Shown here in pieces: positions 1 to 64,000 of a DNA stretch of 64,000 nt. The position numbers and the translations under genes are program-made. The stretch comes from Stentor roeselii (taxonomy: Eukaryota > Ciliophora > Heterotrichea > Heterotrichida > Stentoridae), in the NCBI GenBank assembly GCA_006503475.1, contig RSEH01000044.1, positions 124,001 through 188,000 of the forward strand. Direction: 5' to 3'. A model generated the notes under the pieces. That model was not told the origin of the DNA, made no database searches, and saw only the letters and a program-made list of their open reading frames with translations. Within the stretch, counting starts at the first letter, position 1. The number at the start of each line of letters is the position of its first letter.

Positions 1-496
1 TCATAGTAATCTCATGTGCATTAACACACAAGGAGCACTGCAGATACCCTTCTGTATATCTGGCGGTACTTGTTTAAACCCGATATAAGCCATCATTTTG
101 AACAGATTCATGAAATTCTCCAACTGCCTGGGTAGGACGATGTAGAAGTTCTCAAGTCTCAGGTCTTCAGCTACTTTCAACATCTGCAATAGAACTGGCT
201 TGAACATGTGGGACACGGCCTTGGCATATATATCCTTTTTAAACCTAAAAGACCTAATGCTAGCTAGTTCCACACCACTAGACAGACCAGGCGAAAGGCT
301 GATGAACTCACTGGATGGATCAGAACAACTTGGAAAGTACTGAAGAAAGTACTCATCCTCTGATACATCGAGTTCTGATTGATATCCATCAAAAACATAC
401 TTTTTGATCACGATCTAGAAGGAAAGAATACCGAAGGCCTTTTCTTTGGACTTGCTCTTCACCACTGCTGTTGGTTGAGTCACTATGGAACGACAT
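1..496 (-). CDS. OAZ: Ornithine decarboxylase antizyme, decoded by +1 ribosomal frameshift
   Basis: Two overlapping reading frames read leftward. ORF1 starts at the ATG at 496-494, has 35 codons (begins MSFHSDSTNSS, ends QKVCF) and stops at TGA 391-389. A +1 shift at TTT-TGA-T enters ORF2 (DGYQSELDVSEDEY...), 129 codons to the TGA at 3-1, giving a protein of about 164 residues. ORF2 carries the antizyme core: the VLLQMLKVAEDL helix, a central strand, and the YIGFKQVPP segment. Antizyme binds ornithine decarboxylase, drives its ubiquitin-independent degradation by the proteasome and inhibits polyamine uptake. In known antizymes polyamines stimulate the shift, which gives feedback control. ORF2 has no ATG of its own near the junction and an in-frame TAG lies just upstream, which fits recoding. 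No splice pair of ordinary size joins the frames. The family call rests on the C-terminal pattern plus the two-frame architecture. Confidence 0.83.
388..394 (-). promoter_or_regulatory. Programmed +1 frameshift site TTT-TGA-T in antizyme
   Basis: Reading leftward, ORF1 reaches TGT TTT TGA T. Skipping one T after the TTT codon gives GAT GGA TAT CAA, the start of the conserved ORF2 protein. A TGA in slot 0 followed by T matches the architecture of antizyme recoding sites. A short inverted repeat (AGTAC, 8-nt loop, GTACT) lies about 30 nt downstream, but I cannot say that it stimulates the shift. Confidence 0.8.
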
Positions 497-947
497 TTAT
501 AGCCATTGATTAGAGATTTTAAATGTTGGTTGAAGAAACCGCGAAAAGGATTTCGAGGGTTTTTCATACAAGAAATTTCTGTAAGATTTGAGAGTTTTTA
601 GTGTTTTGGGAATTTTAAATAGTTTTTACTGTTAAATACCTATAATGGTTGACGAAATTTTGCATGTAGGATGTACTTTATTAGTAAACAAAAACTTAAA
701 AACTATATATCTAACTAATATAAAATATTGAAGTTTATAAAAAGAAAATCTATTTTTCACCTCAATTGAAATCCCAAAAAAATCTTATTTTAATAAGTTA
801 TTAAGTCATACTAAATAAAAAACCAAAATTTATGAAAATTTGAATTCAAACTAACATATCATTCACAAAAACAATAACTCCTTTATCTCAATATACTTTA
901 ATCCACAACATACCTTCCATTAAACTACTCAATCACTCATTAAAAAT
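497..947. other. Intergenic spacer between the antizyme start and the 3' end of the kelch gene
   Basis: This 451-bp stretch is AT-rich with long A and T runs. It must hold the antizyme promoter and 5' leader and the 3' untranslated region of the kelch gene. The antizyme ATG is preceded by CTATAA, the same A/T-rich context seen at most starts in the window. I see no further gene or repeat. Confidence 0.6.
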
Positions 948-3900
948 TTAACTTTCTACTAATTTTCGATCCGATTCAAGTTCATCTATTTCATTCAAAC
1001 TTGCATACTCTTTCCCATCACATTCTCCAGTACTTTTTTTTTGAATCTTACTATGATCATCATAAATCTCAGAAAAAATATCTTTCCTATGATCTTTAAT
1101 CCCATCAAAATTTTTCCTCTTTCTAAAGAAAAGTTTAAACCTTCCTAAGTTCTTTTCCAAGGTCTTCATTCCTCCTCCAACAGCTCCCATGATTCCAAAG
1201 ATACTTCCAACCAAACTACTAAGTACAAAAAGAAGCGAAAGTTTTTGATATCTTTTAGTAAAAAGTCCAGAAATGCTCATATCTAATGAAATGCTAACTT
1301 TTAACTGAGAACTGATAGACAAGTCCTCACTTCGATGCTGAGCGCCAGGGATAGGAAGATATTCACTCGAAATATGAAAACCTGTGAGTTTTTTAGGCCA
1401 TTTGTCCACTTCAGACTCGAACAAAGAAGGAGTCAAAGTATAAAAAAACTGGGTAGGGTCTGAACCGATGAACACAAATCCAGAGTCAGGGCGAATTGAA
1501 GTCAAAACACTGCTGCTTTCAGAAGGAATCGAAGAACTACTGGAAACATTCACGAAAATACCTGAAGTATAACAAAGTTTTTCAGTTGATGTCACGGTTA
1601 TCATTGCTCCTGTCCGAATTGTGCATTTTTTAAAACTAAATTCAACAAAACATGACAGGTCTTCATCTTTTCTTGTTCTATTTGAAAAATTAGATGAGTC
1701 TATGTTCTGGGTTTCGTAGTTGAACTGAGAACTGCTGCAGTCGTCTCCGTATCGGATGAAGCGAATTATTACAGTTAAGGAATCTGCTATGTATTCGTCT
1801 ACTTCTTCATCTAGAACCACTTTTGGGACTAGACCTTTTATCTCTGCGATGTTTGCCTCAGTGTAATTCAATAAAGTAGTTCCTATTAAAATTATAGCGG
1901 CACAGATAAAGATCAGAGTCGCTACGCCTCCTATTCTTGTTTCTCTTAAAACCATTGGCTTGTTTAGGATGTAGTTGTGAAGATCTGTATAAATATCTAA
2001 AGTCATCAAAAAGTCTCGAGATATTCTGAAAAAAACCATTGTGAGAATGATTAGTAAGAAGGTTAAACCAACTGCCAGTTGGAAAGATAATAATTTTGAT
2101 TTTATGATTGATGGGTTGTATATTTTAGGCTGTTCTGAACCACTTTCTTCTTCTATTAGGAGGTCTAAGGGATCTGAGGACCCTGGAGGACATAAATAAC
2201 CTGTTGGACAGTCGTAGCAGAAGGTTGAGCCATAATTTTTGGTGTAGTAATTTTCTGCACATGGATAGCATTGACGGTTGCTTGTTGCTCCACTTTTCGA
2301 ATTAAATGTACCTGGAGTGCATTGAGTGCAAGATGAGTTACCAACACCATCTGAATATGTTCCTGCTCGACAAAGTGTGCATTCATCCTTAGTTTTTTCG
2401 GTACCAGGTGAGCATTCCATCTTAGAACCGAGGATATCAGTCATCGATATTTTGTATAAACGACTTGAAGCGACTCCCATTCGAAGATTCTGCCCAATAA
2501 CTTCCCCACCACCATAAATATAGATAAAGTTCTTGTAATACGCCCATGCGGCTTTATAAGGAAATTCAGGAATGCTATCAATAATTTTTTCTTCCTCTGT
2601 GTTCAAGAAAATAATTTGATTGTTGCAAGTAGAATCCAGAAGTTGTCCTCCGATTCTTATCAATTCTTTATTAAGGAATAAAATAACTCCTTGATTAGTT
2701 GAACTCCAGAATTTTTCACTCTTTATGTGAACTGTCCAATCATTAGTTTTTAAATTGTATTTCATTATCTTATCAGAAGCGATTGAACTTGGTTTGGTTC
2801 CGAAAGCCACATAAATTTCACCTTCATATAAAAAGCATGATGGATAAGCAAGTTCCAGTTTTTTGCTAAGCAATTTATACTCCATAGTCCACAAATTGAA
2901 TTCCCAAAGTGCTCCACTAAAACCAGAGCTGGTTATTCCTCCATAAATATAAATATAAGGAATCGAAAACAAAAGACATGCTCCCTTAGCAGGATTAGGA
3001 ATTTGGCTAGACTTAGGAGTCAAAAGCTGCCAATTAGCAGTAAGAGCATTAAAAATAAACAAATCATTCACAAGTCCAATATTATCCTCTCCTCCCCAAA
3101 CAGCAAGTGCATCCCCTTGCGAGTTAGCAGCAAAAGCATATCGAGCACTCGGAATATTCCCAGCAGACTGCACAGTTTCCCAAGTTTCACTTTCAGGATT
3201 TAACTTCCACAAATCATTAAAAATATTTTTATGGTTCCTTCCTCCAAACACATAAAACTCACCACTAATCAAATTCATTGAATGAAAAAATCTACTTTGA
3301 GGAGCTGTGTATTCTTCAGTCAATTCAAAGATATTCAAATTTGAATCTGAAACATCGATTTGAGTGATTCGATTAGAAAAATCACCGTCTGACCCGTGAA
3401 ATCCTCCGAAAGTAAAGATAACTGAGTGGTTTGTAGTTGAGCCGAAAGAGTTCATGCCTTCATCTCCAACGTCAATGACATGTTCCCACATGATTTCATC
3501 TGAGCCCAATTCAGTCTTCATGACATTATTCAATATATTTGTTCCTTGAATACTTCGTCCTGACAAGACGTATAAAGTTTTCTCCACTAAAGCAGTTCTA
3601 TGAAATTTTCTGGGTCTAAGTTTACCTCTACTTGTTACAGACTCCCAGGTATAACTCATCATATTAAATCTGTAAATTTTCTTGTAATATTCATCATCTG
3701 TGTTGTAATCTCCTATAAAGTAAAGAAATTCATCAAGTTTATCAATAGTCCCTCCTTCCGAGCCTTTAGGAATATTTCCATTATTTTCAAAGACCTGCCA
3801 TTCAAGACTGGTCAAATTAAGCCTAAATAACAACTACTGATAAATTTTATCATTGAAACTCTTTAAAGTGATTCCAGCATAAACCAAAAAAAATTCATTA

Positions 3901-4370
3901 TTTTTCTCGTCAACATAACTCGTATAAGCAAAAGTATGAAGAGGAGGAGGCTTATAAGTCGTTTCAACTTCAGTCCATTGTTGACTTTCCAAGTCAAATT
4001 CCCAGAAATCATTCAAAATTCCTGAAGTTGTGATTCCTCCAAATATGTAAAACTTTTTACTTAAAGAAGAGGCGAAACCTCCTGCTTGGGATCGTGGTGC
4101 TGTTTAATTGTTACTCGGGTATTGAGACTCGAGAGGACTGAAGCTTTTCCAGGAATTTGAGGAAAAGTTGAACTTCCACAACTCGTTTTCCTCTGAATTT
4201 CCTGAATACCCCGAAAAGACTATCAGAGTGTTTTCTGGCTTTGAAAAGGAAACTACTGGAAATATTCTTTTGGAAGGAGGAGTCTTCGTTGATGGGATGT
4301 AGATGATGGGCACTTCTGATGTGCAGAGAAGGACTTGAAGCAGGAGAAAAAGCATTTTTGCTTTGATCAT
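948..4370 (-). CDS. Kelch-repeat membrane protein with GCC2/GCC3 cysteine-rich module
   Basis: Three exons (4370-4115, 4099-3838, 3822-948) joined by two 15-nt introns give 1,130 residues. The N-terminus is a signal peptide (KMLFLLLQVLLC). Kelch motifs with paired glycines and W/F spacing, such as YVFGGRNHKNIFNDLWKL, fill roughly residues 40-640 and predict one or two beta-propellers. A GCC2/GCC3 (ephrin-receptor-like) Cys-rich segment follows at about 640-725 (CSPGTEKTKDEC...CPTGYLCPPG). Three hydrophobic helices lie near 745-768, 802-825 and 1030-1065, and the tail is charged. It is probably a surface or secretory-pathway receptor; no ligand can be inferred. The ATG is 7 bp from the stop of the upstream RING gene. 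Confidence 0.82.
3823..3837 (-). other. 15-nt intron 2 of the kelch/GCC2 gene
   Basis: Minus-strand sequence GTAGTTGTTATTTAG, with A at position 10 and an in-frame TAG. Removing it joins KIYQ to LNLTSLEWQVF and restores a continuous kelch repeat (phase 2). Confidence 0.9.
4100..4114 (-). other. 15-nt intron 1 of the kelch/GCC2 gene
   Basis: Minus-strand sequence GTAACAATTAAACAG, with an in-frame TAA and A at position 10. Splicing joins LESQYP to TPRSQAGGFASS and continues the kelch pattern through ITTSGILNDFW (phase 1). Confidence 0.9.
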
Positions 4371-4377
4371 TAATTAA

Positions 4378-4890
4378 TTAATTCTGGAGTTCTTTAATTT
4401 CGTCTTTTGAGTCAGTTTTTCTGAGTTTTAGTCTCATCGAGTCTTGGGGAATTGTCTCGATTAGGTCTACTCCGTAGTGGACTAGAAGGAGGGGAAAGTT
4501 GTCACCGTTCTCAATTACGAGCTTGACTTGGCCGTCGTGCCAATTTCCTTGTCTATCTTTAACAACAACTTCTAATCCTTGATAAGGACACTTGACCCCA
4601 TTAGTAACCCTGACATACCGATCATCAAAAGTCCGACAAGACTTCGAAGGTCCAAGCAAAGTTCCAGCCAGGTCAGTCCTACAAATAGGGCAATTCTGTG
4701 TTGAGTTCAGATGAATTTCGATGCACTTAGGACAAAACTTATGTCCACAATGAGTGATCCAAGAGGTAAAAAACACTCCCTTGCAAATAGGACACTCATA
4801 TTCTCTTTTCTGCTTCTTCTGAGGCGGCTTCACCTCGACCATCACCTTCTTGCGTTTGCAGTTCAAAGCTTCAATTAAACCAATTATCAT
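4378..4890 (-). CDS. RING-finger protein with a C-terminal Tudor-like domain
   Basis: 170 residues. A C3HC4 RING lies at about residues 32-75 (CPIC...CGHKFCPKCIE...CPICR), a fold that normally recruits an E2 ubiquitin-conjugating enzyme. The second half (CPYQGLEVVVKDRQGNWHDG...VHYGVDLIETI) has the alternating small-barrel pattern of Tudor, chromo-barrel or Agenet domains, which is a tentative call. The likely role is a small E3 ligase, perhaps reading a modified histone; the substrate is unknown. ATG 4890 lies 7 bp from the ATG of the divergent coiled-coil gene. An internal Met at residue 17 is an alternative start that would leave room for a leader. Confidence 0.72.
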   Translation of the reverse strand: MIIGLIEALNCKRKKVMVEVKPPQKKQKREYECPICKGVFFTSWITHCGHKFCPKCIEIHLNSTQNCPICRTDLAGTLLGPSKSCRTFDDRYVRVTNGVKCPYQGLEVVVKDRQGNWHDGQVKLVIENGDNFPLLLVHYGVDLIETIPQDSMRLKLRKTDSKDEIKELQN

Positions 4891-4897
4891 TTTTATA
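4891..4897. promoter_or_regulatory. 7-bp gap between two divergent start codons
   Basis: The sequence between the RING gene ATG (leftward) and the coiled-coil gene ATG (rightward) is TTTTATA. If both starts are right, promoter elements or transcription starts must lie inside the opposing coding region, or the mRNAs are nearly leaderless. Confidence 0.55.
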
Positions 4898-5638
4898 ATG
4901 ATAAATCAATCCACATTTGATCAGAACTCACTCATAGTGTCCAGCCAATGCTTTACACCAAAAGCTTCCCTTCAAAGTCACTTGAAACAACTTGAAGATT
5001 CTCCTGTTTCAAGCATTTCTAAAAGATCATCTGACAGGAGAGATCCTTTGAGACTCTCAGTATCACAAAGCTTAACAAAAATCAAGAGAAAATGTAAAAA
5101 GTCAATCAATTTCTTAGAGCTCAGCAATAAAAATGTTAGGATTTCAAGTCAAAACTCTGCCTTTCGCACTAATATTAAGGAAAAGGATGAAAAAATTGCA
5201 GGTTTGGAAGATAAGATTAAAAAATGTGATGAAGAGTGTAGGGTTAAAGATGAAATGATTAAAAAACTTTCGGATTTTATTTTAAAAAGAGAGAAACAGT
5301 TCGCTGCTGTTATTACTAGTGAAACTGATAAACTTTATGAGGTTATTAGGGAAAAGGATTTTCAGCTGGAAAAAATTCATCAGAAGGTTCAGGGTAAGTT
5401 TGTGCAAAAGGCGATTCAAGTTAATTTAGATACTGTTTTTGATGAGATGTTGCAGGAGAAAAATGATGAAATTGTTAGGTTACAGGATTTGCTAGAATCG
5501 AATAACTTTAAATACTCTCAAGAACTCTCCTTCCTTCAAGAGCAAGTATCTCTTCTAGAACAAGAGCTAGAAAAAGCTCAAACTTTCTGTTCAAGCCTTC
5601 CTCAACATTCCAATCTTTTCAGCCTTCTAAACTCCTAA
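4898..5638 (+). CDS. Coiled-coil protein of unknown function
   Basis: 246 residues, MINQSTFDQNSL... to FSLLNS. The ATG at 4898 is chosen over the upstream one at 4850 because it has the TATAATG context and avoids overlapping the RING gene. The N-terminal 75 residues are Ser/Lys-rich and probably disordered. Heptad-like coiled coils follow (KEKDEKIAGLEDKIKKCDEE..., then VSLLEQELEKAQ near the C-terminus). No enzyme motif is visible. CHMP1 starts 12 bp downstream on the same strand. The architecture suits a cytoskeletal or basal-body scaffold, but nothing in the sequence proves that. Confidence 0.7.
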   Translation: MINQSTFDQNSLIVSSQCFTPKASLQSHLKQLEDSPVSSISKRSSDRRDPLRLSVSQSLTKIKRKCKKSINFLELSNKNVRISSQNSAFRTNIKEKDEKIAGLEDKIKKCDEECRVKDEMIKKLSDFILKREKQFAAVITSETDKLYEVIREKDFQLEKIHQKVQGKFVQKAIQVNLDTVFDEMLQEKNDEIVRLQDLLESNNFKYSQELSFLQEQVSLLEQELEKAQTFCSSLPQHSNLFSLLNS

Positions 5639-5650
5639 ACCTAATAATAA

Positions 5651-6247
5651 ATGGGAACAAACCATTCAAAACAATTAGAAGACACGATATTCGAGATGCG
5701 TCTCGCAAGCAAACAATTCGTGAAAGAGTCCCAACGCTGCGAACGCGAAGAAAAACAAGAAAAAGAAAAAGCCCGAAAGAAACTAGAACAAGGACTGATC
5801 GACATCGCCCGAATCCACGCAGAAAACGCGATTCGCAAGAAAAACGAGTCACTTAATTACATGCGCCTTGCTTCAAAAATGGACGCAGTGACGACTCGCA
5901 TCCAATCAGCGCATCGGACTGAGACAATCACTGGAAACCTCGCAAAGGCCGTTTCTCAGATGGACAGAACTTTAAAGAATATGAAACCTGAAAATATTGC
6001 ACAGACTATGACTAACTTTGAGAAGTCTTTTGAAGATATTGATGTCGCTACTGGGTATATTAATGAATCACTTAATCAGGCTACTTCGGTTTCCGCTCCG
6101 AGGGAACAGGTTGATCATTTACTTGGGGAAATTGCGAGTGTTAATAATATTGAGGTTTCTGAACAGCTTTTAAGCCCTGGAACGGGAATTGGAGTTAATT
6201 TGGGTGTTGAGGAACAGAAGAGTAATGTGGAAAGGCAGAATAGGTAG
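5651..6247 (+). CDS. CHMP1: ESCRT-III subunit CHMP1 (Did2/Vps46 family)
   Basis: 198 residues, the usual length for the family. The Snf7 core is clear: an amphipathic first helix after an N-terminal MGTNHSKQLEDTIFEMRLAS, the diagnostic ARIHAENAIRKKNESLNYMR in helix 2, and the VATGYINESLNQA and REQVDHLLGEIA helices. CHMP1 polymerises on membranes and recruits Vps4 in late steps of multivesicular-body sorting and abscission. Oddity: the C-terminal tail (VEEQKSNVERQNR) lacks a convincing MIM1 motif of the form usually written LxxRLxxL, so Vps4/MIT binding may differ. No intron that would replace the tail is seen. Confidence 0.93.
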   Translation: MGTNHSKQLEDTIFEMRLASKQFVKESQRCEREEKQEKEKARKKLEQGLIDIARIHAENAIRKKNESLNYMRLASKMDAVTTRIQSAHRTETITGNLAKAVSQMDRTLKNMKPENIAQTMTNFEKSFEDIDVATGYINESLNQATSVSAPREQVDHLLGEIASVNNIEVSEQLLSPGTGIGVNLGVEEQKSNVERQNR

Positions 6248-6335
6248 TTAGGATTTTTTTTATTTTGGATGGGTTTGGGATTTTTTGTTTAATCATTAAC
6301 ATCAGCCACATTCCAAAACCTCTACATTAAAATTA

Positions 6336-7247
6336 TTAAATTTTTGGTTTATCCGCAAGGAATTTCATAGCCTTGCCAAGAGTATCAATCAAGCTATTAG
6401 GATAATCAGCCATCTTATCAAAAGTCGTGATTTTTTTCCACTTTTTCCTAACCTGTTCAGGTACATTAATTCCATGAAAGAAGTATCCCTCGGCCCTCTG
6501 CCACCTAAGTCTAGTGATCCACCCCCCGGCGACTTCATAAAGTCCTCCAGTAGTTTTACAAGCCTGATGTGCAAGAAACACAACAAGCGGAGTGATTTTT
6601 TCAGGAAGCAGTAGTTCAACCAGTTCAGGACTAAAAGTTCCTTGAGTGAGTCTAGAAGCTGCCATCGGTGCAATAGAATTGACTAAAATATTGTCCTTTT
6701 CTCCTTCCCTAGCAAGAGTTTGTGTGAGTCCATGAATAGCAAGTTTAGCAGTAGTGTAATTTCCTTGTCCAACATTTCCATAAAGTCCAGTTCCACTTGT
6801 CGTGTTGATAATTCTTCCGTATTTTTGCATTTTCATGAACTTCCAAGCGGCTTTACAGACTGAAAAGCTTCCATTTAAATGAACGCTGATGACCTGTTCC
6901 CATTCTTCAGGTTTCATCTTGTGGAACCATACTTCTTTTAAGATCCCCGCGTTATTGATCACGACATCGACTCTTCCGAAGGTCTTTATCGCTGTTTGAA
7001 TGATTTTTTCTCCTTCACAAACTGAGTCGTAGTTGGCGACTGCCTCGGCGCCGAGACTTTTGAGTTCTTTGACTGTCAGATCTGCTGATCTGTTGGAATT
7101 CCCGACTCCAGTCACTGACCCTCCGAAGTCGTTGAGGACGATTTTGGCGCCTCTTTTTGCGAACTCAATTGCGTATTCACGCCCAAGGCCACTGCCTCCT
7201 CCTGTTATAACAACTACTTTATTGTCGAACCTTAATGGCTCTGTCAT
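6336..7247 (-). CDS. Peroxisomal MFE-2 type (3R)-hydroxyacyl-CoA dehydrogenase (SDR)
   Basis: 303 residues of short-chain dehydrogenase fold. The cofactor loop TGGGSGLGREYA, the NNAGIL motif, Ser in NTTSGTG and the catalytic YTTAK are all present. The insertions and the C-terminal RAEGYFFHG segment match the dehydrogenase part of peroxisomal multifunctional enzyme type 2 (HSD17B4, Fox2). The hydratase and SCP2 domains of full-length MFE-2 are absent, so this is a stand-alone dehydrogenase that would oxidise (3R)-hydroxyacyl-CoA with NAD+. The C-terminus (KPKI) is a poor PTS1. It is divergently paired with acyl-CoA oxidase, an earlier enzyme of the same pathway, which supports the call. Confidence 0.9.
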   Translation of the reverse strand: MTEPLRFDNKVVVITGGGSGLGREYAIEFAKRGAKIVLNDFGGSVTGVGNSNRSADLTVKELKSLGAEAVANYDSVCEGEKIIQTAIKTFGRVDVVINNAGILKEVWFHKMKPEEWEQVISVHLNGSFSVCKAAWKFMKMQKYGRIINTTSGTGLYGNVGQGNYTTAKLAIHGLTQTLAREGEKDNILVNSIAPMAASRLTQGTFSPELVELLLPEKITPLVVFLAHQACKTTGGLYEVAGGWITRLRWQRAEGYFFHGINVPEQVRKKWKKITTFDKMADYPNSLIDTLGKAMKFLADKPKI

Positions 7248-7258
7248 TGGTTGTATAA
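7248..7258. promoter_or_regulatory. 11-bp gap between two divergent beta-oxidation genes
   Basis: TGGTTGTATAA separates the ATG of the MFE-2 type dehydrogenase from the ATG of acyl-CoA oxidase. Both genes act in peroxisomal fatty-acid oxidation, so shared control through one bidirectional promoter is plausible. The promoter would have to overlap coding sequence. Confidence 0.6.
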
Positions 7259-9310
7259 ATGTCAGCTAGGGTTGGGATTATTGCGAATCACTTGTCAAGT
7301 CGATTTCCTCAGGGAGTGAAAGATTGTGCTTTGGATGAATGGAGGAAAAAAGGAGAATTTATTGATAAGGAGTGTCTTTCGAAAGGGTTTTATGGAAAGT
7401 ATCATCTTTATATACGCAGGGTTAGGGAATTTATTGAGGGACATCAATTGTTTGATCATAGTAAGGACTTGTATCTGCATGGAGAGGTTAGTAGGGATAG
7501 AGTTATTCAACAGGTTGCTGCTGTTGCTAAGGCTTTTCCTTTGGATTTTAATGAGGAGAGAGTTAACCCTACTATTAAAAATGACTTCTTGATGGCCCTT
7601 GGGGAATACGACATGGCAGTTTGCACTCGAGCAATAGTTCATTTCTCCTTATACATCGATACAATAACTCAATACGGTACAGAAAAGCACCGAGTTCACA
7701 TCGACCGTGCTTACAAAATGCAAGAAATCGGTTGTTTCGGAATGACGGAGCTGGGGCACGGGTCGAACGTGTCCAGCGTAGAAACCCTAGCGACTTACAA
7801 CAAGTCAACCCACACTTTCACAATAAATTCTCCAACCCGAACATCATCCAAATGGTGGATTGGCGCGGCAGGAAAGACAGCCTCGATGTCAGTAGTCTTC
7901 GCGCAGCTCCTCGTCGAAGGCGTCAACTGCGGAGTCCACGCTTTTTTGATTCCAATTCGAAACGCTGACCATTCAGCGATTCCTGAAGTCATCATCGGAG
8001 ACTGTGGGCCGAAGTTAAGCCTGAATGGTGTCGACAACGGGTTTATTATATTTAAAAACTATTCTGTGCCTTATGATGCTTTACTTGACAAGCTCAGTCA
8101 GGTCACTAGAGATGGGAAGTTCAAAAGTTCTATTAAAAATAAAGAAAAAAGACTGGGAATCATGCTTGGAGGACTCACTCGTGGAAGAAGTTGCGTCGTT
8201 TTAGGAAGCTCGCTTGGGTTCACGGAAGCTGTCGGAATTGCCATTAGGTTTGCGGCGTTAAGGAAACAGTTCAATGTTGGAAATGGACCTGAAGTATCGA
8301 TTCTTTCTTATCAGCAACATGCTTATAGGCTTATTCCTTTACTTGCTCAGGTCTTTGCTGTCAGGGCTGGGTATTTGTGGATTCAAAGGGTCTATGAACT
8401 GAAGTATGACTTGTTTCAGAATGAACCGGAAGGTGAGGATCTCGCGGAATTTCATTGTGTGCTTAGTGGACTTAAGGTCATGGCGTCTTGGTATGCTGTT
8501 AGTGGAATTCAGGTTTGTCGTGAATGTTGTGGAGGACTTGGATATTCTTCGTTCTCTGGACTTGGCCGACTAAGAAACAATCAAGAAGTCCATTCGACCT
8601 GGGAAGGTGACAACTCTGTTCTAATCCAGCAGACAGGGAAGTACATCATGAAGCAGATTCAAAAACATATGAAAGGTCAGAAAATTTTTTCTCCTTATCT
8701 CCATTTCTTAAAACTAAACTCAGAGCACCCAGGTCAGAAATTCGTCTTGAGCGACCATCTCAGATTCGAAGAGCTGACTGAAGCCCTCGAGCATCTTATC
8801 AACCATCTTCTCAACAATTCCGTAAATAAATTGCAAGAAAACGCAGGCAAGACTGAGACTGTCACTGAGGCTTGGAATAACACCCAGACTTTTCACTTGA
8901 CTGATCTTAGCAAGGTCTTTACTGAGTATATTATGGCCTTGGAGGTGAAGCAAATGGCAAAGAATATTGGAGCACTTTGTGAGAAGACTGGAAAGGTTGT
9001 TGAAAATTTAGCATCGCTTTATGTTTTGACTGTTATTGAAAAGAATCTTGCTGGTATCCTAGAGCTAGGATACGACCTTTCAACAGTATCAAAAGTCCGT
9101 GACCATCTACTAACTCTCTGCAAATCAATCTCCGAAGTCTCAGTGAACATAGTCGACTCGCTACTTCCCGGAGACCGAACCCTGGGCTCTGTGATAGGAT
9201 CATCAGACGGTCAAGCCTACCATCGAATGATCTCAGCAGTTGAGTCCTCCCCTCAAGTCTACGACGCTCCATACTGGTTGCCCGAGCTTCGTAAAATCCA
9301 AGGCAAATAA
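7259..9310 (+). CDS. ACOX: Acyl-CoA oxidase, peroxisomal, with PTS2 signal
   Basis: 683 residues, a typical length. The FAD-binding and catalytic landmarks are visible: GCFGMTELGHGSN, a WWIGAAGKTA strand, RECCGGLGY and HSTWEGDN, which contains the catalytic Glu. It oxidises acyl-CoA to trans-2-enoyl-CoA and passes electrons to O2, making H2O2. Residues 4-12, RVGIIANHL, fit the peroxisomal targeting signal 2 pattern R-[VLI]-x2-[LVI]-[ASG]-x-H-L exactly. The C-terminus (IQGK) is not a PTS1, so import by the Pex7 route is inferred. The N-terminus resembles plant ACX3-type oxidases. The ATG is set by the TATAAATG context and the PTS2 position. Confidence 0.94.
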   Translation: MSARVGIIANHLSSRFPQGVKDCALDEWRKKGEFIDKECLSKGFYGKYHLYIRRVREFIEGHQLFDHSKDLYLHGEVSRDRVIQQVAAVAKAFPLDFNEERVNPTIKNDFLMALGEYDMAVCTRAIVHFSLYIDTITQYGTEKHRVHIDRAYKMQEIGCFGMTELGHGSNVSSVETLATYNKSTHTFTINSPTRTSSKWWIGAAGKTASMSVVFAQLLVEGVNCGVHAFLIPIRNADHSAIPEVIIGDCGPKLSLNGVDNGFIIFKNYSVPYDALLDKLSQVTRDGKFKSSIKNKEKRLGIMLGGLTRGRSCVVLGSSLGFTEAVGIAIRFAALRKQFNVGNGPEVSILSYQQHAYRLIPLLAQVFAVRAGYLWIQRVYELKYDLFQNEPEGEDLAEFHCVLSGLKVMASWYAVSGIQVCRECCGGLGYSSFSGLGRLRNNQEVHSTWEGDNSVLIQQTGKYIMKQIQKHMKGQKIFSPYLHFLKLNSEHPGQKFVLSDHLRFEELTEALEHLINHLLNNSVNKLQENAGKTETVTEAWNNTQTFHLTDLSKVFTEYIMALEVKQMAKNIGALCEKTGKVVENLASLYVLTVIEKNLAGILELGYDLSTVSKVRDHLLTLCKSISEVSVNIVDSLLPGDRTLGSVIGSSDGQAYHRMISAVESSPQVYDAPYWLPELRKIQGK

Positions 9311-9345
9311 CTAACTAGATCCATTCATTAGTTTAAACTTTTCAT

Positions 9346-9870
9346 CTACTGCTTTGAATAATAAGGCCTAGGTGCAAGTTCTATAAACTTAACAAAAGCT
9401 TTTGAAGTCTCAGAAAACAACTTATTGATCACAACTGAAGAAAACTTCTGATAAACAGGATTACTGAACTTGAACTTTACTGAATACATCGCTTCACATA
9501 AGATAATCTGCCCATCTTGATTCTTCATCAATGAAGTAACTGGGGCGAACTCCCAAAGACTTTCCAGTATATCAAAGACCTCGTTTTGACTGGAAAAAAC
9601 AGCGATTTTGCTAGGTTCTGTCAGGATTACCTCTGAATGGTAGGACTCAGTGCAAGGTGGAAAGCCGATTGTCATGAAGTACTTTGCCTTGTTCCCTTCT
9701 TGAGAGATAAACTTTGCCTCCTGGATCCAAGAGACGAACTTCGGGTAGTTTCCCAGGTCAGAAATAATTGAATAACAAGTGATTTGAGGCTGGGTGAACA
9801 GAATTTTCGTCTTTTTCGAGATAAGCTTGGGTTGCAGGAAGAAACTCCTGAGCAGCACTGAGGCAGCCAT
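9346..9870 (-). CDS. COQ10: Coenzyme Q-binding protein COQ10
   Basis: 174 residues. The Arg/Ser-rich N-terminus (MAASVLLRSFFLQPK) looks like a mitochondrial presequence. The rest is a START-fold protein of the COQ10/polyketide-cyclase group: SIISDLGNYPKFVSWIQEAKF, TIGFPPCTESYHSEV, LESLWEFAP and a final helix around NKLFSETSKAFVKF. COQ10 binds ubiquinone and supports its synthesis and use in respiration. The ATG lies 12 bp past the stop of the upstream gene on the same strand. Confidence 0.87.
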   Translation of the reverse strand: MAASVLLRSFFLQPKLISKKTKILFTQPQITCYSIISDLGNYPKFVSWIQEAKFISQEGNKAKYFMTIGFPPCTESYHSEVILTEPSKIAVFSSQNEVFDILESLWEFAPVTSLMKNQDGQIILCEAMYSVKFKFSNPVYQKFSSVVINKLFSETSKAFVKFIELAPRPYYSKQ

Positions 9871-9882
9871 TTACTTACTGAG

Positions 9883-12006
9883 TTAATCAAAGTTAATGAT
9901 TTTTTCTGGGGGTTTAAATGACTTCAACATCCAGTATTCAGTTTTTGTTAATAGTTCTAAAGTGTAGGACACTTCTACTTGCTTTGATAAAGACCAGGCT
10001 AAACCGATTCTATGTGCTTGACTTTTGATTTGTTCGTGGTTGTTTTGAAAGAAGGTTTCGAAGTAGCTCCAGTTTAGTTTTGTGTTGTGTTTACGGAAAA
10101 CTACTGCAAGTTCGCAGATTTCTTCGAATTTTTTTAAAGGTTTTACAAGGGATAAAAGGGTTTCGTCGGGTATCTCTGAGAGTAGGGGATGAGGGTATTG
10201 TTGAACAGCGGCTGCAATGATTGAACTGGCTGTTGATTCATTTGTGGTACTGACAACATATCCTACTATTCCTAGGTACTTGCCGAATTGATTTAAAATT
10301 TCTGCTTCGAAGTCTTTGGAATCACAGATTTCTGATATTCTATTGAAAAGTGGCTGTTCTACTTGAAATTCATTAAAAATCCAAGCAAGAGGCTCCATGT
10401 CCAAGTCTCTTCCATGTTTAACAGCGACGTGGTACTTCACAAACTCCTGTGATACCCAAAGTAAGTCTTCAGGATTAGTAAAAAATTCAGCAGATTCAAG
10501 AGTTTTCAGCTGAAGGACTCTAAACCAAGGAGTTAATCGAAAACTTTTAGTTCTTATCAAAGATTGAGCGACTAAAGCAACTTCATTAAGCGAAAACTCT
10601 TGATAATAAGACAAGGCCAAATGTGACATGTTCACAATGCACTTTTTGATATTTTCATTTAAAAGTTGCTGTTCATTTAAAGCAGAGTAAATCTTGAGTC
10701 CTTCTAAAATCAAGAACTTGTCTAATTCGTAAAGTGAAAGATTGTTGATGATTGAAGACCCTTTCTGAAAGTAATAATTTAAAACGTCGAACTGTCTGTT
10801 TTTTTTAAGAAATCTCATCATTTTGAATAAAGCTGGAACTGGGACTGGACTTTGAGGAATCGTCAGGTCTTTCGAACCATAAAAAAAAGAGTGGCCTGAT
10901 ATTGGCAGGTTTAAGTAAGACACTGTTCCTGGCTTTGGAACTTTCGGGATTTCAACTGAATCAAGAAGATAAGTAAAACGCGATATCATTCCTTGCACCA
11001 ATTGAGGATTAGAGACCTTCAAGCGGCCTAATCCTTGAGCTGCATATCCAAGGTTCATTGAATTACAGACAGGAATCAACTCAATGAATCTCTTTAATAA
11101 CTTCTCAAAAGTCTCTGATAATGACGAAGGGACTTCCTTGTAAAGTTCTCCAAGAGACCAAAAAAGATTCGCCAGGTTCTTTTTCGTTAAACTTTCAACT
11201 TTGATCGAGTTAATCAACTGGATAAGACGATAGTCTTTCGGGTTAATTTTCTCTAGATATACGAACTTTTGCACCATTTTTGAACGGAGGTTAGAGTCGA
11301 AGTTTTCATTCAAGTCTGCGTTTTTGTACATTTGAAGAGCTTGTTCTGCGTTTTCTAGGTTGTAACAAATGTAATTTCCTAGTTCTTGGCCGGTTAAATC
11401 GTTGAAAGTAGCCATTTTTCCAGGTTTGTGAGACATTATAACTACACCTTTTGAGGATAGGACTGTCTGGTTACTCGGTATCGCAACTGCCGTACTCGGC
11501 TCACCGTCTAAGATCTGGTCAACTTCAGATTGGTCAGGAATGAACTTGATTTTTTCGATTTCTTTTAGCCTTTCGATTCTTTTTAGCTCCTCTTGAGCCC
11601 TTAATGCTTTTTCTACCTCTTCGGCTTCTTTCGCTAATAAAAAGTTTCTTCGAGATTCGGCAGACCTGTCAAGGGCCAGGATTCGATCTTCGAAATAATC
11701 CATGTCGAATTTGATTTTGGGGTCGAGAACTTCCTTGAAAAAGCTTTTTCTGAGATGTGGTTCAAGTTTCGGATCATTGGGAGATACCATGTTAGGAATA
11801 TAGTAAGTGGAATTGATATGTGCTCGAGACAACTTAGCAATTTCCGCTAAAGACAGCAATGGAAGGTGCTGTCGAAACTCTTTGATCGATTGTCGAAGTG
11901 CTACTTTTGTGTAAATGTTGTTTCTTAGGTTGTTTTTCAGTTCTTCAGGTATTTTGATAGGTCTGAGAGGTTTTTCATTGTAAAACTTCGCAAAGAATCT
12001 CAGCAT
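9883..12006 (-). CDS. Large helical protein, probably mitochondrial, function unknown
   Basis: 707 residues. The N-terminus (MLRFFAKFYNEKPLRPIK) is basic and aromatic, like a mitochondrial presequence. An acidic/basic coiled region follows near residues 130-170 (EAEEVEKALRAQEELKRIER). The body is a long run of amphipathic helices reminiscent of helical-repeat RNA-binding proteins (FASTK, RAP or octotricopeptide types), but no diagnostic motif or C-terminal RAP domain can be assigned by eye. Its ATG directly abuts the TAA of the GPATCH1-like gene, with no base between. COQ10, also mitochondrial, follows 12 bp downstream. Confidence 0.7.
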   Translation of the reverse strand: MLRFFAKFYNEKPLRPIKIPEELKNNLRNNIYTKVALRQSIKEFRQHLPLLSLAEIAKLSRAHINSTYYIPNMVSPNDPKLEPHLRKSFFKEVLDPKIKFDMDYFEDRILALDRSAESRRNFLLAKEAEEVEKALRAQEELKRIERLKEIEKIKFIPDQSEVDQILDGEPSTAVAIPSNQTVLSSKGVVIMSHKPGKMATFNDLTGQELGNYICYNLENAEQALQMYKNADLNENFDSNLRSKMVQKFVYLEKINPKDYRLIQLINSIKVESLTKKNLANLFWSLGELYKEVPSSLSETFEKLLKRFIELIPVCNSMNLGYAAQGLGRLKVSNPQLVQGMISRFTYLLDSVEIPKVPKPGTVSYLNLPISGHSFFYGSKDLTIPQSPVPVPALFKMMRFLKKNRQFDVLNYYFQKGSSIINNLSLYELDKFLILEGLKIYSALNEQQLLNENIKKCIVNMSHLALSYYQEFSLNEVALVAQSLIRTKSFRLTPWFRVLQLKTLESAEFFTNPEDLLWVSQEFVKYHVAVKHGRDLDMEPLAWIFNEFQVEQPLFNRISEICDSKDFEAEILNQFGKYLGIVGYVVSTTNESTASSIIAAAVQQYPHPLLSEIPDETLLSLVKPLKKFEEICELAVVFRKHNTKLNWSYFETFFQNNHEQIKSQAHRIGLAWSLSKQVEVSYTLELLTKTEYWMLKSFKPPEKIINFD

Positions 12007-13173
12007 TTATTTAAAAGGCAATTTTTTTATTAAAAAATCTGAAGGGTCGTTTTGAGAATGGTCTTCAAAGCGAGGTAGCCGTTTGATTGGAAGTTCATTC
12101 GACTCAAAGGTCTGATATTGATAACCTTTTGAAGAATTCTGTAAATTTTTTAATTTTTCTTCACTTTTCCATGTCTGGTAAGCCTTAGAGAATTCTTCAC
12201 GTTCAGTTCTCATTTGAGAGGCAGTCATTACTCTTGCTTCACTGACTCCTCCAGTTTCCAGTCCTTCCATTTCACAGAAAAAGTTAAAACATCTAGTGTT
12301 TTTAATAGGATCATCTTTGAAATAAGTAAAATTTTTAAGTTCAAGGCTTTGACTTTGAGATTCTTTAGATTTAACAAATTCCTTAACTTTTTTAATACGA
12401 TCCATATCCTGAACACTAAGAACATCAGAAAACAAAGGATGCGGATCCAATTCTTTCTTCTCAATTCTTTTTTTCGAATGCTTTAAACTCATCAAAAACG
12501 TGCGCGGGTTATAATTATGAGGAAGTGTAGGAGGAGGATATTTCAAGTTCTCTTGAACAGTAGTATCCATGACGAACCCAGGAATTTCACAACTAAATTT
12601 AATTTCCGCATTTTTTCTTGTTACTTGCATTTCTCCACTGGTGAATTCAATTGAAGAGTCAACATTTTCCCAGTCATCATAAAGATCTTTCGAAACTTTA
12701 AACAATCCACTCCTTGGCTTTTCACTTTCAACAATATCTGCCTTATTCGGTCGATATCCAAGTCCAAAATAATCAACTTTAGCAAAAACTTCTTTTTGAG
12801 TAGGAGGCATGGTAGGTCCATAAATTTCTTCATCATCTTCATCCAATTCTTCATTCTCTTCCTTTTGACTTTTCATTAAATTGTTCATTGAAATATCTTC
12901 CAAGTCCTCATGATCCATGAAGTCCACCAGGTCTTGTTTGACATTAACCCGACTGACTCTCGATGAAACAAAGGCTTGAGGAGTGAACCCCAAGAGACTT
13001 CCACAAGTATTTTTATACCCAGCAGCGAAACCTCCAGTAAAAGCGCCATGAAAGCGTCTTTTTCCAGTCCTTTCATCAGCGACTTTCTGTTCCCAGGGCA
13101 GAAGTCCTCTTCCAGTAAGAGTTGTTTCTGACTTGTCTTCAAAGCAAGAGCCGACTTTGATTAATTTTTTCAT
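12007..13173 (-). CDS. GPATCH1: G-patch domain protein 1 (GPATCH1/TOUGH family)
   Basis: 388 residues, much shorter than animal GPATCH1. The conserved N-terminal block is clear: LPWEQKVADERTGKRRFHG, then FTGGFAAGYKNTCGS, FTPQAFVSSRVSR and DFMDHEDLEDI. A G-patch-like glycine motif (FGLGYRP) sits near residue 135. A segment naming a bulky downstream helix (HPLFSDVLSVQDMDRIKK) follows. Family members associate with late spliceosomes. The stop TAA is immediately followed by the ATG of the next gene, and the upstream Rxt3 gene ends 6 bp before this ATG. Confidence 0.85.
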   Translation of the reverse strand: MKKLIKVGSCFEDKSETTLTGRGLLPWEQKVADERTGKRRFHGAFTGGFAAGYKNTCGSLLGFTPQAFVSSRVSRVNVKQDLVDFMDHEDLEDISMNNLMKSQKEENEELDEDDEEIYGPTMPPTQKEVFAKVDYFGLGYRPNKADIVESEKPRSGLFKVSKDLYDDWENVDSSIEFTSGEMQVTRKNAEIKFSCEIPGFVMDTTVQENLKYPPPTLPHNYNPRTFLMSLKHSKKRIEKKELDPHPLFSDVLSVQDMDRIKKVKEFVKSKESQSQSLELKNFTYFKDDPIKNTRCFNFFCEMEGLETGGVSEARVMTASQMRTEREEFSKAYQTWKSEEKLKNLQNSSKGYQYQTFESNELPIKRLPRFEDHSQNDPSDFLIKKLPFK

Positions 13174-13179
13174 TACTAC

Positions 13180-14460
13180 CTAAGAATCATGACATTGAAT
13201 GTACTTGAAACAATGAAGAGGACCGAATTCTTGCTTTTTTATGAACACTGATGAGGAACTCCACTCGATGTCTCCCCATTCTAATGATTTGTGGATCGTT
13301 GTTATAAATGGGTCTTCTAATGGAACCCGCTTGTCTTTGAAAAAATCTGCATCTTTTAATAGAAGAGGCTCGTTTACCTGCACCCATCTGTATTTGTCTT
13401 GATGGTCGAAGATCTGCTCTTCTTGGCTCTCGTTAATTAAGGAAAGTTCAAATCTTTGAGTGTGAGTTTCTAAAAATACTACGAAAGTCTTTAAACGAGT
13501 GCTTAAGAAATCTGCTTCATTCCATCCTTTATCTCCGAAGTTTTCTAAAGAATAAGGAAATGCTGGTTCAAAGCTGAGGTCATAAACAATTAAAGTTCCT
13601 GGAATAATCCTTAAAGACTTTATGTTTAGGTTCGGCTTTTGCCGAACCTTTGGGTAATCAGTAGGCATTTTTTCCGCCATTTCAATAAGTTCCTCAATTT
13701 TCCCCAGGCTATTCAAAAAGACGATTTTTTCAGGTTTAATGGAATACCCTTCATAATTCGTGTACTTTTTACTTCTAATTCGATTTCTGATATTGCTAGC
13801 ATAATTTGCCCTACCTTTAGTGACTCTTGTATAAACAGCGATTCCTTCATAATTAGAGCCTATTTCACTCCAGACGTTAAGAAGGCCCATATGATGAATA
13901 ACAGCGACGATATCCGAGTCACTAGTATAAACATCATTTCCCCAAAGGTTCCTAGCGACCAGTTGTTTGTTCCTGGGACTGATGTACTCCCGTGCAACTC
14001 TTATTTCAATGATTTGCTGAAGATAAGGTGTCAGGTCAGGCCAGGGCACGCCAGGCTTATAAAGAAACTTTTCAGTATTGCCCATTGTTGGGACTTCGAC
14101 TGGGAACTCTGCGGATTCTGCCGATTCTTCACTTTCTGATTCACTGTCACTTCGCTTTGATAGTTCTCTGCCTTCTGTTCCTTTTGACTTCATTCGGCCT
14201 CGTGTTGAAGAGCTTCTTCCTCGTTTGACTCCCATCTTTTTCGTCCGGTTTCCTCGATTTTGCTTCTTTTCTTGGCGCGCTGGGTATAAACTACGAACTA
14301 CTTTATTCCTTCGAAGACGCATCGTGTTGCCTTCTTGTTCAGCGTCTGAAGGCTGCTTGCTTTTCTCGTCCTCGTCCATGCTTTCACCTTCGTCACTTGC
14401 TGAGTTGAGTTCTTCGGAGTTTTCACTTTCTTTGCCTTTTGATTGTTTTTTGGGGTCCAT
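13180..14460 (-). CDS. RXT3: Rxt3-like subunit of an Rpd3-type histone deacetylase complex
   Basis: 426 residues. The first 125 are Ser/Glu/Lys/Arg-rich and disordered, with basic clusters that could be nuclear localisation signals (TKKMGVKRGRSSS). The conserved core is in the middle: AREYISPRNKQLVARNLWGN followed by DVYTSDSDIVAVIHHMGLL. This LWGxDVYTxDSDIVAVxxHxG pattern is the hallmark of the Rxt3 histone-deacetylation protein family. The yeast protein belongs to the large Rpd3 complex and represses transcription; the ciliate role is inferred. The start is the ATG after TCATAAATC. Confidence 0.83.
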   Translation of the reverse strand: MDPKKQSKGKESENSEELNSASDEGESMDEDEKSKQPSDAEQEGNTMRLRRNKVVRSLYPARQEKKQNRGNRTKKMGVKRGRSSSTRGRMKSKGTEGRELSKRSDSESESEESAESAEFPVEVPTMGNTEKFLYKPGVPWPDLTPYLQQIIEIRVAREYISPRNKQLVARNLWGNDVYTSDSDIVAVIHHMGLLNVWSEIGSNYEGIAVYTRVTKGRANYASNIRNRIRSKKYTNYEGYSIKPEKIVFLNSLGKIEELIEMAEKMPTDYPKVRQKPNLNIKSLRIIPGTLIVYDLSFEPAFPYSLENFGDKGWNEADFLSTRLKTFVVFLETHTQRFELSLINESQEEQIFDHQDKYRWVQVNEPLLLKDADFFKDKRVPLEDPFITTIHKSLEWGDIEWSSSSVFIKKQEFGPLHCFKYIQCHDS

Positions 14461-14491
14461 GATTTATGATATTGGATAAGGTTTGAATTAG

Positions 14492-17400
14492 TTATTTGGC
14501 TAACAAATCAAGTACTTTTGAAAGATTGGTTTGAACTGATGTTATTTTGTTTTCGATTGAATTTACTTTCAGGTTCACGTTGCCTAGTTTGTTCTCGAAT
14601 TCTTTTCTTAAGGATTTTTCAATTCCTGTTACTTTTTGGTTGACTTCTTCGATGTTTTTTTTTATGTTGTCTTCAACTGTAGAGAGCTTTGCATCTACTT
14701 CAGTGACTTTTTCGTGAATGTTGTCAAGACGTCTTTCTTGCTTTTTTTCCATGTACATGATTTTTCCTTGCCAGTCTTGCTGACCGTCATCGTCTTCGAA
14801 AGGCGAGGGCAGAACATGTAAAAAAATGTCACTTCCTGAAAGTTTCCTCCAGAATAAAACTTTTTGGATTTCTAGACAAATTTCTAGTTTTTCAGTGTAG
14901 TCTATGATGTTTCGTTCTAGTGAGAAGTTATCGTATGAGTCACCGAGAATGGATATTAGCATGTTTAGCATTAGTACGACATTGACTACTGTTGCGACTA
15001 TTCCAGTCATGTATGTCATTACGAAGTTCCTGGTGTCTTCCATCTCGATTTCACCGCCGAAGTTCTGGCTCCAGCCTTGGTCCCAAAGGGTGTCGAAACT
15101 GACTTCTCGTCCTTGTGAGATAGTGAAAAGAACTGAAAAAAAGATAGAAGAGTAGCAAAACATGATCAAAAAGTACTTAATACTGTCCAAAGACGTCAGA
15201 ATCAATCGAACATAATATCTTGTTCCATCAACAACGCGAAAAGCAGTTAATCCTCGAATCAAGATCATCAAACCCAAAACGAATTCTTCATATTCACTTT
15301 TAAAATCAAAAACTTCCGCCAAAAAATAGATCAAAATAAGAAAATACATAGAAAGATCAATCCAATTCCAAATTTCACTTAAATGTTCCCTGATGCTAGT
15401 AGAAAAAACCTGTGTCAGTTCCCAAACACACAAGTTAAAGTTAATCACAAGAAAAGGAACATAAATAATTGGATCCGACCTGCCATACTTCATCATCAAG
15501 ATAAAGAAAAAGATATTAAAAAACAGCAAAATCGAGTAAAAAACAGCCCAACCTTTAACCGCTTTCCAATTAAGATCAATATAAAACTTGATAAAAGATG
15601 TTTCATAAATCTTAGAATTTTTACAATTTCTTATAAGTTCCAAATTTTTTATATTTTCCACTGTAAAAGGAAGACCTTTAAATGGAAAAGCAGTAAACTT
15701 AAAAGAAGCTGGTATTTTTTTCTCATTTTCAGGAATCATGAATTTACAAGCACTAGGTTTGTAGTTTTCAGAATAAATAAAAAGTGGAAAATTTTCAATT
15801 TCTGAAATCAGTTCAATTTCAGTCGTCAAAAATATTTTTCCCAAGAAATTCGGGAGTTGTTTTGAAGAATTATCAATAATTATAAAGAAATCATTTCGAA
15901 TAGCATGAAGTGACTGTTCCAAGACCTGTTGATTTTTGGTATGAATGATATAAGTGAGCATCAACTGTGTGCAGTACTGATGTTTGCAGGTGATCGAGTA
16001 AAAAAACGGCGACTTTCCAAATCCATCAGCTTTTATTGTAATATCATTGAAAGGTTTAAGCCATTTCCGCAAAGGTTCACTTTTTCCCTTGAGTGCCAGG
16101 ACATGTAGCACCTGATACATATGCTCAGAGAAGTAAAGCGAAAAAGCTTCTTTTGAAAGGTTTTGATAGTCGTTGTTCCTAATGCAGGTCATCATGTTTT
16201 TAAAAGGAATCGTGTGCTGGATGTATTGATCTAGTGTCGAATAGGGCACCAGCGACATTTTGTTGAAATTTAGAATTTCACTGTTGAGTAGAATAAAGGT
16301 GTTGTAGGACTCTTGGTACTTCAACAGGTCTCTTAAAGGAGAGGAAATATGTAAAGGTCGTTTAAGCTTAAATCTCACTGTTTTCTTCTTGATTTTCACG
16401 ACAAGTGTACCTGATGTTAACTTCAAAATGTAAAAACTTTCAACCGAGTTATTTTCCTTTGTTTCAAGGATTTCGAAGTAAGTCGGATGATTAAGCAACA
16501 AAAATTTTTTATCCATTGAAAAAATGTAAGATGTTGACTGACTTTTATCTTTTCCAGAAATCATTTCTTCTCGTTGCTCCTGAACGTTCCAAAGTTTTAT
16601 CGTGTTGTCTTCAGAGCCACTGACGATGTACTTGAAGTTCTTTGAAAAGTCAACAGACCTGACGACACTTTTATGTCCAATCAATTTAAACTCTTGACGC
16701 TTTTCCAAAACGTTCCAGACTATTATCGAGTTGTCTTCAGACCCGCTGACGATGTACTTCCCGTTCTGGGAAAATACGACGCTCCAAACGACGGAGGTAT
16801 GGCCGTTTAAAGTGAATTCTTCACATTGCTCTTTCACGTTCCAGACCTTCACTGAAGAGTCGCCTGAACCACTCACGACATATCTGCTGTCCTCTGAGAA
16901 AGAAACTGAAAAAACAGTGTCACTATGGCCTTCTAATGAAAACTCTTCGAAATACTCAGACATGTTCCAGAGTTTCACTGAACAGTCAGAAGAACCACTT
17001 GCAAGCATCTTGCTGTCTTTTGATAAACTTATTGACCAAACAGGCCCGGTGTGACCTGATAAGCTGCGTTCTTCTTTTCGAGTCTCAAGATTCCAGATCT
17101 TTATTAATTTATCTTTCGACCCGCTTATCAAGAATCTGTCGTTTGACGAAAAAATCACTGAACGCACCCAGTCCGTATGCCCGAGAAGTGAAAATTCTTC
17201 TTTTCTTTTTAAAACATTCCAAAATTTTATCTGGTTGTCTCTTGCACCACTTGCTATGAACTGACCGTCTTTTGAGAATTTCACTGTTCTTACGCAGGAA
17301 AAGTGACCTATAAGGGAAAATTCTAAGGATTTTTTTGAGATGTTGAAAACTTTTATTGACTCGTCTTCTGAACAGCTTGCTATGTACTTACTGTCTTCTG

Positions 17401-19372
17401 AGATACTTACTGTCCAGACTGTGTTGGAGTGGTCGTTAAAAGAGTGCTCTTCGCACTTTTCTTCTACGTTCCAAACTTTTATTTTTGAATCTGCTCCGCC
17501 GCTGATTATGTTTTTTATGTCTGGAGCGAGGGCTACTACGTGAACTGATTTTGAATGACCATTAAGCGTGAATTCCTCTCTCCTATCTTCAAAATTCCAA
17601 AGTTTAACTGAACCATCACCAGAGCTACTAAGTACAAATTTTCCATCACTAGAAAAAATGACAGAAAAAACCGCTTCAGAATGTCCAGACAACACAAAAG
17701 CCTGAGACTTATCCTGCATATTCCAAGTAATAATTTTCGCGTCTTCAGAGCCACTGATGATAAACTTGCAATCCGGAGAAAAAGCAACAGAAAACACAGT
17801 ATTAGTATGCCCTGCAAAGCTAGATTCTTCCCATTTTTCCAAGAAATTCCAGAGTTTAACCAAGTTATCCCCCGATCCACTACAAATAAACCTTCCATCA
17901 CTAGAGAAGTCAACACAAAGTACCTCATTTGAATGTCCAGAAAACTCAAAAACTTCATTTCTATCATAAAAACTCCAAACTTTCACTTTTCCATCCCCAG
18001 CTCCAGAAGCAATGAAGCAGCTGTCATTAGAAAAGGCAAGACAATAAACGATCCCTTCATGGCCTTCCAAGCAAAACTCTTCTTCTCTAGTCTTGATGTT
18101 CCAAACCCGTATCACACTGTCTCCTCCTCCACTAGCAATAAACAAGTTATCTTGTGAGAACTTGACAGTAAAAACTCCATTTAAATGAGCTTCAAGAGTT
18201 AAAATTTCTTTTCTTTTATTCATATCCCAGAGTTTTAAGTATTTTTCATCATCTCCTGAAACTGCTAAGTTACTGTCCCTTGAAACATCTAAAGTTTTAA
18301 CAGCAGTTTTATGTCCGTTCAATGTGAATTCTTCAGGTTTTGACTGAATGTTCCAAACTCGAATAGTTTTATCAGTGGAGCCAGTTAATACATATTTTTG
18401 ACTTTCAGGAATAGCAAGAGCGAGGACTTGTTCAGTGTGGCCATTAAGAGTAAAGAGCTCTGTCCGCAGTGAAATACTCCAAAGTTTAATAGTACTGTCA
18501 TCTGAGGAACTAATAAGCGTCTTCGCGCCTGTTGTGAAGACTAAACTATTAACAGAGCCAGTATGTCCAAAAAGGGAAAAGTCTACTTTTGTGTCTCGAA
18601 CACTCATGACTTTTATGCAACCTTCTCTGTCCCCAGCAGCGACGAGCCGCCCGTTGTCATTAAGAGTGACTGAAGACTGTTCAGTGCTTGTTTTAAACAT
18701 ATGGTCAATTGCTTTGGTAAAGAAGTTCCAGACCTTCACAGTCCTATCCAAGGAAGATGAAGCTAAAGTGTTTCCATCTTTTGAAATCGCTAACCCCGTG
18801 ATAAAATGAGAATGTGCTTGAAAGCTTAACTCTTGTTTTTTTAACAAAACGTTCCAAACCTTTATACTTGCGTCATTCGATGCACTGATGATGTACTTGT
18901 TGGATGGAGTTACTTGCACTGATGTTACTTCGCCTTCGTGGCCTGTGAAGGTGAATTCTTCAGTTCTTTTCAAGAAATGCCAGAGTTTTATTGTCATGTC
19001 GGCTGAACCGCTTACTATGAATGCCTCTTGATGGGAAAAAGCAATTGACTTTACTTCTTTTGAATGGCCTTCTAAGGTGTACTCTTCATCAAGAAGACCC
19101 AGGTTCCAAACTTTGATGGAACTGTCGGAACAACCACTTGCTGCGTATTTTCCGCATTTTGATATTGATAGACTGAGAACTGAACCTTCATGTGTGCCTA
19201 AGGTAAAGTGATGCCAAACTTCATCTAGTTTACGTTCCATTGTTTCGACTATGTACTGACTCGTGTTTATGTACTTCGACTTTGGAGGCTTTTGCTTGGG
19301 TTCAGGAGAGTCCTCAGTTTTTTCTAGCTCTTTTTTTAGAAGACTTCCTTTCAGAGTCGTGGTGAAATCCAT
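14492..19372 (-). CDS. WD40 (21 repeats) - ankyrin-like - TRP-type ion channel fusion
   Basis: 1,626 residues from the ATG at 19372, which has the AATAATG context; an upstream ATG at 19408 would add 12 residues. After a charged leader come 21 WD40 repeats in register, each 42 residues (about 882 in total), enough for three seven-bladed propellers. Each unit reads EEFxLxGHxxxV...SGSxDxxIKVWN; unit 5 is the most degenerate. Next is an ankyrin-like stretch (GKSPFFYSITCKHQYCTQLM), then a six-helix channel module from about VKGWAVFYSILLFFN to LMLNMLISILGDSYDNF. That last motif, with the re-entrant pore loop before it, is typical of TRP/polycystin-like cation channels. The C-terminus is a coiled coil that could support tetramers. 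No intron is seen in 4.9 kb. Gating and ion choice cannot be told from the sequence. Confidence 0.88.
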   Translation of the reverse strand: MDFTTTLKGSLLKKELEKTEDSPEPKQKPPKSKYINTSQYIVETMERKLDEVWHHFTLGTHEGSVLSLSISKCGKYAASGCSDSSIKVWNLGLLDEEYTLEGHSKEVKSIAFSHQEAFIVSGSADMTIKLWHFLKRTEEFTFTGHEGEVTSVQVTPSNKYIISASNDASIKVWNVLLKKQELSFQAHSHFITGLAISKDGNTLASSSLDRTVKVWNFFTKAIDHMFKTSTEQSSVTLNDNGRLVAAGDREGCIKVMSVRDTKVDFSLFGHTGSVNSLVFTTGAKTLISSSDDSTIKLWSISLRTELFTLNGHTEQVLALAIPESQKYVLTGSTDKTIRVWNIQSKPEEFTLNGHKTAVKTLDVSRDSNLAVSGDDEKYLKLWDMNKRKEILTLEAHLNGVFTVKFSQDNLFIASGGGDSVIRVWNIKTREEEFCLEGHEGIVYCLAFSNDSCFIASGAGDGKVKVWSFYDRNEVFEFSGHSNEVLCVDFSSDGRFICSGSGDNLVKLWNFLEKWEESSFAGHTNTVFSVAFSPDCKFIISGSEDAKIITWNMQDKSQAFVLSGHSEAVFSVIFSSDGKFVLSSSGDGSVKLWNFEDRREEFTLNGHSKSVHVVALAPDIKNIISGGADSKIKVWNVEEKCEEHSFNDHSNTVWTVSISEDSKYIASCSEDESIKVFNISKKSLEFSLIGHFSCVRTVKFSKDGQFIASGARDNQIKFWNVLKRKEEFSLLGHTDWVRSVIFSSNDRFLISGSKDKLIKIWNLETRKEERSLSGHTGPVWSISLSKDSKMLASGSSDCSVKLWNMSEYFEEFSLEGHSDTVFSVSFSEDSRYVVSGSGDSSVKVWNVKEQCEEFTLNGHTSVVWSVVFSQNGKYIVSGSEDNSIIVWNVLEKRQEFKLIGHKSVVRSVDFSKNFKYIVSGSEDNTIKLWNVQEQREEMISGKDKSQSTSYIFSMDKKFLLLNHPTYFEILETKENNSVESFYILKLTSGTLVVKIKKKTVRFKLKRPLHISSPLRDLLKYQESYNTFILLNSEILNFNKMSLVPYSTLDQYIQHTIPFKNMMTCIRNNDYQNLSKEAFSLYFSEHMYQVLHVLALKGKSEPLRKWLKPFNDITIKADGFGKSPFFYSITCKHQYCTQLMLTYIIHTKNQQVLEQSLHAIRNDFFIIIDNSSKQLPNFLGKIFLTTEIELISEIENFPLFIYSENYKPSACKFMIPENEKKIPASFKFTAFPFKGLPFTVENIKNLELIRNCKNSKIYETSFIKFYIDLNWKAVKGWAVFYSILLFFNIFFFILMMKYGRSDPIIYVPFLVINFNLCVWELTQVFSTSIREHLSEIWNWIDLSMYFLILIYFLAEVFDFKSEYEEFVLGLMILIRGLTAFRVVDGTRYYVRLILTSLDSIKYFLIMFCYSSIFFSVLFTISQGREVSFDTLWDQGWSQNFGGEIEMEDTRNFVMTYMTGIVATVVNVVLMLNMLISILGDSYDNFSLERNIIDYTEKLEICLEIQKVLFWRKLSGSDIFLHVLPSPFEDDDGQQDWQGKIMYMEKKQERRLDNIHEKVTEVDAKLSTVEDNIKKNIEEVNQKVTGIEKSLRKEFENKLGNVNLKVNSIENKITSVQTNLSKVLDLLAK
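16550..19200 (-). repeat. 126-bp tandem coding repeats encoding 21 WD40 units
   Basis: The DNA has a 126-bp period, one WD40 repeat per unit, across about 2.65 kb. Neighbouring units share recurring words, for example plus-strand CCAAAGTTTTAT and CCACTGACGATGTACTT, suggesting growth by unequal crossing-over or conversion between units. Confidence 0.8.
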
Positions 19373-19769
19373 TATTTGAATTGTAATGGGTTGAAACGCT
19401 ATTTTCACTGGTTTGGATTGAGATTACTGTCGATGATGATTTAAATTATCACAACTAAAAAAAACTAATCTTATTTCCAAAGTCTGAAACACTTAAATAA
19501 AGATCAAATTTTTAAAGAAATCGATTTTTTAATTAACTTCTAAATCTATCGTGCTGAGTTTAAAAACTAAACCTAGCTCAAAAGTCAACATCACTTCAAG
19601 CAATCAGTAATTTAACCTAAAATATCTTCAAAAAGCTAATAGTATTTAAAAAATCCATAGCTAATCACCTCCACCCAACTTCCTATTACTTAATAACAAA
19701 TACTCAAAACAACATCAACAATATAATCCAGACACTAAAATCCACAGACAATCCCATAATTCCTATTAC
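19373..19769. other. Intergenic spacer with a duplicated gene end
   Basis: About 400 bp, AT-rich, with very little G on the plus strand between 19441 and 19760. Its right end (19681-19760) is a diverged copy of the 3' end of the neighbouring kelch gene. No other gene is visible. It should hold the 5' leader and promoter of the WD40-channel gene. Confidence 0.6.
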
Positions 19770-19840
19770 TTAATAATGAAAACGCAAAACAACCTCAACA
19801 TTTTTGTCTAGGCAATTAAATCTGTAGACATTTCCATTAA
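19681..19840. repeat. 80-bp tandem duplication of the kelch gene 3' end
   Basis: TCCTATTACTTAATAA recurs at 19681 and 19761, followed by related sequence (TACTCAAAACAACATCAACA against AACGCAAAACAACCTCAACA). The right copy contains the real stop of the kelch gene; the left copy is a diverged, non-coding duplicate that still reads VVL...Y-stop on the minus strand. Confidence 0.7.
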
Positions 19841-21326
19841 AATCAGCAAAAAAAACCATAAAGTCTCGACTCACAGTATTCGTAACAATACTTCCATCTT
19901 GTAAGCCAGTCATATTAACAAGCTCCCATTGATTAATCGCATAATCTTTACATTCAAAGATCATATCACTGATCAAAAACACCGAATCCTGAAACTTCGC
20001 TAAAGCATTTTTAAAGCTGACTTCAAATCTCGGATACAACTTTTCATAAGAATTTTTTTGATAATCAAAAACAAAAAGTATTTCTTTTGACTCTCCAGCG
20101 ATCAGCAGTCTTCGGTCTATAGGAAGCGCTGAAGTCGAACTCATTGCCAAGGGTAAGTCAGCGATTGAGTTCCAAGTCAAGTTGACTAAATCAAACATTT
20201 TACTCTTGCTTCTTGGAAGCCAGTTCAGTTGGCCTCCGAATATGAAAACTTTATGATTTAAGATGCAGGGCCTTGCACTGGAAATAGGAGAGCTTTCTGA
20301 AAGGGATTTAAGACTCCAGGTTTTTAGGTTTAAGATACTGGTTGAACCTGAGTATACGTTTTTAGCTCGTCCTCCGTGAATGAATAGTTTGTCTTGATCG
20401 AATAAAGCTGTGCAAGGAAAATGGCATCGGTTGTTTTTTAGGTTTATTTCTCTTTGATCTATGCTTAGCGTTGATAGGTTCAGGGATATAAGATCTGATG
20501 ACTGGTCTCTGAAAAAGTGAAGAAAATCTGGGAAAAGACCTGATTTCTTAAGGTCTTTAGGGTTACACTCGTTTTTATTCGATTTTTCAGTTAAACAATC
20601 ACTTTTCTCAAAAGTTTCTACGAAAGAATTTCTTTTCTGAATGTTTTCAGTCCATATCTCATTTTTCTCAACATTTTCTGCAAAAAACTCCTTTTTCTCA
20701 ACGTTTTCCACCAAAAACTCTCTTTTTTCATTATTTCCTGAATCCAGGTTAAGATCTTTGAATTTCGTCCAGTCTTGAAAAAATTCCTTTTTTTCTTCAA
20801 TTGGCTCTTTTTCAGGAATCATTTGAAAATAATCATCTTGCCCGAAAGAAAAGTTGTTTAAATCAAAAAAGTTGTAATCGCCCTTAATGAAACTTCGAAA
20901 ATTTTCATAAAAGTATCGAAAATGACTCTCTTGGAAACTTGACCTTTGCTGGATTGAGTTGTTTATCGGCATCGGGACTGAGTTACAAGAGTGAATGTTA
21001 AAAATCACTTTCTTGATAAATGAATTAATTTTAGAAAGCTTTGAAAGGATTTGGTTTGCCTCTGAAGTTATCTCGGTTAGGGAGAATAGTGTTGAAGATT
21101 TAAGTAAAGACACGTGTGAGAGAAGGTCTTGAAATTTTTGGATTATTCTTGACTTTGAGTCACTTCCAACTGACTTTAATGGACTGATCAACGCGTGGTT
21201 TAATTCAGGTGATTCTGATAAGTGAACAGATGAATGACTGGTGCAAAAGTAGATGTAGGTTCCTTTGCATCCGCAACCAAATGATATGATTTTAGGGCAA
21301 TTGAGAACAAAACAAGATAATTCCAT
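19770..21326 (-). CDS. B-box-like / kelch-repeat protein with short degenerate repeats
   Basis: 518 residues. The N-terminus carries a Cys/His cluster (CFVLNC...CGCKGTYIYFCTSHSSVH) resembling a B-box zinc site. Helices follow to about residue 120. A lysine/glutamate-rich stretch near 185-265 repeats a 10-11-residue motif (REFLVENVEK, KEFFAENVEK, NEIWTENIQK). The C-terminal 230 residues hold kelch repeats (KLFIHGGRAKNVYSGST, KVFIFGGQLNWLPRSKSK). The architecture resembles the B-box/kelch families expanded in ciliates. The function is unknown and a protein-interaction role is likely. Confidence 0.78.
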   Translation of the reverse strand: MELSCFVLNCPKIISFGCGCKGTYIYFCTSHSSVHLSESPELNHALISPLKSVGSDSKSRIIQKFQDLLSHVSLLKSSTLFSLTEITSEANQILSKLSKINSFIKKVIFNIHSCNSVPMPINNSIQQRSSFQESHFRYFYENFRSFIKGDYNFFDLNNFSFGQDDYFQMIPEKEPIEEKKEFFQDWTKFKDLNLDSGNNEKREFLVENVEKKEFFAENVEKNEIWTENIQKRNSFVETFEKSDCLTEKSNKNECNPKDLKKSGLFPDFLHFFRDQSSDLISLNLSTLSIDQREINLKNNRCHFPCTALFDQDKLFIHGGRAKNVYSGSTSILNLKTWSLKSLSESSPISSARPCILNHKVFIFGGQLNWLPRSKSKMFDLVNLTWNSIADLPLAMSSTSALPIDRRLLIAGESKEILFVFDYQKNSYEKLYPRFEVSFKNALAKFQDSVFLISDMIFECKDYAINQWELVNMTGLQDGSIVTNTVSRDFMVFFADFNGNVYRFNCLDKNVEVVLRFHY

Positions 21327-21425
21327 TTATAGCTGTAGTGAGGTTGAACTTAACTCTCATAAAAATTAACTAAATCAACTTTTCTATTCTCATCTATCAA
21401 ATCCTATTCAACCTCCATCTAAAAA

Positions 21426-22742
21426 ATGACTGAAAGCATCTTACCCGATGACCTATTAGAAGACCTAGCTGATCTTTCCGACTCTTCTGAAAAGCCATAC
21501 AAAAAGCCAAAACTAAGCGAGTCAATATCCCTCTCATCTTCCATACTTCTATCATCAGGTGAATTCCACTCAACACTATCCCAATTAAACTCTTCCAATC
21601 CTCCATCAGACAAGTCCTTCGAGTCCACCTGCAACGAGCTTTTGCTATCAATCGATTCAGAGTAATCCTCAAATAGACTAACCCTTCTCCACAAGTCCCT
21701 CAAAGACCTGTTTTTTCCAATTCTTCCCGAACTCGAAGACATTGTCGAGTCAGTCCAAGACTACACAAAAGCCGTGAAAATCCTTTCAACTACAACTTTC
21801 ACTACAAAAGACCTGGAAAAGCACTTAGGAAGTGTCACAACAATCGCTGTTGCAACTGCTTTAATAAAAACACCAATTAAACAAATTGAAGAAGACCTTT
21901 TGAATAAAATTGAAGAATTGACAAAGGAAATTTCTGAACTTTTAATTGGAAAAGCAAAGGTTTTGGACTTTGTGCAGAGAAAAATTAGGGCAAAAGCTCC
22001 TAATCTTTGTAATCTTTTAAGTGAAGCAGTTGCTGCTAATTTGCTCAGTGCTGCTGGAAGTCTCGAGGCACTTTCTATCATGCCTGCTTGTAATATTCAG
22101 GTATTGGGACTTGTCAGAGAAGGACTTCCCGGAAGTTCTAGCTTGAATAAGTTCAAATCGTTTTTAAGCTACTCGCCTTTTGTTATTAGAGCTGGACAGC
22201 ATCGGAAGAAAGCTGTTAGAATGATTGCTGGAAAAGCTGCACTTGCTGCTAGGGTTGATAGGTTTCAGCAGTCGACTAATGGGGATATGGGACTTCAGCT
22301 TTTGCAGCAACTCCAAACATCATTCGAAAAATCCTTAGAAGTAGACCTAAACCAGTTAAAAAAGCCTCTACCAGTGCCAAGCGAGTTCAAAAAATCAAAA
22401 AGAGGCGGAAAAAGAATCCGAGCAGCAAAAAAAAGATTCGAAATAAGCGAAATCCGCAAAGACCTAAACCGTGTCGAATTCGGAGTCGAAGCTCAAGAAG
22501 AGTTCCGAGACACAGGTTTTACTTTTGGAATGCTAGGAAAGAGCGGAAAGTTAAAAACCTCTTCAAAAAAGTCAAAACCATTCAAAACCCAATCAAAGCC
22601 CAGTCCAGGGACATTAAGTTGCTTCGCCTTCATGCAAGGTGAAGGTGTAAGTCTCGAGAACCCTGAGAAGTTCCAAGACAGTAAATCAAAGTTCTTCGAA
22701 AGCACGACAGGTTTCACAACAGTTCAAAATAACAAAAAATAA
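21426..22742 (+). CDS. PRPF31: U4/U6 snRNP protein PRP31
   Basis: 433 residues from two exons (21426-21661, 21677-22742) joined by a 15-nt intron. Exon 1 encodes the acidic N-terminus MTESILPDDLLEDLADL, similar to other Prp31 proteins. The Nop/NOSIC domain shows AKVLDFVQRKIRAKAPNLCN, AGSLEALSIMPACNIQVLG and AALAARVDRFQQS. The C-terminal domain has SKRGGKRIRAAKKRFEISEI and TGFTFGMLGKSG. Prp31 clamps the 15.5K-U4 snRNA complex and holds the tri-snRNP together. The TAA stop is directly followed by the ATG of the next gene. Minus-strand frames over exon 1 are shadows. Confidence 0.95.
21662..21676 (+). other. 15-nt intron of the PRP31 gene
   Basis: GTAATCCTCAAATAG, in-frame TAA, A at position 10. 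Splicing joins SIDSE to LTLLHKSLKDLFFPILPELE, restoring the Prp31 domain (phase 2). Confidence 0.93.
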
Positions 22743-24098
22743 ATGGAATTTAAAGTCTCCTTCCAAAAAAACACTAGTTTTTACCTTCAAGACATTGAGG
22801 AAATCGTGAGATATGATGATGAAAAAAACAGCCTTTATGTCTCATTGGCCTTTGGACTGATGGATATTTTTATATTAGGAAGCAAAAGAAAGGCTTTTTC
22901 TAAAAAAACCTACGAAAAGTTCTTGGAAATTTTAACAAGGGTTAAAATTAAACTGGATTTTAATGACTTTGAAGGGCTTAGCAAGTTAGCTGAAGTTATG
23001 AACGACGAGTCATTTGAAACAAGTACTTTAGATGACTGGCTTCATCATTACTTTTCACATAATTCTCAACTAATTGTAGACAGAGCTATTCGGTCTCTAA
23101 AAATTATGATGATTGAAACATGTGAACAGCCGATGATAAAGAATTATATTCAGATAACTCCAGTTTTCAATGAAACAACACAGAAGATTTTAATTCAGAA
23201 GTTCTGCAATATTTTCAATGTTTCAGTTTTTTTTTACTATCTAAACCAATCTATAGAAACTATCGCTCCAGAATCCCCAGATTCTTATCCTTGCATTTAC
23301 CTTCAAGAAACCAACAAAAAAGGTATAAACTACTTGATCCACAAGAATCACTTCACAATAAAATCAAGTAATTCTATAAACTGTGACTTGTTTAAAATGC
23401 CTTTTTCTTTTGTAGTTCAAACCGAAAACAACATAGATAATCTTTCTTACACCCTTCCTACAGTCTCTTTTGATCCCCCTGCATATGAAGAAGCGAAAAA
23501 AAATCCTCCAGATCCTAATTCTTTAGCTCTTAATCCGAATTTGCCTCGCCATGATCAAGTGGAAAACGAAGTGAATCCTTTAGTTCAAATGCCTAAAATG
23601 TTACCACCTTCGAATTTTCCAGGTATTCAACAGATGGGAGTTCGAGTAAAATCAGAAGAATCAAACCGAATGAGCCAAAATCTCAGAAGTTTAATTGAAA
23701 AACCGAAGGAAGAAGAAGTTAAAATAGTGAAAAAATCAGAAGTTTTAAGTGAACAGATGGCTACTGATAAAATTATTCAACTTATGGCGGATTTGATTAT
23801 TAATAAGAATGTTTGCAGTAATGAGTTTAGTGAACAAATACAACAGGTTTGCTCTTCGAATGAAAAACTTAAAACTAATCAATATTTGCAGAGGATCATT
23901 TTTGCGAATCTTTCTTGTAAGATTTGTGCGAAGAAGTATGTTTTGGAAGATTTTAGCCTTATTGAATGTCAAGATAGCAAGAAGTGTATGGTTTGTAATA
24001 AATGTCGACTTAAAAATGCTCTTGGGATTTGCGATATTTGCAAAAGAGTTTACACGGATTATGAGAAATATATGATTAAATTTGCAAATGATGATTAA
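22743..24098 (+). CDS. Otubain-like (OTU) protein with C-terminal zinc-binding domain, catalytic Cys apparently replaced
   Basis: 451 residues. Residues 18-200 follow the otubain (peptidase C65) pattern: an opening RYDDEKNSLYVSLAFGLMD, a helical insert, then ILIQKFCNIFNVSVFFYYLN and a final INYLIHKNHFTI. In active family members the opening motif is DGNCFYRA; here the Cys position reads Ser (KNSLY) while the late His (NHF) remains. Lys48-type deubiquitinase activity is therefore doubtful. A Pro/Asn-rich linker leads to a C-terminal Cys-rich module (CKICAKKY...CMVCNKCRLKNALGICDICK) that should bind zinc, RING-like. The ATG abuts the PRP31 stop. The otubain call is by pattern and moderate. Confidence 0.6.
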   Translation: MEFKVSFQKNTSFYLQDIEEIVRYDDEKNSLYVSLAFGLMDIFILGSKRKAFSKKTYEKFLEILTRVKIKLDFNDFEGLSKLAEVMNDESFETSTLDDWLHHYFSHNSQLIVDRAIRSLKIMMIETCEQPMIKNYIQITPVFNETTQKILIQKFCNIFNVSVFFYYLNQSIETIAPESPDSYPCIYLQETNKKGINYLIHKNHFTIKSSNSINCDLFKMPFSFVVQTENNIDNLSYTLPTVSFDPPAYEEAKKNPPDPNSLALNPNLPRHDQVENEVNPLVQMPKMLPPSNFPGIQQMGVRVKSEESNRMSQNLRSLIEKPKEEEVKIVKKSEVLSEQMATDKIIQLMADLIINKNVCSNEFSEQIQQVCSSNEKLKTNQYLQRIIFANLSCKICAKKYVLEDFSLIECQDSKKCMVCNKCRLKNALGICDICKRVYTDYEKYMIKFANDD

Positions 24099-24241
24099 AT
24101 CATTTTTTTTAGTCTTTGCTATTAAACATTTAAGGTTTTCTTCATATAAAAAAATTAAATATTTCCAGCTCATCCCAATAATTCCCCAAAAAATCAACCC
24201 ATGATTCCAAAATCTCCAAATCCCCAAAACTTAGAATAAAA

Positions 24242-25009
24242 ATGAACCGAAACTTTAAAGTCCCAAGTAAAATCCTTCACAAACTCGAAACCGAACGTGA
24301 AAACAAGCGTCTCTACCTAGAGCTAAACAACATCAAGCCAACCATGTCCTTTTCTCTTCCTCGGGACTGTTCTCACTTAAAAATAAACAAAAAACGTGAC
24401 CAGTTACGCGAAGGTAAGCCTTATTCAGATCGGTACACTGAAATAGAGCGTGAAAACCGAATCCTTCTCGAAAAAATCAACAACATCATCCAAAAGCGTC
24501 AGTCAAAAGCAAACAAATATCAAATCAAACATTCCTTGAACTTCCCAATGCGAGCTCGTCATCAACGCGAGATATCTCTTCAAAATTTAGGACTTCTTAA
24601 ACGACTTCAAAGCAAAAAAAGCTTTTACTCGTTTTGCAACCCTTCTGGAGATAACTCAAGGAAAAAACAAGGAAAAATAGAAGATCTCAGCCCGAGTTAC
24701 TCGAGAAACTCGGAAGCCTTCCCAGTGAAGAAATTGGAGCCGATTCCTAGGGAAAAGGTTTACTCGACCAAAGTCAACCTGCAGGATAAAATATTCAATG
24801 TTGAGGTCTTGAAAGGGAAAAAAGTGGAAGTTCGGGTTGAAAACGAGCAGACTGAAGAAAAATTCATCCTCAGTTTAAACAGAAAAGAGGTCAGAAACCT
24901 GGTAGGAAAGCAGGAAAACTGGCAGAAACTTGTAAATTTCTTGCACATAGAAGGAAATGACCTAATCCTTTGCGATCCTTCTGACTCTGAATTAATTTAT
25001 TCTAAATAG
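24242..25009 (+). CDS. CFAP97: CFAP97 / Hemingway (KIAA1430) family ciliary protein
   Basis: 255 residues. The conserved family segment is at about 25-90: YLELNNIKPTMSF, then YTEIERENRILLEKINNII, matching the ERENxxLLxKIxxI signature of the KIAA1430/CFAP97 domain. Family members support axoneme assembly in cilia and sperm tails, and ciliates carry several paralogues. The C-terminal part (YSTKVNLQDKIFNVEVLKGK...) may form a small beta domain. It ends in TAG at 25007-25009, overlapping by 8 nt the stop of the convergent KIFBP gene. Confidence 0.8.
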   Translation: MNRNFKVPSKILHKLETERENKRLYLELNNIKPTMSFSLPRDCSHLKINKKRDQLREGKPYSDRYTEIERENRILLEKINNIIQKRQSKANKYQIKHSLNFPMRARHQREISLQNLGLLKRLQSKKSFYSFCNPSGDNSRKKQGKIEDLSPSYSRNSEAFPVKKLEPIPREKVYSTKVNLQDKIFNVEVLKGKKVEVRVENEQTEEKFILSLNRKEVRNLVGKQENWQKLVNFLHIEGNDLILCDPSDSELIYSK

Positions 25010-26654
25010 GGGCTGAAGCATTCACCTGAGAAATTCTAAGAGGCATCAAAGCGATCATTTCATCACAGATCTTGATTTGTTCATTCAAGTCTGGAACTTT
25101 CGACGAATATTTCCCTGATTTCGTGTCATTTAGATATTTGTGAATTTTCTCATACCATCTAAAACTTTTTTCCATATATCCAACTCTAACCCGATTATCA
25201 ACATCTTCAAGTTTGCTATAAACCCTTGCAACTCCAAACATCAAATTAAGACAACTCTGAATAATATCCTTTGCAGAGTCATCATTCATATCAAATTTCG
25301 AAATAAACTCAATCATTTCCACATGTTTTTCAATGCAAGTTAAGGCATAAGGATTAGCAGCTGAGTGTTTTTCAAGTCTTTTCTGTTCTTTCTTCTGTGA
25401 ATTAGCCGCAGTGGCTTTGACTTCATAAATATCAAGATAAATAGAGCAGACTTCATTCATAAGGTGCTGCCAAAGAGTTCCATAGCTTTGTTTATTGATT
25501 TCTTTTGTGAAGTTCTCAATGAGTTCCAGTCTTCTGTTGAGCATTGCCAAGACACGTGCATCAGAGCTATCAAAATAACAAAGCGCTTTATAAAGCGCGC
25601 TGATATCCTTCTTCATTTCAATATGTTCAGTGACGTACCCGTCAATCACGAAGTACTCTAAAGCGACTTTAAAATGAGAGTTCGCGACTTTAAACAATTC
25701 TTTCGCCGCTTCTAAGTCCTTCGGGTAGACCAGTTGTGGGAACTTCGGAGGCAACATGGACAAACTCAGCAATTGGACGTTGATTTCTTCAGGGACTGGT
25801 TCTTTTTTACTGTCAGTTTGCACGGAAAGCTCGAGAAGTGAACGATAAGCGCGGCCTAACTGCATGTTGAGGGTGCTTCTCAGCTTTCGACGCTTTCCTG
25901 TCACGATGCTCAAACCGCATTCAAGGATGTACACGGCTTGCGCCATGTAGTTGTTTTCCACGTAGTACTCTGCCATGTTTATGCAGTTTATTGCCCAGTC
26001 TTTCATGTCGTAGTCACCGCTGATCATCTGACGTTTCAAGGTCTCTGCGCAGAAAGAAGCTGACTTGTGCTTGTCTCCCAGTTTTGAGTAGGCTTGAGCC
26101 ATGTAGAATAAGGTTAAAGTGTAGTTTTGCTCAGCTTTTCGAGGGTTCACTCCACCTTCGATTATGAAATGAAAAGAGGAATCGCCTTTTAGGTAGTCTT
26201 TGAAAAAGTGACTGAAGTCACCTTTGTGAATGGATTTTAAGGAGTTGTAGAGAGTTGAAGCTTTGTTGAAGTAGTCCATTCCGGCGTCGTTTTCACCACG
26301 GTTGCATCTTAGGATGCCTAAAGCGTTTAGGACATCCTGGAAAGTATTGACATACTTAGCTCTATAATTCCCAGGCAAGGAAAGCAGCAATTCCAAACAC
26401 CTCGAGTAATGTTTTTCACTTTCCGTAATTTCTTCAGTCTCAAAATGATTAACCCCCAAGATATACTCGATCAAAGCTTCAGCTGCTCGACTAGGTTCAT
26501 CACTGAGTTTAATTCTTTCATGCGCCATTAAATTCTGCAGCATTTCCCTGGCAGCGTATTTATGTTCATAAGGCCTTGACTCCTGAGCTGGTTTTCCCAT
26601 CAAATAATCCACTTTTTCCAAAGTTTCCTGGAAGACTGAATAGAAAAATTCCAT
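25002..26654 (-). CDS. KIFBP: KIF-binding protein (KIF1-binding protein family)
   Basis: 550 residues of TPR-like helical repeats. Diagnostic blocks are YILGVNHFETEEITESEKHY, NALGILRCNRGENDAG, TLTLFYMAQAYSKLGDKHKS, FVIDGYVTEHIEMKKDISAL and the closing ICDEMIALMPLRISQV. KIFBP binds motor domains of some kinesins, blocks microtubule attachment and affects axonal and ciliary transport. Its neighbour CFAP97 is also ciliary; their stop codons overlap tail to tail. The ATG lies 8 bp from the divergent ATG of the coiled-coil gene at 26663. Confidence 0.92.
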   Translation of the reverse strand: MEFFYSVFQETLEKVDYLMGKPAQESRPYEHKYAAREMLQNLMAHERIKLSDEPSRAAEALIEYILGVNHFETEEITESEKHYSRCLELLLSLPGNYRAKYVNTFQDVLNALGILRCNRGENDAGMDYFNKASTLYNSLKSIHKGDFSHFFKDYLKGDSSFHFIIEGGVNPRKAEQNYTLTLFYMAQAYSKLGDKHKSASFCAETLKRQMISGDYDMKDWAINCINMAEYYVENNYMAQAVYILECGLSIVTGKRRKLRSTLNMQLGRAYRSLLELSVQTDSKKEPVPEEINVQLLSLSMLPPKFPQLVYPKDLEAAKELFKVANSHFKVALEYFVIDGYVTEHIEMKKDISALYKALCYFDSSDARVLAMLNRRLELIENFTKEINKQSYGTLWQHLMNEVCSIYLDIYEVKATAANSQKKEQKRLEKHSAANPYALTCIEKHVEMIEFISKFDMNDDSAKDIIQSCLNLMFGVARVYSKLEDVDNRVRVGYMEKSFRWYEKIHKYLNDTKSGKYSSKVPDLNEQIKICDEMIALMPLRISQVNASAPI

Positions 26655-26662
26655 TTATAACA
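26655..26662. promoter_or_regulatory. 8-bp gap between divergent starts
   Basis: TTATAACA separates the KIFBP ATG from the ATG of the coiled-coil gene. Like the other two micro-gaps it contains TATA and leaves no room for conventional separate promoters. Confidence 0.55.
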
Positions 26663-27112
26663 ATGGAAAGGAAAAAAGGTGGAAAAAGTCACTTGAAAGA
26701 TCTTTGTAAAGAAGACAAAGCGAAAATTGGAGAGTTAATTGAAAAAATCGCTTCAGAGAAAAAGCAAAAACTTGCTTTTAAAGAAGAAAATGACTTGTTG
26801 AAGATTGAGATTGAAAAATTGAGAACTGAAAAAAATCAGGTCGTGTTGGAAAAAGAGAGGGTTTTGGTTAAACTTGATAAATGCATGGATTTGTTGAAAA
26901 ATTTGCAGGTTAAGCAGGGACCTCAGGTGGTTGATGTTTATACTCAGACCTTTGAGAAGAGGAATGATGTTGAGATGGGCTGGAAGGATCAACACATTTT
27001 TGATGATAAATTTTTTAAACTTGTGGAAGATATTGAAATGCAGCAGGGAGAAATTGATGATCCCTTGTTGATTAAGATTGTTCAGGAAATGGAGTTTTCG
27101 GATTTTGAATGA
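26663..27112 (+). CDS. Small coiled-coil protein, unknown
   Basis: 149 residues, MERKKGGKSHLKDLCKEDK... The ATG at 26663 is chosen because the longer upstream frame would overlap the start of KIFBP. Lys/Glu-rich heptads span residues 15-85, followed by an acidic C-terminus (DDPLLIKIVQEMEFSDFE). It ends in TGA, one of the genes showing that TGA is a stop here. The family was not recognised. Confidence 0.65.
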   Translation: MERKKGGKSHLKDLCKEDKAKIGELIEKIASEKKQKLAFKEENDLLKIEIEKLRTEKNQVVLEKERVLVKLDKCMDLLKNLQVKQGPQVVDVYTQTFEKRNDVEMGWKDQHIFDDKFFKLVEDIEMQQGEIDDPLLIKIVQEMEFSDFE

Positions 27113-27183
27113 TGTAGGTTGGGAAGTAGTGTGGAGTAAGATCATCACTTAATAACAATAAAATCATCCAGCCTACTCTGAAA

Positions 27184-27792
27184 ATGGAAACCCTAAGCAC
27201 ACACTTAAGATCCTTCTTATCTCATAAGGGCCAGAACTTTTTATTCATCCGAACAGGAGAAAGTGTTTCAAACCTGGCAGGGACCTTAGCAGGCTGGACA
27301 GACAGCAAGTTATCTGACTACGGCAAAAAGCAATCAAATTTACTTTACTCAAGTTTTCATGAATTTCTTCCAGTTTTTTCATCATTTACAAGTTCAGATC
27401 TGACTAGAGCAGTCAGTACTTTACAGATGAGTACTTTGTATCGAGTGCCTTTCACTCAAGATGAACTTTTAAGGGAAATCTTTTATGGCGACCATGAAGG
27501 AGAACACTTTGATAGTATGAGTGAAGAGTTTCGAAATAAAATCAATTCTATGGAGTATCATGCCCCGAATGGCGAAAGCTGGGCTATGGTTAGGAGACGA
27601 GCTTTGAAGTTTTTACAGAGTAAGGGAACTGGGAATCATTTTATTGTTAGCCATGGAGGGCTTATTTGTACTCTTACTTATGGTTTAGGATTAACTGATG
27701 TGCTACCTAATGCTTCAGTTGCAGGTCTTAAGATGGACGGAGAACTGAAATTAGACTTTACATGGAACTGCCCAGAAATATTAAATAAGTAA
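27184..27792 (+). CDS. Histidine-phosphatase (phosphoglycerate mutase) fold protein, RHG motif changed to RTG
   Basis: 202 residues. The fold is clear: LFIRTGESVSN at the start, GWTDSKLSDYGKKQ, SSDLTRAVSTLQM, the acid-base region REIFYGDHEG, GESWAMVRRR and IVSHGGLICTL. In active members the first motif is RHGES, whose His becomes phosphorylated; here codon ACA gives Thr (RTGES). The second His (SHGG) and the Glu region remain. A binding or regulatory pseudoenzyme is the simplest reading. It is related by pattern to TIGAR/cofactor-dependent PGAM phosphatases. Confidence 0.85.
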   Translation: METLSTHLRSFLSHKGQNFLFIRTGESVSNLAGTLAGWTDSKLSDYGKKQSNLLYSSFHEFLPVFSSFTSSDLTRAVSTLQMSTLYRVPFTQDELLREIFYGDHEGEHFDSMSEEFRNKINSMEYHAPNGESWAMVRRRALKFLQSKGTGNHFIVSHGGLICTLTYGLGLTDVLPNASVAGLKMDGELKLDFTWNCPEILNK

Positions 27793-28408
27793 TAGTCCAA
27801 ATTATTATTTAGATTAAGGGGGATACTTATTAAAATAGCCTATTCTTAAATCAAAATCAAGAATCTGTTGATTTTCGATTTTTGAATTAGTTTAACCATC
27901 TTCATCAATTGATTGATTTAAATAAAGTATATGCAATTACGATCAATTATCTATAATTCGTCGGAATCCTCATTTTCATCTCAATTCATCTGATTCAATA
28001 ACTCAAGAAGATCAAAAAATCAAAAAAATGTAGCTCGTATAAAAATCAGCAACCAAAACCCAGCCCTTTATATTTCTCAAGACATTTCCAGCACCTCGAT
28101 TGAATCAAAGATAATTTCAATTTTCTAAAATATTTTTTGAATGAGTAGTTCAGACACTCTACAGCCAAAAGATAGTCAATCTAAAATCTCTTCATTTATT
28201 TCAATATTTACATCACAACTATCATATATTGAAACTTTTTCACAAATGTAGATTTCATCACTTGAATTAAATTCCATGTCTTTCAAGAACTTGGTTAAAA
28301 ATCTTATCAGGTGTAAGTAAATTTTAGTGCAATATCTTAACAATTCTTGAAACACCTCTATAGTTGCAAGCCTTCGACTTTTAATCGTTTATAGAAATAG
28401 TTTTATAA
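27793..28408. other. 616-bp intergenic spacer without a recognisable gene
   Basis: The longest gene-free stretch in the window. It is AT-rich with stops in all frames. The only ATG frame of note (28141-28251, 36 codons, MSSSDTLQPK...) shows no family pattern. No repeat or RNA gene was recognised. It could carry the promoter of the pseudokinase gene or decayed coding sequence. Confidence 0.5.
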
Positions 28409-29245
28409 ATGAATTCGTCCCTTGAATCAAATGAAAAATCAATCATTATTGATGGACAGACCCAAGATCAAAAAAACTTCATTCGTAAGGTGCTCTCAAT
28501 TCTCCCTGAAAACTCGAATAAAGAAGACTCAGATCTAATCAGATCTTTAGAACATTCACTTGTGGTTAAGATTTCATCCTTTCATATTTTACCCCAGGGT
28601 TTAACAGCAGAGGTTTCTGGCAGGTTATATGAGATGATCTTGACAACTTCAATTAATTCCATTCAAGATTTTTCAGTGAAAGTCCTCGTGTCACATGATT
28701 GCATCATAAAAGTCATTGGCTTTATTGAGTACCAAGACCAGGTCTTTTATTTGCAGGAAGATTTGCCAGTTTCATTGAAAACATCCATGTCGAGCAGGAC
28801 TTTAAACTGGAAAAAAGTTTTTCTTGGACTGGTTTCAGCTGTGATTCTTTTACAGTCAAAAGGAATCAATTCTGCTGCTCTTGACCCTGACATGCTTGTT
28901 TTTGATAAAACCAGAGGAGCGGTGATTAAGTTTCTTGATGCTTATCATCTACAAAAAGTAAACTATTTGGCTCCGGAGTTTATTTTTTTTAAACAAGTTA
29001 ACCAGGAGAGTAATGTTTGGACACTTGGATGTCTTTTAGTGTTCTTAGTCACTGGAGAAGACCCTTTTGGGGAGTTAATGGGTCATGAGATCGGAGTGAA
29101 ATTATTGGAAAAGGAAACTATTTCTCAGATGATAGAGAAAAGAGAGTTGAAACCTTTCAGAGAGATCTTGAAGTCTGTCTTTAAGATAAAGCAAAGCAAA
29201 AGATTAAGAATCGATGAGCTATTTCAAAGAATCCAGCAATGCTAA
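28409..29245 (+). CDS. Pseudokinase (degenerate protein kinase)
   Basis: 278 residues, a small kinase fold. Recognisable pieces are CIIKVIGFIEYQDQVFYLQE in the N-lobe, the YLAPEFIF (APE) motif, and NVWTLGCLLVFLVTGEDPFG for the DxWSxGxxL helix. The catalytic loop HRDLKPEN is replaced by SAALDPDM, so the catalytic Asp, Lys and Asn are gone, and DFG reads DAY. No glycine-rich loop is clear. Phosphotransfer is unlikely; a scaffold or allosteric role is inferred. Confidence 0.75.
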   Translation: MNSSLESNEKSIIIDGQTQDQKNFIRKVLSILPENSNKEDSDLIRSLEHSLVVKISSFHILPQGLTAEVSGRLYEMILTTSINSIQDFSVKVLVSHDCIIKVIGFIEYQDQVFYLQEDLPVSLKTSMSSRTLNWKKVFLGLVSAVILLQSKGINSAALDPDMLVFDKTRGAVIKFLDAYHLQKVNYLAPEFIFFKQVNQESNVWTLGCLLVFLVTGEDPFGELMGHEIGVKLLEKETISQMIEKRELKPFREILKSVFKIKQSKRLRIDELFQRIQQC

Positions 29246-29429
29246 TCATTTTTATTACCTTTCAAAAGGCCTAGAGTTAAACCAGATAGGACTGTAAATA
29301 ATTAGTTTAGAAATTCATAGAAAAATCCTTATCACCAAAAATTTCTATTCTTTTCCACCTTAATCTCTACTCCAATCATCTCACGAAAATCATCATTTCA
29401 AAACAATAATCAACTAATTCTAATTTGAT

Positions 29430-30659
29430 ATGAGAATTTTCAGATATATCTCACAAATGGATCCTCAAAAGCGACAGAAACGTGAGATTCAATGGCCTTT
29501 ACAATTCGAGGTCGAGGCGAACTACGGTGCAGCGCGCGCAAGTAAGATGACTCTTCCGCATGGCACTGTAATGACCCCAGTTTACATGCCAGTGGGCACG
29601 AAAGGAGCTATTAAAGGTATCACGTATTCTGAAATGAATTCTCTTGGATGTTCTATTCTCTTGTCGAATACTTATCATTTGGGAAACTTTCCTGGAACTG
29701 ATGTTTTGGACTCGTTTTCGGGACTTCATCGTTTTGAAGGATGGTCTGGAAATATTTTAACTGATTCTGGAGGGTTTCAGATGGTCTCGCTTTTGAAACT
29801 TGCGAATATTACTGAAGATGGGGTTGAGTTTCAGAGTCCTACTGATGGATCGATGATGTTGTTGACTCCTGAGGAGTCGATTAGGATTCAGAATTCTATT
29901 GGAGGTGATATTATGATGGCTTTGGATGATGTGACCAACCCACTGTCAACATCCGAACGATTAGAAGAAGCCTGCCACAGGACCACTCGATGGATTGACC
30001 GGTGCATATCGGCTCATAAGCCAAAACATCCACAAAACTTATTCGGAATCATTCAAGGCGGACTTGACTTCAAACTTCGGGACATCAGTTTAGAAGGACT
30101 TATTAGTAAAGACCTTCCTGGATATGCCATCGGGGGTCTTTGCGGAGGTGAAGAAAAAGATGCCTTTTGGAAAATTGTCTTGCATTGCACTCAGAAGCTC
30201 CCTGCTAATAAGCCGAGATATGTCATGGGTGTCGGGTACCCAGTTGACTTGGTTGTTTGTGCTTGTTTAGGAGCTGATATGTTTGACTGTGTTTTTCCGA
30301 CTAGGACTGCGAGGTTTGGGCAAGTTTTCACGAAAAAAGGATTTTTGAAACTTAATAAGAAGTCCATGATGCTTGATTTATCTCCCATTGATGAGGACTG
30401 TACATGTCCCACCTGCCAAAAATTTTCAAAAAGTTTTCTAAGCCAAGGTCTTCACAATGAAGAAAGCATTTGTTCACTTCTCAGCATCCACAACATCCAC
30501 TTTTTATTCACAACAATGAAATCACTTCGACAGTCCATAATCGACCAAAGTCTTGCTTCATTTGTGAAGAACTTCATGATAAGTTGGTTCCATTCATATG
30601 AAAACGTTCCGAGTTGGGTGACTGACGCTTTGAAAGCAGTAAAAATCGACATAAGTTAA
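29430..30659 (+). CDS. QTRT1: Queuine tRNA-ribosyltransferase catalytic subunit (TGT)
   Basis: 409 residues; a second ATG at codon 10 (MDPQKRQKRE) is an alternative start. The TGT barrel shows ILTDSGGFQMVSL with the active-site Asp, GGDIMMALDDVTNP, GYAIGGLCGGEEKDAFW, MGVGYPVDLV, the nucleophile region CLGADMFDCVFPTRTAR and a zinc site starting CTCPTC. It exchanges guanine for queuine at position 34 of GUN-anticodon tRNAs. The stop is 3 bp from the THOC1-like ATG. Confidence 0.95.
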   Translation: MRIFRYISQMDPQKRQKREIQWPLQFEVEANYGAARASKMTLPHGTVMTPVYMPVGTKGAIKGITYSEMNSLGCSILLSNTYHLGNFPGTDVLDSFSGLHRFEGWSGNILTDSGGFQMVSLLKLANITEDGVEFQSPTDGSMMLLTPEESIRIQNSIGGDIMMALDDVTNPLSTSERLEEACHRTTRWIDRCISAHKPKHPQNLFGIIQGGLDFKLRDISLEGLISKDLPGYAIGGLCGGEEKDAFWKIVLHCTQKLPANKPRYVMGVGYPVDLVVCACLGADMFDCVFPTRTARFGQVFTKKGFLKLNKKSMMLDLSPIDEDCTCPTCQKFSKSFLSQGLHNEESICSLLSIHNIHFLFTTMKSLRQSIIDQSLASFVKNFMISWFHSYENVPSWVTDALKAVKIDIS

Positions 30660-30662
30660 TAA

Positions 30663-32084
30663 ATGGAAAACTTTGGCTACGACTTTTTCATTGGAAATGA
30701 TTTGGAAATCGTCAAGTCAGTCCTGCAAGATGGAGAAGAAGATTTGGTCATTTTTGAGTTAATGAAGCTCAGTCCTAAGATCATTAATAATTTTTACTCT
30801 TTTTCTAATCCTGAACCTGTTCATAAACTTTGCAAGATTTGTGAATGGCTTCAGCTTAGTCGAACTTATGATGAATGCAAGATTTTGAATGTTTTGGAAG
30901 ATGTTTTGACTTGCATTGATTCTCAGTCACTGCCTGAGTACCTGAACTACTTAGAAACTGCGACCAAGAACATCAAGAAGAAAGAAAATGAAAACAAATG
31001 CCGAAGCATCGTTCTGAGAATATGCAACAGTCTTTTCAAAAGACTAGGAAAAAAAGAGCACAAGCCTACAAGAACAGCTCTTCATGCGATAATTGTGAAT
31101 TGCATGGGAACAGTGACCGAGCGATCAGGTGTTAACTTCCGTGGGCAGTTTTCAGTAAAAAAATTCAAAAATGTAGCGATTTGTGATAGTCTTTTTTCAA
31201 GAGTTTATCAGGCCTTGCTTTGTGCTAGAGACCCTTTCGTCTTTATTCGAGACACTTCGAAAATGGATAGAATTATTGAAAATATTGAAAAGTTGATTGA
31301 TGATTTGGTTGATTGTAATACTTCTGATAATCAATGTCTTTGCTTCACACCTATTGAAGAGATTTTTGACTTGCAGGTCAAGGATAAGGACTTTTTTGTG
31401 TATTTTTTGAGTTCTTTGGCTCTGATGAGCCAAACTTTGTTAAAACCTTCGACCAAATCCCAAGAAACAGCACTAGTATTAAGTGAAACCCAGAAAGCAA
31501 AGCTAAACTCAATAATCTCCAGATCAAAACAACTAATCGAAAAAGTAAACCCAACCTATTTAAAAAACTTTGAAAAACTAATCGAAAACGAATCAAATTG
31601 GGTAAACTGGAAATGGAACAAATGTTTTTCATTCGAAAAACCTGCAATCGACGAGTTCGCAAAAGAAATCCAAGTCGAGCTAGAAGATGGAGAAGTTGAA
31701 AGTGAAGAAGCAATAATCGAAAAGCCTCAGCCTTTATTTGAACCAGCAGAGACTGAGCCTAATCTTCAAAATTTCGTGACAAGAGTTTTAGTTGACCTTG
31801 ACCCTGACGAAGGAATAGAAGATGAGTACAAGTCTGTAAATGATCCTGTCTTTTCATGGAGGTTTTTAAGAATGGTTTCCTTTTCAAAAATAGAAGAGCT
31901 TTCAAATGACAGCAAGCCAAACATCGAAGCAATCGCTGGGAAGTTAAAACAGAATTTCAACGGTCAAAACTTAGAAAATCACTTAAATCAGGAAGAAGCT
32001 CCAGAGCTTCCTCAGAAAAGAAGCAACAGTATCAGTAGTTCAGGATCAAAACATTCAAAACTTTCAAAGCATTCTGAGAATTAA
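30663..32084 (+). CDS. THOC1: THO complex subunit 1 (THOC1/Hpr1)
   Basis: 473 residues. Family signatures are RSIVLRICNSLFKRLGKKEH, the VTERSGVNFRGQFSVKKF stretch, YQALLCARDPFVF and ESNWVNWKWNKCFSF, each matching THOC1 in order. THO couples transcription elongation with mRNP packaging and export in the nucleus. The C-terminal 100 residues are acidic and Ser-rich (KRSNSISSSGSKHSK) and probably disordered. It starts after TTAATAA, 3 bp after the TGT gene. Confidence 0.85.
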   Translation: MENFGYDFFIGNDLEIVKSVLQDGEEDLVIFELMKLSPKIINNFYSFSNPEPVHKLCKICEWLQLSRTYDECKILNVLEDVLTCIDSQSLPEYLNYLETATKNIKKKENENKCRSIVLRICNSLFKRLGKKEHKPTRTALHAIIVNCMGTVTERSGVNFRGQFSVKKFKNVAICDSLFSRVYQALLCARDPFVFIRDTSKMDRIIENIEKLIDDLVDCNTSDNQCLCFTPIEEIFDLQVKDKDFFVYFLSSLALMSQTLLKPSTKSQETALVLSETQKAKLNSIISRSKQLIEKVNPTYLKNFEKLIENESNWVNWKWNKCFSFEKPAIDEFAKEIQVELEDGEVESEEAIIEKPQPLFEPAETEPNLQNFVTRVLVDLDPDEGIEDEYKSVNDPVFSWRFLRMVSFSKIEELSNDSKPNIEAIAGKLKQNFNGQNLENHLNQEEAPELPQKRSNSISSSGSKHSKLSKHSEN

Positions 32085-32214
32085 ATCATTTTAGATGTTA
32101 AGGTCTTTAGCTTAAAATAATAGTAAGTGGAAATAATGATAGTTTCAAAATTTCTGGATTTGTAAAAAAACTCGTTAATCTTATTTTAATAAATCTCTCA
32201 TCGATTAAGTAATA

Positions 32215-33681
32215 ATGGGATGCGTATCAAAAGGAGCACAAACAATAAAACCTCAGACCGGTCTTCAAATGTTAAAAGTAAATCCAAGCATGTTCATCAA
32301 AGAACACGGCGACCAGTTCCTCTCAGACTACGAACTTTTAGAAAAACTTGGATCAGGAGCCTTTGCATCTGTTTTCAAATGCAGAGAAAGACTCTCCAAC
32401 TCAATCCAAGCGGTGAAAATAGTAAAAAAAAGCAGTTTAACGAAGCAACACGTAAACTTTTCCAACAAACTTCAAGAAATCCAAGTCCTTAAACGTTTAG
32501 ACCACCCAAACATCATAAAACTCTTCAAAGGTTACGAAGACGATAAAAACTTCTACATTGTGATGGAATTCTGCACAGGCGGGGAACTCTTCAAACGAAT
32601 AACAGAAAAATACACCTTCACCGAAACTCAAATCGCAAGAATAATGAACCAGATCTTTTCAGCAGTTGTTTACTTCCACTCACAAAAAATCATTCACCGT
32701 GATTTAAAACCTGAAAATTTGTTGATTGAAGGAGACTCTGAAGAACTTGTTATAAAAGTTGGAGATTTCGGGAATTCAGCGATTTTTGACCTGAAAACGA
32801 AAATTTCAGGAATTTTCGGATCGCTTTTTTACCTTGCCCCGGAAGTTTTAGAGAATAAGTATAACGAAAAATGTGATGAATGGAGCTGTGGGATTATTTT
32901 GTATATTTTGTTGTCGGGTCGTCCGCCTTTTATTGGAAAAAATGAGTCGGAGATTGTTCATAATGTTAGGTATGGGATTTTAATGACTGAAGGAAGTCAT
33001 TTTAACAGAGTTTCTAGAGAAGCGAAGGATTTGATTCATAGACTGCTTGATAGGAACTTGGAAAATAGGATCACTGCTGGTGAAAGTTTGAATCATCCTT
33101 GGATGAAACGATTTCTTAAACAGGAAATGGTTTCAGATACTGTTTTAAGCAATGTTTTGGAAAATTTGTGCACTTTTAATAATAAAGTCAAGTTGAAATC
33201 TGCTATTTTTACCTTTATTGCCACGCAGTGTGTCTCGCAGAAGGACCTGAAGGAATTGACTTATGCTTTTAAGGTACTTGATAATAATGGTGATGGAAAA
33301 GTGTCGAAAGATGAACTGCTCTCAATGTATAGGCAAAAGGCGAATTTCATTAACCCGGAAAAGGAAGTTGAAAAAATTATGCATCAGGTTGATGTGGATG
33401 GATCGGGATTTATTGATTATACTGAGTTTATACTGGCTAGTTTAAATAAAGACGTACTGCTTTCGAAGGAGAATCTGGAGAAAGCGTTTGCTTTATTTGA
33501 TAAGGATAGCAGTGGCCAAATCACCTCATCCGAAATAGCCGAAATTTTAAGTCAAGGTTCATCTCAAGACGACCCAATCTGGCAGGACATTTTAAAGCAA
33601 GTAGATAAAGACGGTAATGGTCAGATCGACATTCGTGAATTCCAATCCCTACTATTCGAAAGATATAATTCTTTAACTTAA
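32215..33681 (+). CDS. CDPK: Calcium-dependent protein kinase (CDPK)
   Basis: 488 residues. It starts MGCVSKG, a likely N-myristoylation (Gly2) and palmitoylation (Cys3) signal, so membrane attachment is expected. The kinase domain is intact: LGSGAFASVFKC, AVKIVKK, HRDLKPENLL, KVGDFG, YLAPEVLENKY. A junction (autoinhibitory) helix precedes four EF-hands: DNNGDGKVSKDE, DVDGSGFIDYTE, DKDSSGQITSSE and DKDGNGQIDIRE. All loops keep the calcium-binding Asp and Glu positions. Ca2+ binding should relieve inhibition. It may serve contractile or ciliary calcium responses. Confidence 0.96.
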   Translation: MGCVSKGAQTIKPQTGLQMLKVNPSMFIKEHGDQFLSDYELLEKLGSGAFASVFKCRERLSNSIQAVKIVKKSSLTKQHVNFSNKLQEIQVLKRLDHPNIIKLFKGYEDDKNFYIVMEFCTGGELFKRITEKYTFTETQIARIMNQIFSAVVYFHSQKIIHRDLKPENLLIEGDSEELVIKVGDFGNSAIFDLKTKISGIFGSLFYLAPEVLENKYNEKCDEWSCGIILYILLSGRPPFIGKNESEIVHNVRYGILMTEGSHFNRVSREAKDLIHRLLDRNLENRITAGESLNHPWMKRFLKQEMVSDTVLSNVLENLCTFNNKVKLKSAIFTFIATQCVSQKDLKELTYAFKVLDNNGDGKVSKDELLSMYRQKANFINPEKEVEKIMHQVDVDGSGFIDYTEFILASLNKDVLLSKENLEKAFALFDKDSSGQITSSEIAEILSQGSSQDDPIWQDILKQVDKDGNGQIDIREFQSLLFERYNSLT

Positions 33682-33692
33682 TACAAATAATT

Positions 33693-34358
33693 CTAGTTAG
33701 ACAAATAATGAGTGTGACTCTGAAGCAAATTTTCAATTTCTTCGAATTTATCTTGATAAATGTTTAATTTTCTTGAATTCAGTTTCAACTTCGAAGATTT
33801 ACAAGAACTTGAAATAGATTTTTGACTTTTAAGAATTTTTTCATGTTTGTATCTTTTTATTTTTTCTTTTTGTCGGTCAAAGTACTTTCTTCGGTTTATT
33901 TCTTGTGACTTTTGACGGGTTTTTTCTAGTTTTTTTTCTTTTGCAACTGCTTCGGCTATGGCAAGTTCGTTTTCAAGTTTTTTTTCTTTGTATTTTTGGA
34001 TACTTTCTTGGATTTCAAGTCGTTTTTTTACTTGTTTTGGGTTTTTGTAAAGCTTTTGAAGACTTGAAGTTAGCGCTTTTACACCGTCTTCTACTTGAGG
34101 GGTTACACTCCGGGCACTAGGGATTATAAAGGAGTGAAGGAAGTTCTTGAGATGGTTGCAGGGAACTTTTAATGTGCACTTAGGACATCGGCCTTGCCCT
34201 GCTAATTTTACCTTAGAAGAATTAGCAGCGGATTGAATATCTTCAAGTCGTTTTCGTCTAACAATCTGCGCAAGTTCTTCTGTCGAGAACCTAATAGCAT
34301 CTTCAATTAGATTATCTTCCACAAAGAAAGTCTTGATTTTACTTTTAAATTTTTGCAT
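33693..34358 (-). CDS. Basic coiled-coil protein, unknown
   Basis: 221 residues. The N-terminal 80 include a small Cys/His set (CPKCTLKVPCNH) that might bind a metal. The rest is a Lys/Glu/Arg-rich helix (QKYKEKKLENELAIAEAVAK) followed by a Ser/Lys tail. No family was recognised. It lies convergent to the CDPK gene with 11 bp between stops and divergent from the next gene with 45 bp. Confidence 0.65.
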   Translation of the reverse strand: MQKFKSKIKTFFVEDNLIEDAIRFSTEELAQIVRRKRLEDIQSAANSSKVKLAGQGRCPKCTLKVPCNHLKNFLHSFIIPSARSVTPQVEDGVKALTSSLQKLYKNPKQVKKRLEIQESIQKYKEKKLENELAIAEAVAKEKKLEKTRQKSQEINRRKYFDRQKEKIKRYKHEKILKSQKSISSSCKSSKLKLNSRKLNIYQDKFEEIENLLQSHTHYLSN

Positions 34359-34403
34359 GAAGATAATATAAAAATCTCTAAAATCACAAAGTGTTGAATA
34401 ATA

Positions 34404-35831
34404 ATGGAAGAATCTCTAGCATTTTCATTTGGATATACAGCAATAGGCCTAACCTCAATATTACTAATGAAATCTTTAGTAAACGCAGGATCTCATGATT
34501 CAAGTTACGCGATTTGGCATTATTTTTCTTGGGTTCATTACATAAAATGGGCAGGTCTGATGACTTCTGAAGGAACTTTGCCGTTTATCCGATTCTATCG
34601 AAAGTTAATCCTGGTGTTCAAGCCTGAACCACTAAACACTTACAGTCCTCCATGTTCAATCCCAAAAAACTTCCAAATAATGGGATTTGATTACTCTTAT
34701 TTCCTAAATAATTCTGAAGTTCCTCTGATAATCTGGGGAATTTTTTCGATTATTTATCTTTTTTTCCTGGCTGTGAAGGTTAAATCGTTTGAAAATATCA
34801 GGAAAAGTGTTTGTGAAAATATGATTATTCGAGCTACTTTGGTGTTTTTTATGGACTTTTTGCTTTACGCTTTGCTTCAAATTCGGCAATTTGAAATTAG
34901 TACAGTTTATGGAATTATTAATTCTATTATCAGTGTAGTTGTTGTGTCATGTCTTTTAATTTTTTGGGTTTTTGTCTCAATTTTCGTTCTTGTTAAAACT
35001 GAAGAATCAGGGAATCTTTATAGAATCAAAACTATTAGACAAGAATTCGATGTGACTCAAAAGAAGTACTTGATTTATTACTTTCTCTTTATGCTTGAAA
35101 GAACTTTTGCAGGGATTTCCTATGTTTTTCTTGGGGACTATCCGAAGGTTCAATGTTTTATGATAGAAATAACGAGTGGGGTTGTTTGTAAGGATTATTT
35201 AGTGATTTATGTTGCTTTTGTGAAACCTTTTATTAAAAAAGAGCTGAATGTTTTCGTGATGATTTTGGAAACTTTTTCAATTATTATTGGCTCCTTAATT
35301 GGAAGTTTTTCTATTTATGGCGTTTCAGATTCAAGTAAAGATAACATGTTGTTTTTCATTGTTTCTGTTTTGTACTTGTCGATTCCAATATTTCTTTTCT
35401 TTACTTTTAAAGTTTCTGATGGAAACTCGGCCTCGAGGACTGTGAATGGAAACTTTCAAAACAACACCAAAGTTTTTACAGAGAATGAAAAAAGTTTTGA
35501 CAATAAACTGAGAGTGATTGAAAAACAAAGGAATCATTTTTTTAATAATCATATTAAAGATCATAGTGATTTAAAAGCGATTTCTCCCAGAAGCGATCTT
35601 TCAACGAATAAAGTTAGTGATTTTAACCATCTAGAAAAAATGAAGGCTAATAACCTTGTGCTAAAGGCTAGGATTTTTCATTCTGAGATAGGATTTGATA
35701 ATAAATCTAAAGAAAATTATCTCAGTGAAGAAATAGTTAATGAAAAAACTGAAGAATTGAATGAAAAATCTGTCACTACGAGAATTCCTTATTACGAAGC
35801 TTTATTCGACAAGTATCATAAAAATAAATAA
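34404..35831 (+). CDS. Multi-pass membrane protein with cytosolic tail, unknown
   Basis: 475 residues. Seven or eight hydrophobic helices are visible: about 5-25, 105-127, 140-162, 170-198, 222-244, 278-302 and 311-333, plus a weaker one near 42-56. A charged tail of about 140 residues follows. No receptor or transporter signature was found. Size and layout resemble the multi-helix C-terminal module of the giant surface protein at 48520, so it might be a detached relative, but I see no clear sequence match. Confidence 0.7.
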   Translation: MEESLAFSFGYTAIGLTSILLMKSLVNAGSHDSSYAIWHYFSWVHYIKWAGLMTSEGTLPFIRFYRKLILVFKPEPLNTYSPPCSIPKNFQIMGFDYSYFLNNSEVPLIIWGIFSIIYLFFLAVKVKSFENIRKSVCENMIIRATLVFFMDFLLYALLQIRQFEISTVYGIINSIISVVVVSCLLIFWVFVSIFVLVKTEESGNLYRIKTIRQEFDVTQKKYLIYYFLFMLERTFAGISYVFLGDYPKVQCFMIEITSGVVCKDYLVIYVAFVKPFIKKELNVFVMILETFSIIIGSLIGSFSIYGVSDSSKDNMLFFIVSVLYLSIPIFLFFTFKVSDGNSASRTVNGNFQNNTKVFTENEKSFDNKLRVIEKQRNHFFNNHIKDHSDLKAISPRSDLSTNKVSDFNHLEKMKANNLVLKARIFHSEIGFDNKSKENYLSEEIVNEKTEELNEKSVTTRIPYYEALFDKYHKNK

Positions 35832-35997
35832 GTTATCAAGGCGAATTTTTCTGGAACTATATAAGTTAAATGAGACTTTTATATTAATTTGAATATAAGG
35901 ATTTTTAATTGATATTCTTTTACTTTGCATTCAATTTCAAGTAAAACTTGTAAACTTGATATTGATATGGTTTATTTTATTTCTTATAATTATAAGT

Positions 35998-37050
35998 ATG
36001 TCTTTAGAAGTATCATCAACTGTTGCTTCAGCTTCAGAGGAAGATAGTTCTATTCTATTTGTAATACTTGATCATCACTCTTATATTGCAGGTGATAAAG
36101 TTACCGGAGAAATAATGTTAAAAATATTCAAATCTCTGGATCTGGCGAGGATTAAAATAAAGGCTTTCGGAGAAGAGTCTATTATTGTGTATAATGACTA
36201 CGATAGAAATCAAATTCTAATGCAAGAATCCAAAAAAATTTTTACAATCGATGATAATGTACAAACTTTTAATAGTTTTGAAAAGGGAGACTATATTTTT
36301 CCATTTAGCTTTAAACTTCCAGGATTCATTCCAGCTACTTTTGATTATTCAGGCAAAGATACAGATGGAAACTTGATAAAATCTAAAGTGAATTATTTAC
36401 TCTCAGTGGTGTTTTACACAGATAATAAAAGAATTTCAAAAATTTTTAACACTATATTCATAAAAAATATTAATCACCTTGAAAACCCAGGAGCTTCCAT
36501 TAATGTAAAGTCTCCAATCAGCGGCTGCTGCTTTCAACCAAACGGAATCAGTGAATTAACATTGCTAGTCGAATCTTCTGATCACTTAGTATCTGGAGGA
36601 GAGTTAAAATACAAAATAATTCCTAATAATTCACTCAGCAAATCCCCGATAATTAAGATCACAAGCTCTGTTTATAGACAAATTTCATTTACTTTACAGC
36701 AGAAAGAGTATCAAATAAAGGAACTTATTTCAAAATTTGAAAGAAATACCTGGATTGGTCCATTTTCTAGTATTTTCGTTGAAAAAGATTTCGAGTTTAC
36801 AACAAGATTAGGATTACATGATGATGAATCAAACACAAGCAGTAATGATTCAGCACTAATCCAATGCAAATATTTTATAGAAGTTCAAATCTTTCATGAT
36901 ATTCTTTTCAGAAGTGTTCCAATAGTATTGAAATTACCTTTTCATGTTGATCCTCAGGTAGTCTATGTTAAAGTAAATCCTCCAACAGAAGGTAACTGGA
37001 TACAAACTGATTCAGATTTTGTAAATCTCTTAGTAAAACTTAATATTTGA
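35998..37050 (+). CDS. Arrestin-fold protein (ARRDC/Vps26-like), copy 1
   Basis: 350 residues from the ATG at 35998; upstream codons are open but have no ATG. The arrestin pattern is visible: SYIAGDKVTGEIML, KGDYIFPFSFKLPGFIPATF (the hallmark FPFxFxLP), DYSGKDTDGNLIKSKVNYLL, then a second beta-sandwich ending VPIVLKLPFHVDP. Alpha-arrestins link membrane cargo to ubiquitin ligases and endosomal sorting. No PPxY motif is seen. It is a clear paralogue of 44696-45796, about 7.6 kb away on the other strand. It ends in TGA. Confidence 0.82.
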   Translation: MSLEVSSTVASASEEDSSILFVILDHHSYIAGDKVTGEIMLKIFKSLDLARIKIKAFGEESIIVYNDYDRNQILMQESKKIFTIDDNVQTFNSFEKGDYIFPFSFKLPGFIPATFDYSGKDTDGNLIKSKVNYLLSVVFYTDNKRISKIFNTIFIKNINHLENPGASINVKSPISGCCFQPNGISELTLLVESSDHLVSGGELKYKIIPNNSLSKSPIIKITSSVYRQISFTLQQKEYQIKELISKFERNTWIGPFSSIFVEKDFEFTTRLGLHDDESNTSSNDSALIQCKYFIEVQIFHDILFRSVPIVLKLPFHVDPQVVYVKVNPPTEGNWIQTDSDFVNLLVKLNI

Positions 37051-37113
37051 ATATAAATCTGCGAATGTATATTTTCCAGGCTGCCTTCATTTATTAAATA
37101 AATATAGATTATA

Positions 37114-38007
37114 ATGAGTAGAGACCATAACGTAGCTTGCGCCTTTCACAATGGACTGACTTTAATTCTAAGACAGGGAAGTGCCCTTGAAGCTCAGGGT
37201 GATTGCTTGGTGAATGCTGCTAATGATTTAATGAATCATGGAGGAGGAGTCGCTCTTGAAATAGCTCAGCAAGCTGGCTCTCAACTATCAGCTGAATGCA
37301 GTGAATGGGTAAGCAACATGGGAGAAATAAAAGCTGGAAATGTTGCAGTTACTGGATCATACAACCTAAACAAATTCCAAAAAATAATCCACGCAGTTGG
37401 TCCAAAGCAAGACACATCAGAAGGAAGAAATATGCTTGTATCAACTCTAGTCAACAGCATGAAATACGCAGAACTAAACAAGTGCACATCTCTGAGTATC
37501 CCGGCCCTATCAGTAGGCATATTCGGTTTTCCTAAAGAGAGCAGTGCTGAAAGACATTATGAGGCTTTTATAATATTTGCAGGATATTTTAAAAGAATTC
37601 AATATTTAAAGACAATCATTATTAACGTCTTTACTGATGAAGAAGCTGAAATCTTCGCTGACAAGTTGATTGATTTTTCAGATAATTTTCAATGTTTTCA
37701 ATTTATTGGAACAGTTAAACAACTGGGGATTTCTCTTAATCATTATTATTGCAAAACTTGTCAGGCAGTTTATGATGCTGGTTGCTTCGAACTCACTCAT
37801 TGCTGTAGGTCTTGCTGTGATTTTTGTATGAGTAAACTTAGTTCAGCGAATTGCTTTGCTTGTGGAGCTATGGCTAATAATCAGTATTGGAAATGTATTA
37901 AATGTAGAAAGGCTTATAATCGAGAACATGGAATGATGAATTGTCCAAATGATGGCCTTGTTTATGAGTCGAAGTTTAAGTTAGAATTTAATAATTATCG
38001 AAAGTAA
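37114..38007 (+). CDS. Macrodomain protein with C-terminal Cys-rich zinc module
   Basis: 297 residues. The macrodomain (about 10-185) shows the ADP-ribose-binding motifs CLVNAANDLMNHGGGVALEI and IPALSVGIFGFPKESSAE, with KIIHAVGPK between them. This domain binds or hydrolyses ADP-ribose on proteins. The C-terminal 80 residues are a dense Cys/His cluster (CKTCQAVYDAGCFELTHCC, CCDFCMSKL, CFACGA, CIKCRKAY), likely two zinc sites of RING or zinc-ribbon type. The pairing suggests crosstalk between ADP-ribosylation and ubiquitin or nucleic acids; that part is inference. Confidence 0.86.
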   Translation: MSRDHNVACAFHNGLTLILRQGSALEAQGDCLVNAANDLMNHGGGVALEIAQQAGSQLSAECSEWVSNMGEIKAGNVAVTGSYNLNKFQKIIHAVGPKQDTSEGRNMLVSTLVNSMKYAELNKCTSLSIPALSVGIFGFPKESSAERHYEAFIIFAGYFKRIQYLKTIIINVFTDEEAEIFADKLIDFSDNFQCFQFIGTVKQLGISLNHYYCKTCQAVYDAGCFELTHCCRSCCDFCMSKLSSANCFACGAMANNQYWKCIKCRKAYNREHGMMNCPNDGLVYESKFKLEFNNYRK

Positions 38008-38315
38008 ATTTTTATACTTTAATGAAACTCAAATAAATTGAATAGAAAGTCTGCTCTAGAAGGTTATAAAGAACCATTCTTAAATAATAATTTAAAATTC
38101 TTTATCTTTCAACTCTTTACTTGTCATAAAATTCTCTAAATAAACCTTGTCTAAAAAGAAAATTATTTCACAGAATAATAAATACCCCAAACCATTTCGA
38201 CTTAAAACAACCATCCTTCACCAATAAATCTAAAATTCTTAATCCTTCAACTCTTTACCCATCACAAAAATTCTCTAAAATAATCCTTGTCTACAATCTA
38301 AATTATTTCCAAATA
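38008..38315. repeat. 138-bp tandem duplication of a gene's 5' region
   Basis: The spacer before the small membrane-protein gene contains a copy of that gene's upstream region and first codons. TAAAATTC with related flanks recurs at 38093 and 38231, and AATACCCCAAACCATTTCGACTT at 38181 parallels AATACCGCAAATCATTCCGACTT at 38319, always 138 bp apart. In the left copy the start codon is lost (ATAAATACC instead of ATGAATACC). G is almost absent from the plus strand here. Confidence 0.8.
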
Positions 38316-38783
38316 ATGAATACCGCAAATCATTCCGACTTCAAAGCAGTAGACTTCGATGCACTATTTACATCATTTTGTCTAATAGTGATCATAGGAA
38401 TTCTGGAACTGACTCCCGAGCGAGGAATATGTTCTCAGCCATTTGTATTCTGGTTCAGTCTAAAAGCCCTAACCCTGATCTTACGTTTAGCCCTAAAGGC
38501 AGGTTTCCCTCAATACTCAACTCGAAGTTGGTTCAAGCTGATCTTAGCTCTGATAAAATTATTCAGCGTGGCTTGGATAATCTACGGAATAACAATGTTA
38601 GCCTTAGAGACTAAATGTACAACAAGCGATACTTTTTACTTAGGAGTACTTGGTTTCATCTCAGCTTTCATGATAGGCACGGTGGTCTTTTTCATCATAT
38701 TCGTGGTGACCTTGATATCTCTGAGGAACCCAAGCCAAGAAGACGAAGAAAAAACAGATATCAAGTCAAGATTAGTTGTTTAG
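38316..38783 (+). CDS. Small membrane protein with about four transmembrane helices
   Basis: 155 residues. Hydrophobic helices are at about 15-33, 44-60, 73-96 and 107-135; the C-terminus is acidic and then basic (EDEEKTDIKSRLVV). No family was recognised. The gene's 5' region has been duplicated just upstream. It converges on ALG7 with 18 bp between stops. Confidence 0.65.
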   Translation: MNTANHSDFKAVDFDALFTSFCLIVIIGILELTPERGICSQPFVFWFSLKALTLILRLALKAGFPQYSTRSWFKLILALIKLFSVAWIIYGITMLALETKCTTSDTFYLGVLGFISAFMIGTVVFFIIFVVTLISLRNPSQEDEEKTDIKSRLVV

Positions 38784-38801
38784 TCTTAAACTATTAGCTA
38801 C

Positions 38802-39959
38802 TCAGTAAAACAACGTGGACACGTGATATCTCACATAAAAAGCGAAACCACAACTGAGAACTTGCAACCCAGTCAAAAGTGTGACAAGGTCTCTTTCATG
38901 AGTAGGTCCAACAAGCCACAAGACCAAGTTAATCAAAGTATGATGTTCAGGAACACTCTCAAGAACATCATCTTTAGAATTATACCTCGGCAGTCGATGT
39001 CTCGGGCAATGAAAAATTCCAAAAAGTTGAGGAAGTGAGATCAAAAAGTTAAGAATTTGTGGAATGAAAAAAAGCAGCATGGTCTTCGAGTAATGCCCTA
39101 AAATTCCAGCAACTGCGAAAGTCATTCCTGCAAAGTAACAATAAGTGTCTCCAACGAAGACCTTTGAAGGATACCTGTTGAACTTAATAAGTGCCAGGGT
39201 GTTAAGCATGAATGGCAGAATGAGTGAAAAGCTGACAAGGTGTTGTTTGTAAACCTGTTCATTACAGCTAAAAGTCATTTCCTATCTGGGTGTTACTATC
39301 AAGTTATGAGTCAGCGCAGCGGAGGCGATGACAAGGCTCTGACTGCTTTCAATCCCATTGATTCCTGCGTAGATATTTATTGCATTAGTGCAAAAAACCG
39401 CGAGCATCAACATGTAAACATGATACAAAAGCCCCAGCTCTAAAGACAAACCAAAAAAATCCCTCAGCGGCTGAGGTATGATTATCTGGGTCGTCCCTGA
39501 ATACGCCACTAGAAGAGGAAAAGACGCCAGTGTCGGAAGGAGCAGCTTGTATCGCCAACGAAGATTTAAAACATCGTCGGCGAAGCCTAGAAATGTCATG
39601 AAACATACTGAAAATGCTGCGGCGTTGTATTGGGCTTGAGATGATTTGTCTGTCGCGTAAAGTAACTGGTTTATTATTATTGCTGTTATGTAAGCAGATG
39701 CTGGAACTATTCCTAAAGACTCTGGACTGAGTTTTTATTACATTTCTTTTGATGATACCTTGTTCAGGTCACGACCGAAGAGACCTGAGGCTTTTGTCAT
39801 GTGCTTGATGGTTGGAATCAAGTTTAGGGTTAGCAGGAAGGATACACCTGAGATTAGGAATAGCGGAAGAAGGGATGACCAGTCTTGGAAATTCAGGTAT
39901 AGACCGAAGGCGAATGGGAAGATTGTTATCGAGATGACTGTTGTTGTGTATAGGTCCAT
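38802..39959 (-). CDS. ALG7: UDP-GlcNAc:dolichol-phosphate GlcNAc-1-P transferase (ALG7/DPAGT1)
   Basis: 375 residues from three exons (39959-39742, 39726-39297, 39281-38802) joined by two 15-nt introns. Catalytic and family motifs are FLGFADDVLNLRWRYKLLLP, AVFCTNAINIYAGINGIES, KVFVGDTYCYFAGMTFAV and HCPRHRLPRYN, with about ten membrane helices. It makes GlcNAc-PP-dolichol, the first step of N-glycan assembly on the ER, and is the tunicamycin target. A CDS model without the two introns would break into three pieces. Confidence 0.95.
39282..39296 (-). other. 15-nt intron 2 of ALG7
   Basis: Minus-strand GTAACACCCAGATAG with in-frame TAG and A at position 10. Splicing joins SAALTHNLI to EMTFSCNEQV (phase 0). 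Confidence 0.92.
39727..39741 (-). other. 15-nt intron 1 of ALG7
   Basis: Minus-strand GTAATAAAAACTCAG with in-frame TAA and A at position 10. Splicing yields KVSSKEI-PESLGIVPAS, matching the ALG7 family PES motif (phase 2). Confidence 0.92.
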
Positions 39960-40245
39960 TTATATGAGGATTTTTTTTTAGGTGATTTGGTTTATTTAGA
40001 ATTAGGTGGATGTAGTATTTTGGGTGGGATTATATTAGAATAGTTTAGGTTGTTTTCTTGAATCAGATATTTATGCAGAGTTTTAGTATTTTGGATTTAA
40101 ATTTATTGATGAGGAGATTAGAAATCGTTTAGGTATTATAGTTTCTTTAAAAGTTTTATTTTTTCTTGTTAAAGGATAATACAGTGTTTTATTGTAGTTT
40201 ATAATCGAACCTAAATTAAATCTTTTCTATTCATATTTGTCGATA
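39960..40245. other. 286-bp spacer between divergent genes, almost free of C on its left side
   Basis: Between the ATGs of ALG7 and the coiled-coil gene. The plus strand at 39961-40020 contains no C and about 15 G. No repeat or gene was seen; both promoters should lie here. Confidence 0.5.
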
Positions 40246-40884
40246 ATGTCTAACTTGAAAGAATCAAAAAAAACTGACCCTGAAAGTTTGAACCGAAAAA
40301 ATCATTTACTTTCTCGTCACAATGCTACTGTCTCAACCTACCAGCAAGTCAACTTTATGTTCCAATCGATATTTTCCAAACAAATCATCGAAAACTCCTC
40401 TGAAATCCAAAAAATCAACTCCAGCAACGATGAGCTACATTCAAAGATCGACCAAATCAAGTCCAAGATATCTTTCCTAGACGAAGACCGAAACAAACAC
40501 TTAGAAAACTCTAAAAAAATTAAGTCGAAAATCGAAAATAGCCTGGAGTTGCTATCAAAGTCGAAAGAATCAGAGATCACATCAATAAAAGACGAAATTT
40601 CTTATAAAAAAGACTTAAACAATTTTTTCGAGACCCTTTCTTCAATCCACATCAATGACAGTCAGCCAGTGATGGAAATTCATCTCAGTGTCTTGGGAGA
40701 GTCAATCAATTTTAAACTTCAAAGAGGGGATAAAGAAGATAATCTTAACTTCGAAATGATCAGCTGCACAAAAATGAATGAACAACTTCCTCCTTGGCTT
40801 AACAAAAATTTTAGTGTTGAGCGACAAACTTGCTCTCATATGATTAGTGCTTTATATAATGGACTTTTGAATAAGTTTAGTTAA
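40246..40884 (+). CDS. Coiled-coil protein with small C-terminal domain, possibly Spc25-like
   Basis: 212 residues from the ATG at 40246 (GATAATG context). Residues 40-130 form a Ser/Lys/Glu coiled coil. The last 75 residues (MEIHLSVLGESINFKLQ...NFEMISC...LPPWLNKNFSVE...ALYNGLLNKF) form a compact alpha/beta domain whose order of hydrophobics is reminiscent of the RWD domain of kinetochore protein Spc25. This is a weak, pattern-level suggestion. The stop overlaps the convergent gene's stop by 8 nt. Confidence 0.65.
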   Translation: MSNLKESKKTDPESLNRKNHLLSRHNATVSTYQQVNFMFQSIFSKQIIENSSEIQKINSSNDELHSKIDQIKSKISFLDEDRNKHLENSKKIKSKIENSLELLSKSKESEITSIKDEISYKKDLNNFFETLSSIHINDSQPVMEIHLSVLGESINFKLQRGDKEDNLNFEMISCTKMNEQLPPWLNKNFSVERQTCSHMISALYNGLLNKFS

Positions 40885-41572
40885 TATTTTTCTTTTCTAC
40901 TTGGTAGATGGAAAGTGAGTAGTCGATTATTTCTGAAAAATAAACAGGAAATCTCAATGAAAGCGAAATAAGAGCCCACTCAAATACACTTTCTAGTAGC
41001 GTATTAGCCAGCAACCCATTATACGTGGTATAAGCGAAATGCCACTCCAATAAAGTAAGCAAATAAAGTAGCCACATAAATTGATAGTACTTCCAACAAA
41101 AAGAAATCATTTTCTTTTGCTCAATCACCAAGAAAGTTCTTTCCAAGAAGTGCAAAGCATAATAAACCCAGAAAAACAAAATAGAGCTGAGAGCGAAACT
41201 CAAATAAACATGCAGATTGTCTATTGGGTTGAACTCGATTCCATTTATCTCATCAATCAAACCGCAAGTGAGACCTAAAACAAGTATTGCGATTTCAAAT
41301 ACAATCATGATGAAGAGTTCTTCTTTGTTCACTACTTTTGATATTTTTGTATTGAATGCTGCAAAAAGAGGAAGCAAGGAAAAGAAATAAAAACTCCATG
41401 TCAAGACTATCAAAACATCATGGTTTCGAAAAGAGGCTAAATATGATACTGTAGGTATGTAGCTTGAGCAAGTAATAGTAAAAGTGCAAATTCCTACCAA
41501 ATTCAAATAAAGCGAAGCCAAAACTCCCCAAGAGCATTTATCAAGAAATCCTCTAAGACTGCAAGATATCAT
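40877..41572 (-). CDS. Frag1/DRAM/Sfk1-like membrane protein
   Basis: 231 residues with about six membrane helices. The order of features fits the Frag1/DRAM/Sfk1 (PGAP2-related) group: an early loop SSYIPTVSYLASFRNHD, a middle NPIDNLHVYLSFALSS and a late WEW-like FEWALISLSLRF before the last helix. Members act in GPI-anchor remodelling or lysosomal and plasma-membrane lipid control. The assignment is tentative. The start region (ATGATATCTT) is echoed 209 bp upstream in the spacer. Confidence 0.6.
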   Translation of the reverse strand: MISCSLRGFLDKCSWGVLASLYLNLVGICTFTITCSSYIPTVSYLASFRNHDVLIVLTWSFYFFSLLPLFAAFNTKISKVVNKEELFIMIVFEIAILVLGLTCGLIDEINGIEFNPIDNLHVYLSFALSSILFFWVYYALHFLERTFLVIEQKKMISFCWKYYQFMWLLYLLTLLEWHFAYTTYNGLLANTLLESVFEWALISLSLRFPVYFSEIIDYSLSIYQVEKKNIN

Positions 41573-41803
41573 ATTTATACCTCATCTATCCTAATAATTC
41601 TGAATTCCTACATTCCAAGTTACACAAATCCAAATCTCAATCATATTTAACCCTTCCTCCTCCATAATTTCCCTTTACAAAAACTAAACTCCTACAAATT
41701 CACCAACATATAATTTCCATCTTATCCACTCAAATCTTCAAATTCTCAAAAGTCCTAAATCCTTTATAATGAAGATATCATATTTATACCTTATCTATCC
41801 CTA
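41563..41803. repeat. 209-bp-spaced duplicate of a gene boundary
   Basis: AAGATATCATATTTATACC recurs at 41563 and 41772, followed by TCATCTATCCTAAT and TTATCTATCCCTAAT. The right copy joins the CFAP410 stop codon to downstream sequence; the left copy carries the real start of the Frag1-like gene. The original boundary therefore seems to have been duplicated. The spacer between the copies has almost no G on the plus strand. Confidence 0.7.
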
Positions 41804-42501
41804 ATCTTCTTCTCAATTTCCTTCTTCACAATTTCCAAGTTATACTCATCCAAGTCCTTAATCAGTGCAAGAACAGCACACAAAATATTATTACTCCTGC
41901 CCTCCTCAGCCCTTGGCCTAGCAGGTTGTTTGACAGGTTCCCTGACAGCAGGTGAAACATTTCTTTCCTCAGTACTAAGATCACCTCTAATCCGATTGAT
42001 CCTGGGTGCTTCTTTAACGACAGGTGAAGCGTTTCTATCCCTTTTATTCGCCGCGACTTCATTTTCCTTACCTTTCGGGCGAGGCCCATCAAATTTAGCG
42101 GCCTGGTTTTTTTCTTCATTAGTGACGGCCTGATTGTCAAGTTTTACAAGATTCGGAAGCAAGGCCAGGACTTTTTCTCGATAATTCGAACTTTCCGCAC
42201 AAGGGTTTTCCCAGAGCCAAAGGACTTTAAGACTGGGAAGATTTTGAAGATATCTCAACTCGCTAAGGTCTGAAATTAAGTTCTTGCGAAGGTAAAGCTC
42301 AGTCAATTTTTTACAGTACTGAAAAGGCTTCAAGGTCGAGATCCGGTTGACACTCAAGGAAAGGACTTCGATGTTCGGCATTTCTTTTAAAACTGAGACG
42401 TCATCAATTTCATTGCCCCAGAGGTTTAAATTCTTGATCAACTCAAGATTCCCGGCTTTTGTCCTCATAAGAATCAGGTCTTCGGTAAGTGGTTTTGCCA
42501 T
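41791..42501 (-). CDS. CFAP410: CFAP410 (C21orf2) leucine-rich ciliary protein
   Basis: 236 residues. The opening TEDLILMRTKAGNLELIKNL, NLWGNEIDDVS, EMPNIEVLSLSVNRISTL, YLRKNLISDLSEL and VLWLWENPC repeats plus KLDNQAVTNEE match CFAP410 closely. The C-terminal helix (NNILCAVLALIKDLDEYNLE) is the tetramerisation segment known in the family. It acts at basal bodies with NEK1. The linker is rich in R/P/E. Confidence 0.93.
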   Translation of the reverse strand: MAKPLTEDLILMRTKAGNLELIKNLNLWGNEIDDVSVLKEMPNIEVLSLSVNRISTLKPFQYCKKLTELYLRKNLISDLSELRYLQNLPSLKVLWLWENPCAESSNYREKVLALLPNLVKLDNQAVTNEEKNQAAKFDGPRPKGKENEVAANKRDRNASPVVKEAPRINRIRGDLSTEERNVSPAVREPVKQPARPRAEEGRSNNILCAVLALIKDLDEYNLEIVKKEIEKKIRDR

Positions 42502-42523
42502 TTATTTGAATTTTTTCTTAATA

Positions 42524-43150
42524 ATGGAAAGAATTGATGAAAGGTTTATTTGTGGAATATGTCTTCAGATATTGGATCAGCCTGTGAAACATGTTTTATG
42601 TGGAAAGTTTTACTGTAAGCCCTGCATGAGTCAAATGATGGGAATGACCCAAAGTTCTAATTGTCCTAATTGTAGATCATCTTTAAGAAAACAGGACTTG
42701 CATGAAGATCAAGAGTTAGGCAGGGTCATTGAAAATTCTGTTTTTGAATGTCCTTGTGGAGAGAAAATTCCTTATCGAGTCCTTGCTGGGCATATAGAGA
42801 GTTGTGATAGTCTCAGAGTTGATGTCGCCCGAGCTGTTGTGAAGCCGAAGGAAAAAGTTGTCAATCGATGGACTTATGAATGTCCTGTTTGTCATCAGAA
42901 AAATATGGAAAGGTCTGTGTTTGTTGAGCATTTTAAAAAGAGTCATCGTGGAGCTCGAGGGGTTTGCCCTATCTGTAAAAATATGCCTTGGGGGGACCCG
43001 AATTATGTGAGTAATGATTTGAATGGGCATTTGCAGATGAGACATAAGATGGATTATGAGGAATTGACTGTAAAGGATATTTAGGATTATACCATGACTG
43101 ATGATGAGATTCTTATGAAAGTCTTGCAGGAATCGATGAGGTATCAATGA
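42524..43150 (+). CDS. RNF114/RNF125/RNF166-type RING E3 ligase with C-terminal UIM
   Basis: 203 residues from exons 42524-43069 and 43085-43150 with a 15-nt intron. RING at about 10-45 (CGICLQILDQPVKHVLCGKF, CPNCR), a C2HC-type site (CPCGEKI...H...C), two Di19-type zinc fingers (CPVCHQKNMERSVFVEHFKK; CPICKNM...HLQMRHKMDYEE) and, only after splicing, a ubiquitin-interacting-motif-like end DDEILMKVLQESM. This domain order is characteristic of the RNF114 group. The unspliced frame would end early at VKDI and lose the UIM. Confidence 0.9.
43070..43084 (+). other. 15-nt intron of the RNF114-like gene
   Basis: GTAAAGGATATTTAG, in-frame TAG, A at position 10. It restores the C-terminal UIM-like helix (phase 0). 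Confidence 0.9.
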
Positions 43151-43214
43151 ATTAATTAATAGATCATGTAGATGAAGAAAGGAAATTATTTGGTTTTTAA
43201 TCAGTTATTTTACA

Positions 43215-44684
43215 TTAACCCTCTGAGTTCTTTCTAGAGACTCCTCTTTGTTTCACACTTTTCACCTCTTCATAAATCACTTTAGGTAAACTTTTCACGA
43301 CACTTTGCAAGCCTTTAAAGCCTTCCATGAATTTATTCTTGAACTTATGCAGACCTGCCCGGATGGAATGATTGACACTTCCATCATTTTTACATAAAAA
43401 GCATTTACTTTCAACATGTCCATCAATAGAAACCTTGTAATGAACAACGAATTCATGAAGCTTGAGATATCCTCCTTCAAGTATGGAGACATAAGGGAAG
43501 TCAGCATCAATCAAGCAGTTAAAAATTTTGCTTAAATAGACCTGGCTATGGTATTCCAGGTCATTATCTTCACTTTTCAATCCAGAGCTTCCCATAAGAC
43601 AAAAGTGAAAATTTCCTTTATTTCCTTGAAACTTATCTAAAATGACCTGTTTTATCATTTCAATATCTTCAATTCCATCAGGATTCACTAATTCAGAGAT
43701 ACTCAAATGTCCTGAATTAAACTCTTCCAAACTTCTACAGTCAATAATAATGAACGGGATCTGGTCCATATCAGGGAAAAGACTTGTTTCTTTACATCGA
43801 CTCATATTATCAGAGCCGTAAACCTTTTGAAGCAAGTACCTCGGGTTGACTGAAAGACAAACTTCTTTACTCAGGGTGTTAATTATTTCATCAATAGATT
43901 CAAGTGAGTAAATATTATAATTGACGAGTTTCATCTGACAACAAATCGGCATCAAATGTTTCAACTCTCGTGATTTCGAAATTATTTCAATAGCCTGGTG
44001 CAGGTCTTTTATTTTCAAACCTGATACTTTTTGAGGTAGTTCTGAAGATGGACTTTTTCGAAGTTCTTGAAAGCAGTTCTGTAAAAAGGCCACTGCCACG
44101 TAACAGATAAAAAGACGGTCGTTTTCTTTTATTATCTCGTCCCAAAGGTAAAAAAGAACCTCGAAGTCTGAGGTTTTACTTGCGAATACTGTGATGAACC
44201 AGGGAGTCGCGTAGAGGTTTGGAGGAATGTCGTTTTCGATTAGAAGGTTCCAGATCTCTGGGTGGTGGTATTTTAGAACTAGCTGGAATACTAGGAATAA
44301 TGCTTGCACTGGACGGAAACTCTATGTTTTGGTTACGTCGTCTTTGAATACTGATGGTAATAATTTCTCGATGAAACGAGTGAAGTAGGAATAAACATCG
44401 TCGGGGGAAAGACCTTTACGGGATAGGATTAGGAATGGAGCTAGGATCTCGTTCATTCCTTGCTTGTAAGTGATTCCTTGTTTTTCACAGTAACACGTTA
44501 AAATCCATTCCAAAATCCTGATTTCTTCCTCATTAAAAACATTAGCCCTAGTCCTTCTACAATCAGATCGAATAACCCTCCTCTTTTTATTTTCCTCCTC
44601 AGCCAAATCAGGTAAACGTAAAGTCCTTCCCGCAAGGTTAATCTATCTATTCCATACCCGAAGTGACTCATCAGGTCTTTCCAT
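43215..44684 (-). CDS. TBC-rhodanese protein, TBC1D23-like
   Basis: 479 residues from exons 44684-44658, 44642-44337 and 44321-43215, with two 15-nt introns. The TBC (Rab-GAP) domain shows RRVIRSDCRRTRANVF, YKQGMNEILAPF, SFRPVQALFLVFQLVLK and PNLYATPWFITVFAS. A rhodanese-like domain follows (IIIDCRSLEEFNSGHLS, FCLMGSSG, VSILEGGYLKLHEF), the order seen in TBC1D23, a golgin adaptor for endosome-to-Golgi vesicles. The IxxDCxRTR arginine and YxQG motifs are present, so GAP activity is possible. A Cys pair (CFLCKN) lies near the C-terminus. The N-terminus is very short. Confidence 0.85.
44322..44336 (-). other. 15-nt intron 2 of the TBC-rhodanese gene
   Basis: Minus-strand GTAACCAAAACATAG, in-frame TAG, A at position 10; joins SVFKDD to SFRPVQALFLVF (phase 0). 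Confidence 0.92.
44643..44657 (-). other. 15-nt intron 1 of the TBC-rhodanese gene
   Basis: Minus-strand GTATGGAATAGATAG, in-frame TAG, A at position 10; joins MERPDESLR to INLAGRTLRLP (phase 0). The 5' splice site is GTATG rather than GTAA. Confidence 0.8.
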
Positions 44685-44695
44685 ATTAGAAATTA

Positions 44696-45796
44696 TTAAC
44701 TTAGTTTATCTACCAGAAAGTTGAAAATCGTGCTTTCCACAGGTTTCCAGTCATAAGGCAAAGCAGGGTCTTGCTTTCGATAAACAATCCTTGGATTAAC
44801 ATGAAAAGGAAGTCTAATAATAACAGGATTCCTCTGAAAAGCAATATTATAAAAAACCCTCATTTCCACAAAATACTCGCATCGAAACAAGCTGCTTTTA
44901 TTACTTCCAGGGTTGAGTTCTTCACTTCCATGTTTCAATTCCGAGTGATACTCGAAATCCCTTTCATATATCAAACTTGTAAAAGCGCTTATCCAAGTCG
45001 CTCTATTAATTTCTGAAAGTTTTTTTAATACTCTGAAGTTTCCTTTATGAGTAGTCACTTCAAGTTCCATTAGAACAGACCCGATGACTTGATTAATCGG
45101 CGCATTACACTTAGAGTTATTAGGAATCAGCTTGTACATCACTTCTCCATTCACCTGGCAATGGTCAGTATTCCCAACCGACAATGAGAAATCAGTGATT
45201 CCTAGATTTGAAAAACAACACCCAGTGATCTCGGCTGTCGCCTCGATGGAAGGTCCAGGTTTTTCAAGGGTTGCTAAATTTTTAACATAAATAAATCGCG
45301 TATGATGAAGTCCTGGAGATTCATTAAGTTCAAGTTTAACTGAGACCTGATAAATCACTTCAACTTTCAGGTAGTTACCTTGACTGTCCTCTCCAGAATA
45401 ATAAAAAGTTGAAGGACTGAATGCAGGTAGTTTGAAAGTAAAAGGAAAAACGTAATGACCAGGAGAAAGAGATGGATTCCAACTTTCAATCAGTGAGTCC
45501 AGGGTGTAGACTTCTTTGGTTTCTTCCACTAGAAGACTTCGGTCTTTAGAATCGAAAACTGAAACTTTTTCGAAGCCTTTGCTGTGGATTTTTAACTTTG
45601 AGTTGGGAATCGGCTCTGATATCAACATCAATATCTCGCCTGTCACGTTCTCACCTGCTGTGTAGGAGTAACAGTCGAGGACTAGAAATAGTAAACTCTC
45701 GGCACTTGTGTTTGAAAAAGAACGCCGTGGGTCGTTTATTATGTTCATGGACTCTCGGGTATCCTCTAAGGTTACTCTTAAGTTTTTTTTTTCCAT
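44696..45796 (-). CDS. Arrestin-fold protein (ARRDC/Vps26-like), copy 2
   Basis: 366 residues. Same architecture as the gene at 35998: SYTAGENVTGEILM, PGHYVFPFTFKLPAFSPSTF, YYSGEDSQGNYLKVEVIYQV, ITGCCFSNLGITDFSL, and RNPVIIRLPFHVNPRIVY near the end. The GCCF and FHVxP blocks are shared by both copies, so they are recent enough paralogues to align by eye. An N-terminal extension of about 20 residues is unique to this copy. Role as for copy 1. Confidence 0.83.
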   Translation of the reverse strand: MEKKNLRVTLEDTRESMNIINDPRRSFSNTSAESLLFLVLDCYSYTAGENVTGEILMLISEPIPNSKLKIHSKGFEKVSVFDSKDRSLLVEETKEVYTLDSLIESWNPSLSPGHYVFPFTFKLPAFSPSTFYYSGEDSQGNYLKVEVIYQVSVKLELNESPGLHHTRFIYVKNLATLEKPGPSIEATAEITGCCFSNLGITDFSLSVGNTDHCQVNGEVMYKLIPNNSKCNAPINQVIGSVLMELEVTTHKGNFRVLKKLSEINRATWISAFTSLIYERDFEYHSELKHGSEELNPGSNKSSLFRCEYFVEMRVFYNIAFQRNPVIIRLPFHVNPRIVYRKQDPALPYDWKPVESTIFNFLVDKLS

Positions 45797-45978
45797 TTAT
45801 TTCGCCTGGGTTAATGTTTTTAGAGTTTTGAAAATAGAGAATTCTTGGAAAGTAGGGAAATTTTTGAGTGGGATTTGTGAAAAAGTGGATTTTTAGAGAT
45901 TTTTTTAGGAATTTTAGGATTTTTGGGAATTTTTATGAGCGGGCTTTAGGAGGTTTTAGGATTATTAGGAGAAGGTAC

Positions 45979-46635
45979 TTACAAATTTCTAGTTCTTGGT
46001 AAGGAAAGAATGAGCTTTTCAGCTTTTTTCAAGGTTTTCATGCAGTCAGGTTTCCATATTTTTTTGTGGGAATAGTACCTAAAGCTGCCTAACTTGAACT
46101 TTATTCGATCTTTCAGATACTCTTCATGCAAAACCCTTTCAACATCAAGTTTTAAAGTCGACCCAGAGCGAGTCTTGAACTTTTTCATGGGACTATCATC
46201 AAAAACAGGTCCTTTCTTCGAAATCACTTCAAAAAGTTTTCTTTGCTTCGACATGATTTTCTTATTTAAACTCTTTTCTTTACTTTTCCAGTCTTTCAAA
46301 AAAGCTTCTCTTAAAGTTTTCCCGTTTTTTTCACTTTCAAGTTTTTTTTTCCTCCTAAGAACTGAATTGTTGCAAGTTCTTGATTTTTCCGCCGGAAAAG
46401 GCTTCTCAAGACTTGAGTTTTTTAAATGAAAAGCTCGGGAATTTATATATTTCGGTGGAATTTCTGAGTCGTTTTCACTGATCGAGTTTAGAACTTTTAT
46501 CGACTTTGAAGAATTAACTGGATCACTTTTTTTGAAGTGATTTTTTAGTTGTTTGAAAATCAAGTTGTTGATTCTGAGCTTTGTCGCTGTCGACATCTGT
46601 AAAGAAGGACGTTTCATATCTTCCAAATCATTCAT
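45979..46635 (-). CDS. Basic protein of unknown function
   Basis: 218 residues from the ATG at 46635 (TATCAATGAATG); upstream codons lack ATG. Lys/Ser-rich throughout, with a helical segment KTLREAFLKDWKSKEKSLNK and a C-terminal ADRIKFKLGSFRYYSHKKIW-like patch (actual: LKDRIKFKLGSFRYYSHKK). No family was recognised. Confidence 0.6.
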   Translation of the reverse strand: MNDLEDMKRPSLQMSTATKLRINNLIFKQLKNHFKKSDPVNSSKSIKVLNSISENDSEIPPKYINSRAFHLKNSSLEKPFPAEKSRTCNNSVLRRKKKLESEKNGKTLREAFLKDWKSKEKSLNKKIMSKQRKLFEVISKKGPVFDDSPMKKFKTRSGSTLKLDVERVLHEEYLKDRIKFKLGSFRYYSHKKIWKPDCMKTLKKAEKLILSLPRTRNL

Positions 46636-46715
46636 TGATAATATTGGAATTGAGTGCAAGAAAAAAGTTAATTTAATTACCTGAAAACTGAAATTTTTAA
46701 AATTTTTGATAATAT

Positions 46716-47153
46716 ATGGACGCTTCTCATTCAGAGTCTCCTAAGTCAGAAGAGGTTTTTCAGTTTTCTCCTCTGAAATCAAAAATACAACAAGTCAAGC
46801 CACAGCTTCGACTCTGCCAAGTTAAATTCTTGAAATGCTCGAAAACTCCTTCACCTTCTCAGACTAACTTCAAAACTTCAGCATTTCCAAGAGTTTACCA
46901 AGGAAGTTACCTTGACTCTAAGTTGAGTATCAAGTCTTCTCCTGTAAAGCATTCACAGAAATCATCAAAAGGCTTCAAATCAAAAAGAAGCCACATCTTT
47001 ACAATATCAAAGTCGCCGAGTATAAACCACTCAAAAGACATTACTCTTCAAAAGTCTCATAAAAAAATCCGTGAAGATTCCTTTATCGTAAACCTTCTTC
47101 ACCTATGCCAGTTAAAATCTCCACAAAGAAAGCTACAACTAGAAAAATCATAA
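46716..47153 (+). CDS. Small Ser/Lys-rich protein of unknown function
   Basis: 145 residues, MDASHSESPKSEEVF..., rich in Ser, Lys and Pro with many SP/TP sites, so probably disordered and a phosphorylation target. The ATG lies 80 bp from the divergent basic-protein gene. It converges on WRAP73 with 5 bp between stops. The family is unknown. Confidence 0.6.
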   Translation: MDASHSESPKSEEVFQFSPLKSKIQQVKPQLRLCQVKFLKCSKTPSPSQTNFKTSAFPRVYQGSYLDSKLSIKSSPVKHSQKSSKGFKSKRSHIFTISKSPSINHSKDITLQKSHKKIREDSFIVNLLHLCQLKSPQRKLQLEKS

Positions 47154-47158
47154 CTAAT

Positions 47159-48472
47159 TTAAAAGTAGTTTTCATTTCCAGCATCTAAAATATCGAACTT
47201 CGGATATGCGATCATGCATTTGTTTTTATCAATGATTAAAAGTGCAGTTCCATCATCACTCCATTTGAACTTACTGACTTTGAAGTCTTTACTTTCAAGA
47301 GGAACTTCACAAACCGACGCTCCTTCAGGTGACCAGAAGAAAAGCCTTCCAGTTCCAGTACAAAAAGCAAGATGCAGTGACTTAGGGCTCCATTCCAAGT
47401 GTTTAACAGGTTGCGTTTGAAGTGTAAGAGCCTGAAGTCCAAGGCAGCTAGTTTTCCAGACCCAAAGGCAGTTCGGGTTATTATCATTGCGACTTGCAAG
47501 GTACTGACTATTACAGCTCCATTCACAGCAACTGACTCCTGCTGGCGGGTTCGGCTTGTCTTTTGGGACTTTTATACTTGGGACCTTGTCAGGAGGGTCT
47601 AAAACAAGGAACCTGCCGTAAAGTCGGTCGTCGGTGTAACCTTCTTTGTACTCTTCTTCTTTGTAAAAGTGGAAAATTCCATTTGGCTCGTGTTTCAACT
47701 CGGATATCAACATCCAGGAAATTTTACTGAATAAACGGATTGACTGGTCAAATGAACCTACTGAGAGGTATGTCTTGTTGGGAGAGATTGAAAGAGATTT
47801 TATGCCTAAACCGTTGTCGTATGGACGGTGACGCGCTAGAAGGGCACCCATTGGAGAGTAGATTAGAAGCTGGTAGACTAGGCATGTGTCTTGGACTACT
47901 ATTGCTGTGTCGTTCGCCCAACGAGCGTCTTCTAGGTCGAAGGTGTCTACTGAGAAATGGTTAACTGCTGACCAGTCTCCTAAAAAATAAATTCCAATAT
48001 AATCCTTACATTCACATTTCTCCGCAAGTAACATAAACTTGCCATCACTAGTAAATCCATATCCCCTATCTTCAAACTTAGGATTCTTAACATGATGCAC
48101 AGAGGAGTCCCAAAGGCTCCAAGCAGATAGTCTCAATTGAAATTCAGTGACAACACAAATATACCGGGAGTCAGGAGTCCACCAGACCCCAGCGATTCCA
48201 TAAGAACTAGAAGTGATTCTCGCTCCAAGTTCCCGAGACCTGACTGAAAAGACCTGAATCAAGTTCCTCTTCGGGTGACAAGAATAGATCAATTCTGAAC
48301 TCGGACTCCAGCTGATGCTACTCGGAACATCTGCGACTGTCCAAGAGGTAAAAAGTTGGGAAGTCTTCGTTGAGTAAACATTCAGATTAGCTGATCGAGA
48401 CAATGCCAGGTAGTTCGAGTCAGGTGAGAACTCAGCACATCCACTAAAAGAAAGAGTTTCTGAGAAATTCAT
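47159..48472 (-). CDS. WRAP73: WD-repeat protein WRAP73 (WDR8)
   Basis: 437 residues. The opening MNFSETLSFSG, the blocks FSPDSNYLALSRSANLNVY, TEFQLRLSAWSLWDSSVHHV, LAEKCECKDYIGIYF, QDTCLVYQLLIYSPMG, LGIKSLSISPNKTYLSVGSF and ASRNDNNPNCLWVWKT follow WRAP73 in order, in a two-propeller layout. It acts with SSX2IP/Msd1 at centrosomes and spindle poles to anchor microtubules; in a ciliate a basal-body role is likely. Confidence 0.94.
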   Translation of the reverse strand: MNFSETLSFSGCAEFSPDSNYLALSRSANLNVYSTKTSQLFTSWTVADVPSSISWSPSSELIYSCHPKRNLIQVFSVRSRELGARITSSSYGIAGVWWTPDSRYICVVTEFQLRLSAWSLWDSSVHHVKNPKFEDRGYGFTSDGKFMLLAEKCECKDYIGIYFLGDWSAVNHFSVDTFDLEDARWANDTAIVVQDTCLVYQLLIYSPMGALLARHRPYDNGLGIKSLSISPNKTYLSVGSFDQSIRLFSKISWMLISELKHEPNGIFHFYKEEEYKEGYTDDRLYGRFLVLDPPDKVPSIKVPKDKPNPPAGVSCCEWSCNSQYLASRNDNNPNCLWVWKTSCLGLQALTLQTQPVKHLEWSPKSLHLAFCTGTGRLFFWSPEGASVCEVPLESKDFKVSKFKWSDDGTALLIIDKNKCMIAYPKFDILDAGNENYF

Positions 48473-48519
48473 TTACCGCCTAATGAAAATTAGCTGATAT
48501 TTGAAAAAGAATAATAAAT

Positions 48520-51500
48520 ATGAGGACTTTCGTTATTTTTCTATTAGGATTCATTTCAGTTCAAGGTGAGGATTAAGTAGGAGGGTCTTTAAGTAACATC
48601 GCATTTTCATTTAGTCCTGAAGGGATTCGAGAGCTTTCAACTTATACTCTGTCTTTTCTGACGAGTTCTGCAGTTGAGTCAACAGCGAAGATAAAGATTA
48701 CATTGCCCTCGGCGTGTTCTGTGGTTTCAACGACTTCTTACAGTTGTTCTTTGAATAACCCGAAAGGATCGACGAGTTCAGCTTATTGTGAGTCAGACTC
48801 AGCTTCTCGAACGATAACGATTCATAATTTTTTCGCGTCTGGGGCAGTGGAAGCTGGTTATATGTATCCTTTTGAGGTGAAACTTAACCAAGTTACCAAC
48901 CCGTTGTCTTCTAAGCCTACTGATCCTATTAGTATTTCGGTTACTACCAGCTCTGGGGCTGTTATTGATTATGATAATAGTAACAGTGTAACTGTCTTTA
49001 CTGCAACACCTGCAACTATTAGTGCTGTTTCTATCGCATCTGGTAATCAGGTTGTGGGAAATGCAACAACTTTTACATTCACAGTCACACCACGTTACTC
49101 AGTGCCAGCTGGTAGCGTGGTCCATATAAAGTTCCCATATTGGAACGGTAACATGAATCCAACAACATTCACTCACATGATCACCGCCTCATCCCCCTCC
49201 TGTGTAGGACTGACAACAATCAGTAGCACCTTATCCTGTTCTTACTCAACCTTAACCCAAGTCTTAAAAGTATCCAGCGGGTTCACCTCTGAAGTAACTG
49301 GTTCTTTTTCATTCCAAGTCGCTTCAGGTCTCAACCCTCCCAACCCAAACTCACTTTCAGGTTTCATTATTTCCTTAAAAGACTCTTCCGAGAACGACTA
49401 CGAAATTTCCAACATTTTTGCATTAAAAGTATCATCTCCTAATTCAATCGTGATAAGTGACTCAGGAATCCAAGCCTCTTCTAAAGTGGTTTCGACATCA
49501 GTCTCTATTGACTTGCTCTGTACTTTGAAAAACCCGATGACGAGTGGATTTTTAGTTGACATCACGATTCCAGCTGATTTTTCCTTTGATAACTCGATGG
49601 GAGTGACTGGAAAAAATGGAATTGCGAAGATTTCTTTGAGTAGAACGATAACTGGAAGTAAAATAAGGATTACTAATGGATACACGTCGTATTCTTCTAC
49701 TAGTCTTTTTTGGGTGCAGATGACTTTGCTTACCACTCCTTCAAGTACTAAAACAACTGGAAGTTTCACGGTTAGCACTTTGACTGCAGAGGGAGAAATC
49801 ATTGACACTGGAACTGGAGCGACTTTTACTGCGATTCCTGGAAATATTTTAAGTTATTTGGGAAATAGTATTGTTACAAGTGATTCTTATACTGTTGAAG
49901 TGACTACGACTTATTACTTTGAATTTGTTATTTCTCATTCTTTACCTACAGGAGCTGCCTTTACAGTAACTTTTCCGTCTTCAGTAGTTCCAAAAACCCG
50001 ATCGTCAAGTCAATGTTCGTCTTACATTTCAAACTTATCCTCAAGTGCTTTATGTTCAGTCTCAGGGCAAGTCTTGACAGTGATCTCAGGTTTTCCCAGT
50101 GGTCTCCTCGCAAATAACTCAATAAAATTCGGTATTAACCAGATAACTAACCCAGTTTCAACATCTCCAACATCAAGTTTCTCAATCATTACTTATACAG
50201 ACTCGACATTGATTTACCAAATAGACTCAGTTTCATCTGGAGTGACTTTCACAGCACTTCCAGCCTCTTTAAAAAGTGTTTCAGTCTCTTCAAGTTCAGA
50301 CATAGTGGGCGAAACAGTAACTCTGACCTTCACAATACAAACCACTTCAACTATACCAACAGGAGGTTCTTTAAAAGTGACATTTCCTTCAGGTGCAAGT
50401 CTTTCAAACACTGCAGCAGCTTCTACCAGCTGTTTAAAACTAGAAGGGTTCAACACAGGAAGTTTCACATGCACAGTGACTTCAAATTCGATATCAATAA
50501 CAACAGGTTTTTTACTTGGTTCTTTCAGTGCAGGGACTTTGAAGTTCTCGATCGGTTCAGCGACGAATCCAGAGTCGACGAAGCCAGTTCAAAGTTTTTC
50601 AGTGACGACTTTCGATGCTTCAGGGTATTCAATTAATTCACTTTCATCAGGAATTTCTTTAAAAGTGAGCACTTTGAATACCTTGACTTCTGTGAGTCTT
50701 TCAATTGCCAGCTTGATCAATGGACAGTCGACGAGTTATACTTTTGAGGTCTCGCCGAAGACTACACTTCCTGCAAACTGTGTCGTGTACCTTGTCCCTC
50801 CCTCTACTGTCACCTTTCCTTCATTCCCGAGCTGCTTCGCAGCGAGCGTCTTGATTTCTAGTATCTCTTGTGGACTTGATAGTGAAGGGAAATTGAAAGT
50901 TAATCTTGTTCTTACATCGTCAGTTGCTTCTGGCACTGGAGTCTCTTTTGGAGTGAAAAATGTGAAAAATCCTCCTTCTACTCAAACAAGTAACAGTTTC
51001 GGAGTTTTTACTTATACAGCGGATTTGTATGGAATTGATAAAATGGAAAATGGAGTCGTTGTAACAACGACCACTCCTGGGAATTTGACGAGTATTTATG
51101 TTACTGCTGGTGATAGTAGAATTTCTGTGAATACTTCTTATACTATTAGCTTTGTTCCTGTTAATTTCCATCCTGTTGGGTCTGTTTTGAGTATCACGAT
51201 TCCAGCGGAATTTTCAGTTGCTGGAGCTGCTTGCTCTTCGACTGTTTTGGAAAGTTTAACTTGTAATTTTGCATCGCGCTTGGTTACGAGTTCAGGGTTT
51301 AGTCGAGCTTTGAGTTCTGCGGATAACTTTTCGATTAAGATTTCGGGAATTACTAATCCGAGTAGTTTAGTCAGTACTTCGACTTGGGGGATTCTGTCGA
51401 GAACGGGAAGTTATTTGATTGACTCAAGTCAGAGTATTAGTTCTAGTTTTACTTGTGATGCGCCTTGTCTAACATGTAAGGATCGGCCATCAAAATGTGA

Positions 51501-54500
51501 TTCTTGTTCAAGTTCAGGAGATTTCCCTTACCTCTACTCCGACACCTGCAACTCGGCATGTCCATCAGGACAATTAGATGAAGTATCAACTGCAGCAAAA
51601 GTATGCGTATCATGTTCTTCATTATGCAAGACCTGTTCAATAATTTCAACAAACTGCACTTCATGCAATTCAGGTAACTGGCCTTACCTTTACCAAAGCA
51701 CCTGCAACTCCAACTGTTTATCAGGATATTACGGAAATGGAACTACCTGCTTGCAATGCTTGAATCCTTGTTTGACGTGTTCTTCGAGTTCAGAATGCAC
51801 TTCTTGCACTGTTAAAAACTCGAGTCCTAACTCAGGTTCTTCCACTTTCTTGTACCTGACATCTTGTGTTGTTACTTGCCCCTCGGGGTATATGGCTAAT
51901 ACTAGCACTTTCAAGTGTGATCAATGCGCTTCGACGTGTAAAGAATGCTCGACAAGTACTTCTTTTTGCACAGGTTGTGCAACTGGCCTTTTTTTATTAA
52001 GCAATACTTGTGTTAGTCAATGCCCAATGAATGGGACATATATAGTAAGCGGTAGCAACTGTCTATCATGTAGCCAACCCTGTATGACATGTTCAGGATC
52101 AGTCTCATCATGTTTAACTTGCATTAATGGTTATTCTCTTTTAAACACTTCATGTGTTTATTCTTGTCCTTCCGGCTATGTAAGTGTAAACAGCACCTGC
52201 TATAAATGCAAGTCTCCTTGTGCTACATGTCAGAAATCAACAAGCATTTGTTTGACTTGCATATCAGACTACGTTCTTTACTCAACTACTTGTCTTTTAG
52301 AATGTCCGAATGGATATGTATCTAATGGGATAAGTTGTGACTTATGTAGTTCCAACTGCTTCACTTGCTCATTAGCTGCTGACATTTGCACCAGCTGTAC
52401 AAATGGCCTTCTACTATTGAATTATAAATGTATCGATGACTGTGGATCTGATAGATATGTTGCTATAGCTGGAGTATGTGAAAAATGCAAATCACCTTGT
52501 GCGACTTGTTCTTCAACTACTAGTTTCTGCAAGACTTGCATAGCGACTTATAAATTATACCAAAATAATTGTATTCCTTCATGCCCTGTAGGTACTACAA
52601 TTGATAAGGGAAGTTCTTGTTCAGACTGTAATAGTTTGTGCAAAACATGCTCGAGTTCGGTAGATACTTGTACTAGTTGCAATTCAGGTAAGTTTCTTGA
52701 AAGTTCGACATGTGTAGACAGTTGTTCTAGTAGCTCTATTTCAGTTTCTGGGGTCTGCACCCAATGTGATTCATCATGTTTCACCTGCTACGGTACTACT
52801 AATAATTGCACTGTTTGCAAAAGTGGACTATTGATGTTTGAGTGGCATTGTTATTCAGACTGTCCTGAAAATTATATAAATGATGGACAAGGTAATTGTG
52901 TGGAAATAAAAAATACTGATTGTAATAATGGATGCACAGCAGCTCTAAAGAGTAACTCTGACTGTGATCAAGAATGTAATGTTTTCGCTTGTGACTATGA
53001 CAACTTCTTATGTATTGGGCCAACTTCCTGCTTGGACGGGCAATACCAGCTTGATAATAAATGTTATAACTGCTTAGATCCTTGCAATAAATGTACAGCT
53101 CCCAAGACTTGCTTGACTTGCGGTATTGGATCAGATGGCAAACAATGGCTCTTTTATGAACCTGATTCGTTTTGCTACCAGAACTGTACAGCCGGTACTT
53201 ATAAAAGTGGAATCGAATGTCTCGATTGTAGTAGTGAATGCAAAACATGCTCTGGAACTAACAAAACTTGTACCTCATGCAAAACTGGATACCTATTATA
53301 TAATTCACAATGCATTCAGAAGTGCCCTTCTGATGTGACTGTTCAAGTAAATTTAACATGTGTCGATTGTGATAGTAATTGTAAATATTGCTCTGTGAGT
53401 TCTACTAATTGTAGCAAGTGCGAAACTGGAAAAGTTCTTCAAGGTACTAAATGCAAACCTACTTGTGATGTAGGGTACATCACTTTATCTGATAGTGCTG
53501 TTTGTCAACAGTGTCAAGGATGCTTAACATGCTCAGGGTCATTAACCTTCTGTACTTCCTGCAGTCAAACCCTTTACCTTCACGAGTCACTCTGCATAGA
53601 GTCATGTCCAGCAGGTACCTTTGCAAACGGAAACATCTGTAAAGCCTGTGATTCGACCTGTGTCACTTGTTCAGCCTCAGGGACTTGCACGTCATGTCCA
53701 AGTGATCGTATCAAATACCTCTCACTTTGCTTGACTTCCTGTCCAGCAGGCTTTGAAGTGACTAACGGTGCATGCACGTTGATAGTCGCTGCATCTGAGT
53801 GCACTCCTGGATGCACTTCAAGCTTCTTGAACAACAACGACTGCGAGCAAATCTGTAATGTTGAATCATGCAATTTCGATAACAAAAACTGCGAACCAAA
53901 GACTGACCAATGCTCTGCAGGGAAGTATTACAATGGAACATTTTGTGTGAACTGCACATCTCCTTGCTTGACTTGTGAGTCACAACAAACTTGTCTTACA
54001 TGTGCGATTAAAGACGGAAAAAAAATGTACTTGTATGGAACTCAATGCTTAAGTACTTGTCCTGCAAAGACTATGGCGAATGGAATTATTTGTCAGGATT
54101 GTAATACAAATTGTGAACAGTGCTCTGGTAGTGTTAATATTTGTGTTGCTTGTCCTACTGGGAAATTCTTGTTTAATCAAACTTGTGTTGTGACGTGTCC
54201 GAATCTTTATTATGTGGCATATGGGACTGTATGTGAACCTTGCAGTACTAACTGCCAGACCTGCTCAATAAAAGTAGATAACTGCACAAGCTGTCCATCA
54301 GGAAAAGTCCTAGAATCAAATATTTGTAAAGAAAAGTGCAGTTCAGGATATACTTTAACAACAGCAATAACTCAAGAATGTCAAAAATGCAGTCATAACT
54401 GTTTAACATGTTCAGGTGAAACTTATCAATGTTTATCATGTATATCTGGGTTCTTCATGTATAACAATCAGTGTGTTTCTGTTTGTCCTTCAAAAACAAC

Positions 54501-57500
54501 AGTAATTTTTGGAACATCTTGCAAGAATTGTGACTCACCCTGTAGCGAATGCTATTCAATTTCAAGTAATTGCACCTTGTGCATAAGTGGTTATTCTTTA
54601 AGTCTAGGTAGATGTCTGTTAAGCTGTCCAGCTGGGTATGAATCTGTGAACTCAACATGTAAGGCCTTGTGCTCAGATAACTGTAGTTATAATAACCTGC
54701 TGGATTCAGTCTGCCAGACCTCATGCAATACTGCAAGCTGTAATTATGACAATGGCATGTGCATTAAACCAACTGTTTGTGATACTTACCAATATCAATC
54801 AGGAAATTCATGCATTGATTGCTCTTATCCCTGTCTCACATGCACTTCAAGTACTTACTGCCTATCATGCAAAACTAGTAAAATTACTTTGAATCAGCTT
54901 TACTATTATAAAGGTCGGTGCTATGATGAATGTCCTGCGAAAACTTATTTAAGTGGGATTGTTTGTCTAGATTGCAGCAGCTCATGCTTTAACTGTACAT
55001 CTACAAATTCGACCTGCATCAGCTGCTCATCTTCTCTAAAACTTTACAAATACTCTTGTTTAGATTCATGCCCTGCAGGCTCAACAATAGAAATCTCAAG
55101 TATCTGCTATGACTGTAGTTCAAACTGTCTACAATGTGCAGGAAGTACATCAAAGTGTACAAAATGCTATTCAGGGACAGTTTTAAGTGCAGGAACTTGT
55201 ATTTCATCTTGTTTATCTGGGTATGTCCTTACGGATACTTCAAATGGTGAATGCATTAAGTGCTCATCTAACTGTAAAACATGTGTAACAGAAACAACGC
55301 GCTGCATAAGCTGCCCAGATGGAAGTTATTTATTTAATACAACATGTGTGAGTCGATGTCCTTCAGGTTATAATTATACCTTGTCAGATCCTACAATATG
55401 TACTCAATGTATATCTGAATGTGTAGAATGCCAAGACTTTTTATATAAATGCACCGCATGTAACTCAGGGTATAAACTGACTGGAAGTAATTGCATGTTA
55501 AATATTGTCAGCACCTGCCCTGCTGGATATACTTTAACTTCGACATCAGGAAATGATTGTTATATGTGTGAGTCTCCTTGCTTGAACTGCTCAGGAACAA
55601 CAACCAATTGTACATCATGCCTCAGCCCTCTTCTTGCTTCTAATGGAAAGTGTGTGACGTGTACTTCACCTTGCCAAACATGTTCAGTTTTACCGACTCT
55701 CTGCTTATCGTGCATTGAAAGTTACTTCCTTTCAGGAACAACATGTAAAGCATGCTCAAATGTCTGCCTGTCGTGTTCTGGTTCTTCATCTTCTTGCATT
55801 TCTTGCGCTTATGGATATTTACTCACAGCTTCCACATGTATGAAATGTGAAAGTCCTTGCATGACCTGTACTTTAGTCCCTAACAACTGTAGTTCTTGCA
55901 TTGATGGAAAATTTTTATTGAACTTCAAGTGTGTGAGCTGTGATGGTTCTTGTCTTACTTGTGAAGGGTCAGTGTCTCGATGCACTAGTTGCCGATCTGG
56001 TTACTTTTTGACTAGTTCTAATGAATGCTCTGTTTGTTCTAGTTCTTGTAAAACATGTGAGGTGGCTTCTAGTCTCTGCTCTAGTTGTTATACAGGAAAA
56101 GTACTAATCGGAAGTGTTTGTGGCAACTGCAATGTGACATGCGCATCATGCTCTCAAGGATTCGATATCTGCGATTCATGTACTGGGTCACTACTATTAA
56201 TTTCAGGTAAATGCGGAGTTTGCTCTTCTAATTGTACAAGCTGCGTTTCAAGTTTCTCAACGTGTGCTAGTTGTAAAGATGGCTATTTCCTAAATGAAGG
56301 AGTTTGCCTGAAGTGTGACCCTATCTGCAAGACCTGTTCAATCATTTCAACAACTTGTTTAAGCTGTTACAATCCATTTAATCTCTTTTCTTTTACTTGT
56401 CAGCTCTGCGAATACCCCTGCAAGACATGTTCAGGGAGAGCTGATTACTGCCTGACATGTGAGTCGACCTATACTTTAATGGGAAGTGCTTGTAAGCATT
56501 GTGAGGGAAACTGCAGTACCTGCGCAGGAACTCCATTGACCTGCACAGGCTGCGGAGACGGGTTTTATTTGGCTGTCACTTCTTGTATCAAATGTTCTTC
56601 TAATTGTTTAACCTGTGACAAAAATCCTCAAAATTGTTTGAGTTGTGCACCAGGAGGGAACTTAACAGCAGGGACTTGTTATTATGTGTGTGCTGATGGG
56701 TATGCACTTATTGGAGCTAATTGTGTTCCTTGTGACCCGAACTGTAAAACATGCGGAGGATCAGTAAGTCAATGCACGTCTTGCAACGAGGCAATATTAT
56801 TTAATAATACTTGTCTCGGGGAGTGTCCAAAAGGCTACTACCTCTCAGGTTCAATATGCAGGACCTGCTCAGACTTATGCATGACGTGCGATTCTACATC
56901 AACAAGTTGTCTCTCTTGCAAGGAAGGTTACAACCTGTTAAAAAGTACTTGCGAGTTAATATGTCCCTTTGGAGAGTACTTCAATAAAGGCCTCTGTTAT
57001 CCTTGCAGTGCAAATTGCTTGACTTGTGAATCGTCTGCCGTCACCTGCTTGACATGTAAAGATGAAAACCAGGTTGTCAGTAGTTTGAAAAGATGTGAAG
57101 TTCCTTGCAGTACGGGATTTGTTAGGAATGAGAAGACAGGATTATGTGATTCATGCAGTTCTCAGTGCAAGGATTGCTTAGGATATGCAAATAATTGCAC
57201 TTTGTGTAATGATACTTCAAAGTTTTTATATCAAGGAGGGTGCTATGTTGAATGCCCAACACTTGTAACAGTCCCAATTAACAATGAATGTGTATCATGT
57301 TCCAGTCCCTGCAAGACCTGTTTAGGCAGTAGAACCCTTTGCATGAGCTGCATAGAAGGAAAATTGCTTTATTACAACAGTTGTGTAAATACTTGTCCCT
57401 CAGGTTTTTCTGCTGAATTTGGATCATGCATCAAATGCGAATATCCTGACTGCAAAATACCAAGTTCTTCTTCAAACACTTCAGAATCCAATTCATCCAG

Positions 57501-60261
57501 TACTTCAAATATCAGTTCAAATGCAAATCAAACTAGTAATAATTATAAACAGTTCACTGGAGACCCTGTACCTTTCCCTTTCACTGGTGCGACTATAGCA
57601 ACCGCTGGAGTTATGGCTGTTAGTAAGTTGACTGCTCCAGGAGTTAACTTTATGAATTCTGTCACTTCTGTCTGGGGATCGATGGCTGCTGTCTCTTGGA
57701 TATTTTTAGGGGCTTATCTGCCAACAGAAGGTCCCTCCCAATACTCAAGAAGATTGAGTATAATAGATTCAAACGACTTGCTACTGAGCATAATAATCCT
57801 TGTGATCCTAACAGCTCTTCTCTTCCACATCTTCTGCAACGTGGCCTACACAACAGGTTTCCTATCAAATCTTTACAAAGGTGACAAAAAATTCCAATCC
57901 TGGCACAAAAGCCACAAATTCGGTTTCCTTTCATTTATCCTTCTCAGCTACTTTCTCTCCTTCCACAGCATTCGAGGACTTTACAGCGGAATGTGCAATC
58001 AAGGGCTATTCAAGGTGGAAATGGAAGATTTCAGTATCCTTAAAAAAGGTCTCGTGAAATTCGGGTACATTTCAATATTTTGCACTCATTTTCCGATGAT
58101 TGCTGCTCAGATAATGATGCTGAATCACTTTGAACAAGGATTTTGGATTTGGATGTTTTCACTTGACTCGCTGATTCTCACAGTCATTTTAACCTTTTTC
58201 ATTTTTTGCGACTTGAGGAAGGTGGAAAGGGACCTGCTGAGATATGAACTTGAAAAAACTCTTCATTTTGATGATGACGAGATGAAACTTGTAAGTGAAG
58301 CAAAAGAAACTCCGCCTTATATGATAGGAAAAAAATTAAAAAAGGGACTTTCTAGGTCTTTTGAACAACTTCCTGAAGGAAAGCCTAAAACTAATAAAAA
58401 ATTAAAAAAAACAGAAAAAATAAAAAGAAATAGTTTACCTCGTCTTGACCTTTCAAATCAAAAAGTTGATGTTTCTGAACTTTTCCTTTACTTTGACAAG
58501 ACCAAGTCTAAAGATGAGCCTTTCTGTGAAAGTATTTTAAACCAAAAAGAATCAAGTTTCATCGAAGACGCAACTTTCATCGAAGATGCGACTTTAATCC
58601 AAGACGCGACTTTCATCCAAGAGCCCTTAACTAACGGTGAGTTTTTTTCTTCACTTGTAATAGAAAAAACCCCAATAAACCGTCCAAAAGTAGCGATTTT
58701 CATGCCATTCTTATTAGATCCAAAAACTGAAGAATTCACAGAAATCGTTGCATTTACCGAAGAAGACTCTCGACAATCAGAAGAAGAAATGCCTTATCTT
58801 TCAGAAATGCCTTATCTTTCAGAAAAGCCAAATCTTTCAGAAAAGCCAAATCTTTCAGAAAAGCCAAATCTTTCAGAAATGCCAAGTCTTTCAGACTTGG
58901 CCGAGCCAATGAGAGAAGACCAGAGTTTTCCGAAAATCATTCAAAGTGACGAAGAATCAGACCACCTTGGAACGATCTTAGAAGAAAACGAGTTAGAACT
59001 AGAAAAAGCCATCGCCGACCTCGACGAACCTGACTTTCTCACAGTTCCTCACAAGGAAACCGGCAGAAGGGTAAAAATAAAAAAAGACTTCAAAGGCGCC
59101 AGGGTGGTCGACTTGGAAAACAACGTAATCGAGGCTCTTTCCCCTGTCGACTCTCAAAACATCGACCCTTCGAAGACCCTCGTCGATGAAACAGATGTTC
59201 GTTTCGCTTTGATCACTACCAGGTCTGGTAAACGACTGAGAGTCAAAAGAAACTTCAAAGGTGCACGAATTGTTGACTTGGAAAAAAGAACTACGAGTCC
59301 TTTTTCATTTCTTATTGGAAAATCTGTTGAAAATGAGCAAGAGTTCAAATTTCAAAACGCCTATCCTGACCCTGAAGACCCAGAAATTGTGATCGTCACG
59401 CATAAGGAAACTGGAGAAGATGTGAAAGTAAGAAAAACATTTCAAAATGCAAGTATTGTTGATGATACAGGAAGAGTTATTCCTTCTGCTATTCCTGTTG
59501 ATAGAAATGATTTTGATATTCAGAAAACGATTGTTGACTCTCAGGATGTTCACCTTGCGACTCTTAGTCATAAACTTACTAAGGCGAGGGTTAGGGTTAG
59601 AAGGGATTTTAAAGGAGCGAAGATTATTGACCTTGAAAATAAAGTTGAGAATAAAAAGTTTGAAAGGATTCAGGAAAGTGATGAATTTAGTGAACCTGAA
59701 CAGTTGTCTATTGATCTTAGTGACTTGGAATTCCCTGTTAGTCATGAGAGGAAAAAAATTAATATTAGTCCTGTTGGGATTAAAAAAAAAGAAAGTAATG
59801 AAAGGGAAAGACTTAAGGAACTTGCTAAGATTATTCAAGAGGAGTCACAAGTTGGAAATTTAATTGTTGAACATCCTAGATTGGCACAGGGTAAAGAGTT
59901 TGACTTTTTCCCTGAACCGGAAATTCCCCATTACCGAGATTTAGATGAGGAGTTTGACTTAGAATTTAAACCTGACAATGAAATAGATGACAGTCTTGAA
60001 CTAATTGAATTCGACCTTTCAAAAAAATCTCCAAGAAGAAAAGAAAGAAAATTTCAGATAATGAATGACTCAAAAGCTAGAGAATTAGGTGAAATTTACC
60101 TGGAAATTCAAGGAGTCAGGGGTACCAGCAGAAGAAGGGCCTCAGATGACCAGAATTGGCTTGAATTTGAAAAGATTAACGAGAGAAGAGATATCAGCTC
60201 GCGAACTGCACCACTTGGAAAGGCTGGGGAGCAGATTATTTTAGGTAAGTTTAGAAAATAG
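48520..60261 (+). CDS. Giant cysteine-rich surface protein (Ig-like, furin-like and LNR repeats, multi-TM, repeat-bearing tail)
   Basis: 3,908 residues from exons 48520-48565 and 48581-60261. The true start lies in a short first exon encoding a signal peptide (MRTFVIFLLGFISVQG). Residues about 17-970 hold around seven Ser/Thr-rich beta-sandwich repeats with a recurring TxPxGSxxxITFP strand. Residues about 970-2970 are several dozen furin/GCC-like Cys units (CxxC...CxSCxxG), interrupted by three Lin12-Notch-type repeats, e.g. CNVFACDYDNFLC, CNVESCNFDNKNC and CNTASCNYDNGMC. A Ser/Asn stalk leads to six or seven membrane helices (about 3018-3232). The cytosolic tail has 6-residue repeats and four copies of a module of about 55 residues (HKETGRRVKIKKDFKGARVV). 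It is probably a surface receptor or adhesin; ligand unknown. A second copy begins at 62947. Confidence 0.9.
48566..48580 (+). other. 15-nt intron after the signal peptide of the giant surface protein
   Basis: GTGAGGATTAAGTAG, in-frame TAA, A at position 10; 5' site GTGAG is unusual for the set. Splicing gives FISVQG-GSLSNIAFSFSPEGIREL. The paralogue at 62947 has an intron at the equivalent place (phase 1). Confidence 0.92.
58558..58623 (+). repeat. 18-bp tandem repeat (FIEDAT) in the tail of the giant protein
   Basis: Nearly four copies of TTCATCGAAGACGCAACT, encoding FIEDAT, FIEDAT, LIQDAT and FIQE. The length is in frame, so copy-number change would not disrupt the protein. Confidence 0.85.
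58786..58893 (+). repeat. 18-bp tandem repeat (EMPYLS/EKPNLS), six copies
   Basis: Six in-frame 18-bp units encode EMPYLS twice, EKPNLS three times and EMPSLS once. The three middle units are identical or nearly so, indicating recent expansion. Confidence 0.9.
59020..59670 (+). repeat. Four intragenic copies of a module of about 55 residues in the cytosolic tail
   Basis: Each copy holds T/S-x-K-x-T-G-x-x-V-K/R-V followed by FKGAR/K-V/I-V/I-D. Copies start near VPHKETGRRVKI, TTRSGKRLRVKR, VTHKETGEDVKV and LSHKLTKARVRV. The third copy reads FQNASIV instead of FKGARIV. The basic, beta-rich units may bind lipid or protein; the family was not recognised. Confidence 0.75.
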
Positions 60262-60345
60262 TTTAATATTTTGTAATGCTTTGAATCAAATATTAGATGA
60301 ATTTATTTTATTTTGGAAACACTCCCTAATCACAAATTCCGAAAT

Positions 60346-61947
60346 CTAATTCCCTAAACTATTAATCCTAACTAGCCCAGCAGCGATTCCAAGATTTCGA
60401 TAACTGAACCCAGTAAAAAGCACATCCACTTTACTCTTAAAGCTAGAAACAACCTTCCCATTCGAAGTAACAGTATACAAATCTTTATTCTCACAAGCAG
60501 CAAGTATCAAGCACTCCTCATAACAAACCGCTAAATAACAAACCCCAGAAATAAACTCAACTTTCCAAATCAAGACCTTTTTCGCCAAATCCCATGCACA
60601 AAGGTCTCCAATTTCATCTCCTGAATACAAAACCCTTCCATCCCTGCTGAAAACAACAAAAGTAGCAGGTCGGGTGTGTTTATTAAAAATTCTAAGACAC
60701 TCCCCAGAAGAGCTTTCCCAAACTCTAACAGTTTTATCGGCAGAGGCCGTCGCAATATAAACGACTTTCGGGTGAAAGGCGATGGAGACAATATCCGACT
60801 GATGCCCTGCGAACATCTTCAAAGGACTATAAGAATCCATTGACCAAAGGTAACAAATCTTATCATTTGACCCACTTGCAAAGTAAAAACCTGTCGGGGC
60901 GAATTTTACAGTCCAAACAGGCAAGGCATGTTGGGAAAAGTTGCAAAGGCAGATTTTTCCTGGAATTGACCAAAGTTTAACGAGACTGTCATCTGAACCA
61001 GAGAGAAGAAGATCGCCGGTAGGACTGAAACTTACTGAAAAAACAGCCCCTGCATGTCCTAAGAGTTCTGAATCGAGACTTGAGGTAGGAATGGAAAAGA
61101 CTCGAATAACTGAATCGTCGAAACCTGCAGCGAGAATTAAGGAATCTTCAGAGACTTCTACACAGTTAACTTCGTTTCCATTTCGGATTGTGTGGCAGAT
61201 TATTGTGATGTTGCTTTCTGATGATAATACTTTTCTTGATTTTTGATTGGAAAGGCGCTGTTGAATTATATCGTTTTGGAATGGAAGAGGAATTTTGTTT
61301 TCTTTCTTGATTTTTTCATCGTCTAGAGAAAGAGTTGATTTGTTTAATTGGATTTTTAGGTCTTTTCCTAGAAGGACTGCGGGAGAGTCGCATGGTTTCA
61401 GGTTTATCTGCAGGTTTTTGTTTATTATTGAAAGGATTATTATTTGCGAATGAGCTTCGAGGTAGTAGATTAACTGGGAAAAACTAAATGGGTCCATTGA
61501 TACTGCATATCTTTGAGAAAATAGACCTAGGTCTTGAGTTGAGGATTTTATCTTTTGAAGTCGGTCTAAATCGTTCTGGTCCCAGTGACATGAGGAGAAC
61601 TCTTTGAAAAAGTTGTCGGTTGACTCGTAAAACTCTCGACGGATCATCTCGAGGTAGGTGAAAATGAAAATCGGACCTAAAATTTTACGTAAGTCGTTTT
61701 GGTAAAAATCAGCTGTAGTTTCAACCCAACCCTTAAACCCAGAAAATGTTTCAAAAAACACATCTTCTTGATTGAAATCATGAATAGCTTTAAACAACTC
61801 ACTCATAGCCGGTACATTAACAGGCTGCAAAAAAGCAGCATTTCCTTCTCCTTTAAGATAATTCTTCAGTTCACTTTTCAAAGCATTTTCACTAGACCGA
61901 TAATTTTTCCCTTTAAAGTACGAAAAGATGAGTTTTTCAGCTTCCAT
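60346..61947 (-). CDS. TAF5: TFIID subunit TAF5
   Basis: 533 residues. The N-terminus has a LisH-like helix (AEKLIFSYFKGKNYRSSENA). The TAF5 NTD2 domain follows (VETTADFYQNDLRKILGPIF, then IFTYLEMIRREFYESTDNFF). The C-terminal WD40 propeller shows LLSGSDDSLVKLWSI, HALPVWTVKFAPTGFYFASG, YIATASADKTVRVWESSSG and SGDEIGDLCAWDL, with the PVWxVxFxPxGxYFASxSxD wording typical of TAF5. It scaffolds TFIID and, in many species, SAGA. It is somewhat shorter than animal TAF5. Confidence 0.93.
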   Translation of the reverse strand: MEAEKLIFSYFKGKNYRSSENALKSELKNYLKGEGNAAFLQPVNVPAMSELFKAIHDFNQEDVFFETFSGFKGWVETTADFYQNDLRKILGPIFIFTYLEMIRREFYESTDNFFKEFSSCHWDQNDLDRLQKIKSSTQDLGLFSQRYAVSMDPFSFSQLIYYLEAHSQIIILSIINKNLQINLKPCDSPAVLLGKDLKIQLNKSTLSLDDEKIKKENKIPLPFQNDIIQQRLSNQKSRKVLSSESNITIICHTIRNGNEVNCVEVSEDSLILAAGFDDSVIRVFSIPTSSLDSELLGHAGAVFSVSFSPTGDLLLSGSDDSLVKLWSIPGKICLCNFSQHALPVWTVKFAPTGFYFASGSNDKICYLWSMDSYSPLKMFAGHQSDIVSIAFHPKVVYIATASADKTVRVWESSSGECLRIFNKHTRPATFVVFSRDGRVLYSGDEIGDLCAWDLAKKVLIWKVEFISGVCYLAVCYEECLILAACENKDLYTVTSNGKVVSSFKSKVDVLFTGFSYRNLGIAAGLVRINSLGN

Positions 61948-61953
61948 TATAAC

Positions 61954-62541
61954 CTAATCATTACTATTTCTACTAAACAAAAAAGGACTTGAGAAATAAG
62001 GACTTTTGCTAGGAGTGAATAAAAGTTCATGTTTTATCAAAAAGGAATTTCTTATACTTTGAGCCTTAGGTCCTAAAGGCTTCAACATTTCTTTATTATC
62101 CAGTTTTTTCATTACTTTCAACAAATGCTCGTCTTCTTCCGCTCGTTTCACTGAATCTAAATTAAAATAATGACCTGGAAGACGAATTTCTCCAAAACTT
62201 TTAATTGGCACTCGAATTGAATCGAATTCGTTTAAAAGGCCACTGGAAGAATCACTTTCGCATTTTAAGGTTTTTTTTAATGGATTGCTTTGGAGCAGGT
62301 CTTTCATTGAACCTTTTAAGTGGGCTGTGTTTGTCTTTGGGTCGTGCTTTAGTTTGCCCACGTGATGAGGGATGTGGACTAGGATCTCGGTCGGACAACC
62401 TACTCGTAAAAAGTTAGGACTTCGGTTTTTTAGCTTTGGAAGCTTTAAAGTTGTTTTTTGGAATTGGTTTGATGAACTTTCTGGAAGCTTCAGAGATTTT
62501 AAGCTTTGGTAAAGAGTAACTTTTTCTGAATTTTTACGCAT
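61954..62541 (-). CDS. Unknown protein with short linear motifs
   Basis: 195 residues, Ser/Lys/Leu-rich, with no clear fold. Segments such as GCPTEILVHIPHHVGKLKHD and FGEIRLPGHYFNLDSVKRAE look ordered. The stop lies 6 bp from the TAF5 ATG on the same strand. No family was recognised. Confidence 0.6.
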   Translation of the reverse strand: MRKNSEKVTLYQSLKSLKLPESSSNQFQKTTLKLPKLKNRSPNFLRVGCPTEILVHIPHHVGKLKHDPKTNTAHLKGSMKDLLQSNPLKKTLKCESDSSSGLLNEFDSIRVPIKSFGEIRLPGHYFNLDSVKRAEEDEHLLKVMKKLDNKEMLKPLGPKAQSIRNSFLIKHELLFTPSKSPYFSSPFLFSRNSND

Positions 62542-62946
62542 TGGTATTATTTTTGAAGGGATGATTTTTTAGATCTTTTTATGGTGGAGTGATTTAAGGT
62601 GATTGGCTTAAGATATAGATCTTTATAGTTTTGATTGAAATTTAGTAAATATTTGAAAGATTTTTATAATAATTACCATATAGATATACCATGAAAAATC
62701 AATATTAAAGGTCCTAATAATCAATATATATAAGGTCCTAATAATCATTATATTAAAGGTTAATTGTATTTCAAAAGGTTAAATTTATATTTCTAAAATC
62801 CCTTAATTCTTAATAAATCTTATCCTACCATCTTATATTCTCTCTAAAATTTCCCTCTAATATTCTCATATTCAAAATACCTAAAAAATCATCAAAACTT
62901 ACATAAGCCTTCAACATAAAACTCTTTCATTTCCATTGACTAATAA
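62542..62946. other. AT-rich spacer with a 24-bp repeat
   Basis: About 400 bp between the unknown gene and the second giant gene. AAGGTCCTAATAATCA occurs at 62708 and 62732 (24-bp period), with a partial third copy AAAGGTTAAT at about 62756. The plus strand is G-rich left of about 62660 and C-rich right of about 62810. It probably contains both promoters; no other gene is visible. Confidence 0.6.
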
Positions 62947-64000
62947 ATGAAAATCCCTCTCTTACTGATGATAATCTCTCAGGTCCTCAGTAATTTTTAC
63001 TAAGGTAGCGGCTTCAACCTAATCGAATTCAGCTTCAGTCCTCAAGGTATTCGTGAAGTAAGCCAATACTACTTAAAGTTCATGACATCTTCAGCGATTC
63101 CATCGACCGCCCTGATTAAAATAACCCTGCCATCAGAATGTTCGATTTCCAGCTCTTCGACTTACGACTGCACCCTGACGAACCCTCAAGGATCTACTTC
63201 ATCGGCTTACTGTGTATCTGACTCGTCTTCTCTTTCAGTAACGATTTACAACTTTTTCACTTCTGGGTCAGTGGCAGCGAATTACGCATTTCCCTTTACA
63301 GTGACCTTAAACTCAGTGACTAATCCTAAGTCGAATAAACCTACAAGTTCAATTGCTTTATCAGTGACTTCAAGTGCTGGAGTTGTGATTGACTCAGACA
63401 GCGAAAATACGAATACGATAATCGTTGCAACTGCAGCTACAGTATTTTCTGCTTCGATTTCATCGAATTCTCAGGTTGTTGGAAGTTCAGCTACTTTGAC
63501 ATTCACGATTACTCCTACGTACTCCATTCCTTCGGGAAGTGTCATTCAGGTCCAGTTTCCTTATTGGAATAAGGCCATGGGAGCGACTGGCTCGAATCTT
63601 GCGCATATTATTTCAGGGACTGCACCGACATGTGTCGGAACAATAAACATGGCATCATCACTCTCATGCAGCTACTCAACAGCTTCACAGATCTTAAAGG
63701 TAAGCAACGGTTTTACAACGGAGAGGACAGGAACAATAGCCTTTACGGTAGGATCATGCACGAATCCTCCTAACCCGAATTCATTATCAGACTTTACAGT
63801 GTACATAAGAGATTCAAGTGATTACGACTACGAGATATCAAACACTCTTTCACTGAAAGTCACGACATCAAATTCAATAACCATCGGCGATTCAAACGTA
63901 AACCCGAGCATAACAACAGTTTCAACATCAACAACAATCAGCTTATCATTCACGATAAAGAACCCAATGGGCAGTGGGTTCATGATAGACATCACTGTTC
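62947..64000 (+). CDS. Giant surface protein paralogue, 5' part only (runs off window)
   Basis: Exon 1 (62947-62989) encodes a signal peptide (MKIPLLLMIISQVLS); a 15-nt intron follows; exon 2 (63005 onward) stays open to the window end, giving 346 residues. It parallels the gene at 48520 block by block: IEFSFSPQGIREVSQYYLKF, IKITLPSECSISSSSTYDC, NPQGSTSSAYC, VTNPKSNKP, VGSSATLTFTITPTYSIPSG and VQFPYWNKAMG. The intron position is the same. It is therefore a tandem paralogue, separated from the first by TAF5 and one other gene on the opposite strand. The Cys-rich and membrane parts are beyond the window. Confidence 0.92.
62990..63004 (+). other. 15-nt intron of the second giant surface gene
   Basis: GTAATTTTTACTAAG, in-frame stop (TAA) when unspliced, A at position 10, phase 1, placed just after the signal peptide as in the first copy. 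Confidence 0.9.

Follow-up and report, generated by a model that had tools for sequence, protein, structure and literature searches.

A WD40 array and a predicted six-helix channel encoded in one reading frame, and the large gene family to which the gene belongs

One gene in the window, by which we mean the whole 64,000-nucleotide stretch of DNA that was analysed, encodes 21 WD40 units, a short ankyrin-type piece, a predicted six-helix channel and a coiled coil, in that order, and it belongs to a large gene family, missed by the initial annotation, with at least 72 channel relatives in the same genome. Our best reading, in which we place moderate confidence, is that the product would be a cation channel whose gating or position depends on a WD40 array that binds partners in the cytosol. 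The gene lies on the minus strand, which had previously been left unstated, and occupies 14492..19372 as a single uninterrupted frame, 1,626 codons followed by a stop (ATG at 19372, TAA at 14492-14494), giving a protein of 1,626 aa when read with the stop codons of the standard code. From stop to stop the frame covers 1,643 codons, and an in-frame GTG start is also present 36 bases upstream of the ATG. A scan for tiny introns returned two possible introns of 15 bases, a count not above that of other lengths. The 1,626-codon frame and the family profiles described below support the claim that WD40 units, an ankyrin-like piece, a six-helix channel and a coiled coil are carried by one gene, and the WD40 array is, as claimed, the unusual part of this channel. 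The adjoining downstream gene (13180-14460, minus strand) matched Rxt3, a histone deacetylation protein, with E 3.1e-11.

The WD40 array spans 16586..19213 on the minus strand (residues 54-929), and its units, which follow a 42-residue register, were recognised both by a profile of our own and by Pfam PF00400. Our profile gave an i-Evalue of 3.5e-15 or better for every unit, values that are circular in that it was built from the same 21 units; independently of it, PF00400 matched 20 stretches with a protein E of 1.1e-198. The spacing from unit to unit was 42 residues in 19 of 20 cases and 41 in one, in agreement with the 21 in-register 42-residue units originally described. In a PDB search, the nearest solved chain was 2ymu, a repetitive WD40 protein (E 3.5e-143), and bacterial or designed repetitive propellers of this kind (2ymu, PkwA 5yzv) are the closest solved sequences to the array, although, unlike the window protein, they have no membrane part. 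A DNA-level tandem repeat was looked for in the array gene and not found, and the regularity is therefore maintained at the protein level. With a mean unit-unit identity of 0.37, the units are old and have not been homogenised; at the four face positions mapped from Podospora below, the 21 units carry 21 different combinations, and the most variable positions of the array include, among others, the face positions of the diversified clade discussed below. The proposal that the units form three propellers held in part: 21 units fit 3 x 7, but closure into propellers was not confirmed, since AlphaFold2 run on the single sequence reached a mean pLDDT of only 32.2 for the array and there was no seven-unit periodicity. 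This model, like that of the C-terminal half, was unusable. Duplication propeller by propeller was likewise without support, unit identity at lag 7 (0.388) not being above the mean (0.393).

Downstream of the array, the ankyrin-type piece lies at 15935..16126 on the minus strand, about residues 1083-1146 (LHVLALKG...DGFGKSPFFYSITCKHQYCTQLMLTYII). It was located by a family profile of the C-terminal half, to which ankyrin chains of the PDB matched at about profile positions 133-200, and by Ank_2 matches in relatives; NOMPC was among the PDB matches of this whole-half profile, through the ankyrin piece only. Among 27 aligned C-terminal halves (an alignment that omits L058, a fragment from a neighbouring gene, and the interrupted or incomplete C31, C288, C80 and first copy of C339), Ank_2 was found in 24 and Ion_trans in 14. 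When the channel part was searched alone, Ion_trans was detected in 19 of the 27 relatives (best E 2.2e-11) and PKD_channel in 5. The C-terminal half of the window member by itself gave no Ion_trans or ankyrin Pfam match at E up to 10, and a PDB search with it, taken to E 5, gave no channel, so that the identity of both parts rests on the family. The ankyrin-like piece that had been proposed is supported by the 24 relatives, not by a Pfam match of the window member itself.

The six-helix channel was placed at 14933..15550 on the minus strand, about residues 1275-1480, by family hydropathy, by the match of the channel profile to 6pw4 (E 2.5e-5) and by the Ion_trans matches in 19 of 27 relatives. 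Hydropathy averaged over the 27 relatives showed nine stretches, which group as six hydrophobic cores peaking near residues 1285, 1311, 1346, 1372, 1410 and 1464; the topology predicted from it has six membrane-spanning helices and places a pore loop between S5 and S6. The sixth-helix motif, NVVLMLNMLISILGDSYDNF, is nearly invariant, with N1464, M1468, L1469, N1470, I1473, L1476 and F1483 identical in all 27 sequences. A putative pore-loop stretch (GWSQNFGGEIE, residues 1433-1443, 15044..15076 on the minus strand) lies between the fifth and sixth cores, and its W1434 is present in 22 of 27 relatives. After S6, the place of the TRP helix or TRP box in TRP channels, there is a conserved helical stretch. 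The last ~90 residues (about 1534-1625, 14498..14773 on the minus strand) are predicted to form a long coiled-coil helix, which was the only part of the single-sequence AlphaFold2 model of the C-terminal half (mean pLDDT 40.8) with a pLDDT around 60-80, the values over residues 1534-1625 being about 50-79; coiled tails are also present in relatives. In having a C-terminal coiled coil, with a weak TRPM_tetra match that stayed below threshold (22.4 bits against 26.6), the protein resembles TRPM channels, but no TRPM homology region was found and the TRPM_tetra match may reflect coiled-coil composition only.

Family searches covered a 44.4-Mb genome, in which the contig of the window gene is C324. 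The full protein gave 103 matches, with 29 candidates scored; the 72 channel relatives, a lower bound, come from a search with the channel half, in which 72 of 219 candidates were scored and all 72 counted, and channel matches at C106, C47 and C421 fell outside the 72 when a member of another class served as query. For 51 of the 72, a WD40 match lay on the same strand and no farther away than the same open frame extends. Among the 21 without a shown WD40 match, four are short or interrupted (C31, C19, C288 and C403), and the other 17 may have one further upstream. WD40 units were read directly in 28 frames. By profile, there were 28 units in C4 and C427, both complete, and 28 in C27, C73 and the second copy of C339 (5' end missing in all three), 25 in C145 and 24 in C146; the window gene and C165 have 21 each, and the first copy of C339 has 14. 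L061, a member of a distant class, has the same domain order in 1,173 aa, with 11 WD40 profile hits spanning about 14 units. The layout is thus shared across the family, with about 14 to 28 units per paralog and a varying number of blades. A quick tree grouped the window gene with the first copy of C273 and C2 (support 0.92).

The WD40 part of all seven close paralog pairs had a dN/dS of 0.23-0.36, and the ankyrin and channel part one of 0.21-0.23; the WD40 and channel halves are maintained together. Some copies are decaying, given the internal stops in C31, C288 and C19 and a single in-frame TAG within the channel region of L053 (C80, near 83199), which is likely a decaying copy. On one small contig, C425, two members (L057 and L058) lie in opposite directions and are 86-89% identical, the result either of a recent inverted duplication or of a fold-back in the assembly. 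The channel profile found no relatives in viral and genome contig collections of viruses, bacteria and archaea, a search with little bearing on other eukaryotes. The same genome also contains many ordinary Ion_trans genes (162 matches), among them about a dozen or more frames of ~1,400-1,860 aa with several Ion_trans each, of the four-domain Cav/Nav type, and many single-domain genes; given these matches, the WD40-channel family adds to an already large channel set.

Diversified arrays, likewise missed by the initial annotation, were seen at C427, C27, C339 (256285-264000), C145, C4 and C146 (L005-L028). Their 41-residue units are 0.60-0.70 identical within C427, C27, C339 and C145, and 0.58-0.59 within C4 and C146. 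With the units numbered so that H = 8 and W = 36, pN at positions 10, 11, 13 and 29 was 0.55, 0.54, 0.60 and 0.45, against a mean pS of 0.396; it was lower at positions 7, 9, 19, 24 and 31 and low at the remaining positions, while the channel side had a pN/pS of 0.24. The exposed positions 39-41 and 43 are conserved in the C427 and C4 clades. Outside the variable positions, the nearest unit lay within the same gene for 93 of 147 units and was the unit at the same place (+-1) of a close paralog for only 10, although in the C427-type pairs under comparison the channel halves share about 82-85% identity, which points to homogenisation within genes.

In a codon likelihood analysis of the C427 clade, run with a custom script using shared branch lengths, omega was 2.36 at positions 10, 11, 13 and 29 (2dlnL against 1: 55.4), which were chosen from the same data as tested, and 0.152 for the rest. 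For the C4/C146 pair, omega above 1 was favoured too, at a divergence near saturation; for C425a/b it was not favoured (omega 0.67, 2dlnL 0.9, 6 units), and for C178/C375 none of five units was usable. Since positional partners are mostly not nearest units, units that are not orthologous are set against each other in these positional tests. In 24 reciprocal nearest unit pairs, whose choice by scaffold identity biases the scaffold rate downward, pN/pS at the clade's own sites was 0.74 (95% 0.48-1.13), with synonymous change there also high. The hypervariability of the face positions in the diversified clade is firm, and diversifying selection at these positions in the C427 clade, though unproven, is likely. 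Because the hypervariability sits on the binding face, a partner-binding role in this clade is supported.

A comparable pattern is known from the NACHT-WD40 (HNWD) proteins HET-D and HET-E of Podospora, in which, according to PMC1805685, positive selection acts on codons 7, 9, 25 and 27, placed around codons 8 and 26, which are constrained. We aligned the constrained codons to V12 and D30, a pair likewise 18 apart, so that the selected codons map to positions 11, 13, 29 and 31. Three of these four are among the four fastest positions of C427-type units; omega at the mapped positions was 1.35 (2dlnL 8.05), and 0.4 for position 31 alone. The mapped positions carry 124 combinations in 147 units, and 55 combinations in 69 units are reported for Podospora. 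HET-D and HET-E thus resemble the C427 and C4 clades in having many near-identical units, homogenisation within genes and variable residues at corresponding face positions. They differ in their internal unit identity, over 80% (PMC12222747) compared with 0.58-0.70 in the C427 and C4 clades and 0.37 in the window member, which is not homogenised, and in having NACHT and effector domains where the present family has a membrane channel. A search of the C-terminal half, 672 residues long, at E up to 10 gave no NACHT or NB-ARC match, and just 53 residues precede the array. It is conceivable, although we consider it rather unlikely, that the family would form a germline-encoded recognition repertoire with an ion channel as output, in which recognition would open or modulate a TRP-like channel and arrays would be homogenised within genes while face residues are kept diverse, as they are in the NLRs of fungal allorecognition. 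The window gene would then be one of its conserved members, which do not diversify.

By homology, the window protein would be a channel subunit from a large family of cation channels with six helices, within the TRP/voltage-gated superfamily. The subunits would form tetramers by way of the pore domain and the coiled coil at the C-terminus, and the N-terminal WD40 array would lie in the cytosol, folded into one or more beta-propellers (three, if arranged 7 + 7 + 7). We infer that the array would bind protein partners, and that the short ankyrin-type piece, together with the linker leading into the first membrane helix, could carry the binding state to the gate, so that binding may gate or position the channel. 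The array might instead be a tether or docking scaffold (to cytoskeleton, cilia or cortex) that places or pulls the channel in the manner of the NOMPC ankyrin springs, rather than a sensor of soluble partners, which we regard as a lesser but real possibility. The very long cytosolic array, whose unit count stays stable at about 14 to 28, the ankyrin-type piece ahead of the channel and the low unit identity of the window array, as expected of a fixed scaffold, would all suit a tether; propellers, however, are generally compact rather than spring-like, and in the C427 and C4 clades it is the binding face that varies while the exposed positions 39-41 and 43 are conserved.

That the six helices belong to a channel class other than TRP (PKD-, Kv- or Nav-like) appears improbable, and would be compatible with either the partner-binding or the tether reading. 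Among the best 60 of 111 PDB matches of the channel profile, the first was the TRP-like channel 6pw4, followed at similar E by the Kv1 chains Kv1.3 and Kv1.2, then by TRPM8, with weaker matches to TRPV6, TRPV4, TRPV3 and sodium channels. We take 6pw4 to be Chlamydomonas TRP1, an organism also named in PMC7935092. The mixture of TRP with Kv and Nav chains, together with PKD_channel in 5 of 27 relatives, speaks for another six-helix class and makes the TRP assignment tentative. The rank of 6pw4, the TRPM8 and TRPV chains aligning over S1-S5 or S2-S6 (among the same best 60 of 111), the ankyrin-type piece ahead of the channel, and the basic residues of the fourth helix (1373, 1379, 1385, 1389), spaced 6, 6 and 4 rather than at every third position, nevertheless argue against a non-TRP class. 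That two neighbouring genes were joined by an artefact of assembly or annotation is very unlikely, since both halves are under purifying selection in seven of seven pairs, and the same one-frame order recurs at 51 of 72 loci on many contigs.

With the ankyrin TRPs (NOMPC, TRPV) and 6pw4 the window protein shares the six-helix pore domain and a preceding ankyrin-type piece; it differs in having only a short ankyrin piece and a 21-unit WD40 array in front. Channels read cues from inside or outside the cell through cytosolic domains, and a family of 72 or more genes in which a generic partner-binding array is coupled to a channel would represent a sensor layout of a new kind. Stentor mechanoreceptor channels have reportedly been described physiologically (Wood 1988), and if the single-celled host, probably a ciliate, is a heterotrich such as Stentor, which is plausible, the WD40-channel genes would be candidates for its sensory channels. 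If the diversified clade were a recognition repertoire, WD40 recognition and channel output, known separately, would be united in one chain. Among the search listings of openly licensed PMC papers, no WD40-TRP fusion was described, and a term search of PMC9371601 was negative; automatic database entries may exist. Elsewhere in the window, a frame of 3,852 aa at 48703-60261 on the plus strand contains many cysteine repeats and matched Pfam VSP (E 2.2e-10) as well as Furin-like_2, and the start of a similar frame lies at 63082, the window ending inside it.
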